Source: Olsenella profusa DSM 13989 (GTDB lineage: Bacteria > Actinomycetota > Coriobacteriia > Coriobacteriales > Atopobiaceae). From it: DNA of 64,000 nucleotides. The translations under genes were made by a program, and so were the position numbers. The DNA lies in the NCBI RefSeq assembly GCF_030811115.1, contig NZ_JAUSQK010000001.1, positions 1,426,001 through 1,490,000 on the forward strand, in the 5' to 3' direction. The notes beneath the pieces are model-generated. The model saw nothing but the letters and a program-made list of their open reading frames with translations, ran no database searches and was not told where the DNA came from. Below, piece after piece: positions 1 through 64,000 of the stretch (its first letter is position 1; the number at the start of each line of letters is the position of its first letter).

Positions 1-537
1 GCGGCAGAGCTCAACAAGCTCAAGGAGGAGGGCAGGATTCGCGCCATCGGTGCCGCCAACGTCAGCATTTCCCAGATCAAGGAGTATCTGGGCTGCTGCG
101 AGCTCGATCTGGTGCAGGGCAAGTACAGCGTCCTCGATCGCGCCGTCGAGGACGAGCTCATCCCACTCTGTAGGGAGCACAGGATTACGATGCAGGCCTA
201 CTCGCCGCTCGAGCAAGGCCTTCTTACGGGCACCGTCTCGAAGGACTACCGGCCCGAGCCGGGCAATGCCCGCGTCAACAAGAAGTGGTGGCAGCCAGGC
301 AACATGGAGCGCGTCATCGACATGCTCGATGCCTGGAGGCCCCTGTCCGAGAAGTACCGCTGCGGCATTCCGGCGCTCTGCCTGGCCTGGATCATGAACC
401 AGGGCGATACCGTGAACCTGCTTACTGGGGCGACGTCTCCCGGCGAGGTGCGCATGAACGTGCCCGCAGCAGATATCGTCCTCTCTGACGAGGACAGGCA
501 GCTGATGCGGAAGATGGCCGAGGGACTGGACGGATAG
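1..537 (+). CDS. Aldo/keto reductase, C-terminal part (5' end outside window)
   Basis: The frame is open from the first base. It reads an aldo/keto-reductase C-terminal half: a GRIRAIGAANVS strand typical of the (beta/alpha)8 barrel, then LDLVQGKYSVLDR, then ITMQAYSPLEQGLLTG, and near the end NLLTGATSPGEV, which matches the NADPH-phosphate-binding segment of the family. These enzymes reduce aldehydes and ketones with NAD(P)H in the cytoplasm. The catalytic Asp, Tyr and Lys lie upstream of the window, so activity and substrate cannot be judged. The gene ends 81 bases before the symporter gene on the same strand. Family is certain; substrate unknown. Confidence 0.85.
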   Translation, partial: AAELNKLKEEGRIRAIGAANVSISQIKEYLGCCELDLVQGKYSVLDRAVEDELIPLCREHRITMQAYSPLEQGLLTGTVSKDYRPEPGNARVNKKWWQPGNMERVIDMLDAWRPLSEKYRCGIPALCLAWIMNQGDTVNLLTGATSPGEVRMNVPAADIVLSDEDRQLMRKMAEGLDG

Positions 538-618
538 CGCCGCCCACATCGAGGCATGGGGGTCACGGAGCGTCCCTGTGCCGCTGTCGACTGAAGCTGG
601 AGCTGAGGGGAGGCCGCT

Positions 619-1989
619 ATGAGCGACAATGCGACCGGGACAAAGAAGGATGATGCGGGAAGTTCGATAGTGCGAAGGATTTTCATCGCCGTGATACTCG
701 GCTTCATCGTAGGCATCGGTTGCCTGGCACTGCGCGTGCAACTGGGCGAGTCGAGCCAGGCATGGAGCATCCTGTACAGTCTGCTCTTTGTGGACGTCAC
801 ATCTGCGGAAGGAACCACCGGAGTCGGCCTCTTCTACATCGCGGGTCAGCTCTTCATGCATGCGCTTCAGGTTGCTATCGTACCCCTGGTCCTGACCTCA
901 CTATCCCTTGCCATCTGTGGGCTGACCGATCCCAAGAGGCTCAGCAACATCGCTATGAAGACCATCATTACGTTCCTGTGCTTCTATGCGGTGACCGCGG
1001 TCCTTGCGGCGACGATTGCCTATTCCGTCAAGATGGCAGGCGGCTTTACCGTGACGCTCCCAAACGGGCAGGCAACCGAACTCACAACGCTCGACGCCTA
1101 CAACCCGCTCGCCACCATCCTTGGCATCATCCCTCCGAACATGCTCTCTGCCTTCTCGTCGAACAACCAGATCCTTGCCGTCTGCTTCGTGGCAATCGTG
1201 CTCGGCATCTGCATGTCGCGCATGGGAGGCAAGGTGCAGCCGCTGAAGGATGTTCTCGAGAACGTCAACGACATCATCAACGCGTGCCTCACGTTCGTCA
1301 TCAACCACTGCGCACCGTCTGCGATCTTCTGCATGATCGTGCGCGGGCTTGCGCTGTATGGCATCGAGTATGTTCGTCCGACGCTGGTATGGATGGCAAC
1401 GACGATGTTGGGCTGCATCGGCCTTCTCTTCATCATCTATCCCGTCGGCATCGTCCTGGCCACACGCCTGAGCCCTCTGCCATTCATCAGGAAGACTGGA
1501 AAGATCGCCCTCTTCGGCGCTGCCACCCAGTCCTCCGCAGCGACCCTGCCGCTCAATATGAAGACCTGCATGGAGGAGTTGGGCTGTCCCGAGGAGGTCA
1601 CGAGCTTCGTGATGCCGACAGGGATGACGGTGCACATGAACGGCACCTCTGCCATGCAGATCATCGCGGTCACCTTCATTGCGACCGCAGCGGGCGTCGA
1701 CATCACACCTGGCATGCTGGTGGTGGCAGCCCTCATCTCCATCTCCTGCGCCTTTGGGACACCTCCTGTCCCTGCTGCCGGCACGACGCTCGTCTACGTG
1801 GTGATGTTGGGCCTCGGCCTTGACGCTCCGCCCTGCCTGACCTGCTACTCCCTGGTCCTGGCTATGAACTATCTGCCGGGCATGGCGGTGATGCCGATGA
1901 ATGTGGTTGGCGATGCCGCCACAAACGTGATCGTGAGCTTCAGGGAGGGCGTGCTCGACAAGGAGATGTATATGGGCAGGACGAAGTAG
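619..1989 (+). CDS. Dicarboxylate/amino acid:cation symporter (SLC1/DAACS family)
   Basis: 456-residue polytopic membrane protein of the glutamate/dicarboxylate:cation symporter family. About eight membrane spans are visible, including two hairpin-like regions. The serine-rich first hairpin appears as GAATQSSAATLPL (about residue 300), followed by MPTGMTVHMNGTSAMQ, the family's cation/substrate-binding TM7 motif (NMDGT in archetypes, here HMNGT). It probably imports an acidic amino acid or C4-dicarboxylate with sodium or protons. The start is supported by a GAGGGGAGG ribosome site 6-14 bases upstream. It sits between the aldo/keto reductase and a DeoR regulator on the same strand and ends before a strong hairpin. 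Exact substrate not deducible. Confidence 0.9.
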   Translation: MSDNATGTKKDDAGSSIVRRIFIAVILGFIVGIGCLALRVQLGESSQAWSILYSLLFVDVTSAEGTTGVGLFYIAGQLFMHALQVAIVPLVLTSLSLAICGLTDPKRLSNIAMKTIITFLCFYAVTAVLAATIAYSVKMAGGFTVTLPNGQATELTTLDAYNPLATILGIIPPNMLSAFSSNNQILAVCFVAIVLGICMSRMGGKVQPLKDVLENVNDIINACLTFVINHCAPSAIFCMIVRGLALYGIEYVRPTLVWMATTMLGCIGLLFIIYPVGIVLATRLSPLPFIRKTGKIALFGAATQSSAATLPLNMKTCMEELGCPEEVTSFVMPTGMTVHMNGTSAMQIIAVTFIATAAGVDITPGMLVVAALISISCAFGTPPVPAAGTTLVYVVMLGLGLDAPPCLTCYSLVLAMNYLPGMAVMPMNVVGDAATNVIVSFREGVLDKEMYMGRTK

Positions 1990-2036
1990 CGGGAAAGTGG
2001 TGGCTGCATTTCTGATATCTCATGAACCGCATGGCA

Positions 2037-2075
2037 ATCTGGGCAGCAGACGGAGCAATCCGGAGCTGCCCAGAT
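2037..2075 (+). terminator. Strong hairpin after the symporter gene
   Basis: ATCTGGGCAGC at 2037-2047 pairs perfectly with GCTGCCCAGAT at 2065-2075. Inside it a second short stem CGGA-GCAA-TCCG closes a tetraloop-like tip. The position 48 bases after the symporter stop suits a terminator or 3' stabilising structure, but no U-run follows, so factor-independent termination is uncertain. Confidence 0.5.
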
Positions 2076-2112
2076 GCTTGTGTCAAGGATGGAGGCGGCA
2101 TAGGATAGGCAA

Positions 2113-2148
2113 CAGCTGACCGGAGATCCGGATGATGGCCGTCAGCTG
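2113..2148 (+). promoter_or_regulatory. Inverted repeat upstream of the DeoR gene
   Basis: CAGCTGAC at 2113-2120 is inversely repeated as GTCAGCTG at 2141-2148, with CCGGAGATCCGG-like internal symmetry between. It lies 75-110 bases before the DeoR-family regulator start. It may be an autoregulatory operator or a leader hairpin; only the symmetry is seen. Confidence 0.35.
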
Positions 2149-2223
2149 GGGTGGCTGTTACGCGAGCTCTCTCGACACTACCTTTTCGGACGGGTGCTTC
2201 CCTTATGCATTTGAGGTTGGGAC

Positions 2224-2982
2224 ATGAAAGCAGCAGAGCGACAGGAACAGATGAAACAGTACATCCAGGCTGCCGACCGCGTGACCGTGGCAGAGCTCAG
2301 TGGGCATTGGGGCATCACCGAGGAGACGGTTCGCCGTGATCTTGACAAGCTCGAGTCCCAAGGGTCAGTCACCAGGGTTCATGGCGGGGCGATCTGGAAT
2401 GGCTTCGTCGATACGGGAGGCGAGCATTTCGTCAGACGCCACAAGATCAATGCAAGGGAAAAGGGCTATATCGCCCTCAAGGCTGCTGAGGTCATCCATC
2501 CCTGTGAGACAATCATCGCCGATGCGAGCTCTACAGTCTTAGAGGCCCTGAAGGCCGTCGGCGACGAGCGTCAGCTGACCGTGATCACCAACTCGTCGAA
2601 GATTTGTGATGGAAGCTTCGAGCCAGCCTACAACCTAATCTGCACAGGCGGAATCTACAATTGGAAGTCCCTCTCCTTCCAGGGAGAGTCCGCCCTGGAG
2701 AGCATCAGGAAGTATCGCGTCGATCTGGCCATCCTAGGCTGCAAGGCGCTTGACCTTGACCTTGGCGTGATGGACTCATACGAGAGCGAAGCGGTCGTGA
2801 AGCGCGTGATGGTGGAGCAGGCAGGCAAGGTTGCGATACTGGCCGATCATACGAAGTTCGACAAGGTGGCCCTCCTCAAGTTGATGGACTTGGGAGATAT
2901 CTCCTACATCATTACCGATAGGGAGCCATCCAAGGAATGGGTGTCGCTCTGCAGGACAGCGGGCGTCGGCCTCCTGTACTGA
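2224..2982 (+). CDS. DeoR/GlpR-family transcriptional regulator
   Basis: 252 residues. An N-terminal DeoR winged helix (residues about 1-57) carries the family signature: VTVAELSGHWGITEETVRRDL followed by KLESQGSVTRVHGGA. The C-terminal DeoRC sugar-phosphate sensor domain follows (I-ADASSTVLEALKAV, VITNSS, LAILGCKALD, ILADHTKFDK). Such proteins usually repress a neighbouring sugar or sugar-alcohol gene set and are released by a phosphorylated sugar. Immediate candidates are the upstream symporter and aldo/keto reductase; no sugar kinase or PTS gene is adjacent, so the effector is unknown. The start is preceded by weakly purine-rich sequence only; no alternative start fits the domain better. 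Confidence 0.88.
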   Translation: MKAAERQEQMKQYIQAADRVTVAELSGHWGITEETVRRDLDKLESQGSVTRVHGGAIWNGFVDTGGEHFVRRHKINAREKGYIALKAAEVIHPCETIIADASSTVLEALKAVGDERQLTVITNSSKICDGSFEPAYNLICTGGIYNWKSLSFQGESALESIRKYRVDLAILGCKALDLDLGVMDSYESEAVVKRVMVEQAGKVAILADHTKFDKVALLKLMDLGDISYIITDREPSKEWVSLCRTAGVGLLY

Positions 2983-3620
2983 TGCCCACATGGCTAGTTC
3001 GAGCCAGCGGAGATGTTGGCCAGCTCGTCGGGATGCCCACTCTGTCTGAGTCGGTAGAGGAACGAACCGTCAACCTCCCCTCCTTCGGGCAAGGCACCCA
3101 GAAGTCACCCACCGCGCTGCCCGCGAGTTGCCGGAGAACAGCCCGTTGTGCATGTGGGCGCAGCTTACCCTAAGGCACGTCGGCGGGATAGAAGGGGGTG
3201 CCGCCCTTGTGTGCAACATTACCCATCCCTATTTCGACGAAGGGATCTCTCTGGGGTTCGGCAACCGCCGCCTATCGGTGTGAGGGCGCATGGGATGAGG
3301 ACGGCAAGGCCTGAGTGAGTGGGATTACCTCGATGCGAGGAGCCCCATGAACGTCAACCATACCAGCGGCAGAGTCGCCAGCGATTTCCATCATCGCTCT
3401 GCCGAAGACATTGAGCTGCTGTTCGTAGTCGAGGTACCGCTCGACTGCCGCCACGCATCCATACCCGGTCGTCATTCAGACTCCCCTCATCCTCAGCTGG
3501 GGGAGCGCACCTGGAGTTTGGGTGTGCAGAAGTGCGGCGGCAGGGCTACTATCATGAGCAGATGCTTCGTGGCATCCGTTGTGACAAGCCTGGGCTGACT
3601 ACTCGGGGAGATGACGTGCC
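2983..3620. other. Poorly coding stretch with small remnants
   Basis: 638 bases between the DeoR gene and the helicase. On the + strand, 3152-3283 reads a 43-residue tail (MWAQLTLRHVGGIEGG..., ending GISLGFGNRRLSV) that looks like the C-terminus of a lost protein I cannot name; its frame stays open a little upstream. A 67-codon ORF on the - strand (3272-3475) overlaps its stop and is listed separately. No promoter, tRNA or IS end was recognised. Confidence 0.4.
3272..3475 (-). CDS. Hypothetical 67-residue protein
   Basis: Small ORF on the - strand beginning MTTGYGCVAAVERYLDYEQQ. The start has a good ribosome site (GAGGGGAG, six to seven bases before the ATG, seen on the minus strand). The first 45 residues have balanced amphipathic composition and look protein-like; the last 15 (SSSHAPSHR) look like read-through into non-coding sequence, so it may be a truncated gene. 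No family recognised; no operon partner. Confidence 0.35.
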   Translation of the reverse strand: MTTGYGCVAAVERYLDYEQQLNVFGRAMMEIAGDSAAGMVDVHGAPRIEVIPLTQALPSSSHAPSHR

Positions 3621-6600
3621 GTGCGGAAAGACCGTAAGAACGCAATCCTAGACTCCTGGATCATGGTCGAGCGGCTCTCCGAGGGTGATATCAAGCGGCG
3701 CTCCAGTGCCATTCTCACGCTGCAGGATCTGCGAGATGGAGACTTTTACTCGTGCTTCAAGTCCCTGATGCAAAAGAGGCATGCAGCTACAGCGCGGCAT
3801 GGCGGCATAGTCGCCTATGTTGGCGTCTTCGCATTCAAGGAAATGACTTCCCTGCTCCGGACGGCATACGGCCTCAAAGAGACCAATGAGGACGTATGCT
3901 CGGGAGACAAATTTCACCTCGCTCTCTACTTTGACAAGAACCTGAACCTCGATGGGGACAAGACCTTCCTTACCGAGAGTGGCTATATCCTGCGAAACAG
4001 GGGAAAGGTTCCGGACATAGGCCAGTTTGACGCATATGAGGCTGAACGCAAGACGGAGTTAAAGCAAAAGTTTGATGGCACTGCCGATGATCAATCGGCG
4101 TTCAATGCGGCAATCCTCAGCGTGATGGACGACCTTGGAGTCTCCCTTGAGGAATGCTGCCTGCAAGTCGTACACAACCTCGAGTCAGATGCGACGAACC
4201 TCCATTCCTTCTTTCTCGATGACCTCCAGAAGGCAAAGGGCCTCAGCACGAACAATCTTGACCTCTATCTGAGCGCAGGCAATGCAGCCGGAAGGGTCAA
4301 CTTGGACAGCAAATCGGACTCTGTGCACTTCAACCCACATGTCTTCGAAGACATTCTCCAACCGAAGAACTATCCGCTCGGAAGGTTTCCCAGCACTACC
4401 GAGCACGTCCTCTCGCTCATGCAGCAAGTCGCAGTGAACCTAGCGACGGGATATGACGACCGCCAGATGAGAAGCGTCAACGGCCCACCGGGCACAGGCA
4501 AGACGACACTACTCAAGGACATCTTTGCCGAACTCATCGTACAGCAGGCCCATGACATCGCCGAACTGCCCAGACATCAAATCAAGGGCACCGAAAGCAC
4601 GCGCTACTACAACGACGCGTCCATTGGCGTCATCCCGAGGCATGTCGTCGAGAGCGGGATAGTGGTTGCGAGCTCGAACAACGGAGCCGTCCAGAACATC
4701 GTGAATGAGCTGCCACTGGTGAAGGAGATTGACGACCGTCTGCTCGAAGAGCTGAGAGAGGCGGATTACTTTCGTGAAATCTCCAACTCGAAGTCCTTCC
4801 GCGACTGGGAGGGCGGCACAGAGGAAGGGCATCGGGAGAAGCCGGTGCACCAGACCAACGAGGGGGAGAGTTGCTGGGGCCTGTTTTCGCTTGAGGGCGG
4901 AAGAGCGACAAACATGACGAACATCGTCACCAACGTGAAGCATGTGCTGGAATACCTGCAGAATGACTATATGCCTGATGAGGATGTCTACGAGGCCTTC
5001 CTCGAACAGTACGGTCAGGTCGAGTCCATGCGCAGTGATGTGCAGGCCCTCGCAGACAAGGCGACTGCCTATGAGCATGATCTTAGAAGTCTTGACCAGC
5101 TTTCGGAAGAGCGTATCGCCACCCTGGCACAGCAGGATGACGAGCGCAGGAGGCTGGGCGAAGCACGACGAAGGGGGCTGGACGACTGGGAAGCCCGCAG
5201 AGACGGCCTGCAAAGGGAACTCGAGGGGACGCGCGTCCAGGAGCAGGCGCTATCGCAGAAGCTCAGCGAGGCAAGACGAGAGCGTGATGCCTTCACTACC
5301 CAAAGGCCTGGCCTATTTGCAGGTCGTGCCATCAGAGGGGACTATCGGAGAGGATTGGCCGACAGGAACGACCAGGTTGCTGCAATCAATGTCGAATGGC
5401 AGGCATGTATCGACCGTGAGGCTGCGGAGAAGATAGCCCTCGACAGGCTGAACGCCGAACCTGCGAGCTTCGATGCGAGGCAGGCACAACAAGAGCGACA
5501 CTTCTCTGCCAAGATGGACGAGCTCGAGAGGCAGATTGCTGCAGTGAGGCGACGCATTGGTACGTACGAAGGCGCTGTCAGGCGCCAGGGCATTGTGCCG
5601 CTCGACATGAGCCGTCCCTATGATGACCTACAGATGTCCAACCCATGGTTTGGGAGGGATTACCGCATTTCCCAGTCAAGACTGTTCATCATGGCGCTGC
5701 GCGTCCGCAAGCAGTTCCTCTATGACAACAGGAGGAACGTGAGGGCGGCCGTAAATATCTGGGAGCATCAGTCACAGTGCGCAAGGAAGAACAAGCAGCT
5801 CATAGGTGTGGCATTCAACTGGATACATATGGTGATCCCTGTTATTAGCTCAACGTTCGCCAGCTTCTCGCGCATGTGTGCGAACCTCGGGGCAAACTCG
5901 CTTGGGCACCTCTTCGTGGACGAGGCCGGCCAGGCGCTCCCGCAGGCCTGCGTGGGCGCGATACTCAGGAGCAGGCATGTGATGGCTGTGGGCGATCCCC
6001 TGCAGATAAAGCCCGTGCTCACCCTTGACTCCAATGTGCTTGGGTTGCTCGGAGAGCACTTTGACGTCACTGAGAGATATCTTTCGGACTCCGCCTCTAC
6101 CCAGACGTTGGTTGATTCGGCAAGCAGATATGGCTTCTATCGCGAGAAGGACGAGTCGGATGACTCTTGGATCGGCATTCCCCTGTGGGTGCACAGGCGC
6201 TGCCACTATCCCATGTTCACCATCTCAAATCGTATCTCGTATGGCGGACTCATGGTTCAGGCCAACAGGGATGGGTTCGGTAAGACGGGGTGGTATGACG
6301 TCTCCGGCAAGGCCGATGACAAATACGTTAGAGAACAGGGAGAGTTCCTCTCGAGAAGGATCAAGGAGCTGATGGAGAAGGATCCAAGGGTCGGGGACGA
6401 GGACGAGAAGGACATCGTATACGTCATCACTCCGTTTGCCAATGTGGCACGGCACCTGTCCCAGAAGTTATGGAAGATTGGGTTTACTCGCTATGACGAT
6501 AGTGACAGGCCCACAAATGTGGGAACGATTCACACGTTCCAAGGCAAGGAGGCGCCTGTGGTGTTCATGGTGCTTGGCGCGGACCAGTCGAGCAAGGGCG

Positions 6601-7226
6601 CTGCTGGGTGGGCTGTGAGAGAACCAAATATGATGAACGTTGCCGCGACTCGCGCCAAGGAAGAGTTCTATGTCATTGGTGACAAGGAGTTGTATTTGAG
6701 CATTGGCAGTGACGTTGCGACAGAGACGTACAGAGTGATGCGAGAGTACAAGGCGGAGCATCCCGAAAAGGTGGACGAGGACGTCTCGATTGGGGAGGGC
6801 ACTACTGGACGAGGAACCCAAGGTGGGCCTTTAGATGACGGTGACGCCAGTGCCGAGCATGTCCGTGCCGGACAGGCAGCCAAGAAGCCAACGGAGAGCC
6901 ATTCCACGATGACAGCTGCTGGGGGCGTGGTCGCGGATGCCGTTCTCCAAGCTTCAGCCCAAGAGACCTATTCTTGGGGGAGGGCTTGCTCACTATTTGG
7001 ACGCGATAAGCTCGGCCCACAGATAAGGAACTCTACGAGCGCGAACAGATTATTGGAGAGCGCTGGCTGGATTGAGAGGGTCGATGATGGATGGCGTCCG
7101 ACGGATCGGGGTCGTGCACTCGGCATCAGCTGTGGAAGCTATGATGGCAAACCACGCTGCAAGTACACGATGAGGGTCTTTGGGGAGTTGGTCACCTTGC
7201 TCCAAGATGCCAACCCTGGTGGCTGA
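3621..7226 (+). CDS. Large superfamily-1 DNA/RNA helicase (COG1112-type, AAA_11/AAA_12)
   Basis: 1201 residues with a GTG start, preceded by CGGGGAG. Domain order: N-terminal region with a LSEGDI motif; Walker A GPPGTGKTT near residue 288; a long charged coiled-coil insertion around residues 460-660; motif II as VDEAGQALPQ (about 765) followed by AVGDPLQIKPV (motif III); motif V GTIHTFQGKE (about 968); motif VI NVAATRAKEEFYVIG (about 1006). A final 90 residues look like a small winged-helix module. All core helicase motifs are intact, so it should be an active ATP-dependent nucleic-acid translocase. Helicases of this architecture are common in anti-phage islands, and a broken McrB-like gene follows directly. 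A standalone defence or repair role is inferred, not shown. Confidence 0.85.
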   Translation: MRKDRKNAILDSWIMVERLSEGDIKRRSSAILTLQDLRDGDFYSCFKSLMQKRHAATARHGGIVAYVGVFAFKEMTSLLRTAYGLKETNEDVCSGDKFHLALYFDKNLNLDGDKTFLTESGYILRNRGKVPDIGQFDAYEAERKTELKQKFDGTADDQSAFNAAILSVMDDLGVSLEECCLQVVHNLESDATNLHSFFLDDLQKAKGLSTNNLDLYLSAGNAAGRVNLDSKSDSVHFNPHVFEDILQPKNYPLGRFPSTTEHVLSLMQQVAVNLATGYDDRQMRSVNGPPGTGKTTLLKDIFAELIVQQAHDIAELPRHQIKGTESTRYYNDASIGVIPRHVVESGIVVASSNNGAVQNIVNELPLVKEIDDRLLEELREADYFREISNSKSFRDWEGGTEEGHREKPVHQTNEGESCWGLFSLEGGRATNMTNIVTNVKHVLEYLQNDYMPDEDVYEAFLEQYGQVESMRSDVQALADKATAYEHDLRSLDQLSEERIATLAQQDDERRRLGEARRRGLDDWEARRDGLQRELEGTRVQEQALSQKLSEARRERDAFTTQRPGLFAGRAIRGDYRRGLADRNDQVAAINVEWQACIDREAAEKIALDRLNAEPASFDARQAQQERHFSAKMDELERQIAAVRRRIGTYEGAVRRQGIVPLDMSRPYDDLQMSNPWFGRDYRISQSRLFIMALRVRKQFLYDNRRNVRAAVNIWEHQSQCARKNKQLIGVAFNWIHMVIPVISSTFASFSRMCANLGANSLGHLFVDEAGQALPQACVGAILRSRHVMAVGDPLQIKPVLTLDSNVLGLLGEHFDVTERYLSDSASTQTLVDSASRYGFYREKDESDDSWIGIPLWVHRRCHYPMFTISNRISYGGLMVQANRDGFGKTGWYDVSGKADDKYVREQGEFLSRRIKELMEKDPRVGDEDEKDIVYVITPFANVARHLSQKLWKIGFTRYDDSDRPTNVGTIHTFQGKEAPVVFMVLGADQSSKGAAGWAVREPNMMNVAATRAKEEFYVIGDKELYLSIGSDVATETYRVMREYKAEHPEKVDEDVSIGEGTTGRGTQGGPLDDGDASAEHVRAGQAAKKPTESHSTMTAAGGVVADAVLQASAQETYSWGRACSLFGRDKLGPQIRNSTSANRLLESAGWIERVDDGWRPTDRGRALGISCGSYDGKPRCKYTMRVFGELVTLLQDANPGG

Positions 7227-7392
7227 TGTGGCAGGGCCCCGAGGAGAGATCTGTCTGACTTAGAATGGTATGCTCATGCTCATGCACATCGGCCGTTTGC
7301 CAATATGGCCATTCGGTGTCTCGCATGCAAGTGAGACAATCAATCGGCAGCTCGCTTTCGTACCAGACGTGCAATAGCGGCGGAGGTGTGGA

Positions 7393-7923
7393 ATGAGCAT
7401 GACAGACACCCAATTCACAGGGACGGGCTTCTACGCGGAGTTCGCGGACAAGTCGCTCTTGCGTTCAGGAATGACTGGCAGGCACTCATCGCCGAGCTGC
7501 AAGCGGTCTATGGGACCGTTGGCATGAAGCTGCCGGAGCTCGATTCCGATGACGCCCCGGGGGACATCGACCCGTTCACGGTCTTTGGCCTCTTCAACAA
7601 GGGCATCACCGATGCCAATCGCAAAAGGATCGCCGTGGGGGTGGCATCAGAGTTTGGCGCGATCGCCACTGCCGTATGACTTCGCGGACATCCCGGTGTT
7701 CAACGACCTCAACGCGACGTTCTACGCTTTCTGTGACAATGCCCGTTGCGACGAGGGAGACATCGACAGGCTGTGGGAGGCCTTCGAAACCCGCTTGCCT
7801 TTGCGGGCGATCCGAGCGAGGCGGTGTCCTTGTCGGCCTACGGCGTCGTCCTGCACCAGTCTGGCATCAGCTGGAAGATCACCATGGGACCACGGACACG
7901 TCCTCATCATCGACGCAAAGTAG
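7393..7923 (+). pseudogene. Frameshifted remnant of an McrB-type restriction ATPase (N-terminal domain)
   Basis: Pieces of one protein lie in successive frames. FTGTGFYAEFADK begins at ATG 7393. The frame shifts near 7455 to LAFRNDWQALIAELQAVYG through DIDPFTVFGLFNKGIT, then near 7665 to LPYDFADIPVFNDL...IDRLWEAFET, then near 7795 to LAFAGDPSEA...SWKITMG. The DIDPFTVFGLFNKGIT block is the hallmark of the N-terminal specificity domain of McrB-like AAA ATPases as I know them. The AAA+ GTPase domain and any McrC partner are absent, so the system is dead. It follows the large helicase by 166 bases, consistent with a decayed defence island. Confidence 0.65.
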
Positions 7924-7937
7924 GAGGTGGTTGCCGT

Positions 7938-8042
7938 ATGAGCATGCGATGCGGAGGCAGATGTACCGAGATGGCAGAGCAGTTGCGCACCGGCGGCTGC
8001 GACAGGCGTACGGTGGAGAAGCTCGTGGGTAAGGACGTGTGA
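7938..8042 (+). CDS. Possible 34-residue peptide ahead of tag
   Basis: ATG 7938 has an AGGAGG site about ten bases upstream and reads MSMRCGGRCTEMAEQL...VEKLVGKDV, stopping four bases before the tag start, so translation could be coupled. It contains three cysteines and a short helical tail. It may instead be the last shred of the McrB-like pseudogene. No family recognised. Confidence 0.3.
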   Translation: MSMRCGGRCTEMAEQLRTGGCDRRTVEKLVGKDV

Positions 8043-8046
8043 CGTC

Positions 8047-8658
8047 ATGGGATTCTGCGGATGGGCGTCTGCCGACGAGCTGGATAGGGCGTACCACGAC
8101 GCTGAGTGGGGTGTGCCCGTACATAACGACCGACACATGTTCGAGCACCTGACGATGGAGAGCCTGCAATGCGGCCTGTCATGGGTGCTCATGCTGAAGA
8201 AGCGAGAAGTCTTCCGGGAATGCTTCGATGCCTTCGACTACGGCAAGGTCGCTGCCTATAGCGAGGAGGACGTCGAACGCATCCTGGCCACCGAAGGCAT
8301 GATTCGCTCCCGCCGCAAGGTAGAGGCCGTCATCAACAACGCAAGGTGCTACCAGAAGGTGCGCGAGGAGTTCGGTACCTTCTGCGAATACCTGTGGGGT
8401 TACACGGGCGGAAAGACCATCCTCTACGACAGGCACGGCGAGGAGGACGCGAGGATACCCGTGAGTAATGGCCTTTCCGCCCGCATCAGCCACGACCTGA
8501 GGAAGCGCGGCTTCAAGTACGTTGGCCCCATCACCATCTACTCGCATCTGCAGGCATGTGGCATCGTGAACGACCACGACGAGGCCTGTCCGCGTCGCGC
8601 CTTCGTCATAGAGAACTACCCGTGCGTGGCAAAGCGCCGGGACAAGGAGGTGTACTGA
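8047..8658 (+). CDS. tag: DNA-3-methyladenine glycosylase I
   Basis: 203 residues, the usual Tag length. Begins with the family signature CGWA...YHDAEWGVPVHND, continues MESLQCGLSWVLMLKKRE..., and has the C-terminal zinc ligands in NDHDEACPRR; Cys4 and His17 provide the other two ligands. The enzyme excises 3-methyladenine from alkylated DNA. The conserved Glu of the EWG motif and the aromatic Tyr/Trp residues of the base pocket are present. It is followed three bases after its stop by the next gene, so the two are probably co-transcribed. Confidence 0.93.
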   Translation: MGFCGWASADELDRAYHDAEWGVPVHNDRHMFEHLTMESLQCGLSWVLMLKKREVFRECFDAFDYGKVAAYSEEDVERILATEGMIRSRRKVEAVINNARCYQKVREEFGTFCEYLWGYTGGKTILYDRHGEEDARIPVSNGLSARISHDLRKRGFKYVGPITIYSHLQACGIVNDHDEACPRRAFVIENYPCVAKRRDKEVY

Positions 8659-8661
8659 GCC

Positions 8662-9000
8662 ATGAAGCACAAGTGCAAGGTGACGGTCATCAATAAGAGG
8701 GTCTACCCGGAGCTCCAGGAGAGGTACCTTGCAGACCCCGAGAGCGGTACATGTCCCTGCTTCGAGGTGGGCGATGAGTTCCTGTTCGAGCGCGCGGACG
8801 GACATGACGACTTCTGGCATTTTGGGCGCGACCGCGACCCAAAGTTCCCCTGCGCCGAGGCATGGGACTGCATCAGCCGCTATAGTCAGTTGAGCCCCAA
8901 GGGCAAGTCCCGCAGTGCAGACAAAACGAGTCGAGTCGGGCGGACAGGGAGAGTCCAGCGCCCTCATGTTGGCCACAGGCGATGTGCGCGTCGCACATGA
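8662..9000 (+). CDS. TIGR04076-like small protein, probably truncated by frameshift
   Basis: 112 codons. Residues 1-75 fit the small cysteine-containing TIGR04076 family: KCKVTVINKRVYPELQERYL, then TCPCFEVGDEF, then FPCAEAWDCISRY. In relatives as I recall them the chain continues with a conserved block ending in a CC-D-G-RPV-FK-type C-terminus. Here the frame changes character after ISRYSQL into an arginine-rich tail without resemblance, and no other frame restores the block. I infer a truncation or rearrangement after about position 8890. Function of the family is unknown. AAGGAGG lies 11 bases before the start. Confidence 0.55.
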   Translation: MKHKCKVTVINKRVYPELQERYLADPESGTCPCFEVGDEFLFERADGHDDFWHFGRDRDPKFPCAEAWDCISRYSQLSPKGKSRSADKTSRVGRTGRVQRPHVGHRRCARRT

Positions 9001-9030
9001 TGCCTGAAGGCAGATGCCAGGCGAGGCTCT

Positions 9031-9054
9031 ACAGTTCGATTAATATCGAACTGT
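9031..9054 (+). promoter_or_regulatory. Perfect 10-bp palindrome, likely SdpR operator
   Basis: ACAGTTCGAT at 9031-9040 and ATCGAACTGT at 9045-9054 are exact inverse copies around a TAAT spacer. A TATACT -10-like hexamer lies at 9080-9085 inside a second small palindrome (GAGTATACTC). The site sits 69 bases before the preferred ArsR/SdpR-family start, the expected place for autorepression. Confidence 0.6.
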
Positions 9055-9123
9055 ATGACATCCATCGAACGAACCGGAGTATACTCGGTTTCAGGGAAGA
9101 TGGCGGAGAACGAGGGGGGCGGC

Positions 9124-9408
9124 ATGGTCGGCGATGGCTTCAAGGCGCTCTCGGATCCCACGCGCCGCCGCATCCTTGAGCTCCTCGGCGAGCATGACAT
9201 GACGGCCAGCGAGATTGGGGTGCACTTTCCCCAGAGCAAGGCAACGCTCTCCCACCATCTCGAGGCCCTGCGCGAGGCGGGTCTCGTGAAGGCGGAACGC
9301 CAAGGGCGCCGCGTCCTCTATCAGCTGGACACTACCGTGCTGCAGAGTCTCATCGCCTGGTTCTATAGCTTGGCCGAGTCGGAGGGTAATGATGAGCTCA
9401 AAACCTAA
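9124..9408 (+). CDS. sdpR: ArsR-family autorepressor (SdpR-like)
   Basis: About 94 residues from ATG 9124, which has a GAGGGGG site 5-11 bases upstream and gives the family length; in-frame ATGs at 9055 and 9100 are alternatives. The winged helix is typical: FKALSDPTRRRILELL, then MTASEIGVHF, then SKATLSHHLEALREAGLV, then GRRVLYQL. The C-terminal TVLQSLIAWFYSLAE segment resembles SdpR of Bacillus subtilis. No metal-binding cysteines are present, fitting the SdpR branch. In B. subtilis SdpR represses its own operon and is sequestered by SdpI at the membrane; the overlapping next gene is sdpI-like. Confidence 0.8.
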   Translation: MVGDGFKALSDPTRRRILELLGEHDMTASEIGVHFPQSKATLSHHLEALREAGLVKAERQGRRVLYQLDTTVLQSLIAWFYSLAESEGNDELKT

Positions 9409-10075
9409 GCGTCTCGAGCGTGTCTTCTGGGTTGTGCTTCTGGTGGCGATCCTTGTCCACCTCGCTGTCTACCTGCTGGTAGCCTATCCTGCCATGCCGG
9501 AGATGGTTCCCATCCACTGGAGCGTGGGGGATGCGGCCGGTGAATGGAGCCCCAAGTGGGTGACGATCATCACTGCGGCACTGCCCCTGCCCATCCTGCT
9601 TCTCGTGTTCCTCGTGCCCCGGATAGACCCCAAGGGGCGCAACTTCGATCACTTCCGTAGCGTCTATCTGGGTGTTTCTGCTGCCATTCCGCTTGTCATG
9701 GCCGCCATATCGTGAACGATGCCATTCATTGCCCTTGGTGTCATGCCCGCGGACAGGACGTTTGTCACCACGCTCATTCTCCTCTGTGCTGCCATGCTCA
9801 TGATTGCGTTCGGCAACTACCTGCCACGTGTCAGGCCCAACTATATGTTGGGCGTCCAGACGCCCTGGACACTCGCGAGTGAAGCCACCTGGCGCCGTAC
9901 GCATCGCTTTGCCGGTCCTGTCTTCATGACTGCAGGCGTGGCAATGCTCGTTGTGATACCGTTCTCGACCATTGCCCCCACGGTGTCATTCTGGATCGCA
10001 ATGAGCGCGTTGTTCGCCGCGATTGTCATCGTGTGCGCCTACAGCTACGTGGCCTGGCGACGTGAGGGACGCTAG
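9389..10075 (+). pseudogene. sdpI: SdpI/DUF1648-type immunity-like membrane protein, split by an in-frame TGA
   Basis: Starts 20 bases inside sdpR with GGAGGG upstream. First half: a DUF1648-like start, VPIHWSVGDAAGEWSPKW, with three membrane spans. A TGA at 9713-9715 interrupts it; the same frame resumes TMPFIALGVMPADR and reads the second half, including PNYMLGVQTPWTLASE, WRRTHRFAG and two more spans. Both halves are well conserved, so the stop is recent, perhaps TGG to TGA at a tryptophan. An ATG at 9719 could restart the second half as a separate protein. SdpI proteins give immunity to the SdpC toxin and signal to SdpR. Confidence 0.75.
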
Positions 10076-10207
10076 GCGCACCCGGTGCGGCCCGCCGCCT
10101 TGGACATGCCGCTCCTCGATGAGTTGGCGATCGATGCCGACATCATACCGAGCATGGGGATGCGTGGGCCTTTGTCTCCCGCCGATGAGAGGGACCGCGT
10201 CACGGTG

Positions 10208-10524
10208 ACACGCCATGCACGGGTCGAGAGACGCCGTCTCCTCGTCCGTGTGGAGCTGGTGCCCGCCATCCTTCATGAGTGACCGTGAGCCTTGCACCGT
10301 CCGACCTGCGGAGGCCAGCAGGGCGTCACGGGATGTCATGTCGTCCCTCTCACCCAACAGCGCCTTGGTCGGAACGCTCCACTCCAGCGGGTGCGACCTC
10401 ACGTGGCACAGGTAGGTCAGGACGGCGCCTCACCGAATGCCGTGGGGAATCTCACGCCTGTCCCGCAGATCATCCCCCTATGGCTGGTGAATACCATCGA
10501 GGAAGCAGCCGCCTGCTCACTCAT
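10208..10524 (-). pseudogene. Ghost of an alpha/beta hydrolase
   Basis: On the minus strand an ATG at 10524 with a GAGGAGGG site reads MSEQAAASSMVFTSHRGMI then stops after about 35 codons. About 100 bases on, another minus-strand segment reads HPLEWSVPTKALLGERDDM, then TSRDALLASAG, then, after a frame wobble, MKDGGHQLHTDEE. The latter matches the C-terminal Asp and His region of alpha/beta hydrolases (GERDD..., GGH..H). The nucleophile region between is deleted. The rest of 10076-10679 shows nothing I can assign. Confidence 0.45.
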
Positions 10525-10679
10525 CTCGCGTCCCTCCTCGCGCCGAGGCCTTCAGGGTCTTGGTGATGTCGTGTTTCAATGAGCTGCTTGGATAGAATGA
10601 GAGGAGGTCACCTTGGCTAACTATATGGCCGGCATGGCAGGAGGCCGCGTGTGGCACAGCCAAGACGGTGGGAGGCGTC

Positions 10680-11324
10680 ATGCTCGCGTACAGATCGAGG
10701 TACTTCAACCTGATCGCACCGTTCCTGTGGCATTACATCGCCAAACGCAATGGTCACAAGCTTGCGGCACGGTGCTATCACGACGCGCGTCCCATCTATC
10801 GGGACATGCTTGCGAAGGCGCCGAACGTTGGTGCCAAGAATCCCATGGCGCATAACATCTACATGGCGCTCGTGTTCTTTGCCATGTACCGCGCGTCCGG
10901 AGGAGAGCTTACCAAGGAGGACCTGCGAGCTGCGGTGGGTGACTTCATGGACATGCCCCTCATGCATCTCATAGGCAGGATGGATGACCTCAACACGCCA
11001 CAAACCCGCGCCAGGTTCGAGAGGAACTCCCGCCAAAACGAGCAATGGCGCCTCGATCATCTGGATCAGATCGACGCCAGCTGGGACTTCAACTTTGACG
11101 GCGGACCTCAAGGTGATGGCGTCTGGTACTACTTCACCTACTGTCCCATCAATCAGTTCTGCCGGGAGAACGGCCTTCTGGACGTGCTACCCATCATGTG
11201 CGACATAGATTACAAGAGCTGTGCGCTCGCCCATGGTGTGCTGCGTCGCGAGCACACGCTTGCCTTGGACGGGAAGGTCTGTGACTACTGGATGGTGGGG
11301 GATGGGGGGAAGGGCCCGCGATAG
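10680..11324 (+). CDS. L-2-amino-thiazoline-4-carboxylic acid hydrolase family protein
   Basis: 214 residues from ATG 10680, chosen because GGGAGG lies four bases upstream (a GTG at 10668 is in frame). The C-terminal half carries the family pattern: YYFTYCPINQFCRENG, DVLPIMCDIDY, and a final R-EHTLALDGKVCDYWM block, with spaced cysteines characteristic of PF14196. The named member opens the thiazoline ring of L-ATC during cysteine formation in Pseudomonas; most relatives in anaerobes are of unknown substrate. It stands alone, 22 bases before the left end of the IS30-family element. Family good, function tentative. Confidence 0.7.
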   Translation: MLAYRSRYFNLIAPFLWHYIAKRNGHKLAARCYHDARPIYRDMLAKAPNVGAKNPMAHNIYMALVFFAMYRASGGELTKEDLRAAVGDFMDMPLMHLIGRMDDLNTPQTRARFERNSRQNEQWRLDHLDQIDASWDFNFDGGPQGDGVWYYFTYCPINQFCRENGLLDVLPIMCDIDYKSCALAHGVLRREHTLALDGKVCDYWMVGDGGKGPR

Positions 11325-11346
11325 GCGGCCATATGCAACATCTCGC

Positions 11347-13130
11347 GGTGAATTGAATTTCGAAAAGCAATCCTGTTGCATCAAGTCGTGCAGGGACGGC
11401 AGACGAGATTGGGGGCAGGACGGGCTCCGCATCCATCCTGCCCCCGCCTTCCCCTAGCATCCCTTTTGCTGCTGCTGGCTCCCGCCGGAAGGGAGACAGC
11501 GATGAGAGACGGCAGGAGGAAGCACATGGACAAGGATAGCAGGGTGATCATAGAGGAAGGCATGGGGAGAGGCGATTCCGCACGGAAGATAGCCAGGGGG
11601 GCCGGCACGAGCCCCTCTACCGTGACGAGGGAGGTGAAGGCGAACAGGACCCTCAAGGAGAAGAGGCGCACGCCGGGCGCGAACCTGTCGGTGCGCTGCG
11701 CGCGGGGGAAGGAATGCACGAGGGTGGGCTCCGCATGCGATGGATGCAGCAGCCGGGCCGTACGCTGCAGGGACTGCAGGACGAGGAGCTGCATAGAGCA
11801 CTGCCCGGACTTCGAGCCGCCGATGTGCCCCGTGACGGAGAGATGGCCCTATGTCCGCCCCGAAGGATGCAGGAAGCGGCAGACGTGCAGCTATCCCAAG
11901 AGCAGGTACCGCGCAGAGGAGGCGCAGGCCGCCCACGAGGAGAGGCCCGTCTCGAGCCGGAGGGGCATAGGCCTCACCGCAGACGGGCTCGAGCGGCTGA
12001 ACTCCAGGATTGCGCCGCTGGTGAGGCAGGGATGGAGCTTCGAGGCGATCTGCACCGAGCTGGGCGACGGGCCCGGCGTCTGCCTGCGCTCGCTCTGCAA
12101 CTGCCAGGCGGACGGCATCCTGGAAATCTCCAACGTCGAGCTGCCCAGGAAGGCGAGGCTCAGGCCCAGGAGGAGGAGGAGGGATCAGGGGAAGCCGCGC
12201 ATCGACAGGTCCGGCCACGAGTACTCCGACTTCATGGCGCTGCCCCTGGAGGAGAGGGCGAGGGTCGTGCAGGGAGACTCCGTCTGCGGCAGGCAGCGGG
12301 CCGCCCGCGACATCCTCACCCCGCATATCGTGGCGAGGCACTTCCAGCTCTACCTGAGGAGGAGGCATGCGGACCCTGCAGCCACCGTCGCGGCATTCGA
12401 CCGCATCGAGCGCGCCCTGGGGTCCCGCGCGGCCTTCGGGGCCGCGTTCGGCATCATGCTCCTCGACAGGGGCACGGAGTTCGACGACCTGGAGGGCATG
12501 GAGCGCAGCTGCCTCGAGCCCGGGGAGAGGAGATGCCGCATCTTCTGGTGCGACCCGCAGGAGTCCAACCAGAAGTCCGAGGCGGAGCGCAACCACGAGC
12601 AGCTGAGGCGGATATTCCCCAAGGGGCATGTGGACATGGACGCGCTCACCGACAGGGACGTGGCGCTCGCCTGCAGCCATGTCAACTCGTACCCACTCGC
12701 ATCGATAGGCGGCTGCCCGTTCGGCGAGCTGGGATCGCTCCTGCCGGAAGGAGCGCTCGCGAGGCTCGGGATCGTGCGCATCCCTGCGGAGGGCGTGGTG
12801 CTCAGGCCCTCGCTCGTCCCGCATGCATATCTGAGGTAGCATGGCCGCATGGGCTGCCTGCGGCATGGAGCCGCCGGCAGCGGGCAATATGAATACGTCG
12901 GCCGGAGCCGGCAGCAGCATGTACGTCCGGCCCCCTCCGTTGCACGCAGTCATGCAATCGTGGAGAGGGGGCCGATTCTTCCATGGCCGGAGTGCGTGCA
13001 ATCCGGCGGCCAGGATGCTCCGGAAGGACGAATCGCACGCCTTGCTGCAACGCTTCCGGCACGTTTTGCAGGACTTGCTGCAACCGTTGCGCTTCGGCTT
13101 GCAGTGTTGCGCTTACAAATTCAATCCACC
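11347..13130 (+). mobile_element. IS30-family insertion sequence
   Basis: A transposase gene is bracketed by matching ends. GGTGAATTGAATTT at 11347-11360 and, inverted, GGTGGATTGAATTT (complement of 13117-13130) agree at 13 of 14 bases, and a weaker match continues inward for another 15 bases (22 of 29 overall). Between the transposase stop and the right end, 13040-13115 contains repeated TTGCTGCAAC and CTTCCGGC/CTTCGGC motifs, possible transposase-binding sites. The right end lies inside the 3' end of the nitroreductase ORF, which it appears to truncate. No matching target duplication could be confirmed. Confidence 0.6.
11502..12839 (+). CDS. IS30-family transposase
   Basis: 445 residues from ATG 11502 (GGAAGGGA upstream); ATG 11526 with AGGAGGA is an equally good alternative. 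Order: helix-turn-helix SARKIARGAGTSPSTVTREV; a cysteine-rich zinc-finger-like stretch (residues about 65-130); GIGLTADGLERLN; then the DDE domain. D1 is in QGDSVCG, D2 in LLDRGTEFDDL, and E in SEAERNHEQLRRIFPKGH, followed by HVNSYPLASIGG. The usual TDNG motif around D2 is LDRG here (Asn to Arg), so activity may be reduced. It replicates or moves the element at 11347-13130. Confidence 0.85.
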   Translation: MRDGRRKHMDKDSRVIIEEGMGRGDSARKIARGAGTSPSTVTREVKANRTLKEKRRTPGANLSVRCARGKECTRVGSACDGCSSRAVRCRDCRTRSCIEHCPDFEPPMCPVTERWPYVRPEGCRKRQTCSYPKSRYRAEEAQAAHEERPVSSRRGIGLTADGLERLNSRIAPLVRQGWSFEAICTELGDGPGVCLRSLCNCQADGILEISNVELPRKARLRPRRRRRDQGKPRIDRSGHEYSDFMALPLEERARVVQGDSVCGRQRAARDILTPHIVARHFQLYLRRRHADPAATVAAFDRIERALGSRAAFGAAFGIMLLDRGTEFDDLEGMERSCLEPGERRCRIFWCDPQESNQKSEAERNHEQLRRIFPKGHVDMDALTDRDVALACSHVNSYPLASIGGCPFGELGSLLPEGALARLGIVRIPAEGVVLRPSLVPHAYLR

Positions 13131-13649
13131 TTCATTCATTGGCAGGGGAGATGAGAAGTCGTTCTCGAAGAACAGCTCCCCGAAGGCCATCCTGCCATCC
13201 GACCGCAGTGCCCTTCTCATGGCCGACTCGCGCACGGAGCGTTTGGGGGCGGCGTGGCCTATCGGGCTGACGGCTGGCATGACCTCGTCTTCTCCAACCT
13301 CCATCGCCCGCTCGAAGGCAGGCCGGTCGATGGTGCCCGCAAGCCATACCGTGCCCAGCCCCAGCGAGGTGGCGTGCAGGATGAGGCGCTCGAAGGCGTA
13401 GCCAAACGCCTCCTCCGCATGTGGCTGCCTGACGACCTTTGCGGCGACGTAGGTGCGTGCGCCAAGGATGACGGGGCTGGACAGCCCGTGCTCGTCAGCG
13501 TCCAGCACGCGGAACTCGATGGGAATGTGGAAGGGGTTCTCGAGGGAGCCAGCGTAGTCGCTGAGCTCCCCGAGTAGCGCGGGGCCCAGTGACGTGCCGT
13601 CAAAGGTTCTCACGCTCCTTCTGGCACGGATGGCGTCAATGAGATCCAT
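13113..13649 (-). pseudogene. Nitroreductase family protein, 3'-truncated by the IS30 element
   Basis: 178 codons. N-terminus MDLIDAIRARRSVRTFDG is the FMN-phosphate-binding start of nitroreductases; LILHATSLGLGTVWLAGTID and PIGHAA follow, then KRSVRESAMRR and FGELFFENDFSSPL. Relatives continue for another 50-60 residues through a conserved LAPSASNKQPWR-type block. Here the frame ends in GGLNL-stop, and those last codons are exactly the IS30-element end sequence. The missing part is not found on the far side of the element, so insertion was accompanied by deletion or rearrangement. A weak GGAG lies near the start. Confidence 0.75.
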
Positions 13650-13701
13650 TCGGTCTCCTACCGATCGATCAGTAGTAGTATCCCGACTTTAGCAGTAACG
13701 A

Positions 13702-13739
13702 GAGGCCGTTTGACCAACCCCACCTGGTCAAACGGCCTC
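13702..13739. terminator. 15-bp perfect hairpin beside the IS1634-like element
   Basis: GAGGCCGTTTGACCA at 13702-13716 and TGGTCAAACGGCCTC at 13725-13739 pair without mismatch around an eight-base loop. It abuts the left inverted repeat of the IS. It could terminate the minus-strand transposase transcript or be the outermost part of the element. Confidence 0.55.
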
Positions 13740-13740
13740 A

Positions 13741-15616
13741 TTTGCATTGAATGTTTTCCGGCGGCACACCGTCCGTCCCGCTAGCCCCAGCCGATTGTCT
13801 TCCCCTTGGCGAAGAGGGCCTTGATGTCGCGCGTCCTCATCCACCTCCTGGGGGCCTCCTCGCCGACGAGCGCGAAGATCTCGTCCGTGAGGTCGGTCCT
13901 GTGGTCGAAGAGCCACCAGCCGTCGTCGGCGTAGGAGCAGTCGAGGGCGCGCATGTCGTCGAGGAGCGCCTGCGCCGAGGGGTGCGAGGGAAGCGCCCTC
14001 TGGGAGAGTCTCACGATCAGGAGCGCCAGGTAGCAGGTCAGGAAGTGCGCCCTGATGTGCTCCCTGGTCCAGACGTAGACGGGGCGCGACGAGAGGCCGC
14101 CGGTCTTGGTGACGCGGAAGGACTCCTCGATCCTCCAGAGCTCGCGGTAGGCGTCGAGTATGCGGGAGTCCTCCCAGTCCGTCTCGCTCGTGACGACGAG
14201 GCAGTGGCCGTCGAGGGCGGCGGCGCGGTCGACCGCCTCCCGGTCGATCTCCGGCCTGACCCCGGGGACCTCGACGACCTCCCCGGTCCTCGCGTCGAAG
14301 GAGACGCCGCGCACGTACTGGGCGGCGCCGTGGTGGGTGGCCCTGGTGTAGGCGCCCGGCCTCCCCACGAGCTGCCTCGACCTCTCGAGCACGGCCTCCC
14401 TCTCGTGCCTCGCGCGCTCTGCGTACTTGCGGCTCCACATGGCCACGACCTTGACCTCGACGTCCACGTCCCTGGCCTCGCCGTCCAGCGTGTCGACGTC
14501 CCCGAGGTGCACGCGCCTGTGCCTCTGGGAGCCCTTGGTCCTGAACTCGCCGTCCGGGGAGGAGATGTAGCCCCTCCCCGAGAGCGCCCAGTCGCGCAGC
14601 CTCGCGTCGCTCCTGGTGCCGCACATGGACTGGGAGAAGACGAAGCCGTCGCCCTGGGCGACGACGCCCGCCATGTTGGCGGAGCTGTTCATGCCCCTGT
14701 CGGCCACGACCACGACGCGGCCCATGCCCCTCTCCCTGCGCCCCTCGAGCACCGGCAGCATCGTCTGGCAGTCGTTGGTGTTGCCGGGGAAGAGGTCGAA
14801 GGATATCGGCACGCCGTCCGCGTCCTGGAGGAGCCCCATCTGCACGATCGGGTTGGGGCGGTGCTCCTTCGACACGCCCTTCCTCCTCAGCCCCTCCTCC
14901 CCGTCGTCGGGGTCGCACTCGAAGAAGTAGTTGGTGACGTCGTAGTAGACGAGCGACTCGTCCCTCCCCGTGTTCCTCGCGATGGCCCTGTTGCAGGCGC
15001 CCACCACCCTGTCCGAGACCCTCTCCAGCTCCGTGAGCGCGCGGTAGGCGTCGGCCTCGGAGAGCTCGGAGCGGAAGAAGTGCCTGTCGGCGTTGGAGAC
15101 GGCCGCGAGCTTGGAGCCCGGGTCCAGGAGCCTCTCGCAGACGAGGAGGCGGAGCGCGGCGTTCAGGTCGAAGCCCACCTTGCGCCCCCTCATGGAGTTG
15201 CGTATCGCCGTCTCCACCCCGAGGGCGTCCAGCCACCAGCAGGCGAGCGCGTCGCCGGCGTGCCTGCGGAGCGCGCGCGACTTCCTCTTGTCGACCCTCT
15301 CCCTCGGATGGACCGTGATGGTCGCGGGCGCCTCCTCGCGGAGCCTCTCGGCGTCCATCTCGGCCACGACCCCCCTGAAGTGGGCGACGGGGTCGTCGAA
15401 CTCCCTTGCGAACTCGTCGACGTAACCGAACGTCCTTATGGTCCTCTGCCTGTTCCTGCCGCTCTCGTCGCGGTAGCCCTGCACGGCCGAGAGGCTGACC
15501 CTCCCGCCCTTCGTCGGCGTCCTCTTCAGGTACATCGAAACCCCATCCCGCCTGCGGTTATACACCCCGACAGCATACCACACGTAGCAATACGTAGCAG
15601 AAAACAATTGTGCAAA
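13741..15616 (-). mobile_element. IS1634-like (IS4 superfamily) insertion sequence
   Basis: A 1.9-kb unit around one large transposase. Candidate terminal repeats: TTTGCATTGAATGTTTTCCG at 13741-13760 and, inverted, TTTGCACAATTGTTTTCTG (complement of 15598-15616), sharing TTTGCA and TGTTTTC. Each is flanked outside by a hairpin (13702-13739, and GCCCC-GA-GGGGC at about 15631-15642), which may belong to the element. The right side lies directly against a beheaded regulator gene. Confidence 0.55.
13781..15535 (-). CDS. IS1634-family transposase
   Basis: 584 residues from ATG 15535 (MYLKRTPTKGGRVSL); the frame is open further upstream but the family start is here. IS4-superfamily DDE transposase: YYDVTNYFFE carries D1, VVADRGMNSSAN carries D2, and YRELWRIEESFRVTK carries the catalytic Glu of the Y-(2)-R-(3)-E-(6)-K signature. 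Codon use is extremely GC-rich, with arginine-rich antisense frames. The full-length, motif-complete reading frame suggests a functional element. No accessory gene. Confidence 0.88.
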   Translation of the reverse strand: MYLKRTPTKGGRVSLSAVQGYRDESGRNRQRTIRTFGYVDEFAREFDDPVAHFRGVVAEMDAERLREEAPATITVHPRERVDKRKSRALRRHAGDALACWWLDALGVETAIRNSMRGRKVGFDLNAALRLLVCERLLDPGSKLAAVSNADRHFFRSELSEADAYRALTELERVSDRVVGACNRAIARNTGRDESLVYYDVTNYFFECDPDDGEEGLRRKGVSKEHRPNPIVQMGLLQDADGVPISFDLFPGNTNDCQTMLPVLEGRRERGMGRVVVVADRGMNSSANMAGVVAQGDGFVFSQSMCGTRSDARLRDWALSGRGYISSPDGEFRTKGSQRHRRVHLGDVDTLDGEARDVDVEVKVVAMWSRKYAERARHEREAVLERSRQLVGRPGAYTRATHHGAAQYVRGVSFDARTGEVVEVPGVRPEIDREAVDRAAALDGHCLVVTSETDWEDSRILDAYRELWRIEESFRVTKTGGLSSRPVYVWTREHIRAHFLTCYLALLIVRLSQRALPSHPSAQALLDDMRALDCSYADDGWWLFDHRTDLTDEIFALVGEEAPRRWMRTRDIKALFAKGKTIGWG

Positions 15617-15662
15617 ATCGCATTGAAAATGCCCCGAGGGGCCAGCTAGGTCGCTATGTCCG

Positions 15663-16786
15663 AGTCTCAGGGGGTGGGGTCAAACTGCAAAACCGTGGTG
15701 GGAGGTCGGCCAGAGCATGCCCGACGTCGCGCTCCTACCCCGCATAGCGGCCCGGCCTACTTCTCGCTCACGCTCGACGAGCTGTTCGATTACCGCTCCG
15801 TGCTCTCCGAGGAGGAGCTGGCGACCCTCTATGCCGAGCTGCGCGCCGAGGCGATGCGCGACCAGCCCGCCGCGCTCGGCTGCCTGCGCGCGACCGTCCG
15901 TGATCACTATGCGGACGGTCGGCTCCTGGTCATGATGGCGTCGCTGCTCTTTGAGTGGGCGACCGTGGGGCTGGATCCCCTCGGGCAGGCGGGAAGCGAG
16001 ACCTCCCGCGTGGCCGCCGAAGATGGTTCCGGCGCGTTGATGGCCGAGGCGGCCGACCTTCTCGACCACGTGATCGACGAGGGTTCCGATTCCGTGGCAG
16101 CACGGCAGGCAGTCCAGATGAGGGCTGCGGTACTCGTCCAGTCGGGGTCATATACGGAGGCGGTGGCGCTCTTGGAGCCTGTGGTCTCCCGGCAGGAGAT
16201 ACCGCAGGCGATGCTCCTGGTCACGGCCTATAAGGGGCTGGGACGCAAGGATGACGCCTGGAAGCTCATGCAGGCGGAATGCCTGCGCTCGACCTCGCTC
16301 GTCGAGGCGCTCCTGCTGCAGGAGGTCGGCATGGCGGAGGACGCCGAGCACGCCAGGCGTGCCGCCCGGGCGGCGAGCGCGCTTCACGGGACGCTCGACC
16401 TGGATGGGATTAACCCGAGCTACCGCGCGACGGTCGCCCTCGAGCTCGCAGGCACGCTCTGGCGGGCGGGCGATACGGACGGCGCCCTCGAGGCGCTTGC
16501 GGATGCGGCCGACCTCGCGCGGGAACTCGCGCCCGCCGTGCCCTTCTCGTCCCAGAGCTCGCCGCTCTATGACCGCATCGCCCCCGACGCCAACCCCGGG
16601 CGGTTTGGGGAGGCGTGGGCCGGGCACAAGGAGGGCCAGGCGTCCGACCTCGTCCGCGCCGTGAGGGAAGCCGTCGTCGCCGCGGTGGCCGACCCCGCGT
16701 GGGGCAGCCTTGCGGACGACGAGCGCTTTCGGGAGCTTGCCACCTCTACCGCCACGCTCGTGGACGGCGGGCAAGGCGCGAGGTGA
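15663..16786 (+). pseudogene. XRE-type regulator with TPR-like C-domain, lacking its HTH start and frameshifted
   Basis: In one frame 15690-15752 reads WWEVGQSMPDVALLPRIAA, the end of an XRE helix-turn-helix (usual form: WE-G-S-PD-LL-IA). The match continues in another frame as YFSLTLDELFDYRSVLS and runs to 16786 through a helical, TPR-like domain. The switch coincides with a tandem CGGCC-CGGCC at about 15753-15762; removing one copy restores IAAYFSLTLDELFDY. Sequence before WWE is not HTH, so the IS1634-like insertion side has also removed the first 35 or so residues. Such regulators usually control the adjacent ABC exporter, whose fragment follows with a GTGA overlap. Confidence 0.7.
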
Positions 16787-17073
16787 GGGACCCGCTCTCG
16801 GTGGCGCTGCGCCTCATGGCCCCGTTCGTCCGTGCCCGCGCGGGCGCGCTCGTGGGAGCCGCCGCCCTGCTCGTCGCATACTCGGCCGTCGCCGTCTCGC
16901 CTGCGCTCATAACCCAGCGGCTTATCGACCGGGACCTCGCCGCAGGCGACGTGTCCCTCGTCGTCGCCCTCGCCCTCCTGCTCGTGCTCGCGAGCGGCGC
17001 GCAGTCGGCGCTCTCCGTTCTCTTGGTGCGTCTCCTCTCCGCGATGGGCGAGGGCGTGGCCGCAGACGTATCT
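16783..17073 (+). pseudogene. N-terminal fragment of an ABC exporter
   Basis: GTG at 16783 overlaps the regulator's TGA. It reads MRDPLSVALRLMAPFVRARAG and two membrane spans with SPALITQRLIDRDLAAGDVS and RLLSAMGEGVAADV, the usual first two helices and coupling region of a type-1 ABC exporter. At about 17073 homology ends abruptly at the start of a 58-base palindromic repeat block, beyond which lies an unrelated ATPase gene. The remaining membrane spans and the nucleotide-binding domain are absent. Confidence 0.65.
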
Positions 17074-17131
17074 ATTTTGCTCATTGTACTGAGCAAAATT
17101 ACTCAGTACAATGAGCAAAATTACTCAGTAC
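17074..17131. repeat. 20-bp perfect palindrome plus 20-bp direct repeat ahead of the DUF4143 gene
   Basis: ATTTTGCTCATTGTACTGAG (17074-17093) is inversely repeated exactly as CTCAGTACAATGAGCAAAAT (17102-17121). In addition TGAGCAAAATTACTCAGTAC occurs twice, at 17090-17109 and 17112-17131, and each copy is itself palindromic (TACTGAG/CTCAGTA-type arms). The block ends 16 bases before the ATPase start. It may be an operator, a mobile-element end, or both. Confidence 0.75.
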
Positions 17132-17147
17132 CATGCGGAGGAGCAGT

Positions 17148-18338
17148 ATGTACGAGCGCGCTCAGGTAGACACGATGGCTACGAGGATGCATGAGCGAGA
17201 GAATCCACTGATGCAGGTTGTGGTTGGCTCACGACAGACGGGCAAAAGCACCATGATCGCCCAGGCATTGCGAAAGGCGGACGTCCGCAATCACTTTGTG
17301 TCGGCCGATGACGCCATCATTCCCTCTGAGCAGTGGCTGCGGACGGAATGGCAACAGGCGCGCAACGAGGCCATGCGTGACTCCAGCTCCATGGTGCTGA
17401 TCGTGGATGAGGTGCAGAAGATCCCCTCTTGGCCGCGGGTTGTCAAGTCGCTCTATGACGCCGACCAGCGGACGATGAGTCCCCTTAAGGTGATTCTAAG
17501 CGGATCCTCATCGCTCCTGCTCCATAAGGGGCTTGAGGACTCGCTCATGGGAAGGTACGAGCTTATCCGTTCGCCACACTGGAGCCTTGCGGAGTGCACC
17601 GAGGCATTCGGGTTTACGCTTGACGATTACCTCTATTACGGCGGATATCCAGGGGCGGCACGGTTCGCGGGCGATGACCTTCGATGGGGCTCCTATATGC
17701 GCGACGCCATCATCGAGCCAACCATCTCCCAAGACGTGCTCGCGCTCGAGGATGTGCGCAAGCCCGCGCTCATGCGTGCGCTGTTCAGGCTGGGCGCGAC
17801 GTATTCGGCGCAGGAGCTCTCGTACACCAAGATGCTCGGCCAGCTGCAGGATGCGGGAAACACCGTCACGCTTGCCCATTATCTCGACCTTCTCTCAAAG
17901 GCTGGAATGATTTGTGGGCTGGACAAGTATTCCGACAAGGAGCTGGCTCGCCGCAAGAGCTCGCCCAGACTCATGGTCTATGACACCTCCCTCATCTCTG
18001 CCGTCTCTCCCAAGGGGAGGGACAGGCTGCTGGGAGAGCCTGACATACGTGGGCGAATCGTCGAGTCCTCGGTGGGTGCGCGCCTGCTCGCGCGCTCTGC
18101 GGACGAGGGCTTCGAGGTCATGTGGTGGCGTGAGGGTGTTCAGGAGGTTGACTTCGTCCTGCGAAAGGGTTCGGCACTCACGGCCGTGGAGGTGAAGTCT
18201 GGTGCGGAATCCGGGCAAAGCGGCATGGGGACCTTCCTCGCCAGGCATCCGGACGCACGACGTATCGTCGTTGGTGGCTCGGCGTCAGGAGCCTGCACCG
18301 TGAAGGACTTCCTCCTCGATGGCGTGCCGCTCTTCTAG
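17148..18338 (+). CDS. AAA_14/DUF4143 family ATPase
   Basis: 396 residues from ATG 17148, preceded by GGAGGAG; ATG 17133 is in frame but lacks a site. N-terminal AAA_14 domain: Walker A VVGSRQTGKST (about residue 26) and Walker B MVLIVDEVQKIPSW; sensor-like VILSGSSSLLL. The DUF4143 C-terminal half carries LYYGGYPG, a winged-helix region with TYSAQELSYTKMLGQL, RLMVYDTSLISA, GRIVESSVGARLL and a PD-(D/E)XK-like EVDFVLRKGSALTAVEVKSG. The family is abundant in gut anaerobes; biochemical role unknown. The gene and its palindromic leader interrupt an ABC exporter gene, implying recent arrival. Confidence 0.85.
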   Translation: MYERAQVDTMATRMHERENPLMQVVVGSRQTGKSTMIAQALRKADVRNHFVSADDAIIPSEQWLRTEWQQARNEAMRDSSSMVLIVDEVQKIPSWPRVVKSLYDADQRTMSPLKVILSGSSSLLLHKGLEDSLMGRYELIRSPHWSLAECTEAFGFTLDDYLYYGGYPGAARFAGDDLRWGSYMRDAIIEPTISQDVLALEDVRKPALMRALFRLGATYSAQELSYTKMLGQLQDAGNTVTLAHYLDLLSKAGMICGLDKYSDKELARRKSSPRLMVYDTSLISAVSPKGRDRLLGEPDIRGRIVESSVGARLLARSADEGFEVMWWREGVQEVDFVLRKGSALTAVEVKSGAESGQSGMGTFLARHPDARRIVVGGSASGACTVKDFLLDGVPLF

Positions 18339-18363
18339 ACCGGGGTGAAAGCGATAACGATAC

Positions 18364-18405
18364 TGCGCTGGGGACCCCGGGGCATGCCGCGGGGTCCCCA
18401 GCGCA
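18364..18405. terminator. 16-bp bidirectional hairpin between convergent genes
   Basis: TGCGCTGGGGACCCCG at 18364-18379 pairs perfectly with CGGGGTCCCCAGCGCA at 18390-18405. It separates the DUF4143 gene (ends 18338) from tpx on the other strand (ends 18411), so it can terminate both. Confidence 0.75.
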
Positions 18406-18410
18406 CGTGG

Positions 18411-18920
18411 TTATGCCAGCTCGCGCGCGGCAGCGAGGGCCCGGTCGTAGTCGGGGTGGTTGCCGTTGTCGGTCACGTACTCCACATAGCGCACCACGTC
18501 ATCCCTGTCGATGACCACGATGCCGCGGTTCTCGAGCATGAACTCCTTCATGAGGAAGCCGTAGCCCTCGCCAAAGGAGTGGCCGTTGTAGTCGGACACG
18601 ACGATGGCGCTGTCGATGCCCTTCGCGGCACAGAAGCGATCCAGGGCAAACGGCAGGTCGCAGCTGATGGTGATGACGACGGTGTCGTTGAGCGTGGAGG
18701 CCTCCTTGTTGAAGCGGACGGTCTGCAGCTCGCAGACGCCCGTATCGATGGACGGCACGACGCTGATGAGCTTGACCTTGCCCTCGACCTCCTTGAGGGA
18801 GAAGGACGAGAGGTCGGGCTTGACGCAGGTGAAGTCGGGGGCCTTGTCTCCCACCTTGACCTCGGGTCCGAGAAGGGTGACGGCCTGTCCGGCAAACGTG
18901 GTGCCCGTGCGTTCTTCCAT
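18411..18920 (-). CDS. tpx: Thiol peroxidase (Tpx-type 2-Cys peroxiredoxin)
   Basis: 169 residues, the normal Tpx length. It has TFAGQAVTLLG near the start, then the peroxidatic cysteine C63 in SIDTGVCELQT and the resolving cysteine C97 in DRFCAAKG, arranged as in E. coli Tpx. An extra cysteine (C87, ISCDLPFA) sits where most members have Ala or Met. It reduces hydroperoxides using thioredoxin in the cytoplasm. Monocistronic, with a strong terminator hairpin after the stop and AAAGGGGCTC upstream of the start. Confidence 0.93.
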   Translation of the reverse strand: MEERTGTTFAGQAVTLLGPEVKVGDKAPDFTCVKPDLSSFSLKEVEGKVKLISVVPSIDTGVCELQTVRFNKEASTLNDTVVITISCDLPFALDRFCAAKGIDSAIVVSDYNGHSFGEGYGFLMKEFMLENRGIVVIDRDDVVRYVEYVTDNGNHPDYDRALAAARELA

Positions 18921-19058
18921 GAGAGCCCCTTTCTGTGGTCATAAATACGATACTTGTGTTGTAGCACTTTTAGGGGGTGGACACGCCCACAAATGACGGA
19001 ACGCAGACGATGCGCACTCCCCATCCCCAATCGTGCGCGGTCTCCAGACGATTCCTGT

Positions 19059-19109
19059 CCCGCATGCCGACTTGAGTCCGCATGCGGGGCGGAGTCCGCG
19101 TGCGGGGTG
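19059..19109. repeat. Short tandem and inverted repeats downstream of feoAB
   Basis: GAGTCCGCATGCGGGGCG (19074-19091) is followed immediately by GAGTCCGCGTGCGGGGTG (19092-19109), 16 of 18 identical. CCCGCATGC (19059-19067) and GCATGCGGG (19080-19088) form a 9-bp inverted repeat. It lies 74 bases after the feoAB stop, read on the minus strand, so it may fold as a terminator array. The rest of 18921-19182 shows nothing else. Confidence 0.5.
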
Positions 19110-19182
19110 GAATGAAGCAGCACCCGTGCACGATCGAGGGGAGCAGCAGGGCCGGCGAGGGGGTGGCGCCAACGACCCAGCC

Positions 19183-21561
19183 CTATCCCAGCCCCAGTGC
19201 CATGCCAACCAGGCGTACCAGCCAGGCCACGAGCCACGCCACCGCGCACTGGAAGGCGACGATGCCTGCCGCCCATCTGCCCCCCAACTCGCGTCGGATG
19301 GCGGCGATGGCCGCCACGCACGGCGTGTAGAGCAGGCAGAAGACCAAAAGGGCAAAGGCGGTGAGGGGCGTCAGCACGGCGAGCAGCTCGGTGACGGACC
19401 CAAACAGCACGGAGAGCGAGGAGACCACGACCTCCTTGGCCATAAAGCCTGCGACCAGCGCCGTGACGATGCGCCAGTCGCCAAAGCCGAGCGGCGAGAA
19501 GGCCGGGGCCATCCACCGGGAGAGATGCGCGAGGATCGATTGGCTGGGGTCGCTGACCATCTGCAGGGAGGGGTCGAAGGTCTGCAGGGCCCAGATGACC
19601 ACGGCCGCCACGAGGACCACCGAGAACGCGCGCGAGAGGAAGTCCTTCGACCTCATCCACAGCAGCCTCACCACGCTCTTGGGGCTGGGCAGCCGGTAGT
19701 TGGGCAGTTCCATCACGAAGGGGACCGCCTCGCCGCGGGCCACCGTCTTGTGCGTGACGAGGCCCGTCAGCACGCCCAGCGCAATGCCCAGGAGGTACAG
19801 GCCGCACATCACGAGCCAGCCGTTCTGGGGGAAGAATGCCGCCGTGAAGTAGCTATAGATGGTGAGCTTGGTGGAGCAGCTCATGAACGGCGTGAGGAAG
19901 ATGGTGAGCTTGCGGTCGCGCTCCGAAGGCAGGGTGCGCGCCGCCATGACGGCCGGCACGGTGCAGCCGAAGCCCACGAGCATGGGTACGATGGAGCGGC
20001 CCGAGAGGCCGATCCTGCGGAGCAGCTTGTCCATCACAAAGGCCACGCGCGCCATGTAGCCCGTGTCCTCCAGGAGTGACAGGAAGAGGAACATCGTCAC
20101 GACGATGGGCAGGATGGGCAGCACCGTGCCGATGGCGTTGAAGATGCCGTCCACCACGAGCGAGCGCACGACGTCGCTGGCCCCCGCCGCCACAAGTCCT
20201 GCGGCCACGATGCCCGTGAGCCACGTGACCCCCGCGTCGACGAGGTCACCCAGGAACCTCCCCACCACGGCGAAGGTGAGCCAGAAGACGAGCGCCATGA
20301 TGCCCGCGAAGGCGGGGAGGGCCGTCCACCTGCCCGTGAGGAAGCGGTCCGCCCGGCGGCTCCGCTCCCGCTCGCGGCTCTCCCGGGGCTTGACGACGCA
20401 GGAGTCCACGATGCGCTGTATGAACGAGAAGCGCATGTCGGCGATGGCAGCGGCACGGTCGAGCCCACGCTCGGCCTCCATCTGCGCGACGATGCGCTCC
20501 ATGGCCTCGCGCTCGTTCGTGTCGAGCCCGAGCGCATCGATGACGCGCCGGTCGCCCTCCACGAGCTTGGAGGCGGCAAAGCGCATGGGGATGTGTGCCC
20601 GGGCGGCATGGTCCTCGATGAGGTGCATGATGGCGTGCAGGCAGCGGTGCACGGACCCACCGTGGTCCTCGGGGCTGCAGAAGTCCTGCCGCTCAGGGAG
20701 CTCCTGGTAGCGCGCCACGTGGATGGCATGGCTCACGAGCTCGTCCACGCCCTCGCCCCGGATGGCCGAGATGGGCACCACGGGGATGCCCAGGAGGTCC
20801 TCCATCTCGTTGACGTGCACGGAGCCACCGTTCTTTTGCACCTCGTCCATCATGTTGAGGGCAAGGACCATCGGCAGCCCCAGCTCCATGAGCTGCATGG
20901 TGAGGTAGAGGTTACGCTCGATGTTGGTGGCGTCCACGATGTCGATGATGCCCGTGGGTCGCTCGTCGAGGATGAAGCGTCGGCTGACGAGCTCCTCGGG
21001 GCTGTAGGGCGAGAGGGAGTAGATGCCCGGCAGGTCGACGACGTTGGTGTCGGGGTGCCCCCTGATGGCCCCCTCCTTGCGGTCCACCGTCACGCCGGGG
21101 AAGTTGCCCACATGTTGGTTGGCGCCCGTCAGCTGGTTGAACAGGGTGGTCTTGCCGCTGTTCTGGTTGCCGGCGAGGGCAAAGGTGAGCGTGGCTCCCT
21201 CCGGCAGGGCGTGGCTGTGGTCGGCCGTGCGGGGGTCGGTGTGGGAGGGCGTGGTCCTCTCGCCAAGGCCTGGATGCGCGACGCCTGTGGGGAAGATGGG
21301 CTGGGAGGCGCGTCCCTCACCTGGGCGCACGGGCTCCACGTCGATCCGTGCCGCATCGTCCACGCGCAGGGTGAGCTGGTAGTCGTGGATGCGCAGCTCC
21401 ATGGGGTCACCCATGGGCGCATACTTCTCCAGGGTGACGGTGGCGCCGGGTATGAGGCCCATGTCGAGGAAGTGCTGGCGCAGGGCACCTGTGCCGCCCA
21501 CCCTCGTGATGCGAGCCGTGTCGCCTATCTCAAGCTGCCTGAGCGTCATGCCGTGCGCCAT
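19183..21561 (-). CDS. feoB: Ferrous iron transporter, FeoA-FeoB fusion
   Basis: 792 residues from ATG 21561 (AGGGAGGATCACAC upstream); the frame extends further upstream but without FeoA similarity. Residues about 1-75 are a FeoA SH3-like domain (GMTLRQLEIGDTARI, HFLDMGLIPGATV). A 60-residue linker leads to the FeoB G domain: G1 AGNQNSGKTTLFNQLTG, G3 DLPGIYSL, G4 NMMD. The membrane domain with two Gate motifs follows (GCTVPAVMAARTL, FMSCSTKLTIY). It imports Fe2+ across the cytoplasmic membrane. The fusion replaces the usual separate feoA. No FeoC is adjacent. Fully intact. Confidence 0.95.
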   Translation of the reverse strand: MAHGMTLRQLEIGDTARITRVGGTGALRQHFLDMGLIPGATVTLEKYAPMGDPMELRIHDYQLTLRVDDAARIDVEPVRPGEGRASQPIFPTGVAHPGLGERTTPSHTDPRTADHSHALPEGATLTFALAGNQNSGKTTLFNQLTGANQHVGNFPGVTVDRKEGAIRGHPDTNVVDLPGIYSLSPYSPEELVSRRFILDERPTGIIDIVDATNIERNLYLTMQLMELGLPMVLALNMMDEVQKNGGSVHVNEMEDLLGIPVVPISAIRGEGVDELVSHAIHVARYQELPERQDFCSPEDHGGSVHRCLHAIMHLIEDHAARAHIPMRFAASKLVEGDRRVIDALGLDTNEREAMERIVAQMEAERGLDRAAAIADMRFSFIQRIVDSCVVKPRESRERERSRRADRFLTGRWTALPAFAGIMALVFWLTFAVVGRFLGDLVDAGVTWLTGIVAAGLVAAGASDVVRSLVVDGIFNAIGTVLPILPIVVTMFLFLSLLEDTGYMARVAFVMDKLLRRIGLSGRSIVPMLVGFGCTVPAVMAARTLPSERDRKLTIFLTPFMSCSTKLTIYSYFTAAFFPQNGWLVMCGLYLLGIALGVLTGLVTHKTVARGEAVPFVMELPNYRLPSPKSVVRLLWMRSKDFLSRAFSVVLVAAVVIWALQTFDPSLQMVSDPSQSILAHLSRWMAPAFSPLGFGDWRIVTALVAGFMAKEVVVSSLSVLFGSVTELLAVLTPLTAFALLVFCLLYTPCVAAIAAIRRELGGRWAAGIVAFQCAVAWLVAWLVRLVGMALGLG

Positions 21562-21642
21562 GTGTGATCCTCCCTGACAAGAGTTCATGATAGAGGATGC
21601 GACGTACCGCTGACGAAGACGGATCCCACGGCGCATTGCCCC

Positions 21643-22482
21643 GTGTGCTGCGGTCATTCGCCCGTTACCGTCTCGCGCGTCGAGAACGGGAGGCAGATGC
21701 CCACGAAGCCCGTGCTCGATGGCATGCTCTCTCGTCTGGGAACCAACACCTATCAGCTCTGTGACGTCTACTACACGACCGAGCGCGACAACGAGTTTGC
21801 AGAGGTCATCGAATGCGCCGGCGCAGCGTTGCGTCGGGGCGATCTGGGCGAGGCGCACAGACTGCTGGACACCGTGGACGAATCGTCCCGTGAGAGACCA
21901 ACGTATCGACAGCCCTACCTCATGACGAGTGCCCGTGCGCTCGTTACTCCGCGCGGCGAGCGTTTGGACGAGGCGCTACGCCTGCTTGAACAGTCCGTCA
22001 GCCTGACGAGGCCGTCTCTCCGTCTGAACGACTTCAGACATACGCTCTTGTCGCTGACCGAGGCCGCGTGCATCGGTCTCATGACCCCGACGCTGTGCTA
22101 CCTGGGGCGTTACCCAGATGCGTCACGCTTGGGTGAGGAGCTCGTCAGGTCGATGGACAACCAGAGCAACAAGACGCAGGAGTGGGTCGACGAGAGGATA
22201 GGCTGTGAGCTCAATCTTGCGTTGAGCCTTGAGTTCGAGGGACGCTATGAGGATTCGCTCCGCTACCTCGACCGCGCCAACGATGAGGCCATCGATAGTG
22301 GCATCCTGACATACATGCCAAACATCCTCCATGCGAGGGCACGTGTCGCATATCGGAGAGGACAGATGGACGAACCCCATGTCCTCAGGGTTGTTGCTCC
22401 CTCTATGGATCTGACGGGACAGTGTGACCATGCCGAGGCGGTGCGGCAGTGGGTCCGGGAGAACATGGGCGTAGAACTTTGA
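21643..22482 (+). pseudogene. Rgg/XRE-type regulator lacking the first half of its HTH
   Basis: The reading frame begins to look like protein at HSPVTVSRVENGRQMPTKPVLDGML, the recognition helix and end of an Rgg/MutR-type helix-turn-helix, then continues as a TPR-like helical domain for 240 residues. The expected upstream half (LG-IR-R-GLTQ-L) is absent in all three frames before 21643, and the only start is a GTG without ribosome site. I read it as 5'-truncated. Rgg proteins respond to short peptides and often control a nearby peptide exporter; a broken ABC exporter lies 140 bases downstream. Confidence 0.6.
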
Positions 22483-22575
22483 TGCTGGCACGTGCGTTGA
22501 TGCCGACACGTGCGAGCCATGCCACGTGTCGTTTCGTGAAAGTTCAGACATACATCCATCGATATGGCATCATGG

Positions 22576-22617
22576 TCGCCTCCCTGCAATGATGCATACA
22601 TCAACGCAGGGAGGCGA
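22576..22617 (+). promoter_or_regulatory. 12-bp hairpin that buries the ABC gene's ribosome site
   Basis: TCGCCTCCCTGC (22576-22587) and GCAGGGAGGCGA (22606-22617) are exact inverse copies with an 18-base loop. The 3' arm contains the GGGAGG ribosome site of the ATG at 22623, and four T residues follow it. It can act as an attenuator or translation-blocking hairpin. Confidence 0.6.
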
Positions 22618-22622
22618 TTTTC

Positions 22623-24109
22623 ATGGCGAAGCAGTCGGGGCATCTGATGAGGCGGGGCAACGGGGATGTGGTTATTACCGTCGTCCTCTAGCTTTCAGCA
22701 GTATGGCCGCCGACCGGGGTCCTCCCTCTGTCGGCGGTCCGCTTGTCACATGCCTGCACCCCTCAAGACATAAGGATCACATTGCCATGCGTGGAACGCA
22801 TCTCATCAGGCGATACATCAGCCTCGACAGACTCATATGCTTCTGTGTGCTCGATATCTTAGAGTCCGCCTTCAAAATAATCATAGGATGCGTGCTGCTC
22901 GTTCTGATTAACCCCCTTGTCGCTCTCGTCTCCCTCGTTGGCATGGCCCTGCCGACGCTCGTCCCACATCTGTTCGGCAGCCGTTTGTCCGACCAACAGC
23001 GTCGGATCGTCAGCGATGCCGCAACCTACAACGGACGCGTGCGCGATGCCGCGCAGGGCGCTGAGGTCATACGGTCGTTTCACGTCGAGAAGGGCATGCT
23101 TGACAAGATGAGCAGGGCTATTGGGCAGTATCAGGGACGAAAGGCCGTCCTGGGAATGATGACGGCGTGCATCGGAAGCGTCTCGAGTGCCGTGGGCGTC
23201 ATCATGCAGTTTGCGTTCATGGGCATGACGGGCATGGGTGCGGTGTGGGGATATATGTCTATTGGCAGCATCATAGCCGTCACCCAGCTCTCGGGCAGCG
23301 TCATATCACCAGCGACGGAGCTCTCAGGCAAAGTTGCCAAGCTCAAGTCGACCTATCCTCTCCCTGACGCGTCGAATGAGTCGAAGAGGGCATCGGAAGT
23401 TGGGCGGATGGGCGCGATATACGAGGTGAGGCACTCCATCGAGCTTGACGATGTGAGCTTCTCGTATGGCAGTACAAACGATGCCCTGGACGGGTCTGCT
23501 GGCATGCCCAAGCTGCTGCACGACTGTTCGCAGCGCTTCGATGCCAGCAGGAAGTTCGCCATCACCGGTGCGAGTGGCTGTGGGAAGTCCACCATGTTGG
23601 AACTCCTCGGAGGACGCCTGCACCCTAGCTTGGGTAGGGTCCTTGTGGATGGTGACCCATACCTCGTCCCTGATGCCGCCTGGGTTCATCAGCATGTCTT
23701 TCTGTTCGATGACACGCTGCGTGAGAACATAACCCTTGGAGAGCCATTCGCCGACGAGCAGGTGAGGGACGCCGTGCACCTTGCTGGCTTGGATGGCGTC
23801 GTGGCGTCGCTACCCGATGGGCTTGACACGCCAGTTCATGAGGGGGGCGCACGCTTCTCAGGTGGAGAGTGCCAACGCGTGGTCATCGCCCGGGCTCTCC
23901 TCTACGGCAAGACGACGCTCCTTGTGGATGAGGCGACGTCGGCTTTGGATGGCGAGACCGCTGCGCGCGTTGAGGACACCCTGCTGTCACTCGATGGGGT
24001 GACGCTCATAGCCGTGACGCATCACCTGGACTCGAAGCATGCCGCACGCTACGACGAGGTGCTCGAGATGAGCAATGGTGGCCTCACTCCCGCGGACAGG
24101 GTAGCCTGA
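22623..24109 (+). pseudogene. Lantibiotic/peptide-type ABC exporter, N-terminal membrane part damaged
   Basis: ATG 22623 reads MAKQSGHLMRRGNGDVVITVVL, stops, and the match SFQQYG continues in another frame, showing a frameshift. About 100 residues of the first membrane spans are then missing. From about 22800 one frame runs intact to 24109: DRLICFCVLDILESAFKI, membrane spans, DAAQGAEVIRSFHVEKG, then the nucleotide-binding domain with Walker A GASGCGKST, signature FSGGECQR, Walker B LLVDEATSALD and H-loop VTHH. The ATPase domain is perfect but the exporter fold cannot form. It follows the truncated Rgg-like regulator. Confidence 0.65.
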
Positions 24110-24127
24110 TCGCCGCGCCTCATTGCC

Positions 24128-24493
24128 CTACCGGTACCGGACCGCAAACCCGCTCTCGCCTTCCACGGGCTCGATGTCCTCCTTCTCGTCTATGCGATAG
24201 TTGATGGGGAAGCGTGCATACGACCCAGACAGCCCACCAAACCAGGCGCTGATCTGATCGTCCGTCCCCTGGAGCTCCATGGAGACGCTGCCATCGTCCT
24301 CGTTGCGCACCCAGCCGGTGCAGCCCACGCGATCCGCGACAAGCTGCGACGTCCAGCGGAATCCCACGCCCTGCACCTCGCCGCGGAAGCGCATCCTGAG
24401 ACGCCTCGTTCCCGGCTCCAGCGGGCGTGACTCCCTCTTGGCCTTTGTGGTTGTGGACTTCTTGCGGCCCAGGCCAAACATGGCGGCCCCCAT
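24128..24493 (-). CDS. Acylphosphatase
   Basis: 121 residues. After a 30-residue basic N-terminal extension the acylphosphatase domain reads RFRGEVQGVGFRW, TGWVRNEDDGSVSMELQG. The catalytic arginine (R46, in VGFR) and asparagine (N64, in VRN) are both present. The enzyme hydrolyses acyl phosphates such as acetyl phosphate or carbamoyl phosphate in the cytoplasm. The basic tail (GRKKSTTTKAKRES) is unusual and may direct binding to a partner or nucleic acid. Start at ATG 24493; ATG 24481 is an alternative. Ends 18 bases from the convergent ABC remnant. Confidence 0.85.
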   Translation of the reverse strand: MGAAMFGLGRKKSTTTKAKRESRPLEPGTRRLRMRFRGEVQGVGFRWTSQLVADRVGCTGWVRNEDDGSVSMELQGTDDQISAWFGGLSGSYARFPINYRIDEKEDIEPVEGESGFAVRYR

Positions 24494-24611
24494 TCGCCTC
24501 TATTGTTCGCACGCAACACTCCTAAGCGTACAATATCACCTAGCCTAAGTCCTTGAGGGCGTGGGACGTGAGCGTTCTTGCCCATCGGTTCGCGTCGTGT
24601 CGGGAGGATGG

Positions 24612-26594
24612 ATGAGCACAACCAGGAGAAGCTTTCTTGCCGCCACAGGCGTTGCCCTTGGGGCGCTCGGCCTTGCCGCCTGCACGCCTCAGCAGCAGGA
24701 CGACCAGCAGCCCGCCGATACCTCGACGGACAGCAGCGAACAGCAGGTTGACCCCAGCGAGTTCAAGGACCTCGAGCTCAACGACTCCTCATGGCAGTAC
24801 GATACGGACAACGACTGCTACTACCAGCTGGGCCTCAAGTACTGCCTCAAACCTGCGAGCGAGAAGTACGAGTCGCTTGCCATCTTCGTGCCGGGCGCCT
24901 ACTTCGATGCCGAGAAGTCCGGTGACGCCTACAAGTGCACGCCCAAGAAGGATGGCGTGGTCGGCTCGCTCAACCCCGCCTCCGCACCGGCCGTGATGCC
25001 CATCAACTCCGTGCGCCTCTCCGCCCAGGCGTGTCCCGAGGCCTACGGCTACGCGGGGCTGGAGCGCTACCTTTCCGCGGGCATGGTCTACGTGTACGCC
25101 GGCTTCCGCGGCCGTTCTGCCGGCATCGAGAGCGGCTCTAAGGAGATGTACCCGGGCGGCGCCCCCTGGCCGGTCGTTGATCTCAAGGCCGCCGTGCGCT
25201 ACCTACGCTATAACGCTGGCAAACTGCCCTTCAACCCCGATCGCATCATCTCGTTTGGCTATGGCATGGGCGGTGGCGCCAGCGCGGCGTTGGGCGCCCT
25301 GGGCGACAGTGACCTCTATGCCAAGTATCTTACGGCCATCGGCGCGGCCACGCACGATGCCGAGGGCAATACCCTCTCCGACAGAGTCTATGGATCCGCC
25401 ACCTGGTGCCCCCTCACCTCGTTTGACACGCAGGATGCTGCCTACGAATGGATGATGGGCCAATTTGCCTCCACGGACACGCGCGCGGACGGAACCTGGA
25501 CCAAGCTGCTCTCCACACATCTTGCCGCTGCCTATGGCGACTACGTCAACACCATGGACCTGCGGGGCGATGGGGGAGAGGCGCTGACGCTCAACGCCGT
25601 GAACGATGGAACCTACCTTGATGGCAGCTACTACGAGTACGTGCTCAGCGTCATCACCAACGCGGCAAGCGACTTCTTCAACAGCACGAGCTTTCCGTAC
25701 ACCTACACGCCCAGCCAGCTGGGTGACCCCTGCTTTCCGGGCGATCCCAACCTCGTGGCCGACAGCGCCGAGGCGGCGGATGCCGCCACCACCGAGGAGG
25801 GCACGACGTCCTCGAACCAGGGCTCCCAGCAGGGTGAGGGCTCCTCCTCGTCGCAACCGCAGGAGCAGAATGGTGTCTCATCCGTGAACTCGACGGTCTA
25901 CGATTCCATCGACAGCTACCTCAACTCCCTCAACAGCGGTAACCGCTGGATCACCTACAGTTCGGGCAGGGGTGCGGCGCGCATCTCCAGCCTGTGGGAC
26001 TTCGTCACGCACTGCCGTCCGGCGTCGCGCTCGGTGTGTGCGTTCGACATGATCGACCTCAGCTCCAGCATCAATCAGCTCTTCGGCATTGGCGAGGAGT
26101 CCACCCTCCACTTTGACCAGACGGTGTCCGATCTCCTCAAGGACCATCAGGACGAGTACGCAAAGATCGTGGGCTTTGACAAGGCTCTGCCCGATGCTTG
26201 GGAGGCTGACCTCCAGAAGATCGACGCCGAAGAGGCAAGCATGGCGGATCGTGTGAGCGCCATGAACCCGCTCTACACCCTGAGCGGCCATTACGACGGC
26301 TATGGCAAGGCTGCCGTCGCACCCTATTGGCGCATCAACTCGGGCCTCGCCCAGACCAATGCCGCCATCTGCGGTGAGCTCAACCTTGCCCTCGCCCTCA
26401 AGCAGTATGATGGCGTCCAGAGCGTGGCCTATCAGCCGGTGTGGGGTTGCGGCTTCGAGCTTGCGGAGCGCAGCGGCGACGCCCAGGACAACCTTGTCGC
26501 GTGGATTCTCTCATGCTGCCCGCAGGTGGAGAATGCCGGCGCTGATGAGTCGGCTGACCCATCCGATGAGGATAGTGACGGTTCTGCCTCGTAG
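24612..26594 (+). CDS. Lipoprotein with subtype-B tannase fold, catalytic triad lost
   Basis: 660 residues from ATG 24612 (GGGAGG four bases upstream). Signal: TRRSFLAATGVALGALGLAAC, a twin-arginine-like lipoprotein signal with lipobox LAAC. After a Gln/Ser/Asp-rich linker the body follows subtype-B tannases: AIFVPGAYF, YVYAGFRGRSAGIESG, APWPVVDLKAAVRYLRYN, DRIISFGYGMGGGASAALG. The nucleophile motif, GTSAGG in tannases, is GYGMGG here (about residue 216), so Ser is Gly. The C-terminal WRINSGLAQTNA and VWGCGFELAERSGD align with the tannase Asp and His segments (RHGTIDRDTS, PWGQGHGGDYD), and both residues are also changed. An Asp/Ser/Gln-rich insert lies near residues 385-430. Probably a surface binding protein rather than an esterase; this is inference. 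Confidence 0.75.
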   Translation: MSTTRRSFLAATGVALGALGLAACTPQQQDDQQPADTSTDSSEQQVDPSEFKDLELNDSSWQYDTDNDCYYQLGLKYCLKPASEKYESLAIFVPGAYFDAEKSGDAYKCTPKKDGVVGSLNPASAPAVMPINSVRLSAQACPEAYGYAGLERYLSAGMVYVYAGFRGRSAGIESGSKEMYPGGAPWPVVDLKAAVRYLRYNAGKLPFNPDRIISFGYGMGGGASAALGALGDSDLYAKYLTAIGAATHDAEGNTLSDRVYGSATWCPLTSFDTQDAAYEWMMGQFASTDTRADGTWTKLLSTHLAAAYGDYVNTMDLRGDGGEALTLNAVNDGTYLDGSYYEYVLSVITNAASDFFNSTSFPYTYTPSQLGDPCFPGDPNLVADSAEAADAATTEEGTTSSNQGSQQGEGSSSSQPQEQNGVSSVNSTVYDSIDSYLNSLNSGNRWITYSSGRGAARISSLWDFVTHCRPASRSVCAFDMIDLSSSINQLFGIGEESTLHFDQTVSDLLKDHQDEYAKIVGFDKALPDAWEADLQKIDAEEASMADRVSAMNPLYTLSGHYDGYGKAAVAPYWRINSGLAQTNAAICGELNLALALKQYDGVQSVAYQPVWGCGFELAERSGDAQDNLVAWILSCCPQVENAGADESADPSDEDSDGSAS

Positions 26595-26753
26595 CCTGCA
26601 TGTCAGGGCTGCCGGTCGTTCCACGTGGGATGCGGGTGTCCTGTTTCCGCACGAAGAACCTCTGGGCGCACGGGGCAGCCCAGGCCCTTGCTCGAATACA
26701 ATGAACATCCCACTGAGCGATCTCGTCCCGTGTGCGTACCCGAAGGAGCACTC

Positions 26754-27050
26754 ATGGCAGATAGCACCGATACCTCGAAGTCTCGTATCATCATCACCGT
26801 CTTGGGCAGCGACCGCTCTGGCATCGTGGCCGCGGTGGCCGGCGTGCTTGCACGGCATGACGTGAACATCCTCGATATCTCGCAGACCATCCTGCAGGGC
26901 ATCTTCACTATGACCATGCTCGCCGATCTGGGCGATCATACCGAAGACTTCCTGACCATCCAGCAGGAGCTCGATCAGCTCGTGGGTGAGCTGGGCGTGC
27001 AGATCTCCATGCAGCGCGAAGAGGTGTTCAACTTCATGTACCGCCTGTAG
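26754..27050 (+). CDS. ACT domain-containing protein
   Basis: 98 residues from ATG 26754, preceded by GAAGGAGC. Nearly all of it is one ACT domain: RIIITVLGSDRSGIVAAVAGVLARHDVNIL, ISQTILQGIFTMTMLADL, with a C-terminal helix region ending FNFMYRL. It matches the UPF0237-type stand-alone ACT proteins that are thought to bind amino acids and regulate metabolism; no ligand is established. In related genomes such genes often precede a large DUF711-type gene; here citrate synthase follows after 87 bases. Confidence 0.88.
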   Translation: MADSTDTSKSRIIITVLGSDRSGIVAAVAGVLARHDVNILDISQTILQGIFTMTMLADLGDHTEDFLTIQQELDQLVGELGVQISMQREEVFNFMYRL

Positions 27051-27137
27051 GCCCATGGCGCGGGCGCGGCGGGTAGGCATGCGTGTGAGGAGGGGCGATG
27101 TCCACAGAGGATCAAGAGCGGCACGGGAGGTAGTCTC

Positions 27138-28598
27138 ATGAGCATTGGCAGAGCCGTGGAAGGCCGTAGGCAGCGCAAGCTGTTTCTCACGCGCAAGGAC
27201 ACGTCTGCGCTCACGCACATTGCCGACGCCTATCCCATGCCGTCGGAGGGGTTGGGTCGCCCGCCCGAGTCCGATCAGCTCTACGAGGGCATGCAGAACA
27301 TGGATCGCGTGCCCGACCAGCTCTATGAGGAGCGCAACGTCAAGCGCGGCCTGCGCAATGCGGATGGTTCGGGCGTGCTGGTGGGCCTCACCACCATCTC
27401 GGACGTCCATGGCTACACCAGGGTGGACGGCAGGGTCGTCCCGGATGAGGGACAGCTGAGATACCGCGGCTATACGATTGACGACCTGGTACGAGGCACG
27501 CACGATGCGGGTCGCTTTGGCTATGAGGAGGTTGCTTACCTGCTGCTTTCCGGCTCGCTCCCCACACGGCCGCAGATGGATGACTTCCGCGCGCGCATCG
27601 GTGTCCGTCGCCAGCTGCCCGAGGGCTATCTGGACATCTTCCCGCGCACCACCTACAGCCATTCCATCATGAACGTCCTGCAGCGCGCGACGCTTTTGCT
27701 CTACGCCTTCGATCGCGACCCGGACGACACGGCTCCCACACACGAGATCGACGTGGCACTCTCCCTCCTGGGTCGCTGGCCGCGTGCCGCATCCATTGCG
27801 CATCAGGCCTATGTCGCCGAGCAGGAGGGCACGCGCCTGCGCATCCCGCCCGCACGCGAGGGCTACACCATGGCCGAGACGATCCTGGATGTCATCCATG
27901 CCGACGAGGGCTTCTCGCGCGAGGAGGCCATGCTGCTCGACGTCATGCTCATGCTGCATGCGGAGCATGGTGGTGGCAACAACTCCACGTTCTCATGCCG
28001 CGTGCTCTCGTCCTCGGGAACCGATGCCTACAGCACCTATGCGGCGGCCCTGGGATCGCTCAAGGGGCCTCGGCACGGTGGTGCCAACGCCAAGGCCGGT
28101 GCCATGATAAATGACATCGCCGGCAACGTGCGCGACTGGACGAGTGACGACGAGGTGGCGGGGTATCTCGCGCGCATCCTCAGGGGCGAGGCCTTCGACC
28201 ACTCGGGCCTCATCTATGGCTTGGGCCATGCCGTCTATACCGTGACCGACCCACGCGCCGAGATCGTGAAGGCCTATGCCCATGAGCTTGCCGAGAAGAA
28301 GGGTCAGCTGGACAAGCTCGAGCTCATCGAACGCGTAGAGCGCCTGGGGCCGAAGGTCATGCGCGGTGTGCGTCACATCACCAAGCCCATCTCCACCAAC
28401 ATCGACATGTATACGGGCTTCGTATACTCCATGCTGGGGATTCCGGAGGATCTCTACACGCCGCTCTTTGCACTCGCGCGCTCCGCGGGCTGGGCGGCTC
28501 ACCGCATGGAGGAACTCTATGGACCGGCACGCATCATCCGTCCCGCGTACAGCACCTATATGGATGACCGCCCCTACGTTCCCATCGAGGAGCGCTAG
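27138..28598 (+). CDS. Citrate synthase (citrate/2-methylcitrate synthase family)
   Basis: 486 residues. GQLRYRGYTIDDL is the N-terminal family signature. The catalytic His of the AEHGGGNNSTFSCR block, the second His in YGLGHAVYTVTDPRAE and the C-terminal substrate-binding region (WAAHRMEEL) are present; the catalytic Asp region was not pinned down. It condenses acetyl-CoA with oxaloacetate, or possibly propionyl-CoA. The protein has a 60-residue N-terminal extension compared with compact bacterial types. No other TCA gene is nearby, so it probably feeds 2-oxoglutarate/glutamate synthesis in a fermentative cell. Its stop codon overlaps the convergent regulator's stop in a shared CTAG. Confidence 0.9.
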   Translation: MSIGRAVEGRRQRKLFLTRKDTSALTHIADAYPMPSEGLGRPPESDQLYEGMQNMDRVPDQLYEERNVKRGLRNADGSGVLVGLTTISDVHGYTRVDGRVVPDEGQLRYRGYTIDDLVRGTHDAGRFGYEEVAYLLLSGSLPTRPQMDDFRARIGVRRQLPEGYLDIFPRTTYSHSIMNVLQRATLLLYAFDRDPDDTAPTHEIDVALSLLGRWPRAASIAHQAYVAEQEGTRLRIPPAREGYTMAETILDVIHADEGFSREEAMLLDVMLMLHAEHGGGNNSTFSCRVLSSSGTDAYSTYAAALGSLKGPRHGGANAKAGAMINDIAGNVRDWTSDDEVAGYLARILRGEAFDHSGLIYGLGHAVYTVTDPRAEIVKAYAHELAEKKGQLDKLELIERVERLGPKVMRGVRHITKPISTNIDMYTGFVYSMLGIPEDLYTPLFALARSAGWAAHRMEELYGPARIIRPAYSTYMDDRPYVPIEER

Positions 28599-29494
28599 AT
28601 GCATCCCCCCTGCAGGGGATCAAGCTGTTCCGAGTAGTCTGCTTTCGTTGTTGCGATCGCCTGACGCATCTTGTGCAGAGTCTCGGACACCTGGGGCAAC
28701 CTGAACATCACTGCGGTGTAGAGCGTGTCGACCAGAGCAAGCTGGGAAATGCGGCTTGAGAGCGACTCAGAGCGATAGCCTGTCTCGTCCGAGATGGAGA
28801 CGAGGGCCACATCCGCATTGTCTAGGAGCTTGCTCGAGGGATAGCTGGTGATTACAATTGTGTGCGCGCCGGCGCCCTTTGCGATGGCAGAGAGATGAAT
28901 CATCTCTCTGGTGAGTCCTGTATGGCTGATGATGATGGCACAGTCATCTGGCCCCATGACGGATGCCTGCATGAGCTGCAGATGATAGTCCTGGGCGAAC
29001 TGCGAACGAAGGGGGGAGCGGAGAAACTTCTGGTAGGCATCGTAAGCGACCGCATTTGACTCTCCGCAGCCATGGAACGACACCCTCGTAGACGCCAGGA
29101 GGATATCAATGGCGTTCGACATCGCCTTGGGATCCTGAAGGCGCAGCGTGTCCTCGAGAGATTTGATGCTCGACTGGAACACGTGTTGAGTTATGGTCGA
29201 GATATCGTCATCCGGGCATATGTTCTCGTGAACGGACGTCTGCGGATCGTAAGCGTCGGCGAGTAAGTCGTCGCGAAAGTCTCTGAACCCCTGGTAGTCC
29301 AATCGCTTGGCGAACTTGAAGATGGTTGATTCTGCGAGTCGAAGCTTCGAGGCCATCTCGCTGATCGTCATGCGAGAGGCTTCGACCGGGTTGTCAAGGA
29401 TAAACCGGGCGATTTTCTGCTCCTTCGGTGTGAAAACTGACGAAGAAGACTTGATTTTGAGAAGCACTGCCGGGGCTGCACTCATCGTGCTCAT
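28595..29494 (-). CDS. MurR/RpiR-family transcriptional regulator
   Basis: 299 residues. N-terminal RpiR helix-turn-helix (FTPKEQKIARFILDNP, MASKLRLAESTIFKFAKRLDYQGF) and a C-terminal SIS sugar-phosphate-binding domain (VSFHGCGESNAVAYDAYQKF, GPDDCAIIISHTGLTREMI, VITSYPSSKL). It is transcribed divergently from gnd and the PTS operon across a 224-base AT-rich region with a 19-bp tandem repeat, so it very likely controls that operon in response to a phosphosugar intermediate. Start ATG 29494 or 29485; neither has a strong ribosome site. Confidence 0.9.
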   Translation of the reverse strand: MSTMSAAPAVLLKIKSSSSVFTPKEQKIARFILDNPVEASRMTISEMASKLRLAESTIFKFAKRLDYQGFRDFRDDLLADAYDPQTSVHENICPDDDISTITQHVFQSSIKSLEDTLRLQDPKAMSNAIDILLASTRVSFHGCGESNAVAYDAYQKFLRSPLRSQFAQDYHLQLMQASVMGPDDCAIIISHTGLTREMIHLSAIAKGAGAHTIVITSYPSSKLLDNADVALVSISDETGYRSESLSSRISQLALVDTLYTAVMFRLPQVSETLHKMRQAIATTKADYSEQLDPLQGGCI

Positions 29495-29538
29495 CCAATC
29501 TCAAAAAAACGTTGTTTTTACTAAAGCCAATTATAGAA

Positions 29539-29576
29539 ATGATCGGCTGGTTATTAAATGATTGGCTGGTTATTGT
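29539..29576. promoter_or_regulatory. 19-bp tandem direct repeat, candidate RpiR operator
   Basis: ATGATCGGCTGGTTATTAA (29539-29557) is followed directly by ATGATTGGCTGGTTATTGT (29558-29576), 16 of 19 identical, in the divergent region between the RpiR-type gene and gnd. The surroundings are very AT-rich, including a near-palindrome AAAAACGTTGTTTTT at about 29506-29520. Confidence 0.55.
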
Positions 29577-29718
29577 CAGAAAGACCAATACCGCAAATTG
29601 AAACAAAAAATTTCGACATTAAAGCTACAAATTAGAAAAAAATAGTCTAGAATAAGACGAGCTTTAAGAGTTCCTGTGTATTGCGTTGTCCAGAGAAGTC
29701 TCTTGAAAGGGGAGTGCT

Positions 29719-31152
29719 ATGGGCAGTTATGTCGGCGTAATCGGCATGGGGGTCATGGGACAGAGCTTGGCGCTCAACATAGCTAACCATGGCTATACTG
29801 TCTCGGTTTACAACCGTCACGGCGAGGCTACCAAGGACTTCATGGAGAGTCGCGTCAAGACACAGAAGGATAAAGTCACCGCCGTATACGAGCTCAAGGA
29901 CTTCGTTGACTCGCTTGAGGCTCCCCGCAAGGTTATCCTCATGGTCAAGGCAGGACCTGTGGTCGACGCAGTTGTCGACAGCCTTCTTCCCTTTCTCAGC
30001 GAGGGTGACATCGTTATCGATGCCGGCAACTCCTATTACAAGGACACGAGCCGTCGTATGGCGGACTATGCCAAGAAGGGAATCAGCTTCTTCGGTATGG
30101 GCGTGTCTGGAGGCGAGAAGGGCGCCCTCGTCGGACCGTCCATCATGCCCAGTGGCGACAAAGAGCTTTATGACAACTACCTCAGTAAGCTGCTGACCGA
30201 CATCTCGGCCCATACCGATGACGGCAGCCCCTGTTGCGACTACATCGGCCCGGAGGGCTCCGGCCAGTATGTCAAGATGGTGCATAATGGTATCGAGTAC
30301 GGTGATATCCAGATCATCGACGAAGCATACTTCATCATGAAGAACGTGCTTGGCATGAGCAACGCCGAGATGGCGGACATCTTTGAGAGCTGGAACAACG
30401 GCCGCCTGGACTCCTTCCTGATAGAGATAACCTACAAAATTCTTCGCGAGAAGGACCCTGATACGGGCGATGACCTCATCGACCACATCTTGGACGAAGC
30501 GGCCCAGAAGGGTACGGGCATGTGGACGGCAATTGAGGGCCTCGAGATGCACCTGGCCATTCCTACCATGGCAGAGGCTGTTTTCGCACGTAACCTATCG
30601 GCCGTGAAGGACGAGCGCGTCATTGCCTCCAAGGTATTCACTGACAAGCCCGTCGTGAGTGTCGAGGACAGGGGGGCACTGCTCGTAGATCTTGAGCAAG
30701 CTGTATACGCGAGCAAGATTATGTCCTACGCGCAGGGGTTCCAACTCTTGAACAGGGCATCCCACGAGCATGGCTGGAACCTCAAACTTGGAGACATCGC
30801 CCTGCTCTGGCGCGAGGGCTGCATCATCCGCGCGAAGTTCCTCGGCCGTATCAAGGCGGCATACGATCAAAGTGACGGTAAGGTTCAGAACCTCATGCTC
30901 ACCGATGAGTTCCGTGACGAGATTAAGATGTCCGTGCCTGGGTGGCGTCGCGTGGTAGTCAAGGCAATAGAAGCTGGCGTCTATGCTCCGACCCTTGCCA
31001 ACTCCCTCATGTATTTCGATGGCTATACGTGTGAGTTCCTCTCCGCCAATCTTTGTCAGGCACAGCGGGACTGGTTCGGGGCTCACGCCTATCACCGTGA
31101 CGACCAGCCTCACGATCTCTCCTTCCACCATAAGTGGGAAGAGCTGGACTGA
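29719..31152 (+). CDS. gnd: 6-phosphogluconate dehydrogenase, decarboxylating
   Basis: 477 residues, full family length. Rossmann motif VGVIGMGVMGQSLALNI with an NR pair (VYNRHGE) after beta-2, suggesting NADP preference; IDAGNSYYKDT, GMGVSGGEKGALVGPSIMPSG and catalytic KMVHNGIEYGDIQ (Lys and Glu/His of the active site); C-terminal RDWFGAHAYHR. It oxidises and decarboxylates 6-phosphogluconate to ribulose-5-P. It is the first gene of the PTS operon (AAGGGGAG site), not with pentose-phosphate genes, indicating a dedicated role in breaking down an imported sugar acid. Codon use is AT-richer than the flanking core genes. Confidence 0.93.
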   Translation: MGSYVGVIGMGVMGQSLALNIANHGYTVSVYNRHGEATKDFMESRVKTQKDKVTAVYELKDFVDSLEAPRKVILMVKAGPVVDAVVDSLLPFLSEGDIVIDAGNSYYKDTSRRMADYAKKGISFFGMGVSGGEKGALVGPSIMPSGDKELYDNYLSKLLTDISAHTDDGSPCCDYIGPEGSGQYVKMVHNGIEYGDIQIIDEAYFIMKNVLGMSNAEMADIFESWNNGRLDSFLIEITYKILREKDPDTGDDLIDHILDEAAQKGTGMWTAIEGLEMHLAIPTMAEAVFARNLSAVKDERVIASKVFTDKPVVSVEDRGALLVDLEQAVYASKIMSYAQGFQLLNRASHEHGWNLKLGDIALLWREGCIIRAKFLGRIKAAYDQSDGKVQNLMLTDEFRDEIKMSVPGWRRVVVKAIEAGVYAPTLANSLMYFDGYTCEFLSANLCQAQRDWFGAHAYHRDDQPHDLSFHHKWEELD

Positions 31153-31190
31153 ACAGAGCAACCTTCGTCGAGAAAAATGGGAGCAGACAG

Positions 31191-31634
31191 ATGCTTGAGA
31201 ACTGGTTGAATAAAGAGTGTATCGCCCTGAATGTTGATGCCCAGGATTGTCGTCAGGCAATACAGGTCGGTGGAGACCTCCTTGTTGCAAATGGAAAGGC
31301 AGAGAAATCATTCGTTGCTGCCATGATTGATGCTGTTACCGAATTAGGGCCGTACATGGTTGTCGCCCCTGGGATTGCGATTCCCCACGCACGTCCCGAA
31401 AGTGGTGCCAAGGCAGTTGCCCTCAGCCTGGTGACATTAAAAAATCCGGTTAGCTTTGGCAATCCGGAAAATGACCCCGTGTGGCTCGTGACCTGCCTGT
31501 GTGCATTGGATTCGGAGTCACATATCGAACTCCTGCAGCGCCTTGTAAACCTCCTTGCTGACGATGAAGCGGTGAGTCAGATAAGAAATTCTAAGGATAT
31601 TGAATATGTTATGAATTTGATTTCAAAGTATTAG
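31191..31634 (+). CDS. PTS EIIA component, fructose/mannitol-ascorbate type
   Basis: 147 residues from ATG 31191. PTS_EIIA_2 fold with the phosphorylatable histidine in APGIAIPHARPESGA. The VLAKNPVSFG-like segment (LKNPVSFGNPENDPV) and terminal helix match UlaC/SgcA-type proteins. It receives phosphate from HPr and passes it to the IIB protein encoded 50 bases downstream. Frame is open upstream to 31134, overlapping gnd, but the ATG at 31191 has GGGAGC upstream and fits the family start. Confidence 0.9.
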   Translation: MLENWLNKECIALNVDAQDCRQAIQVGGDLLVANGKAEKSFVAAMIDAVTELGPYMVVAPGIAIPHARPESGAKAVALSLVTLKNPVSFGNPENDPVWLVTCLCALDSESHIELLQRLVNLLADDEAVSQIRNSKDIEYVMNLISKY

Positions 31635-31683
31635 GGAGGAGGAATTAAACCCGCTGGTGCACATCCGAGCAAAGGAGAGATTC

Positions 31684-31983
31684 ATGGGAAAGAGATATAG
31701 CATCACCGCACTCTGTGGCATGGGGCTTGGCACGAGTAGTCTTGCTCGCATGGCAATCATGGATTATGCCAAGAGCCGTGGAATTGATGCGAACGTGACC
31801 GTCGCTGACATTGGTAGCGTCAAGGGAATCACGAGCGACATCATCATAACCACTAAGAGTATGGCGAGCCATATTCCCAACTCTGTGAGCGAGCAATCCA
31901 CCGTCATTCTCGTTACGAACCTCATCAAGAAGGATGAAATCAACTCGAAGTTGGACGAGTACTTCTCCTCAATCAGCTCATAG
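31684..31983 (+). CDS. PTS EIIB component, ascorbate type
   Basis: 99 residues. The phosphocysteine lies in the opening loop ITALCGMGLGTSSLARMA (Cys about residue 11), as in UlaB/SgaB. Rest is a small alpha/beta fold with SDIIITTKSMA and VILVTNLI strands. Strong AAAGGAGAG ribosome site. Relays phosphate from EIIA to the sugar bound by the IIC component encoded next. Confidence 0.9.
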   Translation: MGKRYSITALCGMGLGTSSLARMAIMDYAKSRGIDANVTVADIGSVKGITSDIIITTKSMASHIPNSVSEQSTVILVTNLIKKDEINSKLDEYFSSISS

Positions 31984-32023
31984 CGCATCTTATGTCCGAG
32001 CGAACTCACTTAAAGGAGTAGCC

Positions 32024-33328
32024 ATGGAATTGCTTAGCAGTGTTGGTAACTTCATTATTTTTCAAATACTCGATCAGGCACCTATTTTCCTTGGCCTCAT
32101 CACCCTCGTGGGTATGCTTCTCCAGAAATCCAAGGGGTCCGAAATCTTTGATGCCGTCATCAAGACCGTTGTTGGCATGCTTATTCTGAGCGCAGGTGCC
32201 AACCTCATTTCTGGAACCATCACTCCGGTCATGCAGCTTCTCAATAATGTGGTCGGCGTCAGCGGCGTCATGCCCATGAACGAGGCTGCTTTCGGTGTTG
32301 CCATGGCATCAATGGCTGAAACCGCCGTGACCATCTTTGTTTTCGGCTTCCTAATCCATCTTGTCCTTGTTTATCTCATTCCCAACAAAGGCATGAAGAA
32401 TGTGTACCTCACGGCGCACATGATGCTCTACCTTGCCATCTTCCTGGCCCTTACTGTGAATTCCACGCTAGGTATCGAGGATATCCCTCTGATTGTCGTT
32501 TCTTCTGTCCTCGCGGCGCTTTATTGGACGTTCACGCCTGCGATTCCGCGCGCCCTTGGTAAGAAGTACTTCGGTGAGGACTTTACCCTGGGTCATGCCC
32601 AGCAGTTCGGCACCCTTATCGGCGCTCTCTGTGGCAAGCTATTCAAGAGTCGTGCCGAGGAGGAGGATGCTGACAATATCGTTCTTCCCGGTGGCCTCTA
32701 TCTTTTCCAGGACGTAACCCTGGCGCTCTCCCTCATCATGCCTATCCTTTTTGTGATTATCGGTGTGGTGGTTGGCGAGGATCAGGTCATGACTCTTGCG
32801 GGTACCCAGAACTGGATCATCTTCCTCCTGATGCAGGGCCTTCAGTTCGCCGCTGGCGTTGCGGTAATGCTCTATGGAGTGCGCATGTTCTTGAACTCAA
32901 TCATTCCTGCCTTCAAGGGTATTTCCGAGAAGCTCATTCCTAACTCGGTTCCTGCACTTGACTGTCCCGTCTTGTACCCTTACAGCCCTTCTGGCGCAAT
33001 GTTCGGCTTCCTGGGCTCCATTCCCGCAGGTATCCTCGTGTGCCTGCTTACGGTTGTACTCGGCTCCTCGGTAGTCGTCTTTCCAAGTCCCATCATCCTC
33101 TTCTTCGATGGGTGCACCATCGGCGTGTTTGGTAACAAGTATGGTGGTTGGAAAGGTGCGCTATTGGGTGGTTTCGTCTCCAGTCTTATCGCACACTTTG
33201 CCATTATTCCGCTGTATCCAATGATGGGCTCTCTCTTTGGCTCTGGTCTCATGTTTAGCAACATCGACTATGCGGTTCTCTGGTTGCCTCTCCTTCTTAT
33301 CTTCAAGTTTATCGGTAGCCTCATCTGA
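32024..33328 (+). CDS. PTS EIIC component, ascorbate-type (UlaA/SgaT family)
   Basis: 434 residues from ATG 32024 (AAAGGAG upstream), about ten membrane spans. Family features: FLGLITLVGMLLQKS near the N-terminus, NNVVGVSGVMPMNEAAF, VLVYLIPNKGMKNVYLTAHMM, PNSVPALDCPVLYPYSPSGAMFGF, and GCTIGVFGNKYGGWKG. It forms the membrane channel of a phosphotransferase importing L-ascorbate in characterised cases. No UlaG-type metallo-beta-lactamase lactonase, UlaD, UlaE or UlaF gene is present, so the substrate may be a different sugar acid or lactone. Confidence 0.9.
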   Translation: MELLSSVGNFIIFQILDQAPIFLGLITLVGMLLQKSKGSEIFDAVIKTVVGMLILSAGANLISGTITPVMQLLNNVVGVSGVMPMNEAAFGVAMASMAETAVTIFVFGFLIHLVLVYLIPNKGMKNVYLTAHMMLYLAIFLALTVNSTLGIEDIPLIVVSSVLAALYWTFTPAIPRALGKKYFGEDFTLGHAQQFGTLIGALCGKLFKSRAEEEDADNIVLPGGLYLFQDVTLALSLIMPILFVIIGVVVGEDQVMTLAGTQNWIIFLLMQGLQFAAGVAVMLYGVRMFLNSIIPAFKGISEKLIPNSVPALDCPVLYPYSPSGAMFGFLGSIPAGILVCLLTVVLGSSVVVFPSPIILFFDGCTIGVFGNKYGGWKGALLGGFVSSLIAHFAIIPLYPMMGSLFGSGLMFSNIDYAVLWLPLLLIFKFIGSLI

Positions 33329-33368
33329 CTGAGGCCCTGTCGACGCGATGCTTGAGCGGAGGGTGACC

Positions 33369-34337
33369 ATGAGATATGTCCAAACAGTTCTCGGGAAAGT
33401 GCCAGTTGATGACCTCGGAATGACAGATGCCCATGACCACCTCATTCGTGTTGGTGGCGTCGAGGTGATTAGTAATGGTTCTGACTTTGAAATGACTGAC
33501 GAAAGCAAGGCGCTAGAGGAACTCGAACTGTTCAAGGCGGTGGGCGGAAACATGCTGGTCGAGATGACCCCCATCGGCAGTGGCAGATCGATTGAAAACC
33601 TGAGGTCCCTCAGCCGCGAGTCAGAGGTGAATATCCTAGCAACGACGGGCTTTCACAAGTCAGAGCTCTATGATAAGTCTCACTTCTTGTGGAAATATGA
33701 CCGAGACACACTTGCTCAACTCCTGATCGATGATGTGACTCAGGGCATAGACATTTACGACTATGCTGGTCCAGTCGTAAAGCGCTCAGAGGGCAAAGCC
33801 GGACTTATCAAGGCAGCCTGTAGCCTTCAGAGTATCACATCGATTGAGAAAAAGGAGCTTGAGGCAGCAGCGCTTGCCTCAAGTGAGACGGGCGCACCAA
33901 TCTCCCTTCATCTTGAGAAGGGAACCATGGCGCTTGAGGCGATTGATATCCTCATGAGTAATGGGGCTAGCCCCGACAGCATCATTCTTGGCCACATTGA
34001 CCGCAATCCCGACCTCTACTACCACAAAGCGGTAGCTGAGAGGGGAGTGTTCCTGGCCTACGACGGTGCCGCGCGGGTCAAGTACTACACGGATTCCGTG
34101 ATAGTCGATCTGTACAAGAACATGATTGACCTAGGCTTTGAGGATCAGCTTCTGATGGGTGCAGACCTCGGTGGAAAATCCTATTTCAGGGCATACGAAG
34201 GTGGTCCGGGGCTGGGTTACAACTTCGGCACCTTCGTTCCAAGGCTGGTTGACTGCGGCGTGCCTGAGGAAGTTGTGCGCAAAATCACAATTTACAACGC
34301 TAGGAACGCCTTCTGTAACAAGAGATACGAGATTTAG
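33369..34337 (+). CDS. Phosphotriesterase-family hydrolase, predicted sugar-phosphate lactonase
   Basis: 322 residues from ATG 33369 (GGAGGG upstream). Amidohydrolase barrel: HxH metal site in TDAHDHL, VEMTPIGSGR, KAGLIKAAC (bridging Lys region), ISLHLEKG, ILGHIDRNPD and a late Asp in LLMGADLGG. COG1735 members characterised in Mycoplasma and Listeria hydrolyse phosphorylated sugar lactones rather than phosphotriesters. Sitting directly after the PTS genes, it is the likely lactonase for the phosphorylated import product, taking the place that UlaG fills in ascorbate operons. Confidence 0.82.
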   Translation: MRYVQTVLGKVPVDDLGMTDAHDHLIRVGGVEVISNGSDFEMTDESKALEELELFKAVGGNMLVEMTPIGSGRSIENLRSLSRESEVNILATTGFHKSELYDKSHFLWKYDRDTLAQLLIDDVTQGIDIYDYAGPVVKRSEGKAGLIKAACSLQSITSIEKKELEAAALASSETGAPISLHLEKGTMALEAIDILMSNGASPDSIILGHIDRNPDLYYHKAVAERGVFLAYDGAARVKYYTDSVIVDLYKNMIDLGFEDQLLMGADLGGKSYFRAYEGGPGLGYNFGTFVPRLVDCGVPEEVVRKITIYNARNAFCNKRYEI

Positions 34338-34384
34338 CCCTTCAAGCTTGCCCTGCAAGATATCGCAGAGAGAGACTGGGATTC

Positions 34385-35359
34385 ATGAACTATCAAATTG
34401 CGATCGTTAATTCATCTTCTTTTGGCCAGTACTATCCAGAACATTTGAAGAGGTTGGAAAAGATTGGCCAGGTGGCGTATGTGTGCATCGCCGGAGACGC
34501 CCATGGGCGTGAGCTTGCCGACGCTCTTAAGGGCTTCAATATGGTCATTTCGTCCGTTACCCCATTTTTTGATGCTGAGTTCTTCACGCACAAGACAGAT
34601 CTTCTTCTTCTGAGCAGGCATGGCATTGGGTTCAACAATGTGGATGTTATTGCCGCAAAGAGAGCTGGTACTTTGGTGACGACCGTCTCTCCGAAAGTCG
34701 AGCGCAGTGCGGTCGCGGAAGGTGCTATCGCAACGCTGATGGATATCATGCGGAGGGTCAGCGATTCTCATATTGCGGCAGACGAAGGTCGGTGGGCTGA
34801 CAGAGCCAATTTCATTGGGTCAGGTCTAAGCGGAAAGACACTTGGCATCATCGGCTGTGGCAACATCGGCTCTCGTGTGGTCGAGATTCTGAGCCGTGGT
34901 TTTGACATGCATGTTCTTGCCTGCGATCCTGTCCAGCATGAGATGTGGGCTGACGTTCTCGGTGTGAGGTACTGTAGTCTCGATGAAACTGTCTCTCATT
35001 GTGATGTGCTCACGCTCAACGCCGATCTCAATGAGAGCTCCTATCACATTATCAACGAGCGGACTCTGTCGCTTATGAAGAAGGGGGTTTATATTGTTGA
35101 CAATGCCCGAGCTGACCTCATTGATCAGGAGGCGATGCTGAGGGCACTTGATGACGGTACCGTTGCCGGTCTCGCTCTTGATGTCATGCATGATGAACCA
35201 CCGGCATCGGACGACCCCTACTTTAAGCATCCAAAGGTTCTGGTTACAACACATATTTCTGCATACACCATGGAGTGCCTGTATGGAATGGGCGAGAAGT
35301 GTGTCAGCGATGTTGAGAGATTTGTACAGGGAAAAGCTCCTGTTAACGCAAGAAACTAG
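34385..35359 (+). CDS. D-isomer specific 2-hydroxyacid dehydrogenase
   Basis: 324 residues. Nucleotide-binding motif LGIIGCGNIGSRVVEIL with an acidic residue after beta-2 (LACDPVQ), favouring NAD; LSRHGIGFNNVDV substrate loop; catalytic Arg in DNARADLID, Glu in DVMHDEPP, His in LVTTHISAYT. Possible activity: reduction of a 2-keto-aldonate phosphate, as with 2-ketogluconate-6-P reductases, which would produce 6-phosphogluconate, the substrate of Gnd in the same operon. This assignment is inference from context. Last gene of the AT-richer operon. Confidence 0.85.
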   Translation: MNYQIAIVNSSSFGQYYPEHLKRLEKIGQVAYVCIAGDAHGRELADALKGFNMVISSVTPFFDAEFFTHKTDLLLLSRHGIGFNNVDVIAAKRAGTLVTTVSPKVERSAVAEGAIATLMDIMRRVSDSHIAADEGRWADRANFIGSGLSGKTLGIIGCGNIGSRVVEILSRGFDMHVLACDPVQHEMWADVLGVRYCSLDETVSHCDVLTLNADLNESSYHIINERTLSLMKKGVYIVDNARADLIDQEAMLRALDDGTVAGLALDVMHDEPPASDDPYFKHPKVLVTTHISAYTMECLYGMGEKCVSDVERFVQGKAPVNARN

Positions 35360-35391
35360 AGTAGATTTCTTGTTAGTTTAAATGTCGATGG

Positions 35392-35433
35392 CTGCCCATC
35401 TGCTTCTTTGGGCAGAGGAGGAATCGTTTTTTT
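35392..35433 (+). terminator. Hairpin with distal T-run after the first sugar operon
   Basis: CTGCCCA (35392-35398) pairs with TGGGCAG (35409-35415), followed eleven bases later by a run of seven T. Termination is plausible but the gap between stem and T-run is long. Confidence 0.4.
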
Positions 35434-35504
35434 GTGTACAGAAAAAAATTCTTGTCTATATCTATATTAAAAAAATAATTAGTTATACTTTGCTCGTACA
35501 CAAA
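35431..35504 (+). promoter_or_regulatory. Paired GTAC operator-like sites around a promoter
   Basis: TTTGTGTAC at 35431-35439 and its exact inverse GTACACAAA at 35496-35504 bracket an AT-rich segment holding a TATACT -10-like hexamer (35484-35489). The half-sites resemble operators of GntR/FadR-type regulators. They lie 29-100 bases before the aldolase start, so they likely control the second sugar-acid operon. No GntR gene is in the window. Confidence 0.5.
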
Positions 35505-35532
35505 GGGGTTTCGAAAGAAGTGAGGGGGACCG

Positions 35533-36195
35533 ATGTCTAGTTCAGAATACATGAGGGAAAACGGCTTTTACGAGGACGTAGCCCGATGTGGCGTGATGCC
35601 CGTCGTGGTGCTGGACGACCCAACCGATGCCGTTCCTCTGGCCCGCGCACTCGAGGAGGGCGGGCTTCCTGCGGCAGAGGTGACGTTCAGAACCGATGCG
35701 GCACCAGAGTGCATCTCTCTGATTGCCCATGAGTACCCGAACGTCCTGGTCGGCGCAGGCACCGTCCTAGACCTTGAACAGGCAAAGCGTGCCGTTGACG
35801 CGGGGGCAAGGTACATCGTCTCACCTGGCACGGATTGTGATGTCGTCGAGTGGGCCCTCTCCGAGCGCGTGAACGTTATTCCTGCCGGCGTCACGCCTAC
35901 CGAGGTCACCTGGTTGAGGAATCAGGGGATCGAGGTCTCTAAGTTCTTCCCGGCGAACCTCTTCGGAGGCGTAGAGGCGATCTCTGCGCTTGCTTCGGTT
36001 TTCGTCGGACACAGGTTCATGCCCACGGGTGGTGTGAACTTGGACAACCTTGGAGAGTACCTCTCCAATCCTGCGGTGATCGCAGTGGGAGGCACGTGGA
36101 TGGTTAAGCCGACCTTGTTCGCGGGCGGAGACTTCGACGAGGTGGAGCGCATTGCGAGAGAGGCGTCGGAGAGAGTGTCAGAGATTCGCCTCTAG
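35533..36195 (+). CDS. eda: KDPG/KHG aldolase (2-keto-3-deoxy-6-phosphogluconate aldolase family)
   Basis: 220 residues, GAGGGGG site upstream. Eda signature elements: GVMPVVVLDDP, AEVTFRTDAA (catalytic Glu), VGAGTVLDLEQAKRAVDAGARYIVSPG, and the Schiff-base lysine in EVSKFFPANLFGG; PTGGVNLDNLGEYL binds phosphate. It cleaves 2-keto-3-deoxy-6-P-gluconate to pyruvate and glyceraldehyde-3-P. It opens an operon of five genes for sugar-acid breakdown. GC content is visibly higher than in the preceding PTS operon. Confidence 0.92.
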   Translation: MSSSEYMRENGFYEDVARCGVMPVVVLDDPTDAVPLARALEEGGLPAAEVTFRTDAAPECISLIAHEYPNVLVGAGTVLDLEQAKRAVDAGARYIVSPGTDCDVVEWALSERVNVIPAGVTPTEVTWLRNQGIEVSKFFPANLFGGVEAISALASVFVGHRFMPTGGVNLDNLGEYLSNPAVIAVGGTWMVKPTLFAGGDFDEVERIAREASERVSEIRL

Positions 36196-36246
36196 GGGTT
36201 TTGAGGGACTTCTGTCGGACTTACCGTGCGGATGGAGATGAGTGAC

Positions 36247-37344
36247 ATGGCAAGCAGCACGACCGAGCTGGATACCGCTATCAAGTTTGGGGCAGGCAGG
36301 TATCGTCAGGAACGGGGTTTGTTGGCGGAGTGCGGTTCCGAGATCGCCCGATTCGGAAAGCGCCCCCTCGTTGTCGCGGGCCCCAACTCCTGGGAGGTGA
36401 TGGGAGACTCCCTGATGCTCAGCATGGAGGGGGAGGGGCTCCAGCCTCAGGTGGAGGTCTATGGGGGATGGTGCTCCTTCGAAGGTGCCGAGGAGCTTGC
36501 CGAGAAGGCAAGGCAGTTTGGCGCTGACGAAATCGTCGGCGTGGGAGGCGGAAAGATCATGGACCTCGCCAAGGCCGTCGGCGAGACTGCGGGTCTGGGA
36601 ACGGTGAACATCCCCACCGCCGCCTCAAGCTGCGCCCCTTTCACCTGCATGAGCGTCATGTATACCGCCGAGGGCGGAAAGAAGCTCAGCTGGCGCTTCG
36701 ACCATGAGATCGATGCCTGCCTGATGGACATGGACGTCATCGCGAACTGCCCCATCCGATTTACCGCCGCCGGCATCGTCGATGCGATGGCCAAGCGCAT
36801 CGAGATGCTGAACGGAAAGCCCTCCCTCAGCCTGTCGGACACCCCCGTTGACATCTTCAGCGCCTACAGCATCGCTGAGTACACCTATGGGGCTCTCAGG
36901 GACAACGCCCTCGTGGCCATCGAGGACAACCGTAGGCACGAGGCAACTAAGGCGCTCAATGACGTGGCGTTCATGAACGTTCCCATTACGGGCGTTATCG
37001 CGAACACTACGAAGAGCTTCAAGCAATCCGAGCTCGCCCATGTCATTTATGACGGAGTGAGGACCATCTTTACCAGTGAGGGCCAGAAGGCCGTTCATGG
37101 AGAGATCGTTGGAGTCGGGCTCTTCTGCCAACTCTACTTCAATGACCAGCAGGACCAAATGCAGGAGCTTCGGGAGTTCATGCATGCGATGGATATGCCC
37201 CTTAGCTTCGATGACCTGGGGATCGAGTCGAGCGATAAGAACCTTGACTCCATCGAGGAGTACATCGTCAACTCGAGGCACTACAACAGTGATGACCCAG
37301 ATGATCGCCGTCGCCTTCACGAGGCCGTACACCAGATGGCCTAG
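36247..37344 (+). CDS. Iron-containing/glycerol dehydrogenase-family oxidoreductase
   Basis: 365 residues from ATG 36247 with GGAG nine bases upstream; in-frame ATGs at 36232 and 36238 and GTG at 36226 are alternatives. GldA-type fold: ADEIVGVGGGKIMDLAKAVGE nucleotide loop, IPTAASSCAPFTCMSVMY, and metal ligands Asp in AGIVDAMAKRIE, His in SELAHVIYDG and His in QKAVHGEIVG. It likely interconverts a polyol or 2-keto/hydroxy group using NAD. The substrate in this operon is probably a sugar-acid intermediate. Confidence 0.85.
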   Translation: MASSTTELDTAIKFGAGRYRQERGLLAECGSEIARFGKRPLVVAGPNSWEVMGDSLMLSMEGEGLQPQVEVYGGWCSFEGAEELAEKARQFGADEIVGVGGGKIMDLAKAVGETAGLGTVNIPTAASSCAPFTCMSVMYTAEGGKKLSWRFDHEIDACLMDMDVIANCPIRFTAAGIVDAMAKRIEMLNGKPSLSLSDTPVDIFSAYSIAEYTYGALRDNALVAIEDNRRHEATKALNDVAFMNVPITGVIANTTKSFKQSELAHVIYDGVRTIFTSEGQKAVHGEIVGVGLFCQLYFNDQQDQMQELREFMHAMDMPLSFDDLGIESSDKNLDSIEEYIVNSRHYNSDDPDDRRRLHEAVHQMA

Positions 37345-37385
37345 ACTTGATGACCTAGGGATTTGGCTGGCGAGAGGGGAGTACG

Positions 37386-38225
37386 ATGACCGAAATGCCG
37401 CGAATGGTCTTCTGTGATTTGGACGGCACCCTTCTCGATAGCGATAAGAAAATGAGCGACCGTACCCGGAGGGCCTTGCGGGTGCTCGCCAGGTGCGGCA
37501 TCGGCTTCGTTCCGAGCACAGGCCGTTCCGTAGTGGGCATTCCGCGAGAGGTCATCGAACTCTCTGGTGCTTGCTATGCGATTACGGCCGATGGGGCCAC
37601 GGTCTGTCGGCTTACCTCCGATGGACACGTGGATCTCCGCGTCAGCACGATTCCGCAGGATGCGGTTATCGGTCTCCTGAACCTCGTTGACCCCTCTCCC
37701 TCGTACATCGATCTCTTCAGCGAGGGAGAGGCATACGTTGAACGAGGGAAGATGCGCAAGCTCGACAGCTTCGGACTACTGCCTGGCGACGTGGCGTATA
37801 TCCGCTCCGTCCGTCATGAGATTGACGTAACTCTGGCGGACTTCGTGGCCGAGGGGCGTCCCGTCGAGCGACTTACGGTCTTCTATGCGGATGAGGCTAT
37901 ACGTGATGCTGTCTATGACTACTTGCAAGAAAGGGGGGACTTAGCCTGCTACACCTCTCAGCGGAGGAACATCGAGATTACGAGTGCCACTGCTAGCAAG
38001 GGCAGTGCGCTGCTCTGGCTCTGTGACCATCTTGGTATATCCGCAGGAGAGACCATCGCGTTCGGCGACTCCCTGAATGACGTCTCAATGCTCAGGGAGG
38101 CCGGAGTCGGTGTTGCCATGACCAATGCGGAGGAGAGGGTAAGGCGCCAGGCAAACGATGTCACCCATCTTACCAATAACGAATCCGGTGTTGCTGAGTA
38201 CCTCGAGAGGTTCCTGCCGGCCTAA
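37386..38225 (+). CDS. HAD-IIB (Cof-type) phosphatase
   Basis: 279 residues, GAGGGGAG site. HAD motif I FCDLDGTLLDSD, motif II STGRS, motif III lysine in ASKGSAL, motif IV FGDSLNDVSML. A C2B cap sits between motifs II and III. Removes phosphate from a sugar phosphate; its place between the dehydrogenase and dehydratase genes suggests it removes phosphate from a pathway intermediate or a dead-end by-product. Confidence 0.88.
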   Translation: MTEMPRMVFCDLDGTLLDSDKKMSDRTRRALRVLARCGIGFVPSTGRSVVGIPREVIELSGACYAITADGATVCRLTSDGHVDLRVSTIPQDAVIGLLNLVDPSPSYIDLFSEGEAYVERGKMRKLDSFGLLPGDVAYIRSVRHEIDVTLADFVAEGRPVERLTVFYADEAIRDAVYDYLQERGDLACYTSQRRNIEITSATASKGSALLWLCDHLGISAGETIAFGDSLNDVSMLREAGVGVAMTNAEERVRRQANDVTHLTNNESGVAEYLERFLPA

Positions 38226-38275
38226 TCAGAGGAGACCCTGTTGCCTAGGTCGCATCACGTTAAAGGAGGCCAACC

Positions 38276-38569
38276 GTGTCCTGCAAAGCGCTCCGCCTGC
38301 ATGAGGAGGATGACGTCGCCACCTTGCTTTCGGACGTCGCTGAGGGCGATCACGTCGTTGTGGAAGACGATGCTGGCAGATGCGTGTGCGACCTCGTATC
38401 CCATGATTCGATTGGCGCCTTCCATAAGATTGCCCTGCATCCCATTGGTGCATGCGAGGTAGTCCACAAGTATGGGGAGGCGATAGGCAGGGCCACCGAG
38501 GACATCCTTCCCGGCAGCCACGTCCACGTGCACAACCTGGAGAGTATAAGGACGAGGAAGCATGATTAG
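38276..38569 (+). CDS. UxaA-type sugar-acid dehydratase, small (SAF-domain) subunit
   Basis: 97 residues with a GTG start behind a perfect AAAGGAGG site. It is a SAF domain as found at the N-terminus of altronate and galactarate dehydratases: DVATLLSDVAEGDHVVV, HKIALHPI, VHKYGEAIGRATEDILPGSHVHVHNLE. The two subunits are separate genes here, overlapping by eight bases, instead of one UxaA chain. Confidence 0.88.
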   Translation: MSCKALRLHEEDDVATLLSDVAEGDHVVVEDDAGRCVCDLVSHDSIGAFHKIALHPIGACEVVHKYGEAIGRATEDILPGSHVHVHNLESIRTRKHD

Positions 38570-39740
38570 CGGATACCTTCGCCCCGATGGCAGGATGGGA
38601 ATCAGGAACCACGTGCTTGTCCTCTCGAGTGTGGGCTGCGCCAACGCCGTGGTGCGGCGCATATCCCAGCAGGTCGAGGGGGTGGTGGGCGTCGAGAACA
38701 CCAAGGGTTGCGGTCAGGTGGGCAAGGGCATCGAGACCATGCGGCGCAGCCTTGTCAACCTGCCCCAGAACCCCAACGTCTTCGGGACCCTGATCGTGGG
38801 CCTAGGCTGCGAGAGCACCAGGCCGTTGGATCTTGCCGAACAGATCTCACGTATGAGCGACAAACCCATCCGTGCCATCATCATCCAGGATTGCGGTGGG
38901 TCGCTGGGGGCCATTGAGGAGGGCGTACGGGCTGCACGTGAGCTAGTTGCGCATGCCGCTCTGGTCCAGCGCATTCCAATGCCTCTGGACAAGCTGGTTT
39001 TGGGGACAAACTGTGGTGGCTCGGACGCCACGAGCGGTTTGGCTGCAAATCCCACGATTGGTCTCGTGAGCGACTGGGTCATCAATGGCGGCGGTACGGT
39101 CCTCATGGGCGAGACGACCGAGCTGATAGGGGCGGAGCACATCCTTGCGCACCGAGCCGTTACCAAGGAGGTCGCCAGCGACATCCTGAGGATGGTAGAT
39201 CATCTTGAGGAAGACTTCCTCTCCAACGACATAGACGTGCGTGGCGCAAACCCCTCGCCTGGAAACATGCGGGGCGGCCTGTCGACGCTCGAGGAGAAGT
39301 CGCTGGGTGGCATCTCCAAGGGTGGCAGCCACCCCATATCGCAGGTGGTCCGATACGGAGAGGTGCCCTCCAAGAGGGGCTTCGTCCTCATGGATACCCC
39401 GGGCTACGATATCGAGTCGGTCTCGGGCATGTCTACCGGGGGAGCCCAGGTCATGCTTTTCTCCACAGGCAGGGGTACCCCGATAGGTAACCCCCTCATG
39501 CCCGTGATCAAGGTGACGGCCAACGCCTGGACCTATCGGCGCATGAGGGATAACGTCGACTTCGACGCCTCGGGCGTCATCACGGGTCTTGCCACGATGG
39601 AGGAGCAGGCCGCTTTGCTCAGGGGTATGCTCGTGAATGTCTGCAACGGAGAGCTCACCAGGGCCGAGGCTCTTGGTTTCGATGACTTCACCATCTACCA
39701 TGGGCAGGAGTACTGGTGCAGTTGTGAGTTTGAGTCATAG
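38562..39740 (+). CDS. UxaA-type sugar-acid dehydratase, large catalytic subunit
   Basis: 392 residues. Family landmarks: GYLRPDGRMGIRNHVLVLSSVGCAN, NTKGCGQVG, GLGCES, QDCGG, LGTNCGGSDATSGLAANP, MGETTELIGAEH, DTPGYDIESVSGMSTGGAQVMLFSTGRGTPIGNP. Conserved cysteines in these motifs bind the active-site iron. Characterised members dehydrate altronate or galactarate to 2-keto-3-deoxy acids. No KDG kinase is encoded in the window, so in this locus it may act on an already phosphorylated aldonate to feed the aldolase directly. Last gene of the operon. Confidence 0.9.
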   Translation: MISGYLRPDGRMGIRNHVLVLSSVGCANAVVRRISQQVEGVVGVENTKGCGQVGKGIETMRRSLVNLPQNPNVFGTLIVGLGCESTRPLDLAEQISRMSDKPIRAIIIQDCGGSLGAIEEGVRAARELVAHAALVQRIPMPLDKLVLGTNCGGSDATSGLAANPTIGLVSDWVINGGGTVLMGETTELIGAEHILAHRAVTKEVASDILRMVDHLEEDFLSNDIDVRGANPSPGNMRGGLSTLEEKSLGGISKGGSHPISQVVRYGEVPSKRGFVLMDTPGYDIESVSGMSTGGAQVMLFSTGRGTPIGNPLMPVIKVTANAWTYRRMRDNVDFDASGVITGLATMEEQAALLRGMLVNVCNGELTRAEALGFDDFTIYHGQEYWCSCEFES

Positions 39741-39808
39741 GCACAGCCGAACCGTGCGTCGGCGTCCCAATGCCATCATGTACCAAGATATGAGACTGTG
39801 GCCCGGTA

Positions 39809-42091
39809 CTACTCCTCGCCATCCTCCTCCACGGTGGAGCCATCATCAGGCTCCCCCTCCGTCTCCTCGTCGAGGACGAGGGGGGCAAACGTTGCGGTGT
39901 CGCCGCCAATGAGCTCGTGTTCTGCTTCCTTTGCCGATTCGGCACGGTCGTCGGCCATTTCGGCCGAGAAGATGTCCTCCTCCTGGGGCGTCGGCTCCTC
40001 AACCGAAGGCGTCGCGATGGGCAGGGAGCCGGTGCCATTGTCGCTTGGCAGCTCCAAACGCGTGAGCTTGTGCTGGCGCTTGCTCTTTCCAAACAGGGGA
40101 ACATACTCGAAGAAGATGCTGGAATTCTCCAGACCGTACCAGCGTGCAGGCGAGCCGGCAAAGCGGCGGATGGTGTACTTGGCCGTCATGATGGTGCGGT
40201 TGAAGCCCGAGATGTCCGACTCGGGCGAGAGCACCTTGCGGATGAGGCAGAAGCGGAAGTCGCCCACCTTGCGATGGTCGCGGTAGATCGAGTACTTGTG
40301 GTCCTGCGGCGCCAGCTGATGATGGCGCATGAGGTCGTCGACGATCTGGTAAAGGTAGGTGTTCACGCGCTGATTGACGCGGAAGCCGAGTCTCAGCTGA
40401 ATCTTGAAGGCAAAGTCGGTGTCGAAGTCGTTCACATAGTACTCGTGCGTATAGGGCTCGTTGGTGACCTGTACGTTGAGGAAGTAATACGCCCGGGCAC
40501 GCTTGGGGCGCTTGTCCAGGATGGAATAGAGGATGTCACGATCGAGGCGGTCGGGGGAGGAGTCGTTGGTCAAGAACACCAGGTTGTCGGCCACGTAGGG
40601 GAAGCTGTCATCGTGAGAGAGCGCGTGGAGTTGGTCGAGGTAGCCCTCGATGGGCAGGTAGATGCTCTGGGTGCGCTCGATGGCGGTGCCGCGCCTCCAG
40701 ATGTACATGACGGCAAAGATGGTCGCCGCCATGAGCACGGTAAACCAGCCACCGTGGAAGAACTTCGTGAGACTCGAGAAGAAGAACATGAGCTCGATGG
40801 CGCCAAACATCAACACGAAGACAACGGCCGCGGACGTCCTGCGACGGATCTTCGAGAGGTAGGTACAGAGCAGCACCGTGGTCATGAGCATGGTGACGGT
40901 GATGGCAAGGCCGTACGCTGCCTCCATGGCGCTGGAGCGCTGGAAGAGTAGCACCACAAAGATGCAGGCGACCCACATGATGGAGTTGACGAGCTGGATG
41001 TAGATCTGGCCGCGTGCCTCGGAGGGGTAGTTGATCTTGACGTGGGGGAGCAGGTCGAGGCGGATGGCCTCGGAGACGATGGAGTACGAACCGGTGATGA
41101 GCGCCTGCGAGGCGATGATGGCCGCCGCGGTGGAGAGGATGACGGCGAGGGCCCGCAGGTTCTCGGGGATCATCTGGAAGAATGGGTTGATGTCCGGAAT
41201 GTCGACCATGGCGGGGTTAGCCTGGTTGTGGAGGATCCATGCCCCCTGCCCCAGGTAGTTGAGGATGAGGCATGTCTTTACGAACGGCCAGGTGGCATAG
41301 ATGTTCGGCTTGCCTACGTGGCCCATGTCGGAGTAGAGTGCCTCGGCGCCCGTGGTGCACAGGAAGACGTTGCCCAACACCATGAGGCCGGCGGCATTGA
41401 TGTTGTGGTCGAACAGGAACGTGATGCCGCGCACGGGGTTGAGCGCCCGGAACACGCCTGGGTTGAAGCCGATGTTGGCAAGACCGGAGATGCCCAGATA
41501 CAGGAACCAGATCGTCATGATGGGGCCAAAGAGCTTGCCAATGGTGGACGTGCCGGCCCGCTGGATGGCGAAGAGGATGCACAGGATGATCACCGTGATG
41601 AGGATGACGATCTGCTGATCGTCCCCGATGGCAGCGTAGATGACGTCGATGGTGCGCAGGCCCTCGATGGCCGTGGTCACCGTGACGGCGGGGGTGAGGA
41701 TGCCATCGGCGAGCAGGGCCGCACCACCTATCATGGCGGGGATGATCAGCCATTTGGCGCAGCGCTTCACGAGGCTGTACAGGGCAAAGATGCCGCCCTC
41801 GTTGTGGTTGTCGGCCTTCATGGCCACCAGCACGTACTTGACGGTGGTGATGAGGGTGAGCGTCCAGATGATGAGCGAGAGGGCCCCCAGCACGGTGTCT
41901 TGGCCCATGGTGGCCAGGCCGCCGTTGCCACCGATGATGGCCTTGAGGGTGTACATGGGGCTCGTGCCGATGTCGCCGTACACGACGCCCAGGGTCACGA
42001 GCATCATAGCTGCCGAAAGGGAAATGCCCACGTGCCGAGCCACCTTGCCCCTGCGTGGGCGAGCGGTCGGGGTGGAAGTGGAACTCGTCAT
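39809..42091 (-). CDS. kup: KUP-family potassium uptake protein
   Basis: 760 residues from ATG 42091; the open frame upstream lacks similarity. N-terminal KUP signature LVTLGVVYGDIGTSPMYTLKAI, about twelve membrane spans to residue 450 (GALSLIIWTLTLITTVKY, DGILTPAVTVTTAIEGL, ALITGSYSIVSEAIRL), then a cytosolic domain with LVFLTNDSSPDRLDRDILYSIL. A 70-residue acidic tail (PTPQEEDIFSAEMADDRAES) closes it. Imports K+ with protons. The upstream leader on the minus strand has short hairpins but no recognisable c-di-AMP riboswitch. Divergent from the S10 peptidase. Confidence 0.93.
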   Translation of the reverse strand: MTSSTSTPTARPRRGKVARHVGISLSAAMMLVTLGVVYGDIGTSPMYTLKAIIGGNGGLATMGQDTVLGALSLIIWTLTLITTVKYVLVAMKADNHNEGGIFALYSLVKRCAKWLIIPAMIGGAALLADGILTPAVTVTTAIEGLRTIDVIYAAIGDDQQIVILITVIILCILFAIQRAGTSTIGKLFGPIMTIWFLYLGISGLANIGFNPGVFRALNPVRGITFLFDHNINAAGLMVLGNVFLCTTGAEALYSDMGHVGKPNIYATWPFVKTCLILNYLGQGAWILHNQANPAMVDIPDINPFFQMIPENLRALAVILSTAAAIIASQALITGSYSIVSEAIRLDLLPHVKINYPSEARGQIYIQLVNSIMWVACIFVVLLFQRSSAMEAAYGLAITVTMLMTTVLLCTYLSKIRRRTSAAVVFVLMFGAIELMFFFSSLTKFFHGGWFTVLMAATIFAVMYIWRRGTAIERTQSIYLPIEGYLDQLHALSHDDSFPYVADNLVFLTNDSSPDRLDRDILYSILDKRPKRARAYYFLNVQVTNEPYTHEYYVNDFDTDFAFKIQLRLGFRVNQRVNTYLYQIVDDLMRHHQLAPQDHKYSIYRDHRKVGDFRFCLIRKVLSPESDISGFNRTIMTAKYTIRRFAGSPARWYGLENSSIFFEYVPLFGKSKRQHKLTRLELPSDNGTGSLPIATPSVEEPTPQEEDIFSAEMADDRAESAKEAEHELIGGDTATFAPLVLDEETEGEPDDGSTVEEDGEE

Positions 42092-42203
42092 GTCTGTGGT
42101 CCAATCTACCCGTGTGTGGCACCTCCGTGGAGATGCCAAGGCATTCACATAGTGTAGCCATCTGCCCACGAGGATGCCATGCTTTGCCTACCATAGGGAG
42201 AGC

Positions 42204-42243
42204 TGGGACCTGCCCCCACCACCCGTGCGTGGCAGGGGTCCCA
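42204..42243. promoter_or_regulatory. Bulged hairpin in the kup/peptidase divergent region
   Basis: TGGGACC-TGCC (42204-42214) pairs with GGCA-GG-GGTCCCA (42231-42243) with a two-base bulge. It lies in the 209-base divergent region, 58 bases before the peptidase start. Role unknown. Confidence 0.35.
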
Positions 42244-42300
42244 CTCACGTTACCGTTCCATGGGTCATGCGTGCGACCCTCGATTCCGTAGGAGGTTCTC

Positions 42301-43851
42301 TTGACAGAAGAAGGTACCGCTCCGGTGGCCCAGCAGGCCACATCCGCTCCAGCGTCGGCATCGGGCATGGCACCCACGGACGCGTTCGTGACGGTTCCCG
42401 CCGACGCGCGCATCGCCACGCCCGAGGTGGCAACCGCACGCCTCGCGTGGGACGGCTCGGGTCTCTCGGCGGGCGAGCACATCGACTACGGCTGCACGGC
42501 TGCCCATCTGGACGTGCGCAGCGACACGGGTGCGCTTGTGGGCAGGATGTTCTCGCTCACCTACGTGGCGCTTGATGGCGAGGGCAGGCCCGACCCCACC
42601 CGTCCCGTGACCTTTGCCTACAACGGCGGCCCTGGCTGTGCGAGCGTGCCCATCAACTTTGGTGGCATCGGCCCGCGTCGCGTGAGGACTGACGGCGTGA
42701 GGCACCTGGGCCATCCCATCGAGGTGGAGGACAATCCTGCCACCCTCCTGCGCCAGAGCGACGTGGTGTTTCTGGACGCCTTGGGCACGGGCTTCTCGAG
42801 TTTGGCGGAGGGAGCCGACACCACCAAGGTCTTTGGCGTCGATGGTGACGCGGACGCCTTCTGCCGCGCCATCTCCACCTGGCTCGAGGAGAATGGCCGC
42901 TGGACGAGCCCGGTCTACCTCTTTGGCGAGTCGTACGGCACCGTGCGCAACGCCGTGCTCATGCGCCTTCTGGCCGAGCGTGACGTGCGCGTGGCGGGCG
43001 TCACGATGCTCTCGGCCATCTTCGACTGGGTGCAGACCATCGAGGGCGAGGACCTCTATCACCTGGGCATGATGCCCACCATGGCCGCCGCAGCTCACTT
43101 CTTTGGCAAGGCGGGTGAGGGCGTCCCGGTGGAGGAGTGGTTCGATAGCGCGATGGCGTGGGATGAGGAGTCCCTGGCGCCGGCGCTGCTCATGGGCGAC
43201 CGCCTGCCTGTGGAGTGGGAGGCAAGGGTTGTCGAGGGACTCTCCGGCTTCATCGGCCTGCCAGCACGGAAGCTTCGGCGCCAGCACCTGCGCGTGACGC
43301 TCGACGACTTCCGGCGCACCATCCTGGCGGACGAGGGCAGGGTCTGCGGCAGGCTCGACATGCGCTTCTCCTCCGACGCACCCCTCTCCCTGCAAACGAG
43401 CAGCACTTGGTTCGAGGCCGAGGACGCCGCCGACGATGCCGTGGAGGCCAGCTGGACCTGCGCCTTTCGCGCCTTTCTCCACGACGAGCTGGGCTATCGT
43501 CCGCCGGCGCGCTACCTCTCCAACAACTACGAGCACGTGGGCGTCAACTGGAAGTGGAGGCACAAGGAGCCAGGCAAGGACTGGGAGAACTCCTGCCCCA
43601 ACGTCGCCTATGACATCGCCGTGGCCCTGCGGCGCAACCCCCGCATGAAGCTTGCCATCCTGGGCGGGCGCTATGACGCCGCCACCACGTTCTGGAACGT
43701 GCGCCACGACATGAGCAGGCAGTTCCTCTCCGACGAGCTCAAGGAGCGCGTGGAGTGGCACCTCTACAACTGTGGGCACATGGCCTATGCGGACGAACCG
43801 ACGCTTGAGGCGATGGCGGGGGACCTGCGCGCATTCTATGAGAAGCGCTAA
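42301..43851 (+). CDS. S10-family serine carboxypeptidase-like peptidase
   Basis: 516 residues with a TTG start, chosen because AGGAGG lies five bases upstream and no ATG fits. S10 motifs: TFAYNGGPGCASV oxyanion region, catalytic Ser in FGESYGTVRN (about residue 209), Asp in GGRYDAATTF (about 457), His in NCGHMAY (about 492). No signal peptide: the N-terminus is Thr/Ala/Ser/Pro-rich and polar, so it appears cytoplasmic and probably trims C-terminal residues of imported peptides. Similar cytosolic S10 proteins occur in many anaerobes. Confidence 0.88.
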   Translation: MTEEGTAPVAQQATSAPASASGMAPTDAFVTVPADARIATPEVATARLAWDGSGLSAGEHIDYGCTAAHLDVRSDTGALVGRMFSLTYVALDGEGRPDPTRPVTFAYNGGPGCASVPINFGGIGPRRVRTDGVRHLGHPIEVEDNPATLLRQSDVVFLDALGTGFSSLAEGADTTKVFGVDGDADAFCRAISTWLEENGRWTSPVYLFGESYGTVRNAVLMRLLAERDVRVAGVTMLSAIFDWVQTIEGEDLYHLGMMPTMAAAAHFFGKAGEGVPVEEWFDSAMAWDEESLAPALLMGDRLPVEWEARVVEGLSGFIGLPARKLRRQHLRVTLDDFRRTILADEGRVCGRLDMRFSSDAPLSLQTSSTWFEAEDAADDAVEASWTCAFRAFLHDELGYRPPARYLSNNYEHVGVNWKWRHKEPGKDWENSCPNVAYDIAVALRRNPRMKLAILGGRYDAATTFWNVRHDMSRQFLSDELKERVEWHLYNCGHMAYADEPTLEAMAGDLRAFYEKR

Positions 43852-43878
43852 GCCCCCTCTCTCACAGAGGAGCGTGCC

Positions 43879-44874
43879 ATGCATATACCAGAAAATTACC
43901 TGAGCCCCTCGACCTGTGGTGTCATGGTCGCGGCGATGGCACCCGTGTGGGCGCATGCCGCACGACGTGTGCGCGACGACCTCCCCGCCGAGAAGGTCTC
44001 GCTCCTCGGCGTGGCGGCAGCGTTCAGCTTCCTCGCGATGATGTTCAACGTCCCGATCCCCGGCGGAACCACGGGGCACGCCGTCTGCGGCACGCTCGTG
44101 GCCATCCTCTTCGGGCCCTGGCCGGCGCTGCTCGCCATCTCGATGGCCCTGGCGATGCAGGCGTTCCTCTTCGGTGACGGTGGCGTGCTCGCGCTCGGCG
44201 CCAATTGCTTCAACCTGGCCTTCGTGCTGCCGATGGTGGGCTTTGGCGCCTACCGCCTCGTGCGGCTGCACGCCCGCGGCGCCCATGGCGAGCTCGTCGC
44301 GGCGGGAGTGGGCTCCTATCTCGGCATCAACGCGGCAGCCCTCTGCGCGGCCACCGAGCTCGGCGTCCAGCCGCTCCTCTTCGTGGACGCAGCTGGCCAG
44401 GCGCTCTTCTGCCCGTACCCCCTCTGGGTCTCGGTGCCGGCGATGCTCGTCGGCCACCTGACGGTGTGGGGCGCGGCCGAGGTCGTGTTCACGGTCGGTA
44501 TCCTCGCATACGTGCGGCGGGTGGCGCCGTCGTTCGGCGCCGGCGTCACCGTCCCGGACGGCCGTCGCGGCACGGCTGGCGTCGCGGCGCTGCTCGCCGC
44601 GCTCGCCGTGGCGACGCCGCTTGGGCTCCTCGCCACGGGCGACGCGTGGGGCGAATGGTCCGCGGGCGACCTCGCCGCCCGCGTCGGCTACATGCCGGGC
44701 GGCATGGGTGGCTGGCAGTGGGCTGCACTCCTGCCCGACTACTCTTTGGGAGGCCTTCCGGGGTGGGTGGGGTACATGCTCTCCGCCGTCATCGGGGTGG
44801 CGCTGCTCGTGGTCGTGTTCCGGCTGGCCGTGGGCCTCGCGCGGCCGGGGGTGGACTTCGATGGTCGCGCCTGA
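43879..44874 (+). CDS. cbiM: CbiM/NikM-type ECF metal transporter substrate component, fused CbiN/NikN-like C-terminus
   Basis: 331 residues, AGAGGAG site. MHIPENYLSPSTCG is the essential N-terminus whose amino group and His2 bind Ni2+/Co2+. Then NVPIPGGTTGHAVCGTLVAILFGPWPALL, QAFLFGDGGVLALGANCFNLA. The last 110 residues add a PDGLE/CbiN-like module (spans around WSAGDLAARVGYMPGGM and LLPDYSLGGLPGWVGYMLSAVIG). This makes a NikMN-type fusion. Takes up nickel or cobalt; the metal cannot be decided here. Followed by T and A components in one operon. Confidence 0.92.
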   Translation: MHIPENYLSPSTCGVMVAAMAPVWAHAARRVRDDLPAEKVSLLGVAAAFSFLAMMFNVPIPGGTTGHAVCGTLVAILFGPWPALLAISMALAMQAFLFGDGGVLALGANCFNLAFVLPMVGFGAYRLVRLHARGAHGELVAAGVGSYLGINAAALCAATELGVQPLLFVDAAGQALFCPYPLWVSVPAMLVGHLTVWGAAEVVFTVGILAYVRRVAPSFGAGVTVPDGRRGTAGVAALLAALAVATPLGLLATGDAWGEWSAGDLAARVGYMPGGMGGWQWAALLPDYSLGGLPGWVGYMLSAVIGVALLVVVFRLAVGLARPGVDFDGRA

Positions 44875-45679
44875 GCGCGACATCCCGGCTTGGATGTGCC
44901 GGCCGGAGGGATACGAGCCCCCACGCGACCGTGACGGCTTCATCACGCGGAGCATGCTGCAGCTCGTCTCGGCCCTCCGCGCCCTGCGCCTCGATGCGGG
45001 GAGTCCCTCGCGCCTCTCCCCGTCGCCGTCGGTCAGGCTCGTGGTGACGCTCCTTGCGGTGGTGCTGGTCTCCCTGGCAAGCAACTTGGCCTTCGTTGCC
45101 GTGATGCTCGCCCTCGTGCTCGTGCGGGCCTGCGTCCTGCCCCGCAAGGCGCTCCGGCGCGTCGTCACGACGTCGGTCGCGGCGGCGAGCCTCGCCCTCG
45201 TCGTGATGCTCCCCGCGACGCTGCTGGGGCAGACGCGCGCGGCCGTCTCGATGGCGCTGCGCACGCTCGTGTCGTGCGGCCTGGTCACGTGCATGGTGCA
45301 GACCATGGCCCCCGGCGGCATCTCGTCCGCGCTCCGTGCGCTCCGTGTGCCCGGCGTCACGATCCTGACGCTCGACCTCGCCCTGCGTAGCATCGTCGAT
45401 CTCGGCCGCGTGGCCCTCGAGGTCCTCACGGCGCTCAGGCTCAGGAGCGTGGGACGCAACCGCGACAAGGGCGGCTCGGTCGGCGGCGTCGGCGGGGTGC
45501 TTCTCCTGAAGGCCAGCGAGGCCTCGCGCGACACGTACGACGCCATGCGTTGCCGTGGCTTCGACGGCAGCTACGATGCGGGCGGGCGCCGCGGGCGGCC
45601 TCGTGGCGCGGACGCGCCCTGGGTCGCGGGCGCCGCCCTTCTCCTCGCCCTGTTCTCCTACCTTCAGGCGGTGGTCTGA
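44861..45679 (+). CDS. cbiQ: ECF transporter T component (CbiQ family)
   Basis: 272 residues from ATG 44861, overlapping cbiM by 14 bases. Four to five membrane spans and the two coupling helices that dock on the ATPase; the second Ala-Arg-Gly-like motif appears as SEASRDTYDAMRCRGFDG. Transmits energy from the ATPase to CbiM. An N-terminal polar stretch (PERDIPAWMCRPEGYEPP) is longer than usual. Confidence 0.88.
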   Translation: MVAPERDIPAWMCRPEGYEPPRDRDGFITRSMLQLVSALRALRLDAGSPSRLSPSPSVRLVVTLLAVVLVSLASNLAFVAVMLALVLVRACVLPRKALRRVVTTSVAAASLALVVMLPATLLGQTRAAVSMALRTLVSCGLVTCMVQTMAPGGISSALRALRVPGVTILTLDLALRSIVDLGRVALEVLTALRLRSVGRNRDKGGSVGGVGGVLLLKASEASRDTYDAMRCRGFDGSYDAGGRRGRPRGADAPWVAGAALLLALFSYLQAVV

Positions 45680-45680
45680 C

Positions 45681-46433
45681 GTGCACCAGGACGTCCACCC
45701 CGAGGCGCTCCACCATCCGCACGGAGGTGGCTTCGGCTCCGCCCTCATGCGCTTCGAGGACTACTGCTTCGCCTACGACGACGTGGCGGTGCTCTCTCAC
45801 GTCGATCTCGCGATCCGTGCGGGCGACTCCGTCGTCCTCATGGGCGACAACGGGTCGGGAAAGTCGACGCTGCTCAGGGCCATGGCCGGGCTGGCCCTCC
45901 CGCAGCAGGGCAGCTACCGCTTCGACGGCGAGGCGGTCGATGCCGCCTCTATGGCGGACGCCGCCTTCGCAAAGCGCCTCCACCAGCGGGTGGGGCTCGT
46001 GTTCCAGGACTCGGACGCCCAGCTCTTCTGTGCCACCGTGGCGGACGAGCTCGCCTTTGGGCCGCGGCAGATGGGGCTTTCGGAGGGGGAGGTGGACGGC
46101 CGCGTGTCGGACGTCTGCGACCTCCTGGGCACAGGCGGACTTCTCGCCCGTGCGCCCTACAACCTCTCGGGTGGCGAGAAGCGCAAGGTCGCCATCGCCT
46201 GCACCCTCACGATGAACCCGGATGTGCTCTGCCTCGACGAGCCGATGGCGGGCCTCGACGCGAGGTCGCGCTCATGGCTGCTCGACCTGCTGCGCGAGCT
46301 CAAGCGCGCGGGCAAGACGCTCGTCATCGCGACGCACGACCAGTCGCTCGCCGACGAGCTGGCGGACTACTTCGTCTACATGGGCGACTACCACGGCTAT
46401 GCCGACCGCCCGCACGTCCACGTCAACGGATGA
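45681..46433 (+). CDS. cbiO: ECF transporter ATPase (CbiO family)
   Basis: 250 residues from GTG 45681, one base after the cbiQ stop; ATG 45747 is possible but less well placed. Walker A LMGDNGSGKSTLL, Q-loop VFQDSDAQLF, signature LSGGEKRK, Walker B LCLDEPMAGLD, H-loop ATHDQ. The His-rich start (HQDVHPEALHHPHGG) is unusual and could bind the transported metal. Powers CbiMQ. Confidence 0.92.
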   Translation: MHQDVHPEALHHPHGGGFGSALMRFEDYCFAYDDVAVLSHVDLAIRAGDSVVLMGDNGSGKSTLLRAMAGLALPQQGSYRFDGEAVDAASMADAAFAKRLHQRVGLVFQDSDAQLFCATVADELAFGPRQMGLSEGEVDGRVSDVCDLLGTGGLLARAPYNLSGGEKRKVAIACTLTMNPDVLCLDEPMAGLDARSRSWLLDLLRELKRAGKTLVIATHDQSLADELADYFVYMGDYHGYADRPHVHVNG

Positions 46434-46567
46434 GGCGGCGTGGCGACGCCTGCGCGCTTGCCGCCCCCGTCCTCGTCCTCGTCGGGACGCTCCTCGCTGC
46501 GACGCTCGTGGCCTACGCGCTGGTGCTCCTGGACCGCGTCCTCGTCGGCGAGAAGGCCCAGGCCTAG
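46430..46567 (+). CDS. Small single-span membrane protein coupled to cbiO
   Basis: 45 residues: MRRRGDACALAAP, one hydrophobic span (VLVLVGTLLAATLVAYALVL), then LDRVLVGEKAQA. Its ATG overlaps the cbiO stop as ATGA, so it is translationally coupled and should belong to the metal transporter. Positive N-terminus and short acidic/basic C-terminus suggest N-in topology. I know no family. Its TAG shares a CTAG with the convergent rlmKL stop. Confidence 0.6.
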   Translation: MRRRGDACALAAPVLVLVGTLLAATLVAYALVLLDRVLVGEKAQA

Positions 46568-48894
46568 GCCCGTCGGACGAGGTAGCAATGGTGCACCTTG
46601 GGATTGCGCGCGAAGTCCTCGGGGATGGTCTCTTGCGTGATGTCCTCGATGGCGACCCCCGCCTTCGCGAGCGCGTCGACGTCGGGCCTGAAGCTGCGCA
46701 GGTTGCAGGAGAACACGGCGACGCCATCGCGCGTGAGCAGGCGTGAGAGGCCGATGAGCAGCTCCACATGGTCGCGCTGCACGTCCCAGCTGCCGCGCAT
46801 GCCCTTGGAGTTGGAGAACGTGGGCACGTCGCAGAACACGAGGTCCCAGCGGTTCTTGGTGTGGCGCTGCTCGCCGATCCAACGGATGACGTCGGTCCGC
46901 ACGTACTCATGCTCGGGACCCGTAAAGCCGTTGCGCTCCATGTTGCGCCGGGCCCACGAGAGCGAGGGGGCGCTCATGTCCACGGTGGTGGTGTGCCTGC
47001 AGCCACCGTCCGCCGCATAGCAGGTGGCGGTGCCCGTGTAGGCGAACAGGTTGAGGAAGCGCCTGGATCCCTTGGTCCCTTTGGCCATCTCGCGCAGCAG
47101 GGCGCGTGTCTCGCGGTGGTCCAGGAAGATGCCGCAGTCCAGGCGCGAGGCGAAGTTGACCTCGAAGGTGAGTCCGCCCTCGTCGATGAGGTGGGCTCCC
47201 ACGGGGAGAGGGACGTTCCCTGGCCGTCGTGCGGGACCTGGCCGCTTGGGCCTCTCGCGCACGCCCGTGCCCTCGTTGGCATACTGGGTGCCGCCGCGGC
47301 CCTTGGTACGCACGCGCACGAACACGTCCTGGGGCTCCACGCCCAGGGCGACGGGAGCTATGGCCAGTGCGTCGAGCAGGCGCTCGCGGGCCAGGGTGGC
47401 GTCCACGTCATGCGGCGCGGCATATTCGTAGACCGAGAGCCAACGGCCTCGGCCATGGCGAGTCGGCATGAGCTCGGATCCCTCGAAGAGGTCGATGGTG
47501 ACGGCGTAGTCCGGCAGATCGGCATCATAGACGCGGTAGCAGCTCACGTCCTCGTGTCGGGCCCACCTGGCACGCGCCTTGGCAATCTTGGCGAGGCGCC
47601 GGGCGAACTGCTCGGACGCGGGCAGGAGCACGGGTACGCGCACGGGAGCCCCGCCCGTGCGCGAGGGGAGCTCCACCACCGGCCTCTCGCCAGAGAGCGC
47701 CGCGCCATCATAGCTGCGGATGGTGGCAGGCGCCCGACCCATGAACACCGGGAGCGTCTCCGCAGGGCTGGCGCCCAGCGCCACGTCGAGCGTGGCATTC
47801 GCCGTCAGCGCGACGGCGCAGTCGTAGCCTGCACTTGTCAGGCCTGAGCAGGTGGCGAGTGCCCTTGCCTGCTGGGCGACCTCGTCCGCACGCAGCCATG
47901 AGAGGTCGCAGACGAGGAGCGCCTTCCGGGTGTCGGCGGGGTGTGGCACGACGCCCTGCCGCACGAAGCTCACGGGGACGTCCATGCCCGCCGCACGCAG
48001 GAGCTGGCGGGCGGCACTCTCGGCGCCAGGACGCGTGTCCATCGCCACGAGGGAGAGGCTGCGCCGACCCTCTTCGAGCTCCATCCGGGCTGCCTCGGCC
48101 CGTGCCTGCGCCTCGTCCATCAGCCCGTTCCAGGTCGCCTCGTCATGTCCCAGCCAACCGGCGAAGCCCCACGGTGCGTGGAGCAGCCCCGGGGCTCGGT
48201 CCAGCAGCTGTGCCGCTGCCTCCACTACGACGCTCCCGGCACCCGCAAACGCGCTCACGAGCGCGGCATGCCTCTGGCGCACCTGCCGATACCAGCCACC
48301 CTCCGCTAGGAGCGCGGCGGCGTAGTCGGCCCGCAGCGGGGCCATGGGCACGCGGCGAGAGCCGCTTGGGCTCTCGTACCCGCGACGGAAGAGCGGTGCG
48401 CCCGAGAGGTCGATGCCCACGGTCGCCCGCCCATGGGAGACGCGCACGGCCACGCGCACGTCCGGCCGGGCGGCGTTGACGTTGGGGCGGCTCCCCCGTT
48501 TGGCGAGCAGTCGGTCGACGATGGCATCCTTGCTGCGAAGTGCCACGAACTGCGTGCTCCTGAGCTCGGCGTTCGTGCCGTGCGCATCCACGGCCAGGGT
48601 GGCACCCTGGCCCAGGTGCTCCTCCCAAGCGATGGCGGAGAGGCCCTCGTAGAGCGCATCGGCGTCATGGGCATCCACGTGGGAGAGCACGAGCACCACG
48701 CGCGAGGCGAGGCGCGACCACAGGCAGACGCGGTAGGCGTCCGCCAGCTGACCCGTGAAGGCCACCTGCCCGCGCAGCGGCCTCACGCCCGGGGTACTCA
48801 GGGCCCCAAGCTCGTTTGCCAGCAGCGGCTCGAAGCTCTTGGGACAGGTCGCGAAGAGCTCAAGGGCGTCGTTGGATGCGTCGTGCGCGTTCAT
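46564..48894 (-). CDS. rlmKL: Bifunctional 23S rRNA methyltransferase RlmKL (RlmL half motif-degenerate)
   Basis: 776 residues from ATG 48894. N-terminal THUMP region (residues about 1-170), RlmL-like methyltransferase region (to about 400), C-terminal RlmK domain. RlmK is well preserved: LDCGIFLDHRETRALL, FLNLFAYTGTATCYAA, TVDMSAPSLSWARRNM, and CDVPTFSNSKGM (usual DPPTFSNSK). In the RlmL half the SAM loop normally DPxCGSGT is SAFAGAGS and the catalytic NPPY is replaced by CDLSW, so m2G2445 activity is doubtful. It methylates 23S rRNA at G2069 (RlmK). Convergent with the ECF operon. Confidence 0.85.
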   Translation of the reverse strand: MNAHDASNDALELFATCPKSFEPLLANELGALSTPGVRPLRGQVAFTGQLADAYRVCLWSRLASRVVLVLSHVDAHDADALYEGLSAIAWEEHLGQGATLAVDAHGTNAELRSTQFVALRSKDAIVDRLLAKRGSRPNVNAARPDVRVAVRVSHGRATVGIDLSGAPLFRRGYESPSGSRRVPMAPLRADYAAALLAEGGWYRQVRQRHAALVSAFAGAGSVVVEAAAQLLDRAPGLLHAPWGFAGWLGHDEATWNGLMDEAQARAEAARMELEEGRRSLSLVAMDTRPGAESAARQLLRAAGMDVPVSFVRQGVVPHPADTRKALLVCDLSWLRADEVAQQARALATCSGLTSAGYDCAVALTANATLDVALGASPAETLPVFMGRAPATIRSYDGAALSGERPVVELPSRTGGAPVRVPVLLPASEQFARRLAKIAKARARWARHEDVSCYRVYDADLPDYAVTIDLFEGSELMPTRHGRGRWLSVYEYAAPHDVDATLARERLLDALAIAPVALGVEPQDVFVRVRTKGRGGTQYANEGTGVRERPKRPGPARRPGNVPLPVGAHLIDEGGLTFEVNFASRLDCGIFLDHRETRALLREMAKGTKGSRRFLNLFAYTGTATCYAADGGCRHTTTVDMSAPSLSWARRNMERNGFTGPEHEYVRTDVIRWIGEQRHTKNRWDLVFCDVPTFSNSKGMRGSWDVQRDHVELLIGLSRLLTRDGVAVFSCNLRSFRPDVDALAKAGVAIEDITQETIPEDFARNPKVHHCYLVRRA

Positions 48895-49306
48895 CGGGAC
48901 ACCTCTCGCCCGTGGTTGGTCAGCCTCTCCATTCTTGCATAGGGAGGTTCGGCACGGGCCGGGGTGTACGTGACACCTACGGCCCGTAGGGCCGGACGCC
49001 TCGGCCGTTCGGGAGGTATCGGTCATCCTTGCCGGCCTTCCATCTCCCAGGTGACAGAATCGTTCCGCGTCAGATCGCAAAGCCCCTGGCCGCCCTGCAC
49101 AGCCGTCTCCTCGTCCCATCCGGGGTCCTGCTGGTACGTCGGATGGCCGAAGGCCTGCGTCTTCGCCTACCGGCCCTTGCCAATCTCCACCGTCCATCCA
49201 TGCGCAGACCATTGGGCTGACAGCAATGACTATCATGATAGGCAGATTTGTCATCCCGGCACGCATCGCAGGGACGCGCGCCATTTCCATGCGAGAGGAG
49301 TCACAC
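48895..49306. other. Gene-free divergent region with a structured hairpin
   Basis: 412 bases between rlmKL and the phosphohexomutase gene. At 48954-48987 ACGGGCC/GGCCCGT encloses GGTGT/ACACC, a two-level hairpin 60-93 bases upstream of the rlmKL start on the minus strand. The AGAGGAG ribosome site of the mutase is at 49294-49300. No coding remnant or known riboswitch was recognised. Confidence 0.4.
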
Positions 49307-51028
49307 ATGGATCAGCAGACGCAGGCGAGGGTTCAGCACTGGAAGGACAACGTCACCGAGCAGGACCTCAAGGAGGAACTCGAGAGCCTCCTGGCCGGTG
49401 AGGAGGAGAAGCTCAACGATGCCTTCTATCGTGAGCTCGCCTTTGGCACGGCGGGTCTGCGTGGCGTGCTGGGCGTTGGCACCAATCGCATGAACGTCCA
49501 TGTGGTGGCCCAGGCAACGCAGGGCCTGGCGGACTACCTCAATGCGCACTATGACAAGCCTACGCTGGCCCTGGCGCGCGACAGCCGCCTCAAAGGCGAG
49601 GACTTCCAGAAGGTGGCCGCTGGCGTGCTTGCCGCCAATGGCATCCACGTGTTCGTGTATCCCCGCATCGAGCCCGTCCCCACGCTGTCCTTCGCGGTGC
49701 GCTACCTGCACACCTCCGCAGGCATCGTGCTCACGGCCTCCCATAACCCCGCCCAGTACAATGGCTACAAGGTCTACAACGACAACGGTGGCCAGATCAC
49801 GGACGAGGCGGCGGCGGAGATCAGTGCCAACATCGAAAGGGTCGACCCGTTCAAGGACGTCAAGCGCATGGACTTCGACGAGGGCCTCTCCCAGGGCCTC
49901 ATCGAGTGGACGCCCGAGGAGGTGCTTGACTCCTTCATCGACAACGTCAAGAAGGTCTCCATCCCCGGCTTCAAGGCCGACCCCTCCTACTCCGTGGTCT
50001 ACACACCGCTCAATGGCACGGGCATGGAGTGCGTGAGCCGCATCCTCAAGGAGATCGGCGTTGAGAACGTCTCCGTGGTCAAGGAGCAGGCCGAGCCCGA
50101 TGGAAACTTCCCCACCTGCACGTATCCCAACCCCGAGTTCCGTGAGGCGCTGCAGCTTGCGCTCGACCTTGCCGAGAAGGTCAAGCCGAGCCTCGTGGTG
50201 GCCACCGATCCCGACGCCGACCGCATGGGCACCGCCATCCCGCACGAGGGGGAGTACAAGCTGCTCTCCGGCAACGAGATGGGCGTGCTGCTCATGAACT
50301 GGCTCGCCGAGATGGCCGCCCAGAACGGTGAGGACGTGCGCCGCAAGGTGGCTGTCACCACCATCGTGTCCTCCACCATGCCTGACGTGCTGGCCCGCGA
50401 CAAGGGCTTCGAGCTCAGGCGCGTGCTCACGGGCTTCAAGTACATCGGCGACCAGATCGACCAGCTCAAGGATGAAGGCGAGGAGGATCGCTACCTCATG
50501 GGCTTCGAGGAGTCCTATGGCTACCTCATCGGCACCCATGCGCGCGACAAGGACGCCATCGTCGCCGTGGAGATGTGCGTGGAGATGGCCGCCCACTATG
50601 CCGTCCAGGGCAAGGACCTCTACGAGGCCATGGAGGACCTGTACCAGCGGTACGGCTATTACCTCAACGGCACCGTCAGCTCCCAGTTCCCCGGTGCCGC
50701 GGGTGCCGAGCGCATGACGCAGATCATGGACGGACTGCGCACGAACCCGCCCACCGAGATTGCCGGCTACAAGGTGCTGGGCAGCACCGACTACGCCACG
50801 GGCCCCGAGATGCCACGCGTCTCCGGTCTGCAGAAGGAGGCCGCACAGGTGCTGCCGCCGGCAAACGTCATCGAGTTCCGCCTCGAGGACGACAACAAGG
50901 TCATCTTCCGCCCGTCCGGCACCGAGCCCAAGGTGAAGGCCTACCTCTTCTCCAAGGGTGCCACGCGTGCCGAGAGCGAGGCCGTGCGCGACAGGCTCCA
51001 AGCCGCATCGGAGCGGATCCTGTCGTAG
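49307..51028 (+). CDS. Phosphoglucomutase/phosphomannomutase family phospho-sugar mutase
   Basis: 573 residues from ATG 49307, AGAGGAG six bases upstream. Alpha-D-phosphohexomutase domains in order: phosphoserine loop TASHNPAQYNGYKVY (Ser about residue 146), metal loop ATDPDADRMG (about 301), sugar loop GFEESYGYL (about 398) and phosphate-binding loop RPSGTEPKVKAY (about 535). N-terminal FGTAGLRGVLG marks the PgcA/PGM2-like branch. It interconverts hexose-1-P and hexose-6-P for envelope and glycogen synthesis. A terminator follows. Confidence 0.93.
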   Translation: MDQQTQARVQHWKDNVTEQDLKEELESLLAGEEEKLNDAFYRELAFGTAGLRGVLGVGTNRMNVHVVAQATQGLADYLNAHYDKPTLALARDSRLKGEDFQKVAAGVLAANGIHVFVYPRIEPVPTLSFAVRYLHTSAGIVLTASHNPAQYNGYKVYNDNGGQITDEAAAEISANIERVDPFKDVKRMDFDEGLSQGLIEWTPEEVLDSFIDNVKKVSIPGFKADPSYSVVYTPLNGTGMECVSRILKEIGVENVSVVKEQAEPDGNFPTCTYPNPEFREALQLALDLAEKVKPSLVVATDPDADRMGTAIPHEGEYKLLSGNEMGVLLMNWLAEMAAQNGEDVRRKVAVTTIVSSTMPDVLARDKGFELRRVLTGFKYIGDQIDQLKDEGEEDRYLMGFEESYGYLIGTHARDKDAIVAVEMCVEMAAHYAVQGKDLYEAMEDLYQRYGYYLNGTVSSQFPGAAGAERMTQIMDGLRTNPPTEIAGYKVLGSTDYATGPEMPRVSGLQKEAAQVLPPANVIEFRLEDDNKVIFRPSGTEPKVKAYLFSKGATRAESEAVRDRLQAASERILS

Positions 51029-51090
51029 TCATAGGCACGTCTCACCTGTAGAATGATGTCGGAGCCGCATCAGAAGGTGCCGTCCTGCAT

Positions 51091-51127
51091 GAGGTGGAGT
51101 CAGGGATGGCTCCACCTCTCTTTGATT
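51091..51127 (+). terminator. Intrinsic terminator after the phosphohexomutase gene
   Basis: GAGGTGGAG (51091-51099) pairs with CTCCACCTC (51110-51118), followed by TCTTTGATT. Confidence 0.65.
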
Positions 51128-51183
51128 AGGCGCTGAATGGGCCAGGTTGCTGAGGCAAGTCAAACATAGGCATCTACCAATGG

Positions 51184-51423
51184 ACATGCCGGCGTCTGCT
51201 AAAACGGGAACACTCGAGGGCCTTCGAGACGGCGCGCGTCGAGCGCGGGTCTGCTCTCAGGAAGCGGCGCCCCGTCGATGTCGAGGCCGTCTTCGGTGGC
51301 ATCAGGCGCAGCTGGCGCCTCGCGAGGTTCTGCCTGAGAAGCCTGAGGGAGGGAGACCACGAGCTCAGGCTCGTGGCTGCGGGCCGTAACCTCAGGAAGC
51401 TCGCCCTGGCCCTCACTGCGTAG
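51184..51423 (+). pseudogene. C-terminal remnant of an IS1182/IS5-like transposase
   Basis: A frame ending at TAG 51421-51423 reads CRRLLKREHSRAFETARV, ALRKRRPVDVEAVFGGIRR, LARFCLRSLREGDHELRLVAAGRNLRKLAL. RxxDVExVFGxIK...RFxxRGxxxVxxExxLxAxAxNLRK is the C-terminal end of IS1182-type DDE transposases, including the catalytic Glu of DVE. Nothing of the first 400 residues is present and there is no start. The remaining 51029-51562 holds only the two terminators listed. Confidence 0.7.
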
Positions 51424-51503
51424 GAGGGCACTCCCCTCCTTTTCCAAGAAAGGACCCACTGGCTTGGGCTGGATGCCTCTACACCAATGGGTTCTTGTCT
51501 CAT

Positions 51504-51528
51504 GGGGCCTTTGATACGGCCCCTTTGT
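51504..51528. terminator. Short GC stem with T-run
   Basis: GGGGCC (51504-51509) and GGCCCC (51518-51523) followed by TTTGT on the + strand. It may terminate leftover IS transcription or, in the other direction, the C39-like gene. Confidence 0.4.
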
Positions 51529-51562
51529 AATCAACATTCCTGTTGACGGCCGGCCTGCAGGC

Positions 51563-52714
51563 TCAGTTGCTCAGCGCGTACAGGTCGCTTGCGCCGGCGG
51601 CGATGCTGCCGACGTCCCAGGGATGGCTGGACGCGGCGCTGCAGGCGGGGTCATACAGCGTCACGGAGCCATCGTCGTTCCGCTTCACGATGAGCGCCCA
51701 GTGTGCGGAAGAGGTGTCGAAGCCCTCCTTGAGCCTGACGATCGCCACGGTTCCCTTGGTGGCGAGCAGCGAGGTGATGCTGTCCGCGCTGGGGTCATAC
51801 TGCTTGATCTTGAATCCAAGCTGCCTTGCCTCGTAGGTGAAGAGGTCGGCCGTGGTGCCCTCGTCGCCCGTGGAGGTGTATCCCTTGTCGGTGGCATCGG
51901 CGGCAAAGGCCGCGGCGGTCTTGTCGGTCTTTCCGGTGAGGCCCATGTAGGCCATGGAGAGGGCGGTGGGGCCCGAGCCGGTCACGCCCAGGACGCTCCC
52001 GGCATACTCCACGTAGGCCCAGCGCGTGTCCCAGTCAAAGAGCATGGGATAGCTGCCCTTGGCGTTGTCCTGACCAAAGTCCGATGCCTTGCTCTCGGCC
52101 GTGGGATAGCCGGCAACGAAGTCCATGGCGTCCGGCTCGCTCAGGGCAAGCTCGGGGATGCGCTGGTCAGGATACTTGTCAAGGTTCTGGGCGATGGTTG
52201 CCAGCTTCTCGTTGCGGTCGAGCTGGGTGGAGAACCTCTGGGTGAGGTCCTGCGACGCGCTGGCCGACACGCGCGCGTCCCACTGGTTGCCCGTGCCCTG
52301 CTGCTCCTGATCGCTCTGCGTCCCCTGCTGGGAGGAGCCCCGCGTGCAGGCATAGGCGAACGCCGCGATGAGGATGAGTATGGCCATCACCACCCCCAGG
52401 GTGATCCTGTTGGTGGTGAGCCCAGGACGGAAACGGCCGCCGCGACCCTCGAAGTTGATGTAGCGGGGGTGGTTGCGCGCGTTGTGGATGGAATAGCCGG
52501 TATCCTTGCCCGTGAGGGTGCGGTAGTTGTGGTCGCTCCGATATCGGGTGTTCCCACGTTGGCCCTGGACGGGTCGTCCGCCTCGCCTGCTGTTGGCACC
52601 ACGCGATTGGGATCCCAGCTTTGTGCGGCGTGGGTCATCGATTCCCACGCGTGTGCTGGGAACATAGCCGTTGCCGGTGCCATGCGGCCGGTGTTCCCTC
52701 TCGTAGTATGCCAT
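51563..52714 (-). CDS. Membrane-anchored C39-like protein without catalytic cysteine
   Basis: 383 residues from ATG 52714 (AGGAG six bases upstream); earlier ATGs are in frame. Arg-rich cytoplasmic head of about 125 residues, one membrane span (ITLGVVMAILILIAAFAYAC), then an outside Gln/Ser-rich linker and a peptidase C39-like domain: MLFDWDTRWAYVEYAGS, GVTGSGPTALSMAYMGLTGK, SAHWALIVKRNDDGSVTLYDPA. Active members have GCGPT; here it is GSGPT, so the nucleophile is Ser. His and Asp positions remain. Probably an envelope protein binding or remodelling role rather than a cysteine protease. Confidence 0.75.
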   Translation of the reverse strand: MAYYEREHRPHGTGNGYVPSTRVGIDDPRRTKLGSQSRGANSRRGGRPVQGQRGNTRYRSDHNYRTLTGKDTGYSIHNARNHPRYINFEGRGGRFRPGLTTNRITLGVVMAILILIAAFAYACTRGSSQQGTQSDQEQQGTGNQWDARVSASASQDLTQRFSTQLDRNEKLATIAQNLDKYPDQRIPELALSEPDAMDFVAGYPTAESKASDFGQDNAKGSYPMLFDWDTRWAYVEYAGSVLGVTGSGPTALSMAYMGLTGKTDKTAAAFAADATDKGYTSTGDEGTTADLFTYEARQLGFKIKQYDPSADSITSLLATKGTVAIVRLKEGFDTSSAHWALIVKRNDDGSVTLYDPACSAASSHPWDVGSIAAGASDLYALSN

Positions 52715-52867
52715 GCTCATCTCCTGCAGCATCTCGCCTGTGCATCGACCATGATATGCCAAGCATGGGCCCGCATTTTGCGCATGGGGGTGTGCACCGG
52801 GTGAGCGTCCTAAACCTTAGGGTATTGTAACGAACCTGTGCATTTAAACATGAGAGGGCAACAACGC

Positions 52868-52896
52868 TTGACATCCTTTCCCCTTTTGCATAAGTT
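52868..52896 (+). promoter_or_regulatory. Predicted sigma-70 promoter of argR
   Basis: TTGACA (52868-52873), a 17-base spacer and TAAGTT (52891-52896), 67 bases before the argR start. The -35 is perfect; the -10 is weak. No clear ARG-box pair was found by eye. Confidence 0.55.
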
Positions 52897-52962
52897 CAAA
52901 GATATAGTCAGTTTGACGCATGTATGATTGTCCCGTGGCAGTTCTTTTGGAGGGCATCGCCT

Positions 52963-53400
52963 ATGGTGAAGCGCAGAAACGGCAGACAAGAGGCCATCAA
53001 GGAGATTGTGAGAGGCAAGTCCGTGCGTACCCAGCATGCGCTCGTGGACGAGCTTCAGCAGCTGGGTTACAACTGCACCCAGGCGACGGTCTCACGTGAC
53101 ATCGCAGACATGGGTCTGCGCAAGCTGAGCGAGGGCATCTATGTCCTCGCGGAGGATCTCCATCTGCAGCGTATGGTCTCCGAGTTCGTCACCTCCATCG
53201 ATCGCGCGGAGAACCTTGTCGTCGTGCGCACGCAGCCAGGCACCGCTCCGGGCGTTGCGGCTGCCGTGGATGCGGCATCCCTGTCTGAGGTCCTGGGTTC
53301 GGTTGCGGGGAATGACACGGTGCTGGTGGTGTGTCGGGACATCGATGCCGCCATGGTCGTTGTCGACCTCATCGACAAGCTGCATGCCTCGAGGAAGTAG
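52963..53400 (+). CDS. argR: Arginine repressor
   Basis: 145 residues from ATG 52963 (TTTGGAGGG nine bases upstream). N-terminal winged helix: RQEAIKEIVRGKSVRTQHALVDELQQLGY, CTQATVSRDIADMGL with the Ser-Arg pair that contacts DNA. C-terminal hexamerisation/arginine-binding domain: VVVRTQPGTAPGVAAAVDAA, VLGSVAGNDTVLVVCRD. It represses arginine synthesis and tunes catabolism with arginine as co-repressor. No arginine genes are adjacent, so it acts in trans. Followed by a strong terminator. Confidence 0.93.
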   Translation: MVKRRNGRQEAIKEIVRGKSVRTQHALVDELQQLGYNCTQATVSRDIADMGLRKLSEGIYVLAEDLHLQRMVSEFVTSIDRAENLVVVRTQPGTAPGVAAAVDAASLSEVLGSVAGNDTVLVVCRDIDAAMVVVDLIDKLHASRK

Positions 53401-53450
53401 GCAGTCTCAGGAAGGTGCTTCACGGCTCTGGTGGGCGAATCCGAGCAGGA

Positions 53451-53485
53451 GGGGGTTGGCCAAATGACCAACCCCCTTTGTTCTT
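53451..53485. terminator. Intrinsic terminator between argR and the penicillin-binding protein gene
   Basis: GGGGGTTGG (53451-53459) pairs with CCAACCCCC (53468-53476), then TTTGTTCTT. Lies between convergent genes. Confidence 0.75.
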
Positions 53486-53518
53486 GTGTGCCCTGTCCTG
53501 AGACAGAGCTGTGAGGTG

Positions 53519-55699
53519 CTAGTGGCCCGTTCCGCCTGTCCCTCCGCCAGAGCTGCCGGAGCTGCCGGAGCTGCCGGAACCTGAGTTGCCGCCATTGCTG
53601 CCACCCGAACCGCCGCCGGAGGTTCCTGTGCCCGTGGAATTGGTGTTTGTGGTGGTACCACCACCGCCATTGCCATTGGTGCCGTTTGGCGTGTTAGGTG
53701 TCGAGGTGGAGTTGGTGTCGGGTGTGTTCGTCGTGCGTCTGCCATTGGTCTTGGGAGTGCTCTTGACCGTCGTGCCCTTGAACTTCCATGATCCATTGGA
53801 CTTGTACTGGGGTTTCTCCGTTGTGGTGGGGAACTCCTGACGTGCCTGTCCTGCCAGGGCGGAGTTGATGAAGGAGACGAAGATGGGGACCGAGGTGTTG
53901 TAGGGGTGGCCGGCACTGCCACCCACGCGCACGCTGCCCTCCTCTGCGTAGCCGCACCACACGGCGACGGAGTACTGGGGGGTGATACCACAGAACCACA
54001 GGTCGCGGTAGTTTTCGGACGTGCCGGTCTTGCCGGCGACGGGGGTGTTGGCCTTGAGCGTGCTCGCGATGGCGTTCGCCGTGCCGTTGCCCTTGCAGAC
54101 GCCCTCCATGACCTCGCGTGCCGCCTGGGCGACAGGGGCGTCTATGACCTGGGTGGGCTCGTCTTGGTGCTCGTAGACGGTGTTGCCATTGCGATCCTCG
54201 ATCTTGGTGATCGCCACGGCGTCTCGATGCACGCCATTGGTGGCGACGGTCGCATAGGCCTCGGCCATCTGGAGGGGCGGGATGCCCACGGTGCCCAGCG
54301 TGATGGAGTCGTAGGCGGGCATGTCCTCGTCGATGCCCATGGACTTCGCGGTGCTCACGATGCTCTCGGCGCCGACCGCCTGGGCAACCTGGACGAAGCC
54401 CGTGTTGGACGAGACGGCGAACGCCTGCATGAGGGATATCGAGCCGTAGCTGGTGTTGCCGAAGTTCTGCACCTTCCACGTGGGCGATATCTGCATGGGC
54501 GACGAGCAGTTGATGGTGATGTTGGGGTTCATGCCCTGGGATATGGCATCGACCAGCGTGAAGGTCTTGAAGCTCGAGCCCGCCTGGCGCTTTGCCTGCG
54601 TCGCCATGTTGAACTGGCTCTCCGAGTAGCTCCTGCCACCCACCATGGCCTTTACGTAGCCCGTCGTGGGGTCGACGGCGACGAGCGCCGCCTGGAGCTT
54701 GGAGTTGCCGATGGCCTTGAGCCTGCTGGAGACGGCATTCTCCGCTGCCTTCTGGGCCGTGGGGTCGAGCGTGGTGTACACCTGCAGCCCGCCCTTCATG
54801 ACGGTGTCCTGGTCGAAGTCCTCCAGCAGGAGCTGCTTCACGTAGTCGGTGAAGTAGGGATAGGTGGTGTTGGTGTCGGAGAAGGAGCCCTCGTTGGTGA
54901 CGAGTGGCTCGCCCACGGCCTCGTCATGTTCCTCCTGGGTGATGTCGCCCTCGGAGAGCATCCAGTCCAGGACGAGGTTGCGGCGGGTGGCGGCAGCGCC
55001 GGGGTTGGAGAACGGGTCGTAGGCGGAGGGGGACTGCGGCAGGCCCGAGAGCGTCGCAGCCTCGGCCAGCGTGAGGTCGCTCGCATGCTTGTTGAAGTAG
55101 GTCATCGAGGCGGCCTCGATGCCATAGGCGCCGTGACCGTAGTAGATGGTGTTGAGGTACATGTTGAGGATCTGGTCCTTGGTGTACATCTTCTCCATCT
55201 GGATGGCGATGTAGGCCTCGCGCACCTTGCGCTTGAGGCTCTGCTCGAACTGCTCGTCGGAGAGGACGGTGTTCCTCACGAGCTGCTGGGTGATGGTTGA
55301 GGCGCCCTCGGAGCCACCGGCGAGCTGCACGAAGACGGCACGCACGATGCCCTGCGGGTCGACGCCGTTGTGCTGGTAGAAGCGCCTGTCCTCGATGTCC
55401 ACGGTGGCCTGGCGCACGTAGGGCGAGATGGCGTCGAGCTCCACGCTCCTGCGGTTCTGCAGGTAGTACTCCGCTATGACCGAGCCGTCGGATGCGTAGA
55501 CCGTCGTGGGCTCCGCCACCAGGTAGGCGTCTGCGGAGGAGTAGTCGGGCAGGTCCTGCAGCCAGCTTGAGACGAGAGCGCCCAGGGATGCACCCATGGC
55601 GATCATGAGGAGCGCCATGAAGCCGAGGATTCCCACCAGGCTGAAGCCAACGATATGCGTGCGTGAGCGCTTGCGTGCCCTTCGGGTGCGAATGCCCAT
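53519..55699 (-). CDS. Class A penicillin-binding protein (PBP1A-like)
   Basis: 726 residues. Basic start, one membrane span (LVGILGFMALLMIAMGASLG). Glycosyltransferase family 51 motifs: IEDRRFYQHNGVD, GASTITQQLVRNTVL, KVREAYIAIQMEK, LNMYLNTIYYG. Transpeptidase motifs: AGSSFKTF (SxxK, about residue 376), SSN in AVSSNTGFV, KTG in VAGKTGTSEN (about 556). The last 90 residues are a Gly/Ser/Thr/Asn-rich low-complexity tail, likely crossing the wall. Polymerises and cross-links peptidoglycan. GAGGAGG site upstream. Confidence 0.93.
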   Translation of the reverse strand: MGIRTRRARKRSRTHIVGFSLVGILGFMALLMIAMGASLGALVSSWLQDLPDYSSADAYLVAEPTTVYASDGSVIAEYYLQNRRSVELDAISPYVRQATVDIEDRRFYQHNGVDPQGIVRAVFVQLAGGSEGASTITQQLVRNTVLSDEQFEQSLKRKVREAYIAIQMEKMYTKDQILNMYLNTIYYGHGAYGIEAASMTYFNKHASDLTLAEAATLSGLPQSPSAYDPFSNPGAAATRRNLVLDWMLSEGDITQEEHDEAVGEPLVTNEGSFSDTNTTYPYFTDYVKQLLLEDFDQDTVMKGGLQVYTTLDPTAQKAAENAVSSRLKAIGNSKLQAALVAVDPTTGYVKAMVGGRSYSESQFNMATQAKRQAGSSFKTFTLVDAISQGMNPNITINCSSPMQISPTWKVQNFGNTSYGSISLMQAFAVSSNTGFVQVAQAVGAESIVSTAKSMGIDEDMPAYDSITLGTVGIPPLQMAEAYATVATNGVHRDAVAITKIEDRNGNTVYEHQDEPTQVIDAPVAQAAREVMEGVCKGNGTANAIASTLKANTPVAGKTGTSENYRDLWFCGITPQYSVAVWCGYAEEGSVRVGGSAGHPYNTSVPIFVSFINSALAGQARQEFPTTTEKPQYKSNGSWKFKGTTVKSTPKTNGRRTTNTPDTNSTSTPNTPNGTNGNGGGGTTTNTNSTGTGTSGGGSGGSNGGNSGSGSSGSSGSSGGGTGGTGH

Positions 55700-55732
55700 T
55701 GCGACCTCCTCGAGAACATACAGACACCTCTC

Positions 55733-55738
55733 ATTATA
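55733..55738 (-). promoter_or_regulatory. Consensus -10 box of the PBP gene
   Basis: Read on the minus strand, TATAAT lies 34 bases before the PBP start codon. The region 16-18 bases upstream (GCGGTTTTG) gives no strong -35, so the promoter is only partly supported. Confidence 0.45.
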
Positions 55739-55815
55739 GGGAAGGGCGCCAGCAAAACCGCGTTGGCTCCCGTTTTCCTTGAGCCGTCATGGGTGACGCC
55801 CGATCGCCGCCGGCC

Positions 55816-58011
55816 CTATCCCTGTCGGTCGATGCGGTACAGGCGCATGTTCCCTTCGGAGAGAGCCACCGTGAAGCCGGGCGTGTCGTCCGTGATGTCC
55901 TCGATGCCCCGCCACATGTCGTGGTCATTGAATCCAGCGAGGTAGGAACCCTGGGCGGCATCATGGTCGAGGATGAGGACGTAACGTGCGTCCGTCGTGG
56001 CAACCGCCTCCCGCACGGAGCGGTCGTCGGCCAGATGATCGAGCCGATAGCGGATGACCAGGCTCTCGTGCGACTGCTCGTACTTGTAGAAGCCGTCAAA
56101 GTAGCGATAGAGGCACCTGATGCCAAACTGGCCATAGACCTGTGCGCTGCCGTCGGTGGGGTCGTTGATGACCACGTCGGTTCCCACGATGGCGCGCACC
56201 TGCCTGAGGAAGTCGATCTCCTCGGGGTTGATGGTGCCGTCCGTGCGGTATTCGTGCGCGAGCACATCGTGATAGGTGCCCATGGGGGTCTCGATGGTCC
56301 CGTCGCGGGGGATGGTGGCCCGCGCATCGGAGGGGTGGTCGGCGTTCACGGGTGTGTTGAGGGACCTGTCGTAGGGCAGGCCGACGCCCGGCCAGAAGGT
56401 GAGGGCCACGAAGGCGACCGAAAGTGCGGCGCCGCAGGCGATGGGCGTGGCGGCGTGCGGCTCGCGTGCACCGCGCCTGCCGCCCCAACGCTCGGCCAAG
56501 CCAGCGATCCACACGCGGGTGCGGTCGAGCCCGATGGCGAGCAGCGCCACGGCGGGAATGGCCGCCATGGCAGATATGCGGGCGGGGTCGTTGTACCAGA
56601 AGCCCGTGAGCACCTCGCGCGCGGCGCCGTCCAGGTGCTGCGCCGCCAGGACGAGCACCACGGCCAGGCCATATGAGCCGCAGAGCCAGCGATCCGCTCG
56701 CTCGCGCAGCAGGCGGACGAAGCCTATGAGCACGAGTGCCCCCGCGGCGAGCTCGGGAGCCATCGGGTGGAAGGGATTGAGGTACGAGAGCGTCAGCACA
56801 CTGATGAGGGACTGCGGCATCGTCGCAAACGGCGCCCACTGGAACTCGGTGATGGGCCTGAGTGCGGACGAGGTGGCGAGTCCGTTCCAGACGAAGGCGG
56901 CAAGCGCCACGAAGGTGAGCACGATGAGGGGATTGGGCAGGTGCAGCCTGCCCACGCGCACGGTGCCGAGGGAGCGGATGTTGTGAATGATCCAAGGCAC
57001 CAGCAGCAGTCCGAGCGTGAAGAAGGTGTTGGGGTGCAGGAAGGTCATGCCCGGAACCATGAGGGCCAGGACGGTGGCACAGCGGGCCCAACGGCCGCCC
57101 GTGGCCGTACGATGCGCCACACGCGTGAAGAGCGCGAAGGCGGCAGGGAGCATGCACAGCCCGGCGAGGTTGGGATAGAGCGGACCGTAGGCGAGCAGCT
57201 GCCAGGGAAACGCCGTCACACCGATGGCGGCCAGTGCGCCAAACGCCCTGATGCCCCGGCGCTGGGGGAAGAGCGTTGTCAGGGCAAGGAGCGTCGAGAG
57301 GGGAAACGCCACGAAGGCAAAGCAGAGGTTGACCGCCAGAAAGCAGAGGGCCATATCGATGTCCGAGACGCCTGCCACGAGTGCCACCACGATGTTCCAG
57401 GCGGAGGGATAGAAGCCATGGGGCCCGGGCATGACGTTGAGTGCCTCGTCAACGGCGTAGACCGAGACCCCGCGCGGATCCATGACCTGGGCATCCATCA
57501 TGGCGCGCGTGGTGTTGAGATGGCTCACGACGTCCCAGGCCTGCATGGGGATGTCGATCTGCGGGAGGGCGGCGGCAAAGAGCACGAGGCCGGCCGCGAG
57601 GCCAACGGCCGCATAGAGGAGGACGAGCCGCCAGGGGACGCCCTCGGCGAGGTAGCCGGTCGCCTGTCCGCCTGTCCCGTGCGCCTTCCGCTCATGCCAG
57701 GTGCGCACGACGCAGCCTGCGACGAGGAGGAGCGTCGGGACCAGCAGCATGGTCAGGGGCGTGGCGGGGACACCCAGCAGGTGGTAGGCCAGCCCCAGCA
57801 TGCAGTAGAGCGTTGCCGAGAGGGGGGCGCCAACCAGGAGCGCCCCCTTGCTTGTGAGACCCATGGTGCGCCCCAACATAAGGCCAGGGGCGAACAGGAC
57901 GGCTGCGGCGACGGCAAGCGCCATGTACAGTGAGAGCCACATGCTAAGGGACGCCTCTCTCGCGATGGAACGTGCGACGCGTGCGGACCAGTGCCTATGC
58001 ATCACCCCCAT
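55816..58011 (-). CDS. DUF6541-like polytopic membrane protein
   Basis: 731 residues from ATG 58011 (or 58002); the short upstream Pro-rich extension is unlikely to be real. About fourteen membrane spans, followed by a 220-residue extracytoplasmic C-terminal domain (INPEEIDFLRQVRAIVGTDVVINDPTDGSAQVYG, RYFDGFYKYEQ). Conserved-looking acidic/His loops such as DIPMQAWDVVSHLNTTRAMM and HGFYPSAWNIVVAL after the third to fourth spans resemble GT-C-type glycosyltransferases, so a polyprenyl-sugar-dependent glycosylation role is possible but unproven. Stands alone, downstream of the 2-hydroxyacyl-CoA dehydratase-like module. Confidence 0.7.
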   Translation of the reverse strand: MGVMHRHWSARVARSIAREASLSMWLSLYMALAVAAAVLFAPGLMLGRTMGLTSKGALLVGAPLSATLYCMLGLAYHLLGVPATPLTMLLVPTLLLVAGCVVRTWHERKAHGTGGQATGYLAEGVPWRLVLLYAAVGLAAGLVLFAAALPQIDIPMQAWDVVSHLNTTRAMMDAQVMDPRGVSVYAVDEALNVMPGPHGFYPSAWNIVVALVAGVSDIDMALCFLAVNLCFAFVAFPLSTLLALTTLFPQRRGIRAFGALAAIGVTAFPWQLLAYGPLYPNLAGLCMLPAAFALFTRVAHRTATGGRWARCATVLALMVPGMTFLHPNTFFTLGLLLVPWIIHNIRSLGTVRVGRLHLPNPLIVLTFVALAAFVWNGLATSSALRPITEFQWAPFATMPQSLISVLTLSYLNPFHPMAPELAAGALVLIGFVRLLRERADRWLCGSYGLAVVLVLAAQHLDGAAREVLTGFWYNDPARISAMAAIPAVALLAIGLDRTRVWIAGLAERWGGRRGAREPHAATPIACGAALSVAFVALTFWPGVGLPYDRSLNTPVNADHPSDARATIPRDGTIETPMGTYHDVLAHEYRTDGTINPEEIDFLRQVRAIVGTDVVINDPTDGSAQVYGQFGIRCLYRYFDGFYKYEQSHESLVIRYRLDHLADDRSVREAVATTDARYVLILDHDAAQGSYLAGFNDHDMWRGIEDITDDTPGFTVALSEGNMRLYRIDRQG

Positions 58012-58075
58012 TGTATGGCTAGATGGTGCTGGCGGCGGGGCTCTAGGGTGGGGCACCGCCGCCTGTCCGCAGTGT

Positions 58076-59821
58076 CTAGCTCATGCTGTCCAGTCCGAGC
58101 AGCGCCGCCCCGATGGCCCCGCAGAGCTGTGACTCCTCATGGGTGCGCACGGGTGCCCCCAGCACGTCCTCCAGGGCCCTCACCACACCGGCATTGTTGG
58201 CGACGCCGCCGGTCATGAGGTAGGGCGCCTCCCCCCTCACGCGCTTGGCCAGGGTGGCGGTCTTGCGCGCCACGCTCTCGCAGAGGCCGTGGATGATGTC
58301 GGGCACAGGCGTGTCCTGGGCCACCAGCGAGACGACCTCGCTCTCCGCGAACACGGTGCACATGCTGGAGATCCTGACGTCCCTCTTCCATGTGAGCCCT
58401 GTGGCGCAGAACTCGTCGAGCGGCATCTCCAGCGCGCGGGCCATCATCTCCATGAAGCGACCGGTGCCGGCGGCGCACTTGTCGTTCATGACGAAGTTGA
58501 GGACGTTGCCGTTCTCATCCAGATGGATGACCTTGGAGTCCTGCCCGCCGATGTCGATGATCGTGCGCGCCTCGGGCGCCAGAAGGTGCGCGCCGCGGGC
58601 GTGGCAGGTGATCTCGGTGATGGAGCTGTCCATGTCGGGGATGCTGTCACGCCCGTAGCCGGTGGCAACCTTGAGGGCCATGTCATCCTCGGAAAGGCCC
58701 GCCCTTCCGAGCACCTCGGCCTTTGCACGCCGGGCGCTCTCGGTTGCCTTTGCACCCGTGGGCACGATGACGCTCGCCACCACCTCGCCCGCCCCATCCA
58801 CGATGGCCGCATCGGTGGAGGTGGAGCCGGAGTCCACGCCGAGCACATAGGTCTGCCCTCCTGGTGCCGTGCGTGTCGTGGTGGCATCCGCGTCGGTGCC
58901 GCGCAGCGCCTCGCCAAACGCCTCGAGCCGCGTGCGCAGCTGGCCGGCGCTCTGCGAGCTGCCGTCCGTCTCGACCTTGACCATGGGAACGTCCTCCCTC
59001 GTGGTGAGTGCGGCGTACTCGAAGCCGTAGTAGTCGCAGAACTTCATGGTGTGATAGATGATGCCACGCTGGCCCTCCGCCCCCACGAGCCGCGTGCGTG
59101 CGCTGGCGTCCGTCATGCGCATGCAGGGCATCTGGTCGAGGAGCGCATCGGCGTACCAGTCCAGGAAGTCGTCCAAGGGTCCCCCGTCCGCCTCGCGCGC
59201 CTCGCAGGCGGCGCATGATGCCGGGGACTGGGCGCGGGCCAGGCGTGCCGGGGGAGACGCGAGCACATGTCGCTCGGTGCAGGTGCGGTTCTCCACGGGT
59301 CGATCGATGGCGGAGGAGATGGCGTCGAGCAGGGAGGACGTGGCGTGCGCCCCCAGCAGGGAGATGGGCGCGTGCTCGCGGGGCAGCGGCGGCACGAACG
59401 CCGCGAGGGCCGCCCCGGCGTCAAAGCCGCGTCCGCTGTAGGCGGCATAGCGCTCGGCAAGGTCGGCCAGGCGCGCGCGAAAGAGCCTGCGTGCCGCCGC
59501 GTCACGGTGATGGGGCAGGTCGAGCAGATAGGCAAAGTCGAGGTTCCCGCGCTCACACACCACGTCGTAGGCACGGCGGATCACATCACAGCAGGTGACG
59601 AGCACCACCTCGTGCACGTCTGACGCCAACAGCCGCTCTATGAGTCCCTTGCCGTAGCCACAGAGGTTGGGATGGGCGAGGCGATCCGCCTCGTCAAAGG
59701 AAGGCACGTCCGCCTCGGCCAGGCGCGCCTGGGCACCAAGGCCCGCCAGCAGCTCCGTGGGCGTGTACTTGCAGGCATAGTAGACCGTATGCGTCACGGT
59801 ATCGGCGCATGTCGCCGTCAT
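58076..59821 (-). CDS. Acyl-CoA dehydratase activase fused to a 2-hydroxyacyl-CoA dehydratase-like domain
   Basis: 581 residues. Residues 1-310 resemble the HgdB/C family (VYYACKYTPTELLAGLG, HPNLCGYGKGLIERLL, VLVTCCDVIRRAYD). From about 324 an ASKHA ATPase activase begins: YVLGVDSGSTSTDAAIVD, TIIDIGGQDSKVIHLDENG, and the two [4Fe-4S] cysteines in NDKCAAGTGRFMEMMA and ISSMCTVFAESEV. Activases inject a high-energy electron into 2-hydroxyacyl-CoA dehydratases using ATP. The next gene, overlapping by four bases, encodes a second dehydratase-like subunit. Substrate unknown; no CoA-transferase is nearby. Confidence 0.85.
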   Translation of the reverse strand: MTATCADTVTHTVYYACKYTPTELLAGLGAQARLAEADVPSFDEADRLAHPNLCGYGKGLIERLLASDVHEVVLVTCCDVIRRAYDVVCERGNLDFAYLLDLPHHRDAAARRLFRARLADLAERYAAYSGRGFDAGAALAAFVPPLPREHAPISLLGAHATSSLLDAISSAIDRPVENRTCTERHVLASPPARLARAQSPASCAACEAREADGGPLDDFLDWYADALLDQMPCMRMTDASARTRLVGAEGQRGIIYHTMKFCDYYGFEYAALTTREDVPMVKVETDGSSQSAGQLRTRLEAFGEALRGTDADATTTRTAPGGQTYVLGVDSGSTSTDAAIVDGAGEVVASVIVPTGAKATESARRAKAEVLGRAGLSEDDMALKVATGYGRDSIPDMDSSITEITCHARGAHLLAPEARTIIDIGGQDSKVIHLDENGNVLNFVMNDKCAAGTGRFMEMMARALEMPLDEFCATGLTWKRDVRISSMCTVFAESEVVSLVAQDTPVPDIIHGLCESVARKTATLAKRVRGEAPYLMTGGVANNAGVVRALEDVLGAPVRTHEESQLCGAIGAALLGLDSMS

Positions 59822-61131
59822 GTCCCCTCCCTCCGCGTGCGCAGCAGTTCCAGGAAGGCCGAGAGGCGCGTGGACATCTGGCCCTCCATGCAGTTGGCGC
59901 GCTCGCAGGCATCCCCGTCAAGCACCAGCACGGGCAGGCCCTCGGCCTCGAGCCTCGTACGCATGAGCTGGGCGGCGCCCGCCGTCTGCTTGCAGCCCCA
60001 GTGGCAGAACACCACCACCCCGTCGGCCCCGGTCTTTCGGGCCAGCCTGCTCAGGCACCTGACGCGACGCTCCGCGGGTCCGTTGAAGCAGCTCCTGCTC
60101 ACGCGTTCCGCCATGGCCTCAAAGGGGTGGTCGGCACCGAAGAGGCGCTCCTCGCCGGGGGCGGGCACGTGATTGAACATCATGTCGGAGGCGACGATCT
60201 GCGCCTCCTGCGAATGGTCTATGTGCTCTGCGATGGACCCCAGGAAGTAGGGGGAGACGTGCGCCCACACCAGGTTGATGCCCCGGTAGGCGGGTGCCTC
60301 CCGGTAGTCCTCGCACATGTGGCTGGCAAGCCGCGCCGCCTCGGGCGTGCCCAACGAGAGCATGAGATCCAGCATCTCCATCATGTCGAGCGTCATGGTG
60401 TTGGCCAGGTACCTCCCGCGCCTCAGGGGCAGGCTCTCTGCGAGGGTGTCCTGTGTCGCGAGGGAGCGCGTCACCATCTCGTGGAGCAGCTCCTCGTCCA
60501 GCGTACGCCCATAGGCCTCCCCGACGTCGCGGGCGACCGCGCGCAGCTGGTCGGCCACATACCCGATGGAGTCGCGCGTGGTCTCATAGGGCACATCCAC
60601 ATAGGCAAAGGGAACGTCCCACCTTCGGGCGAGCTCGCGAAACGTGAGGTTGTTGGCATCGCAGGCGACGGAGGTCGCCGCCAGGTACCTGCGCGGCCGC
60701 AGGATGCCGGAGGTGGCCAGCCCCATGAGCACGCGGTGGTACGAACAGTACGTCTCGGGAAAGCCCGCCCCCTCGGCCTGTCCGATGAAGGCGCTCTCCG
60801 CCTGGGCACCGCTCACGAACGATGCCACGGCCTCGGCCGTCACGGGCATGAGGTGCAGGGCACGAAAGAGCTCGTTGGGCATGAAGATGCTGGTGATCAC
60901 GGAGTTCTCCGCGTCGGCCATGGCATCCACCACGGAGTTCATGAAGAGCGCATAGCCCTCCCTGCCCGAGCGCAGGAATCTCCCGTCGGGCAACAGGCGG
61001 GACTTTCGCGCCATGAGCTTGAAGCCCATCATGAGCCACTGACGTACCCTGTCGGGCCGTGACTCCAGGTTGCGTGCGGCCACATCGCCGTACCACCCTA
61101 TGATGCGGTCGCCCACGCTCCGCTGTGCCAT
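59818..61131 (-). CDS. 2-hydroxyacyl-CoA dehydratase family protein (HgdB/C-like)
   Basis: 437 residues from ATG 61131 (GGGAGGG three bases upstream); the upstream extension of the frame is spurious. Features: ETYCSYHRVLMGL, RYLAATSVACDANNLTFREL, PFAYVDVPYETTRDSIGYVADQL, and at the end GVVVFCHWGCKQTAGAAQLMRTRLEAEGLPVLVLDGDACERAN, the HgdC-type signature with cysteines able to hold an iron-sulfur cluster. It overlaps the activase-fusion gene by ATGA, so both are made together. Likely a radical-type dehydratase or reductase subunit in this anaerobe. Confidence 0.85.
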   Translation of the reverse strand: MAQRSVGDRIIGWYGDVAARNLESRPDRVRQWLMMGFKLMARKSRLLPDGRFLRSGREGYALFMNSVVDAMADAENSVITSIFMPNELFRALHLMPVTAEAVASFVSGAQAESAFIGQAEGAGFPETYCSYHRVLMGLATSGILRPRRYLAATSVACDANNLTFRELARRWDVPFAYVDVPYETTRDSIGYVADQLRAVARDVGEAYGRTLDEELLHEMVTRSLATQDTLAESLPLRRGRYLANTMTLDMMEMLDLMLSLGTPEAARLASHMCEDYREAPAYRGINLVWAHVSPYFLGSIAEHIDHSQEAQIVASDMMFNHVPAPGEERLFGADHPFEAMAERVSRSCFNGPAERRVRCLSRLARKTGADGVVVFCHWGCKQTAGAAQLMRTRLEAEGLPVLVLDGDACERANCMEGQMSTRLSAFLELLRTRREGT

Positions 61132-61166
61132 GACCCTCCCCACATGTCGCTGCGTACGATGCGGCC

Positions 61167-64000
61167 CTAGCTTACGAGTTCGGTGATCTCGAAGGTCTGC
61201 CTGCTGGCCTCGATGGCCTCCCGCGGCCCAAACACGCATACGGCATGGTGGTGGGGAAGCCCCTCGAGCGCCTTGGCCGCCGCACGGATGTCATCCGCCG
61301 TCACCGCCAGCATCTGTGCGCGCATGCGGTCGCGCCACGTGGCGGGTCTGCCGGCGAAGTAGTCGCCGTCCTGCCTGCGCGCGAGGGCGCGCGCCTTGAG
61401 TGGCGCGTCGTGACCGGCGACGGTCGACACGATGTAGCCCTCGAGCTCCTCCGGGCCGCCATCCCAGGCGGCAAGCCAGGATGCCGTGCCCTCGTAACGG
61501 GCGAGCGTGTCATCGACGCTGGGGTCGCGATACGACCAGAACTGCCTGAGCCCCAGGGGCGTTCGCCTGAAGCCCACCCCATAGGCGCCGCCCCTCACGC
61601 GGACGGCATTCCATAGGTAGTCATAGGAGAGCACGCGCGAGATCACCTGCCAGGTGCCCAGACCCAACTGGTCGCCTGTGGCCCGGGCATCGCCCTCGCA
61701 GACGTAGCTTACGGTGGAGGGAATGACGAAGGCCTCGTTGGTGGGGGTGGGCTGCGGCATCTCGAGCCGAGTGTCACAGGGTGCGGCCGCGCTCAGGCCC
61801 AGGGTGCCCCCCAGCTCCCAGAAGCGCGTGCAGTCGGCCATGGAGCCGGTGAGGCTCACGGTCACGCCATCGGCCACGAAGATGCGGCGGCAGAGGTCGC
61901 CCAGCCGCTCGGCCAGGTCATCCGCGCGCTCGTCCCAGTGGGCGAGCAGGTCCTTCACGAACAGGTAGTAGTCGATGCCACTCATGCGATCCGAGAGCGC
62001 GGCGCCGCGGGAGTAGTGCGTGGAGAGCCGCGCCATGCCTGCGGAATGGCCCGCCCCCGTGAAGTACTGGTCGAGACCCACACGCTGCTGCATGAGCTGC
62101 TCGAAGATGCGGTCGCCATCGGCGAACGACGTGGTGCCCCACACCTCGGTGGGCAGCGTGGCCAGCGCGTCCAGATGTTCGGAGAGCGCGCTCGCGCTCG
62201 CCACCATGAAGGGCCGCGTCTCATCGGCCTCGTCCGTCGCGTAGACGTTGGTGAAGAACGAGAGGTCGCCCAGCTGCTCCTCGACGAGCATGTCCAGCTC
62301 GGCGGCCGTGTGCGCCGCCGTGTCCAGGTTGCCGAGCAAGGTGGCCAGCACGCCCACGTAGGGGAGGTCATCCAAGGAGAGGTGTCTCAGGTCGAAGTAG
62401 TGATAGGCATAGGTGATGCGGTGTGTCCTCAACTCGTGATAGAGGCAGGGGAGTGGCGCCTGCAGCTCGCACAGCGCCTGTTCGGCAGGGGCATCCCCGA
62501 TGTCCGTCACGCTCAGGCGGGGGAGCTTGGCCAGGTCCTCCGGCGCGTCTGGCGCCTCCTGCTCGTCGCGCAGTGCCGCCACCTCGGCACGCACGCGCTC
62601 GAGCCCCTCTGCGCCCATGCTCGCGGGACCCGCCGTGCCGTCCTGCTTCGCCTGCTCGACGGGATCCAGCTCCACCTCGGCATTGTGGGCGCTCTCGGGC
62701 ACCAGCTCGCGCAGGAGCGTCTCGAAGTAGCCCTGGTCCAGCTGGTCGCGCATGTGGTCGATGGCGTCCTGGTACCGCAGGTAGTCCACGGGTCGGTCAT
62801 CGTCGTAGAGCCAGCTCGAGAGCGCCGCCATCGAGAGCGCGACGCCGTCGGCGACGCCACCGAAGTCGCCCTCTCGTAGGTTGAATTCCGCCTGCGCGAG
62901 CGATGCGACCAGGCGCTGGCGCTCGATGCCGTCCGTGCAGAGCCTGCGGCAGGTGTCCTCCACCAGGGTGCGGAACTCCTGCGCGACCTGCGGCCTCGCC
63001 CCCTTGAGGTCAAAGATCACGACCGGTTGCAGGGTGGCGTCCATGAGATAGGCGCTGAGGTCGTCACCCAGGCCGCTGTCCAGCACGGCGCGCTTGAGCG
63101 GAGCCTCGTTGGATCCCGTGAGGGCGTCCAGCAGCACGTCCACCGCGAGCACGCGCTCGCGCTCGGCGGCCGTGCCGAGCACATAGGCCAGGCCAATCGT
63201 GGCGTTGTCGGGCGAGGTGACCATCTCCACGCGTCGCAGCGCCGGTGTGACGGGTGCCTGCAGTGCCAGCGGGTTGGGTGCTCCTGCCGCCTGGGTGCGC
63301 GCACCGTCAAAGCGCGCGCCGATGAAGGCCAGCTCCCGCTCGATGTCCAGGTTGCCATAGAGGATGGTGTAGCTGTTCTCGAGGGTGTAGTGGCGCGCGT
63401 GGGTGTCCAGGAACTCCTCATAGCTCAGGCTCGGGATGACCTTGGGGTCGCCACCGGACTCGAAGCCATAGGCCGTCTGGGGGAAGAGCTGCTCGTTCAG
63501 GGCCTGCATGAGCACCTCGTCCGGATTGGAGAGGGCGCCCTGCATCTCGTTGTAGACCACGCCGTTGTAGGAGAGCACTCCCTCGTCCGTGGCCTCGAGA
63601 TGCCAGCCCTCCTGCTCGAAGATGCGCAGGCGGCGATAGATGGCGGGGTGCAACACCGCGTCCAGGTAGACGTCCATGAGGTTCTCGAGGTCCCGGACGT
63701 TGGTGGAGGCCACGGGGTAGATGGTCTTGTCGGGAAAGGTCATGGCGTTCAGAAAGGTCTGCATGGACGTCTTGATGAGGTTGACGAAGGGCTCCTTGAC
63801 GGGGAACCGCTCGCTCCCGCAGAGCACGGAGTGCTCCAGGATGTGGAAGACGCCGGTGCTGTTGGCGGGCGGCGTCTTGAAGGCGATGGCAAAGCTCCGG
63901 TTGTCATCATCCACATCGAGCCACATCACGCGGGCGCCGGAACGATGACGATAGATGTGCGCCGTGCCCGAGAGCTCGCTCAGGGGTTCCGTGGCGATAT
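61167..64000 (-). CDS. M16C metallopeptidase (presequence protease/insulinase type), 5' end outside window
   Basis: At least 944 codons, open to the right edge. The N-terminal part is visible: ELSGTAHIYRHRSGARVMWLDVDDDNRSFAIAFKTPP, then the zinc motif HxxEH in GVFHILEHSVLCGS, then PVKEPFVNLIKTSMQTFLNAMTFPDKT, all diagnostic of PreP-like M16C enzymes. Four half-domains follow, ending near FEITELVS. Cytosolic degradation of unstructured peptides is the known role. Ends 35 bases after the dehydratase-like gene start, same strand, so it may be co-transcribed upstream of that module. Confidence 0.92.
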   Translation of the reverse strand, partial: IATEPLSELSGTAHIYRHRSGARVMWLDVDDDNRSFAIAFKTPPANSTGVFHILEHSVLCGSERFPVKEPFVNLIKTSMQTFLNAMTFPDKTIYPVASTNVRDLENLMDVYLDAVLHPAIYRRLRIFEQEGWHLEATDEGVLSYNGVVYNEMQGALSNPDEVLMQALNEQLFPQTAYGFESGGDPKVIPSLSYEEFLDTHARHYTLENSYTILYGNLDIERELAFIGARFDGARTQAAGAPNPLALQAPVTPALRRVEMVTSPDNATIGLAYVLGTAAERERVLAVDVLLDALTGSNEAPLKRAVLDSGLGDDLSAYLMDATLQPVVIFDLKGARPQVAQEFRTLVEDTCRRLCTDGIERQRLVASLAQAEFNLREGDFGGVADGVALSMAALSSWLYDDDRPVDYLRYQDAIDHMRDQLDQGYFETLLRELVPESAHNAEVELDPVEQAKQDGTAGPASMGAEGLERVRAEVAALRDEQEAPDAPEDLAKLPRLSVTDIGDAPAEQALCELQAPLPCLYHELRTHRITYAYHYFDLRHLSLDDLPYVGVLATLLGNLDTAAHTAAELDMLVEEQLGDLSFFTNVYATDEADETRPFMVASASALSEHLDALATLPTEVWGTTSFADGDRIFEQLMQQRVGLDQYFTGAGHSAGMARLSTHYSRGAALSDRMSGIDYYLFVKDLLAHWDERADDLAERLGDLCRRIFVADGVTVSLTGSMADCTRFWELGGTLGLSAAAPCDTRLEMPQPTPTNEAFVIPSTVSYVCEGDARATGDQLGLGTWQVISRVLSYDYLWNAVRVRGGAYGVGFRRTPLGLRQFWSYRDPSVDDTLARYEGTASWLAAWDGGPEELEGYIVSTVAGHDAPLKARALARRQDGDYFAGRPATWRDRMRAQMLAVTADDIRAAAKALEGLPHHHAVCVFGPREAIEASRQTFEITELVS

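Follow-up and report, generated by a model that had tools for sequence, protein, structure and literature searches.

What compound is taken up and degraded by the products of twelve genes at positions 28595-39740 of a 64,000-nucleotide stretch of the Olsenella profusa DSM 13989 genome (the window), among which an ascorbate-type phosphotransferase system (PTS) stands beside a 6-phosphogluconate dehydrogenase, a candidate lactonase and a UxaA-family dehydratase? Judging from gene content, this conserved cassette of a gut-type bacterium probably serves to take up a lactone resembling vitamin C, open its ring and pass the product to sugar metabolism through a set of enzymes not previously described in combination. 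The most likely substrate is a six-carbon ascorbate-like lactone, namely D-erythorbate, degraded by the steps proposed below, a reading to which we assign a probability of roughly 0.4.

Gene content and genomic setting

Profile searches located all twelve genes, with family matches far above the cut-offs, and the gene content given by an earlier sequence-only reading is present throughout. An RpiR-type regulator (28595..29494, minus strand; HTH_6, PF01418, 2e-17; SIS, PF01380, 1.8e-15) is divergent from gnd (29719..31152, plus strand, like all genes that follow), which encodes a decarboxylating 6-phosphogluconate dehydrogenase (6PGD; TIGR00873, 643 bits versus a cut-off of 427). The PTS consists of an ascorbate-type EIIA (31191..31634; PTS_EIIA_2, PF00359, 5e-34; top NCBIfam match PRK10372, below its cut-off), an EIIB (31684..31983; PTS_IIB, PF02302) and an EIIC of the ascorbate-type family (32024..33328; EIIC-GAT, PF03611, 1.7e-94), and is followed by a predicted COG1735 lactonase of the phosphotriesterase fold (33369..34337; PTE, PF02126) and a D-2-hydroxyacid dehydrogenase (34385..35359; 2-Hacid_dh, PF02826, 1.2e-51). 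Beyond a 173-bp AT-rich gap lie the KDPG/KHG aldolase gene eda (35533..36195; TIGR01182, 215 bits versus 156), a GldA-like iron-dependent dehydrogenase gene (36226..37344; Fe-ADH, PF00465, and Fe-ADH_2, PF13685), a Cof-type HAD-IIB phosphatase gene (37386..38225; Hydrolase_3; TIGR00099, 140.6 bits versus 137), and the split UxaA-family dehydratase, with a SAF domain in the small subunit (38276..38569; PF08666, 28.8 bits versus 21) and the GD_AH second and C-terminal domains in the large one (38562..39740; PF20629, 5e-90; PF04295, 1.7e-38). No kinase, hence no KguK, is found among the twelve genes.

The proposed division into two operons under the RpiR-type regulator, which may control both units, is plausible from the 173-bp gap, and gained nothing from a promoter and terminator scan, in which no signal exceeded those of shuffled sequence; an Rfam scan of 28-40.5 kb found no RNA element. 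The motif GAAAAAAATTTC matches three times in the 64 kb (0.33 expected), and two of the matches precede the two operons: ACAAAAAATTTC upstream of gnd (29603..29614, plus strand; weak on its own, p = 0.29) and GAAAAAAATTCT upstream of eda (35441..35452, plus strand; p = 0.015). Orthologues of the regulator adjoin sister operons (44-60% identity), and an operator motif, AGAAAAAAATTTCT, precedes many operons of all types; since it is rich in A and T and reaches significance in no more than about 12 of the 19 regions upstream of them, it is counted as weak support.

Gnd is the sole PF00393 match of the genome, its only 6-phosphogluconate dehydrogenase, and Zwf was not found anywhere in the genome, so a role for Gnd merely in the pentose phosphate pathway was dropped. 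Edd, reported missing from the locus, is absent genome-wide, the sole ILVD_EDD protein being IlvD (766 bits versus a cut-off of 618; as Edd, 275 versus 708). The corresponding claim for KDG kinase stands in part: no KDG kinase proper is evident, and there are two weak PfkB matches (26-27%) in this genome. KdgK had no match in Olsenella genome G204 or in the relatives G177, G254 and G161, and use of a KDG kinase by the cassette was dropped, there being no match in G204 or in three genomes of type C (below). The absence of UlaG, UlaD, UlaE and UlaF likewise holds for the cassette but not for the genome, in which a separate ascorbate operon (UlaA-, UlaB-, UlaC-, UlaE-, UlaF- and UlaG-like genes at approximately G000:C1:602-609 kb) includes UlaG (577 bits versus a cut-off of 306).

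Conservation and replacement history

The two operons, on whose joint conservation the sequence-only reading had staked its model, occur together in three Olsenella genomes as the identical twelve genes in identical order (45-96% protein identity). This co-occurrence is far from chance, and the cassette is strain-variable. A scan of genome contigs with the COG1735 protein matched O. phocaeensis only.

Comparison of clusters reveals a modular system. Its core consists of the 2-hydroxyacid dehydrogenase, the UxaA pair, Eda and the GldA-like enzyme, the last conserved at 52-93% in related clusters. In Collinsella-like (type C) clusters this core is served by a mannose-type PTS, whose genes separate gnd from the dehydrogenase gene, and there is no lactonase; in Olsenella the ascorbate-type PTS and the COG1735 gene occupy exactly the position of that mannose-type PTS. 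Between the dehydrogenase gene and eda of G204 is a fossil HAD1-DUF reading frame, a remnant of genes since lost (scores 101 and 126 versus shuffle maxima of 46 and 39), which shows that the Olsenella type descends from a type C-like ancestor. Given the PTS replacement at the same position and this fossil, the lactonase should yield the same free acid phosphate that the mannose-type PTS delivers. Collinsella-like clusters lack Gnd in the stretches read, placing it outside the shared core to which both dehydrogenases belong; the principal route may therefore have been the UxaA/Eda branch originally. The dehydrogenase gene also adjoins gnd in Enterococcus faecium, and in Leuconostoc it is carried on the same plasmid as gnd and eda. 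E. faecium has UxuA (mannonate dehydratase) where others carry the UxaA pair, which could mean that its aldonate is not the same one or has lost its phosphate.

Substrate and predicted reactions

In a phylogenetic tree, the window IIC falls in a well-supported clade apart from UlaA (support 100/99) together with the proteins of type A operons, Salmonella and genome G261, whereas the UlaA-like protein of the same genome groups with E. coli UlaA. With the Salmonella protein as a query, only the window's own genome was matched among 396 phylum-wide, and no E. coli genome carries the Salmonella version. Of the eleven ascorbate-contacting residues of UlaA (PMC6048161), the window IIC keeps five (H135, H194, D314, I358 and F362), and its substitutions include T86N, Y87E, Q139Y, Q195A and M410N; the ascorbate site is altered with its core kept. 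Type A proteins depart from the window type at two positions of the substrate site: His194 is replaced by Phe, and residue 195 also differs.

Members of this IIC clade are accompanied by a lactonase, G261 excepted, and by decarboxylases of the D-ribulose-5-phosphate type: a 477-aa Gnd, a 300-aa Gnd or, in Salmonella, a hexulose-phosphate-synthase-like (HUMPS) protein (162 bits as hexulose-6-phosphate synthase versus 61-76 as UlaD type). The sister operons pair the IIC with UlaG and Gnd, as in type A (UlaG, 545 bits versus 306; both dehydrogenases lacking), or with UlaG and the HUMPS decarboxylase. D-Erythorbate is the best-fitting substrate because these sister operons would yield D-ribulose-5-phosphate, and the 3-keto acid implied by a HUMPS decarboxylase is not obtainable from a plain aldonolactone. 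The substrate formerly described as a 2-keto-aldonate or lactone is thereby sharpened to the lactone of 2-keto-D-gluconate. Erythorbate (D-isoascorbate) is the enediol gamma-lactone of this acid, a stereoisomer of vitamin C and a food additive. Additive use is its chief occurrence, and it is not known to have a natural source in the gut or rumen, which counts against the assignment.

The COG1735 protein has the metal ligands of its fold (HxH, Lys, two His and Asp), the K and Y of KYY and a later Tyr of the phosphate site, with one Lys replaced by Arg and one Arg by Gly, when compared with the phospho-furanose lactonase ligands reported in a 2014 Biochemistry paper. Its closest solved relative is 3msr/3ovg, and the nearest COG1735 enzymes that have been assayed use pentonolactone-5-phosphates (D-xylono- and L-arabino-1,4-lactone-5-phosphate; PMC10971088). 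Because COG1735 replaces UlaG beside UlaD, UlaE and UlaF in Mesomycoplasma and G236, the Mycoplasma "phospho-furanose lactonases" may be L-ascorbate-6-phosphate lactonases in vivo.

In the erythorbate scheme, EIIABC would import erythorbate and phosphorylate O6; the COG1735 enzyme would hydrolyse the 1,4-lactone-6-phosphate to 2-keto-D-gluconate-6-phosphate, in tautomeric exchange with 3-keto-D-gluconate-6-phosphate; and the 2-hydroxyacid dehydrogenase, which scores higher as a phosphoglycerate dehydrogenase type than as a 2-ketogluconate reductase, would reduce C2 to give 6-phosphogluconate. Gnd would convert this to ribulose-5-phosphate, CO2 and NADPH, and the UxaA pair would dehydrate a phosphorylated aldonate to KDPG for cleavage by Eda to pyruvate and glyceraldehyde-3-phosphate, an Entner-Doudoroff route without Edd. 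The large UxaA subunit belongs to a PTS-linked clade (support 99/100) in which Lys48 is invariant beside an invariant G49-C50, Lys being present there in 0 of 10 others. The cut-off of the galactarate dehydratase model is not reached (TIGR03248, 225 bits; cut-off 731). The logic first suggested, from PTS through lactonase and dehydrogenase to 6-phosphogluconate, Gnd and the UxaA/Eda outlet, is retained, but it leaves the GldA-like and HAD proteins, conserved yet not needed in the proposed steps, as evidence against the scheme; the former is perhaps a 5-keto-hexonate-6-phosphate reductase. Also telling against the scheme are the pentonolactone-5-phosphate activity of the nearest assayed lactonases, the better phosphoglycerate dehydrogenase score of the 2-hydroxyacid dehydrogenase, UxuA in E. 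faecium, and the two substrate-site differences between type A and the window type.

If the substrate were D-glucono-1,4-lactone, its 6-phosphate would be opened directly to 6-phosphogluconate for Gnd and the UxaA pair with Eda, and the dehydrogenase would serve a second substrate such as 2-ketogluconate-6-phosphate. Gnd anchors both type A and the window type, type A needs no reductase, and G155 has a reductase-free operon of Gnd, mannose-type PTS and RpiR that looks like a gluconate operon; but the dehydrogenase is a core gene, type A keeps the ascorbate-family lactonase UlaG, and the Salmonella clade member, with its HUMPS decarboxylase and UlaG, requires a beta-keto acid, leaving this reading unlikely. 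A pentono- or other aldonolactone-5-phosphate is a poorer prospect: it agrees with the activity of the closest assayed COG1735 relatives, and would employ the UxaA pair on a pentonate-5-phosphate, Eda in releasing pyruvate and glycolaldehyde phosphate, and the HAD and GldA-like proteins (the latter scoring second-best as glycolaldehyde reductase) in reducing the C2 aldehyde, but Gnd would be left without a substrate, and the UlaD/E/F operons of Mycoplasma and G236 suggest ascorbate-6-phosphate there. Similarly improbable is a diketo acid core, for instance 2,5-diketo-D-gluconate in type C and a related lactone in the window, with reduction of C2 by the 2-hydroxyacid dehydrogenase and of the C5 ketone next to CH2-O-P by the GldA-like enzyme to give 6-phosphogluconate. 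It accounts for both dehydrogenases together, and Fe-ADH_2, which the GldA-like protein matches, includes glycerol-1-phosphate dehydrogenase, reducing a ketone beside CH2-O-P; against it, no natural gamma-lactone of 2,5-diketogluconate is known for an ascorbate-type PTS, and type A lacks both dehydrogenases despite its sister IIC. A second L-ascorbate transporter with an alternative L-ascorbate route, which the EII type and the replacement of UlaG by COG1735 in ula-like operons might suggest, is very unlikely, for the Ula genes elsewhere in the genome come with their own UlaA, the window IIC is of a distinct clade with the five substitutions above, and L-series stereochemistry at C5 would lead to L-idonate-6-phosphate, which is not a Gnd substrate. 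The refuting case named in the sequence-only reading, a PTS responding only to ascorbate with Ula genes elsewhere, therefore fits this locus imperfectly.

The open-access papers covered yielded nothing on bacterial PTS-dependent erythorbate or isoascorbate catabolism, nothing joining ascorbate, Gnd, lactonase and PTS, and no UxaA-family 6-phosphogluconate dehydratase; such absences are weak. The erythorbate scheme might be the first bacterial pathway for this compound, with a lactone PTS and lactonase swapped into a 2-ketogluconate-type cassette and a two-subunit UxaA-family enzyme in place of Edd dehydrating 6-phosphogluconate, but we regard this full combination as doubtful. If true, it would provide a genetic basis for the use of a common food additive by gut bacteria, assign a function to a sister clade within the vitamin C transporter family, probably add a new activity (dehydration of a phosphorylated aldonate) to the UxaA family, and show that Gnd can serve organisms without Zwf in a way that does not involve glucose-6-phosphate.

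Comparison with known systems

The cassette resembles the L-ascorbate pathway of E. coli (ulaABCDEFG) in its EIIABC family and, as predicted, in a lactonase with a 1,4-lactone-6-phosphate as its substrate and a pentulose-5-phosphate product, but differs in IIC clade and ascorbate site, in having COG1735 for UlaG and Gnd for UlaD/E/F, and in the UxaA/Eda outlet. With the Kgu system of Pseudomonas (KguT/K/E/D) it would have in common the reduction of 2-ketogluconate-6-phosphate to 6-phosphogluconate by a 2-hydroxyacid dehydrogenase, though with phosphorylation by a PTS instead of the kinase KguK and with entry as a lactone. It possesses the Eda and perhaps the KDPG intermediate of the Entner-Doudoroff pathway, but the UxaA/GarD-family pair is its sole dehydratase. 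The Mycoplasma COG1735 lactonase (MS53_0025) matches the cassette protein in fold, metal ligands, the VVKRS insert and most residues of the phosphate site, and likewise has an ascorbate-type PTS next to it; the cassette protein is approximately 39% identical to the Mesomycoplasma protein and below the equivalog cut-off of NCBIfam NF045706, phospho-furanose lactonase (260 versus 630 bits). Unlike the cassette, the clusters of Collinsella-like genomes and the E. faecium plasmid have a mannose-type PTS, no lactonase and not always Gnd, but they share its 2-hydroxyacid dehydrogenase, GldA-like, HAD and RpiR proteins and its UxaA pair (UxuA in E. faecium).

The cassette and its apparent genomic slot

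The complete 2.62 Mb genome of O. profusa DSM 13989 carries, flanked by the genes for citrate synthase and a Kup-type transporter, a twelve-gene cassette (28595-39740; type B) in which a divergent RpiR-type regulator gene (28595-29494) faces the first of two units: gnd (29719-31152), EIIA, EIIB and EIIC of an ascorbate-type PTS, a COG1735 putative lactonase and a D-2-hydroxyacid dehydrogenase (DHR). The second unit consists of eda, a GldA-like gene, a HAD-IIB gene and the small and large subunits of a UxaA-family dehydratase (UxaS and UxaL); the reading frames of these two share 8 bases. The G+C content is ~50% in unit 1, ~60% in unit 2 and 60-64% in the surroundings. All twelve genes are present in the same order in O. 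phocaeensis (80-96% protein identity), with the same flanking genes as in the window, and in Olsenella G204 (45-87%), with different flanks. The COG1735 lactonase is missing from G170, a genome of the same species as the window, which has a different fructose-type PTS cassette and a short Gnd-like gene directly after citrate synthase (L240:14451-19861, versus 28595-39740 in the window); thus, this site looks like a slot for exchangeable sugar cassettes.

The cassette Gnd is the sole 6-phosphogluconate dehydrogenase of the host genome, and Zwf is absent from the whole genome, so this Gnd has no part in an oxidative pentose-phosphate pathway that starts at glucose-6-phosphate. The single ILVD_EDD protein is dihydroxy-acid dehydratase, leaving the genome without Edd. 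An operon of UlaA-, UlaB-, UlaC-, UlaG-, UlaF- and UlaE-like genes is located elsewhere (~C1:602-609 kb).

Probable exchange of the transporter, and the proposed UxaA branch

The core of the cassette (DHR, UxaA pair, Eda and GldA-like enzyme, the last conserved at 52-93%) also occurs with a mannose-type PTS (type C): G177 and G254 have Eda-GldA, RpiR, Gnd, PTS IIC-IID-IIA-IIB (read in G254), DHR, HAD-IA, an unnamed protein, UxaS and UxaL. A cluster in G157 resembles these, with DHR not detected in the stretch read; the Collinsella-like genomes G275, G024, G226, G120 and G094 have the type C gene set, with Gnd not found in the stretches read; and G161 has a short Gnd-like gene near its type C cluster. 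The mannose-type PTS occupies exactly the position of the ascorbate-type PTS and COG1735 gene in type B; a single reading frame in the DHR-eda gap of G204 still contains the beginning of HAD-IA and the last part of the unnamed gene (with scores of 101 and 126 versus shuffle maxima of 46 and 39); and type B DHR groups with type C DHR in the tree. Therefore, type B was most likely derived by exchange of the transporter, the lactonase arriving with the swap.

Other versions of these genes are also found. G222 and G128 have another EIIC-GAT-family PTS followed by DHR, the UxaA pair, a GldA-like gene and a second 2-hydroxyacid dehydrogenase (L198:5713-13397 and L199), adjoining a DgoA-like aldolase and an IlvD/EDD-family gene. 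A Leuconostoc citreum plasmid (L205:903-8698, L208:13733-18189) encodes a GPH symporter, tagaturonate epimerase, UxaC, a DHR of the same type and an FGGY kinase, with Eda and an NAD-type Gnd nearby, possibly a hexuronate route to 6-phosphogluconate.

In the tree, the UxaL proteins linked to a PTS group in a single clade (99/100), which occurs with three kinds of PTS and without a kinase, and only this clade has Lys48 beside the invariant Gly49-Cys50, a candidate phosphate contact. Eda is present, the host genome lacks Edd, and KdgK matches are absent in G204, G177, G254 and G161; the simplest reading, to which we give about even odds, is thus that the UxaA pair forms KDPG by dehydrating a phosphorylated aldonate. 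Alternatively, the route may be a dephosphorylated one that passes through HAD, as HAD genes are present beside nearly all cassette versions and the type C HAD weakly matches 6-phosphogluconate phosphatase models.

Lactonases, sister operons and the transporter

The best solved relatives of the window COG1735 protein are 3pnz and 3msr/3ovg, the latter being the Mycoplasma phospho-furanose lactonase. A ten-residue insert, YxYxGPVVKRS, is common to the window, G204, O. phocaeensis and Mycoplasma proteins, and is absent from those of Listeria and G236. In Mesomycoplasma hyorhinis (L035:5995-12868) and G236 (L038:9367-14669), COG1735 is encoded with an ascorbate-type PTS, UlaD, UlaE and UlaF in operons that lack UlaG; its occurrence in UlaG's place suggests that the "phospho-furanose lactonase" acts there in vivo on ascorbate-6-phosphate. 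Activity of the Mycoplasma enzymes has been measured with D-xylono- and L-arabino-1,4-lactone-5-phosphate (PMC10971088). In the Coriobacteriia clusters L042:3827-11771, L044 and L046-L049, COG1735 occurs alongside a DgoA-like aldolase and a 2-hydroxyacid dehydrogenase; L042 additionally has a PTS, an IlvD/EDD protein and what looks like an enolase-superfamily dehydratase. These clusters may represent another PTS-fed sugar-acid route.

Sister operons (type A) in four genomes, each from a different genus (G293, G236, G175 and G172), consist of RpiR, Gnd (477 aa in G293, a 300-aa NAD-type form in the others), EIIA/EIIC/EIIB and UlaG, and lack both DHR and UlaD/E/F; their IIC proteins are 48-50% identical to that of the window. 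The closest outside IIC (52%) is encoded by a conjugative Salmonella Typhimurium plasmid, pZ1323HSL0061-4 (L033:9238-15216), in the order IIA-IIB-IIC-HUMPS-UlaG-PRD regulator, an operon that lacks UlaE/UlaF. The HUMPS protein, a hexulose-phosphate-synthase-like decarboxylase, scores 162 bits as 3-hexulose-6-phosphate synthase (below the cut-off of 200) versus 76 and 61 for UlaD-type models, and has Ala at the position of UlaD's Thr in the VTGG motif. Hexulose-6-phosphate synthase makes or uses D-ribulose-5-phosphate, whereas UlaD yields L-xylulose-5-phosphate; the predicted product of the plasmid operon is D-ribulose-5-phosphate and its substrate possibly erythorbate.

The IIC proteins of types A and B, Salmonella and G261 form a clade apart from UlaA proper (100/99). 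Of the 11 ascorbate-contacting residues listed for UlaA (PMC6048161), the window IIC retains 5; T86N, Y87E/D, Q139Y/F and M410N are common to types A, B and Salmonella. G261 (L239:6582-10885; IIC 46%, second EIIA/EIIB, PRD-like regulator) is the sole clade member with no lactonase found nearby.

The probable substrate

If the transporter was swapped, the lactone should yield the acid-phosphate that the mannose-type PTS delivers in free form; an acid reduced by a 2-hydroxyacid dehydrogenase should be a 2-keto acid; an endpoint of 6-phosphogluconate or ribulose-5-phosphate, indicated by two kinds of Gnd and the hexulose-phosphate-synthase-like decarboxylase, implies the D-gluco configuration; and a beta-keto-acid decarboxylase in the Salmonella operon implies that the lactone is of the enediol kind rather than a plain aldonolactone. 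D-erythorbate is the 1,4-lactone of 2-keto-D-gluconate, and we assign a probability of about 0.42 to its being the cassette substrate, for the whole chain, every link of which is inferential. In type A, UlaG would give 3-keto-D-gluconate-6-phosphate, a known enzyme-bound intermediate of Gnd, which Gnd might decarboxylate with no net redox change.

A related cluster on the E. faecium plasmid pVB3378_p4 (L206:7079-10277, L207:9977-15404), RpiR-Gnd-DHR-GldA-like-mannose PTS-UxuA-HAD, differs from the cassette core in having UxuA as the dehydratase in place of the UxaA pair. The proposed scheme, of a kind not found in open-access papers, draws its enzymes from known families and recombines known logics.
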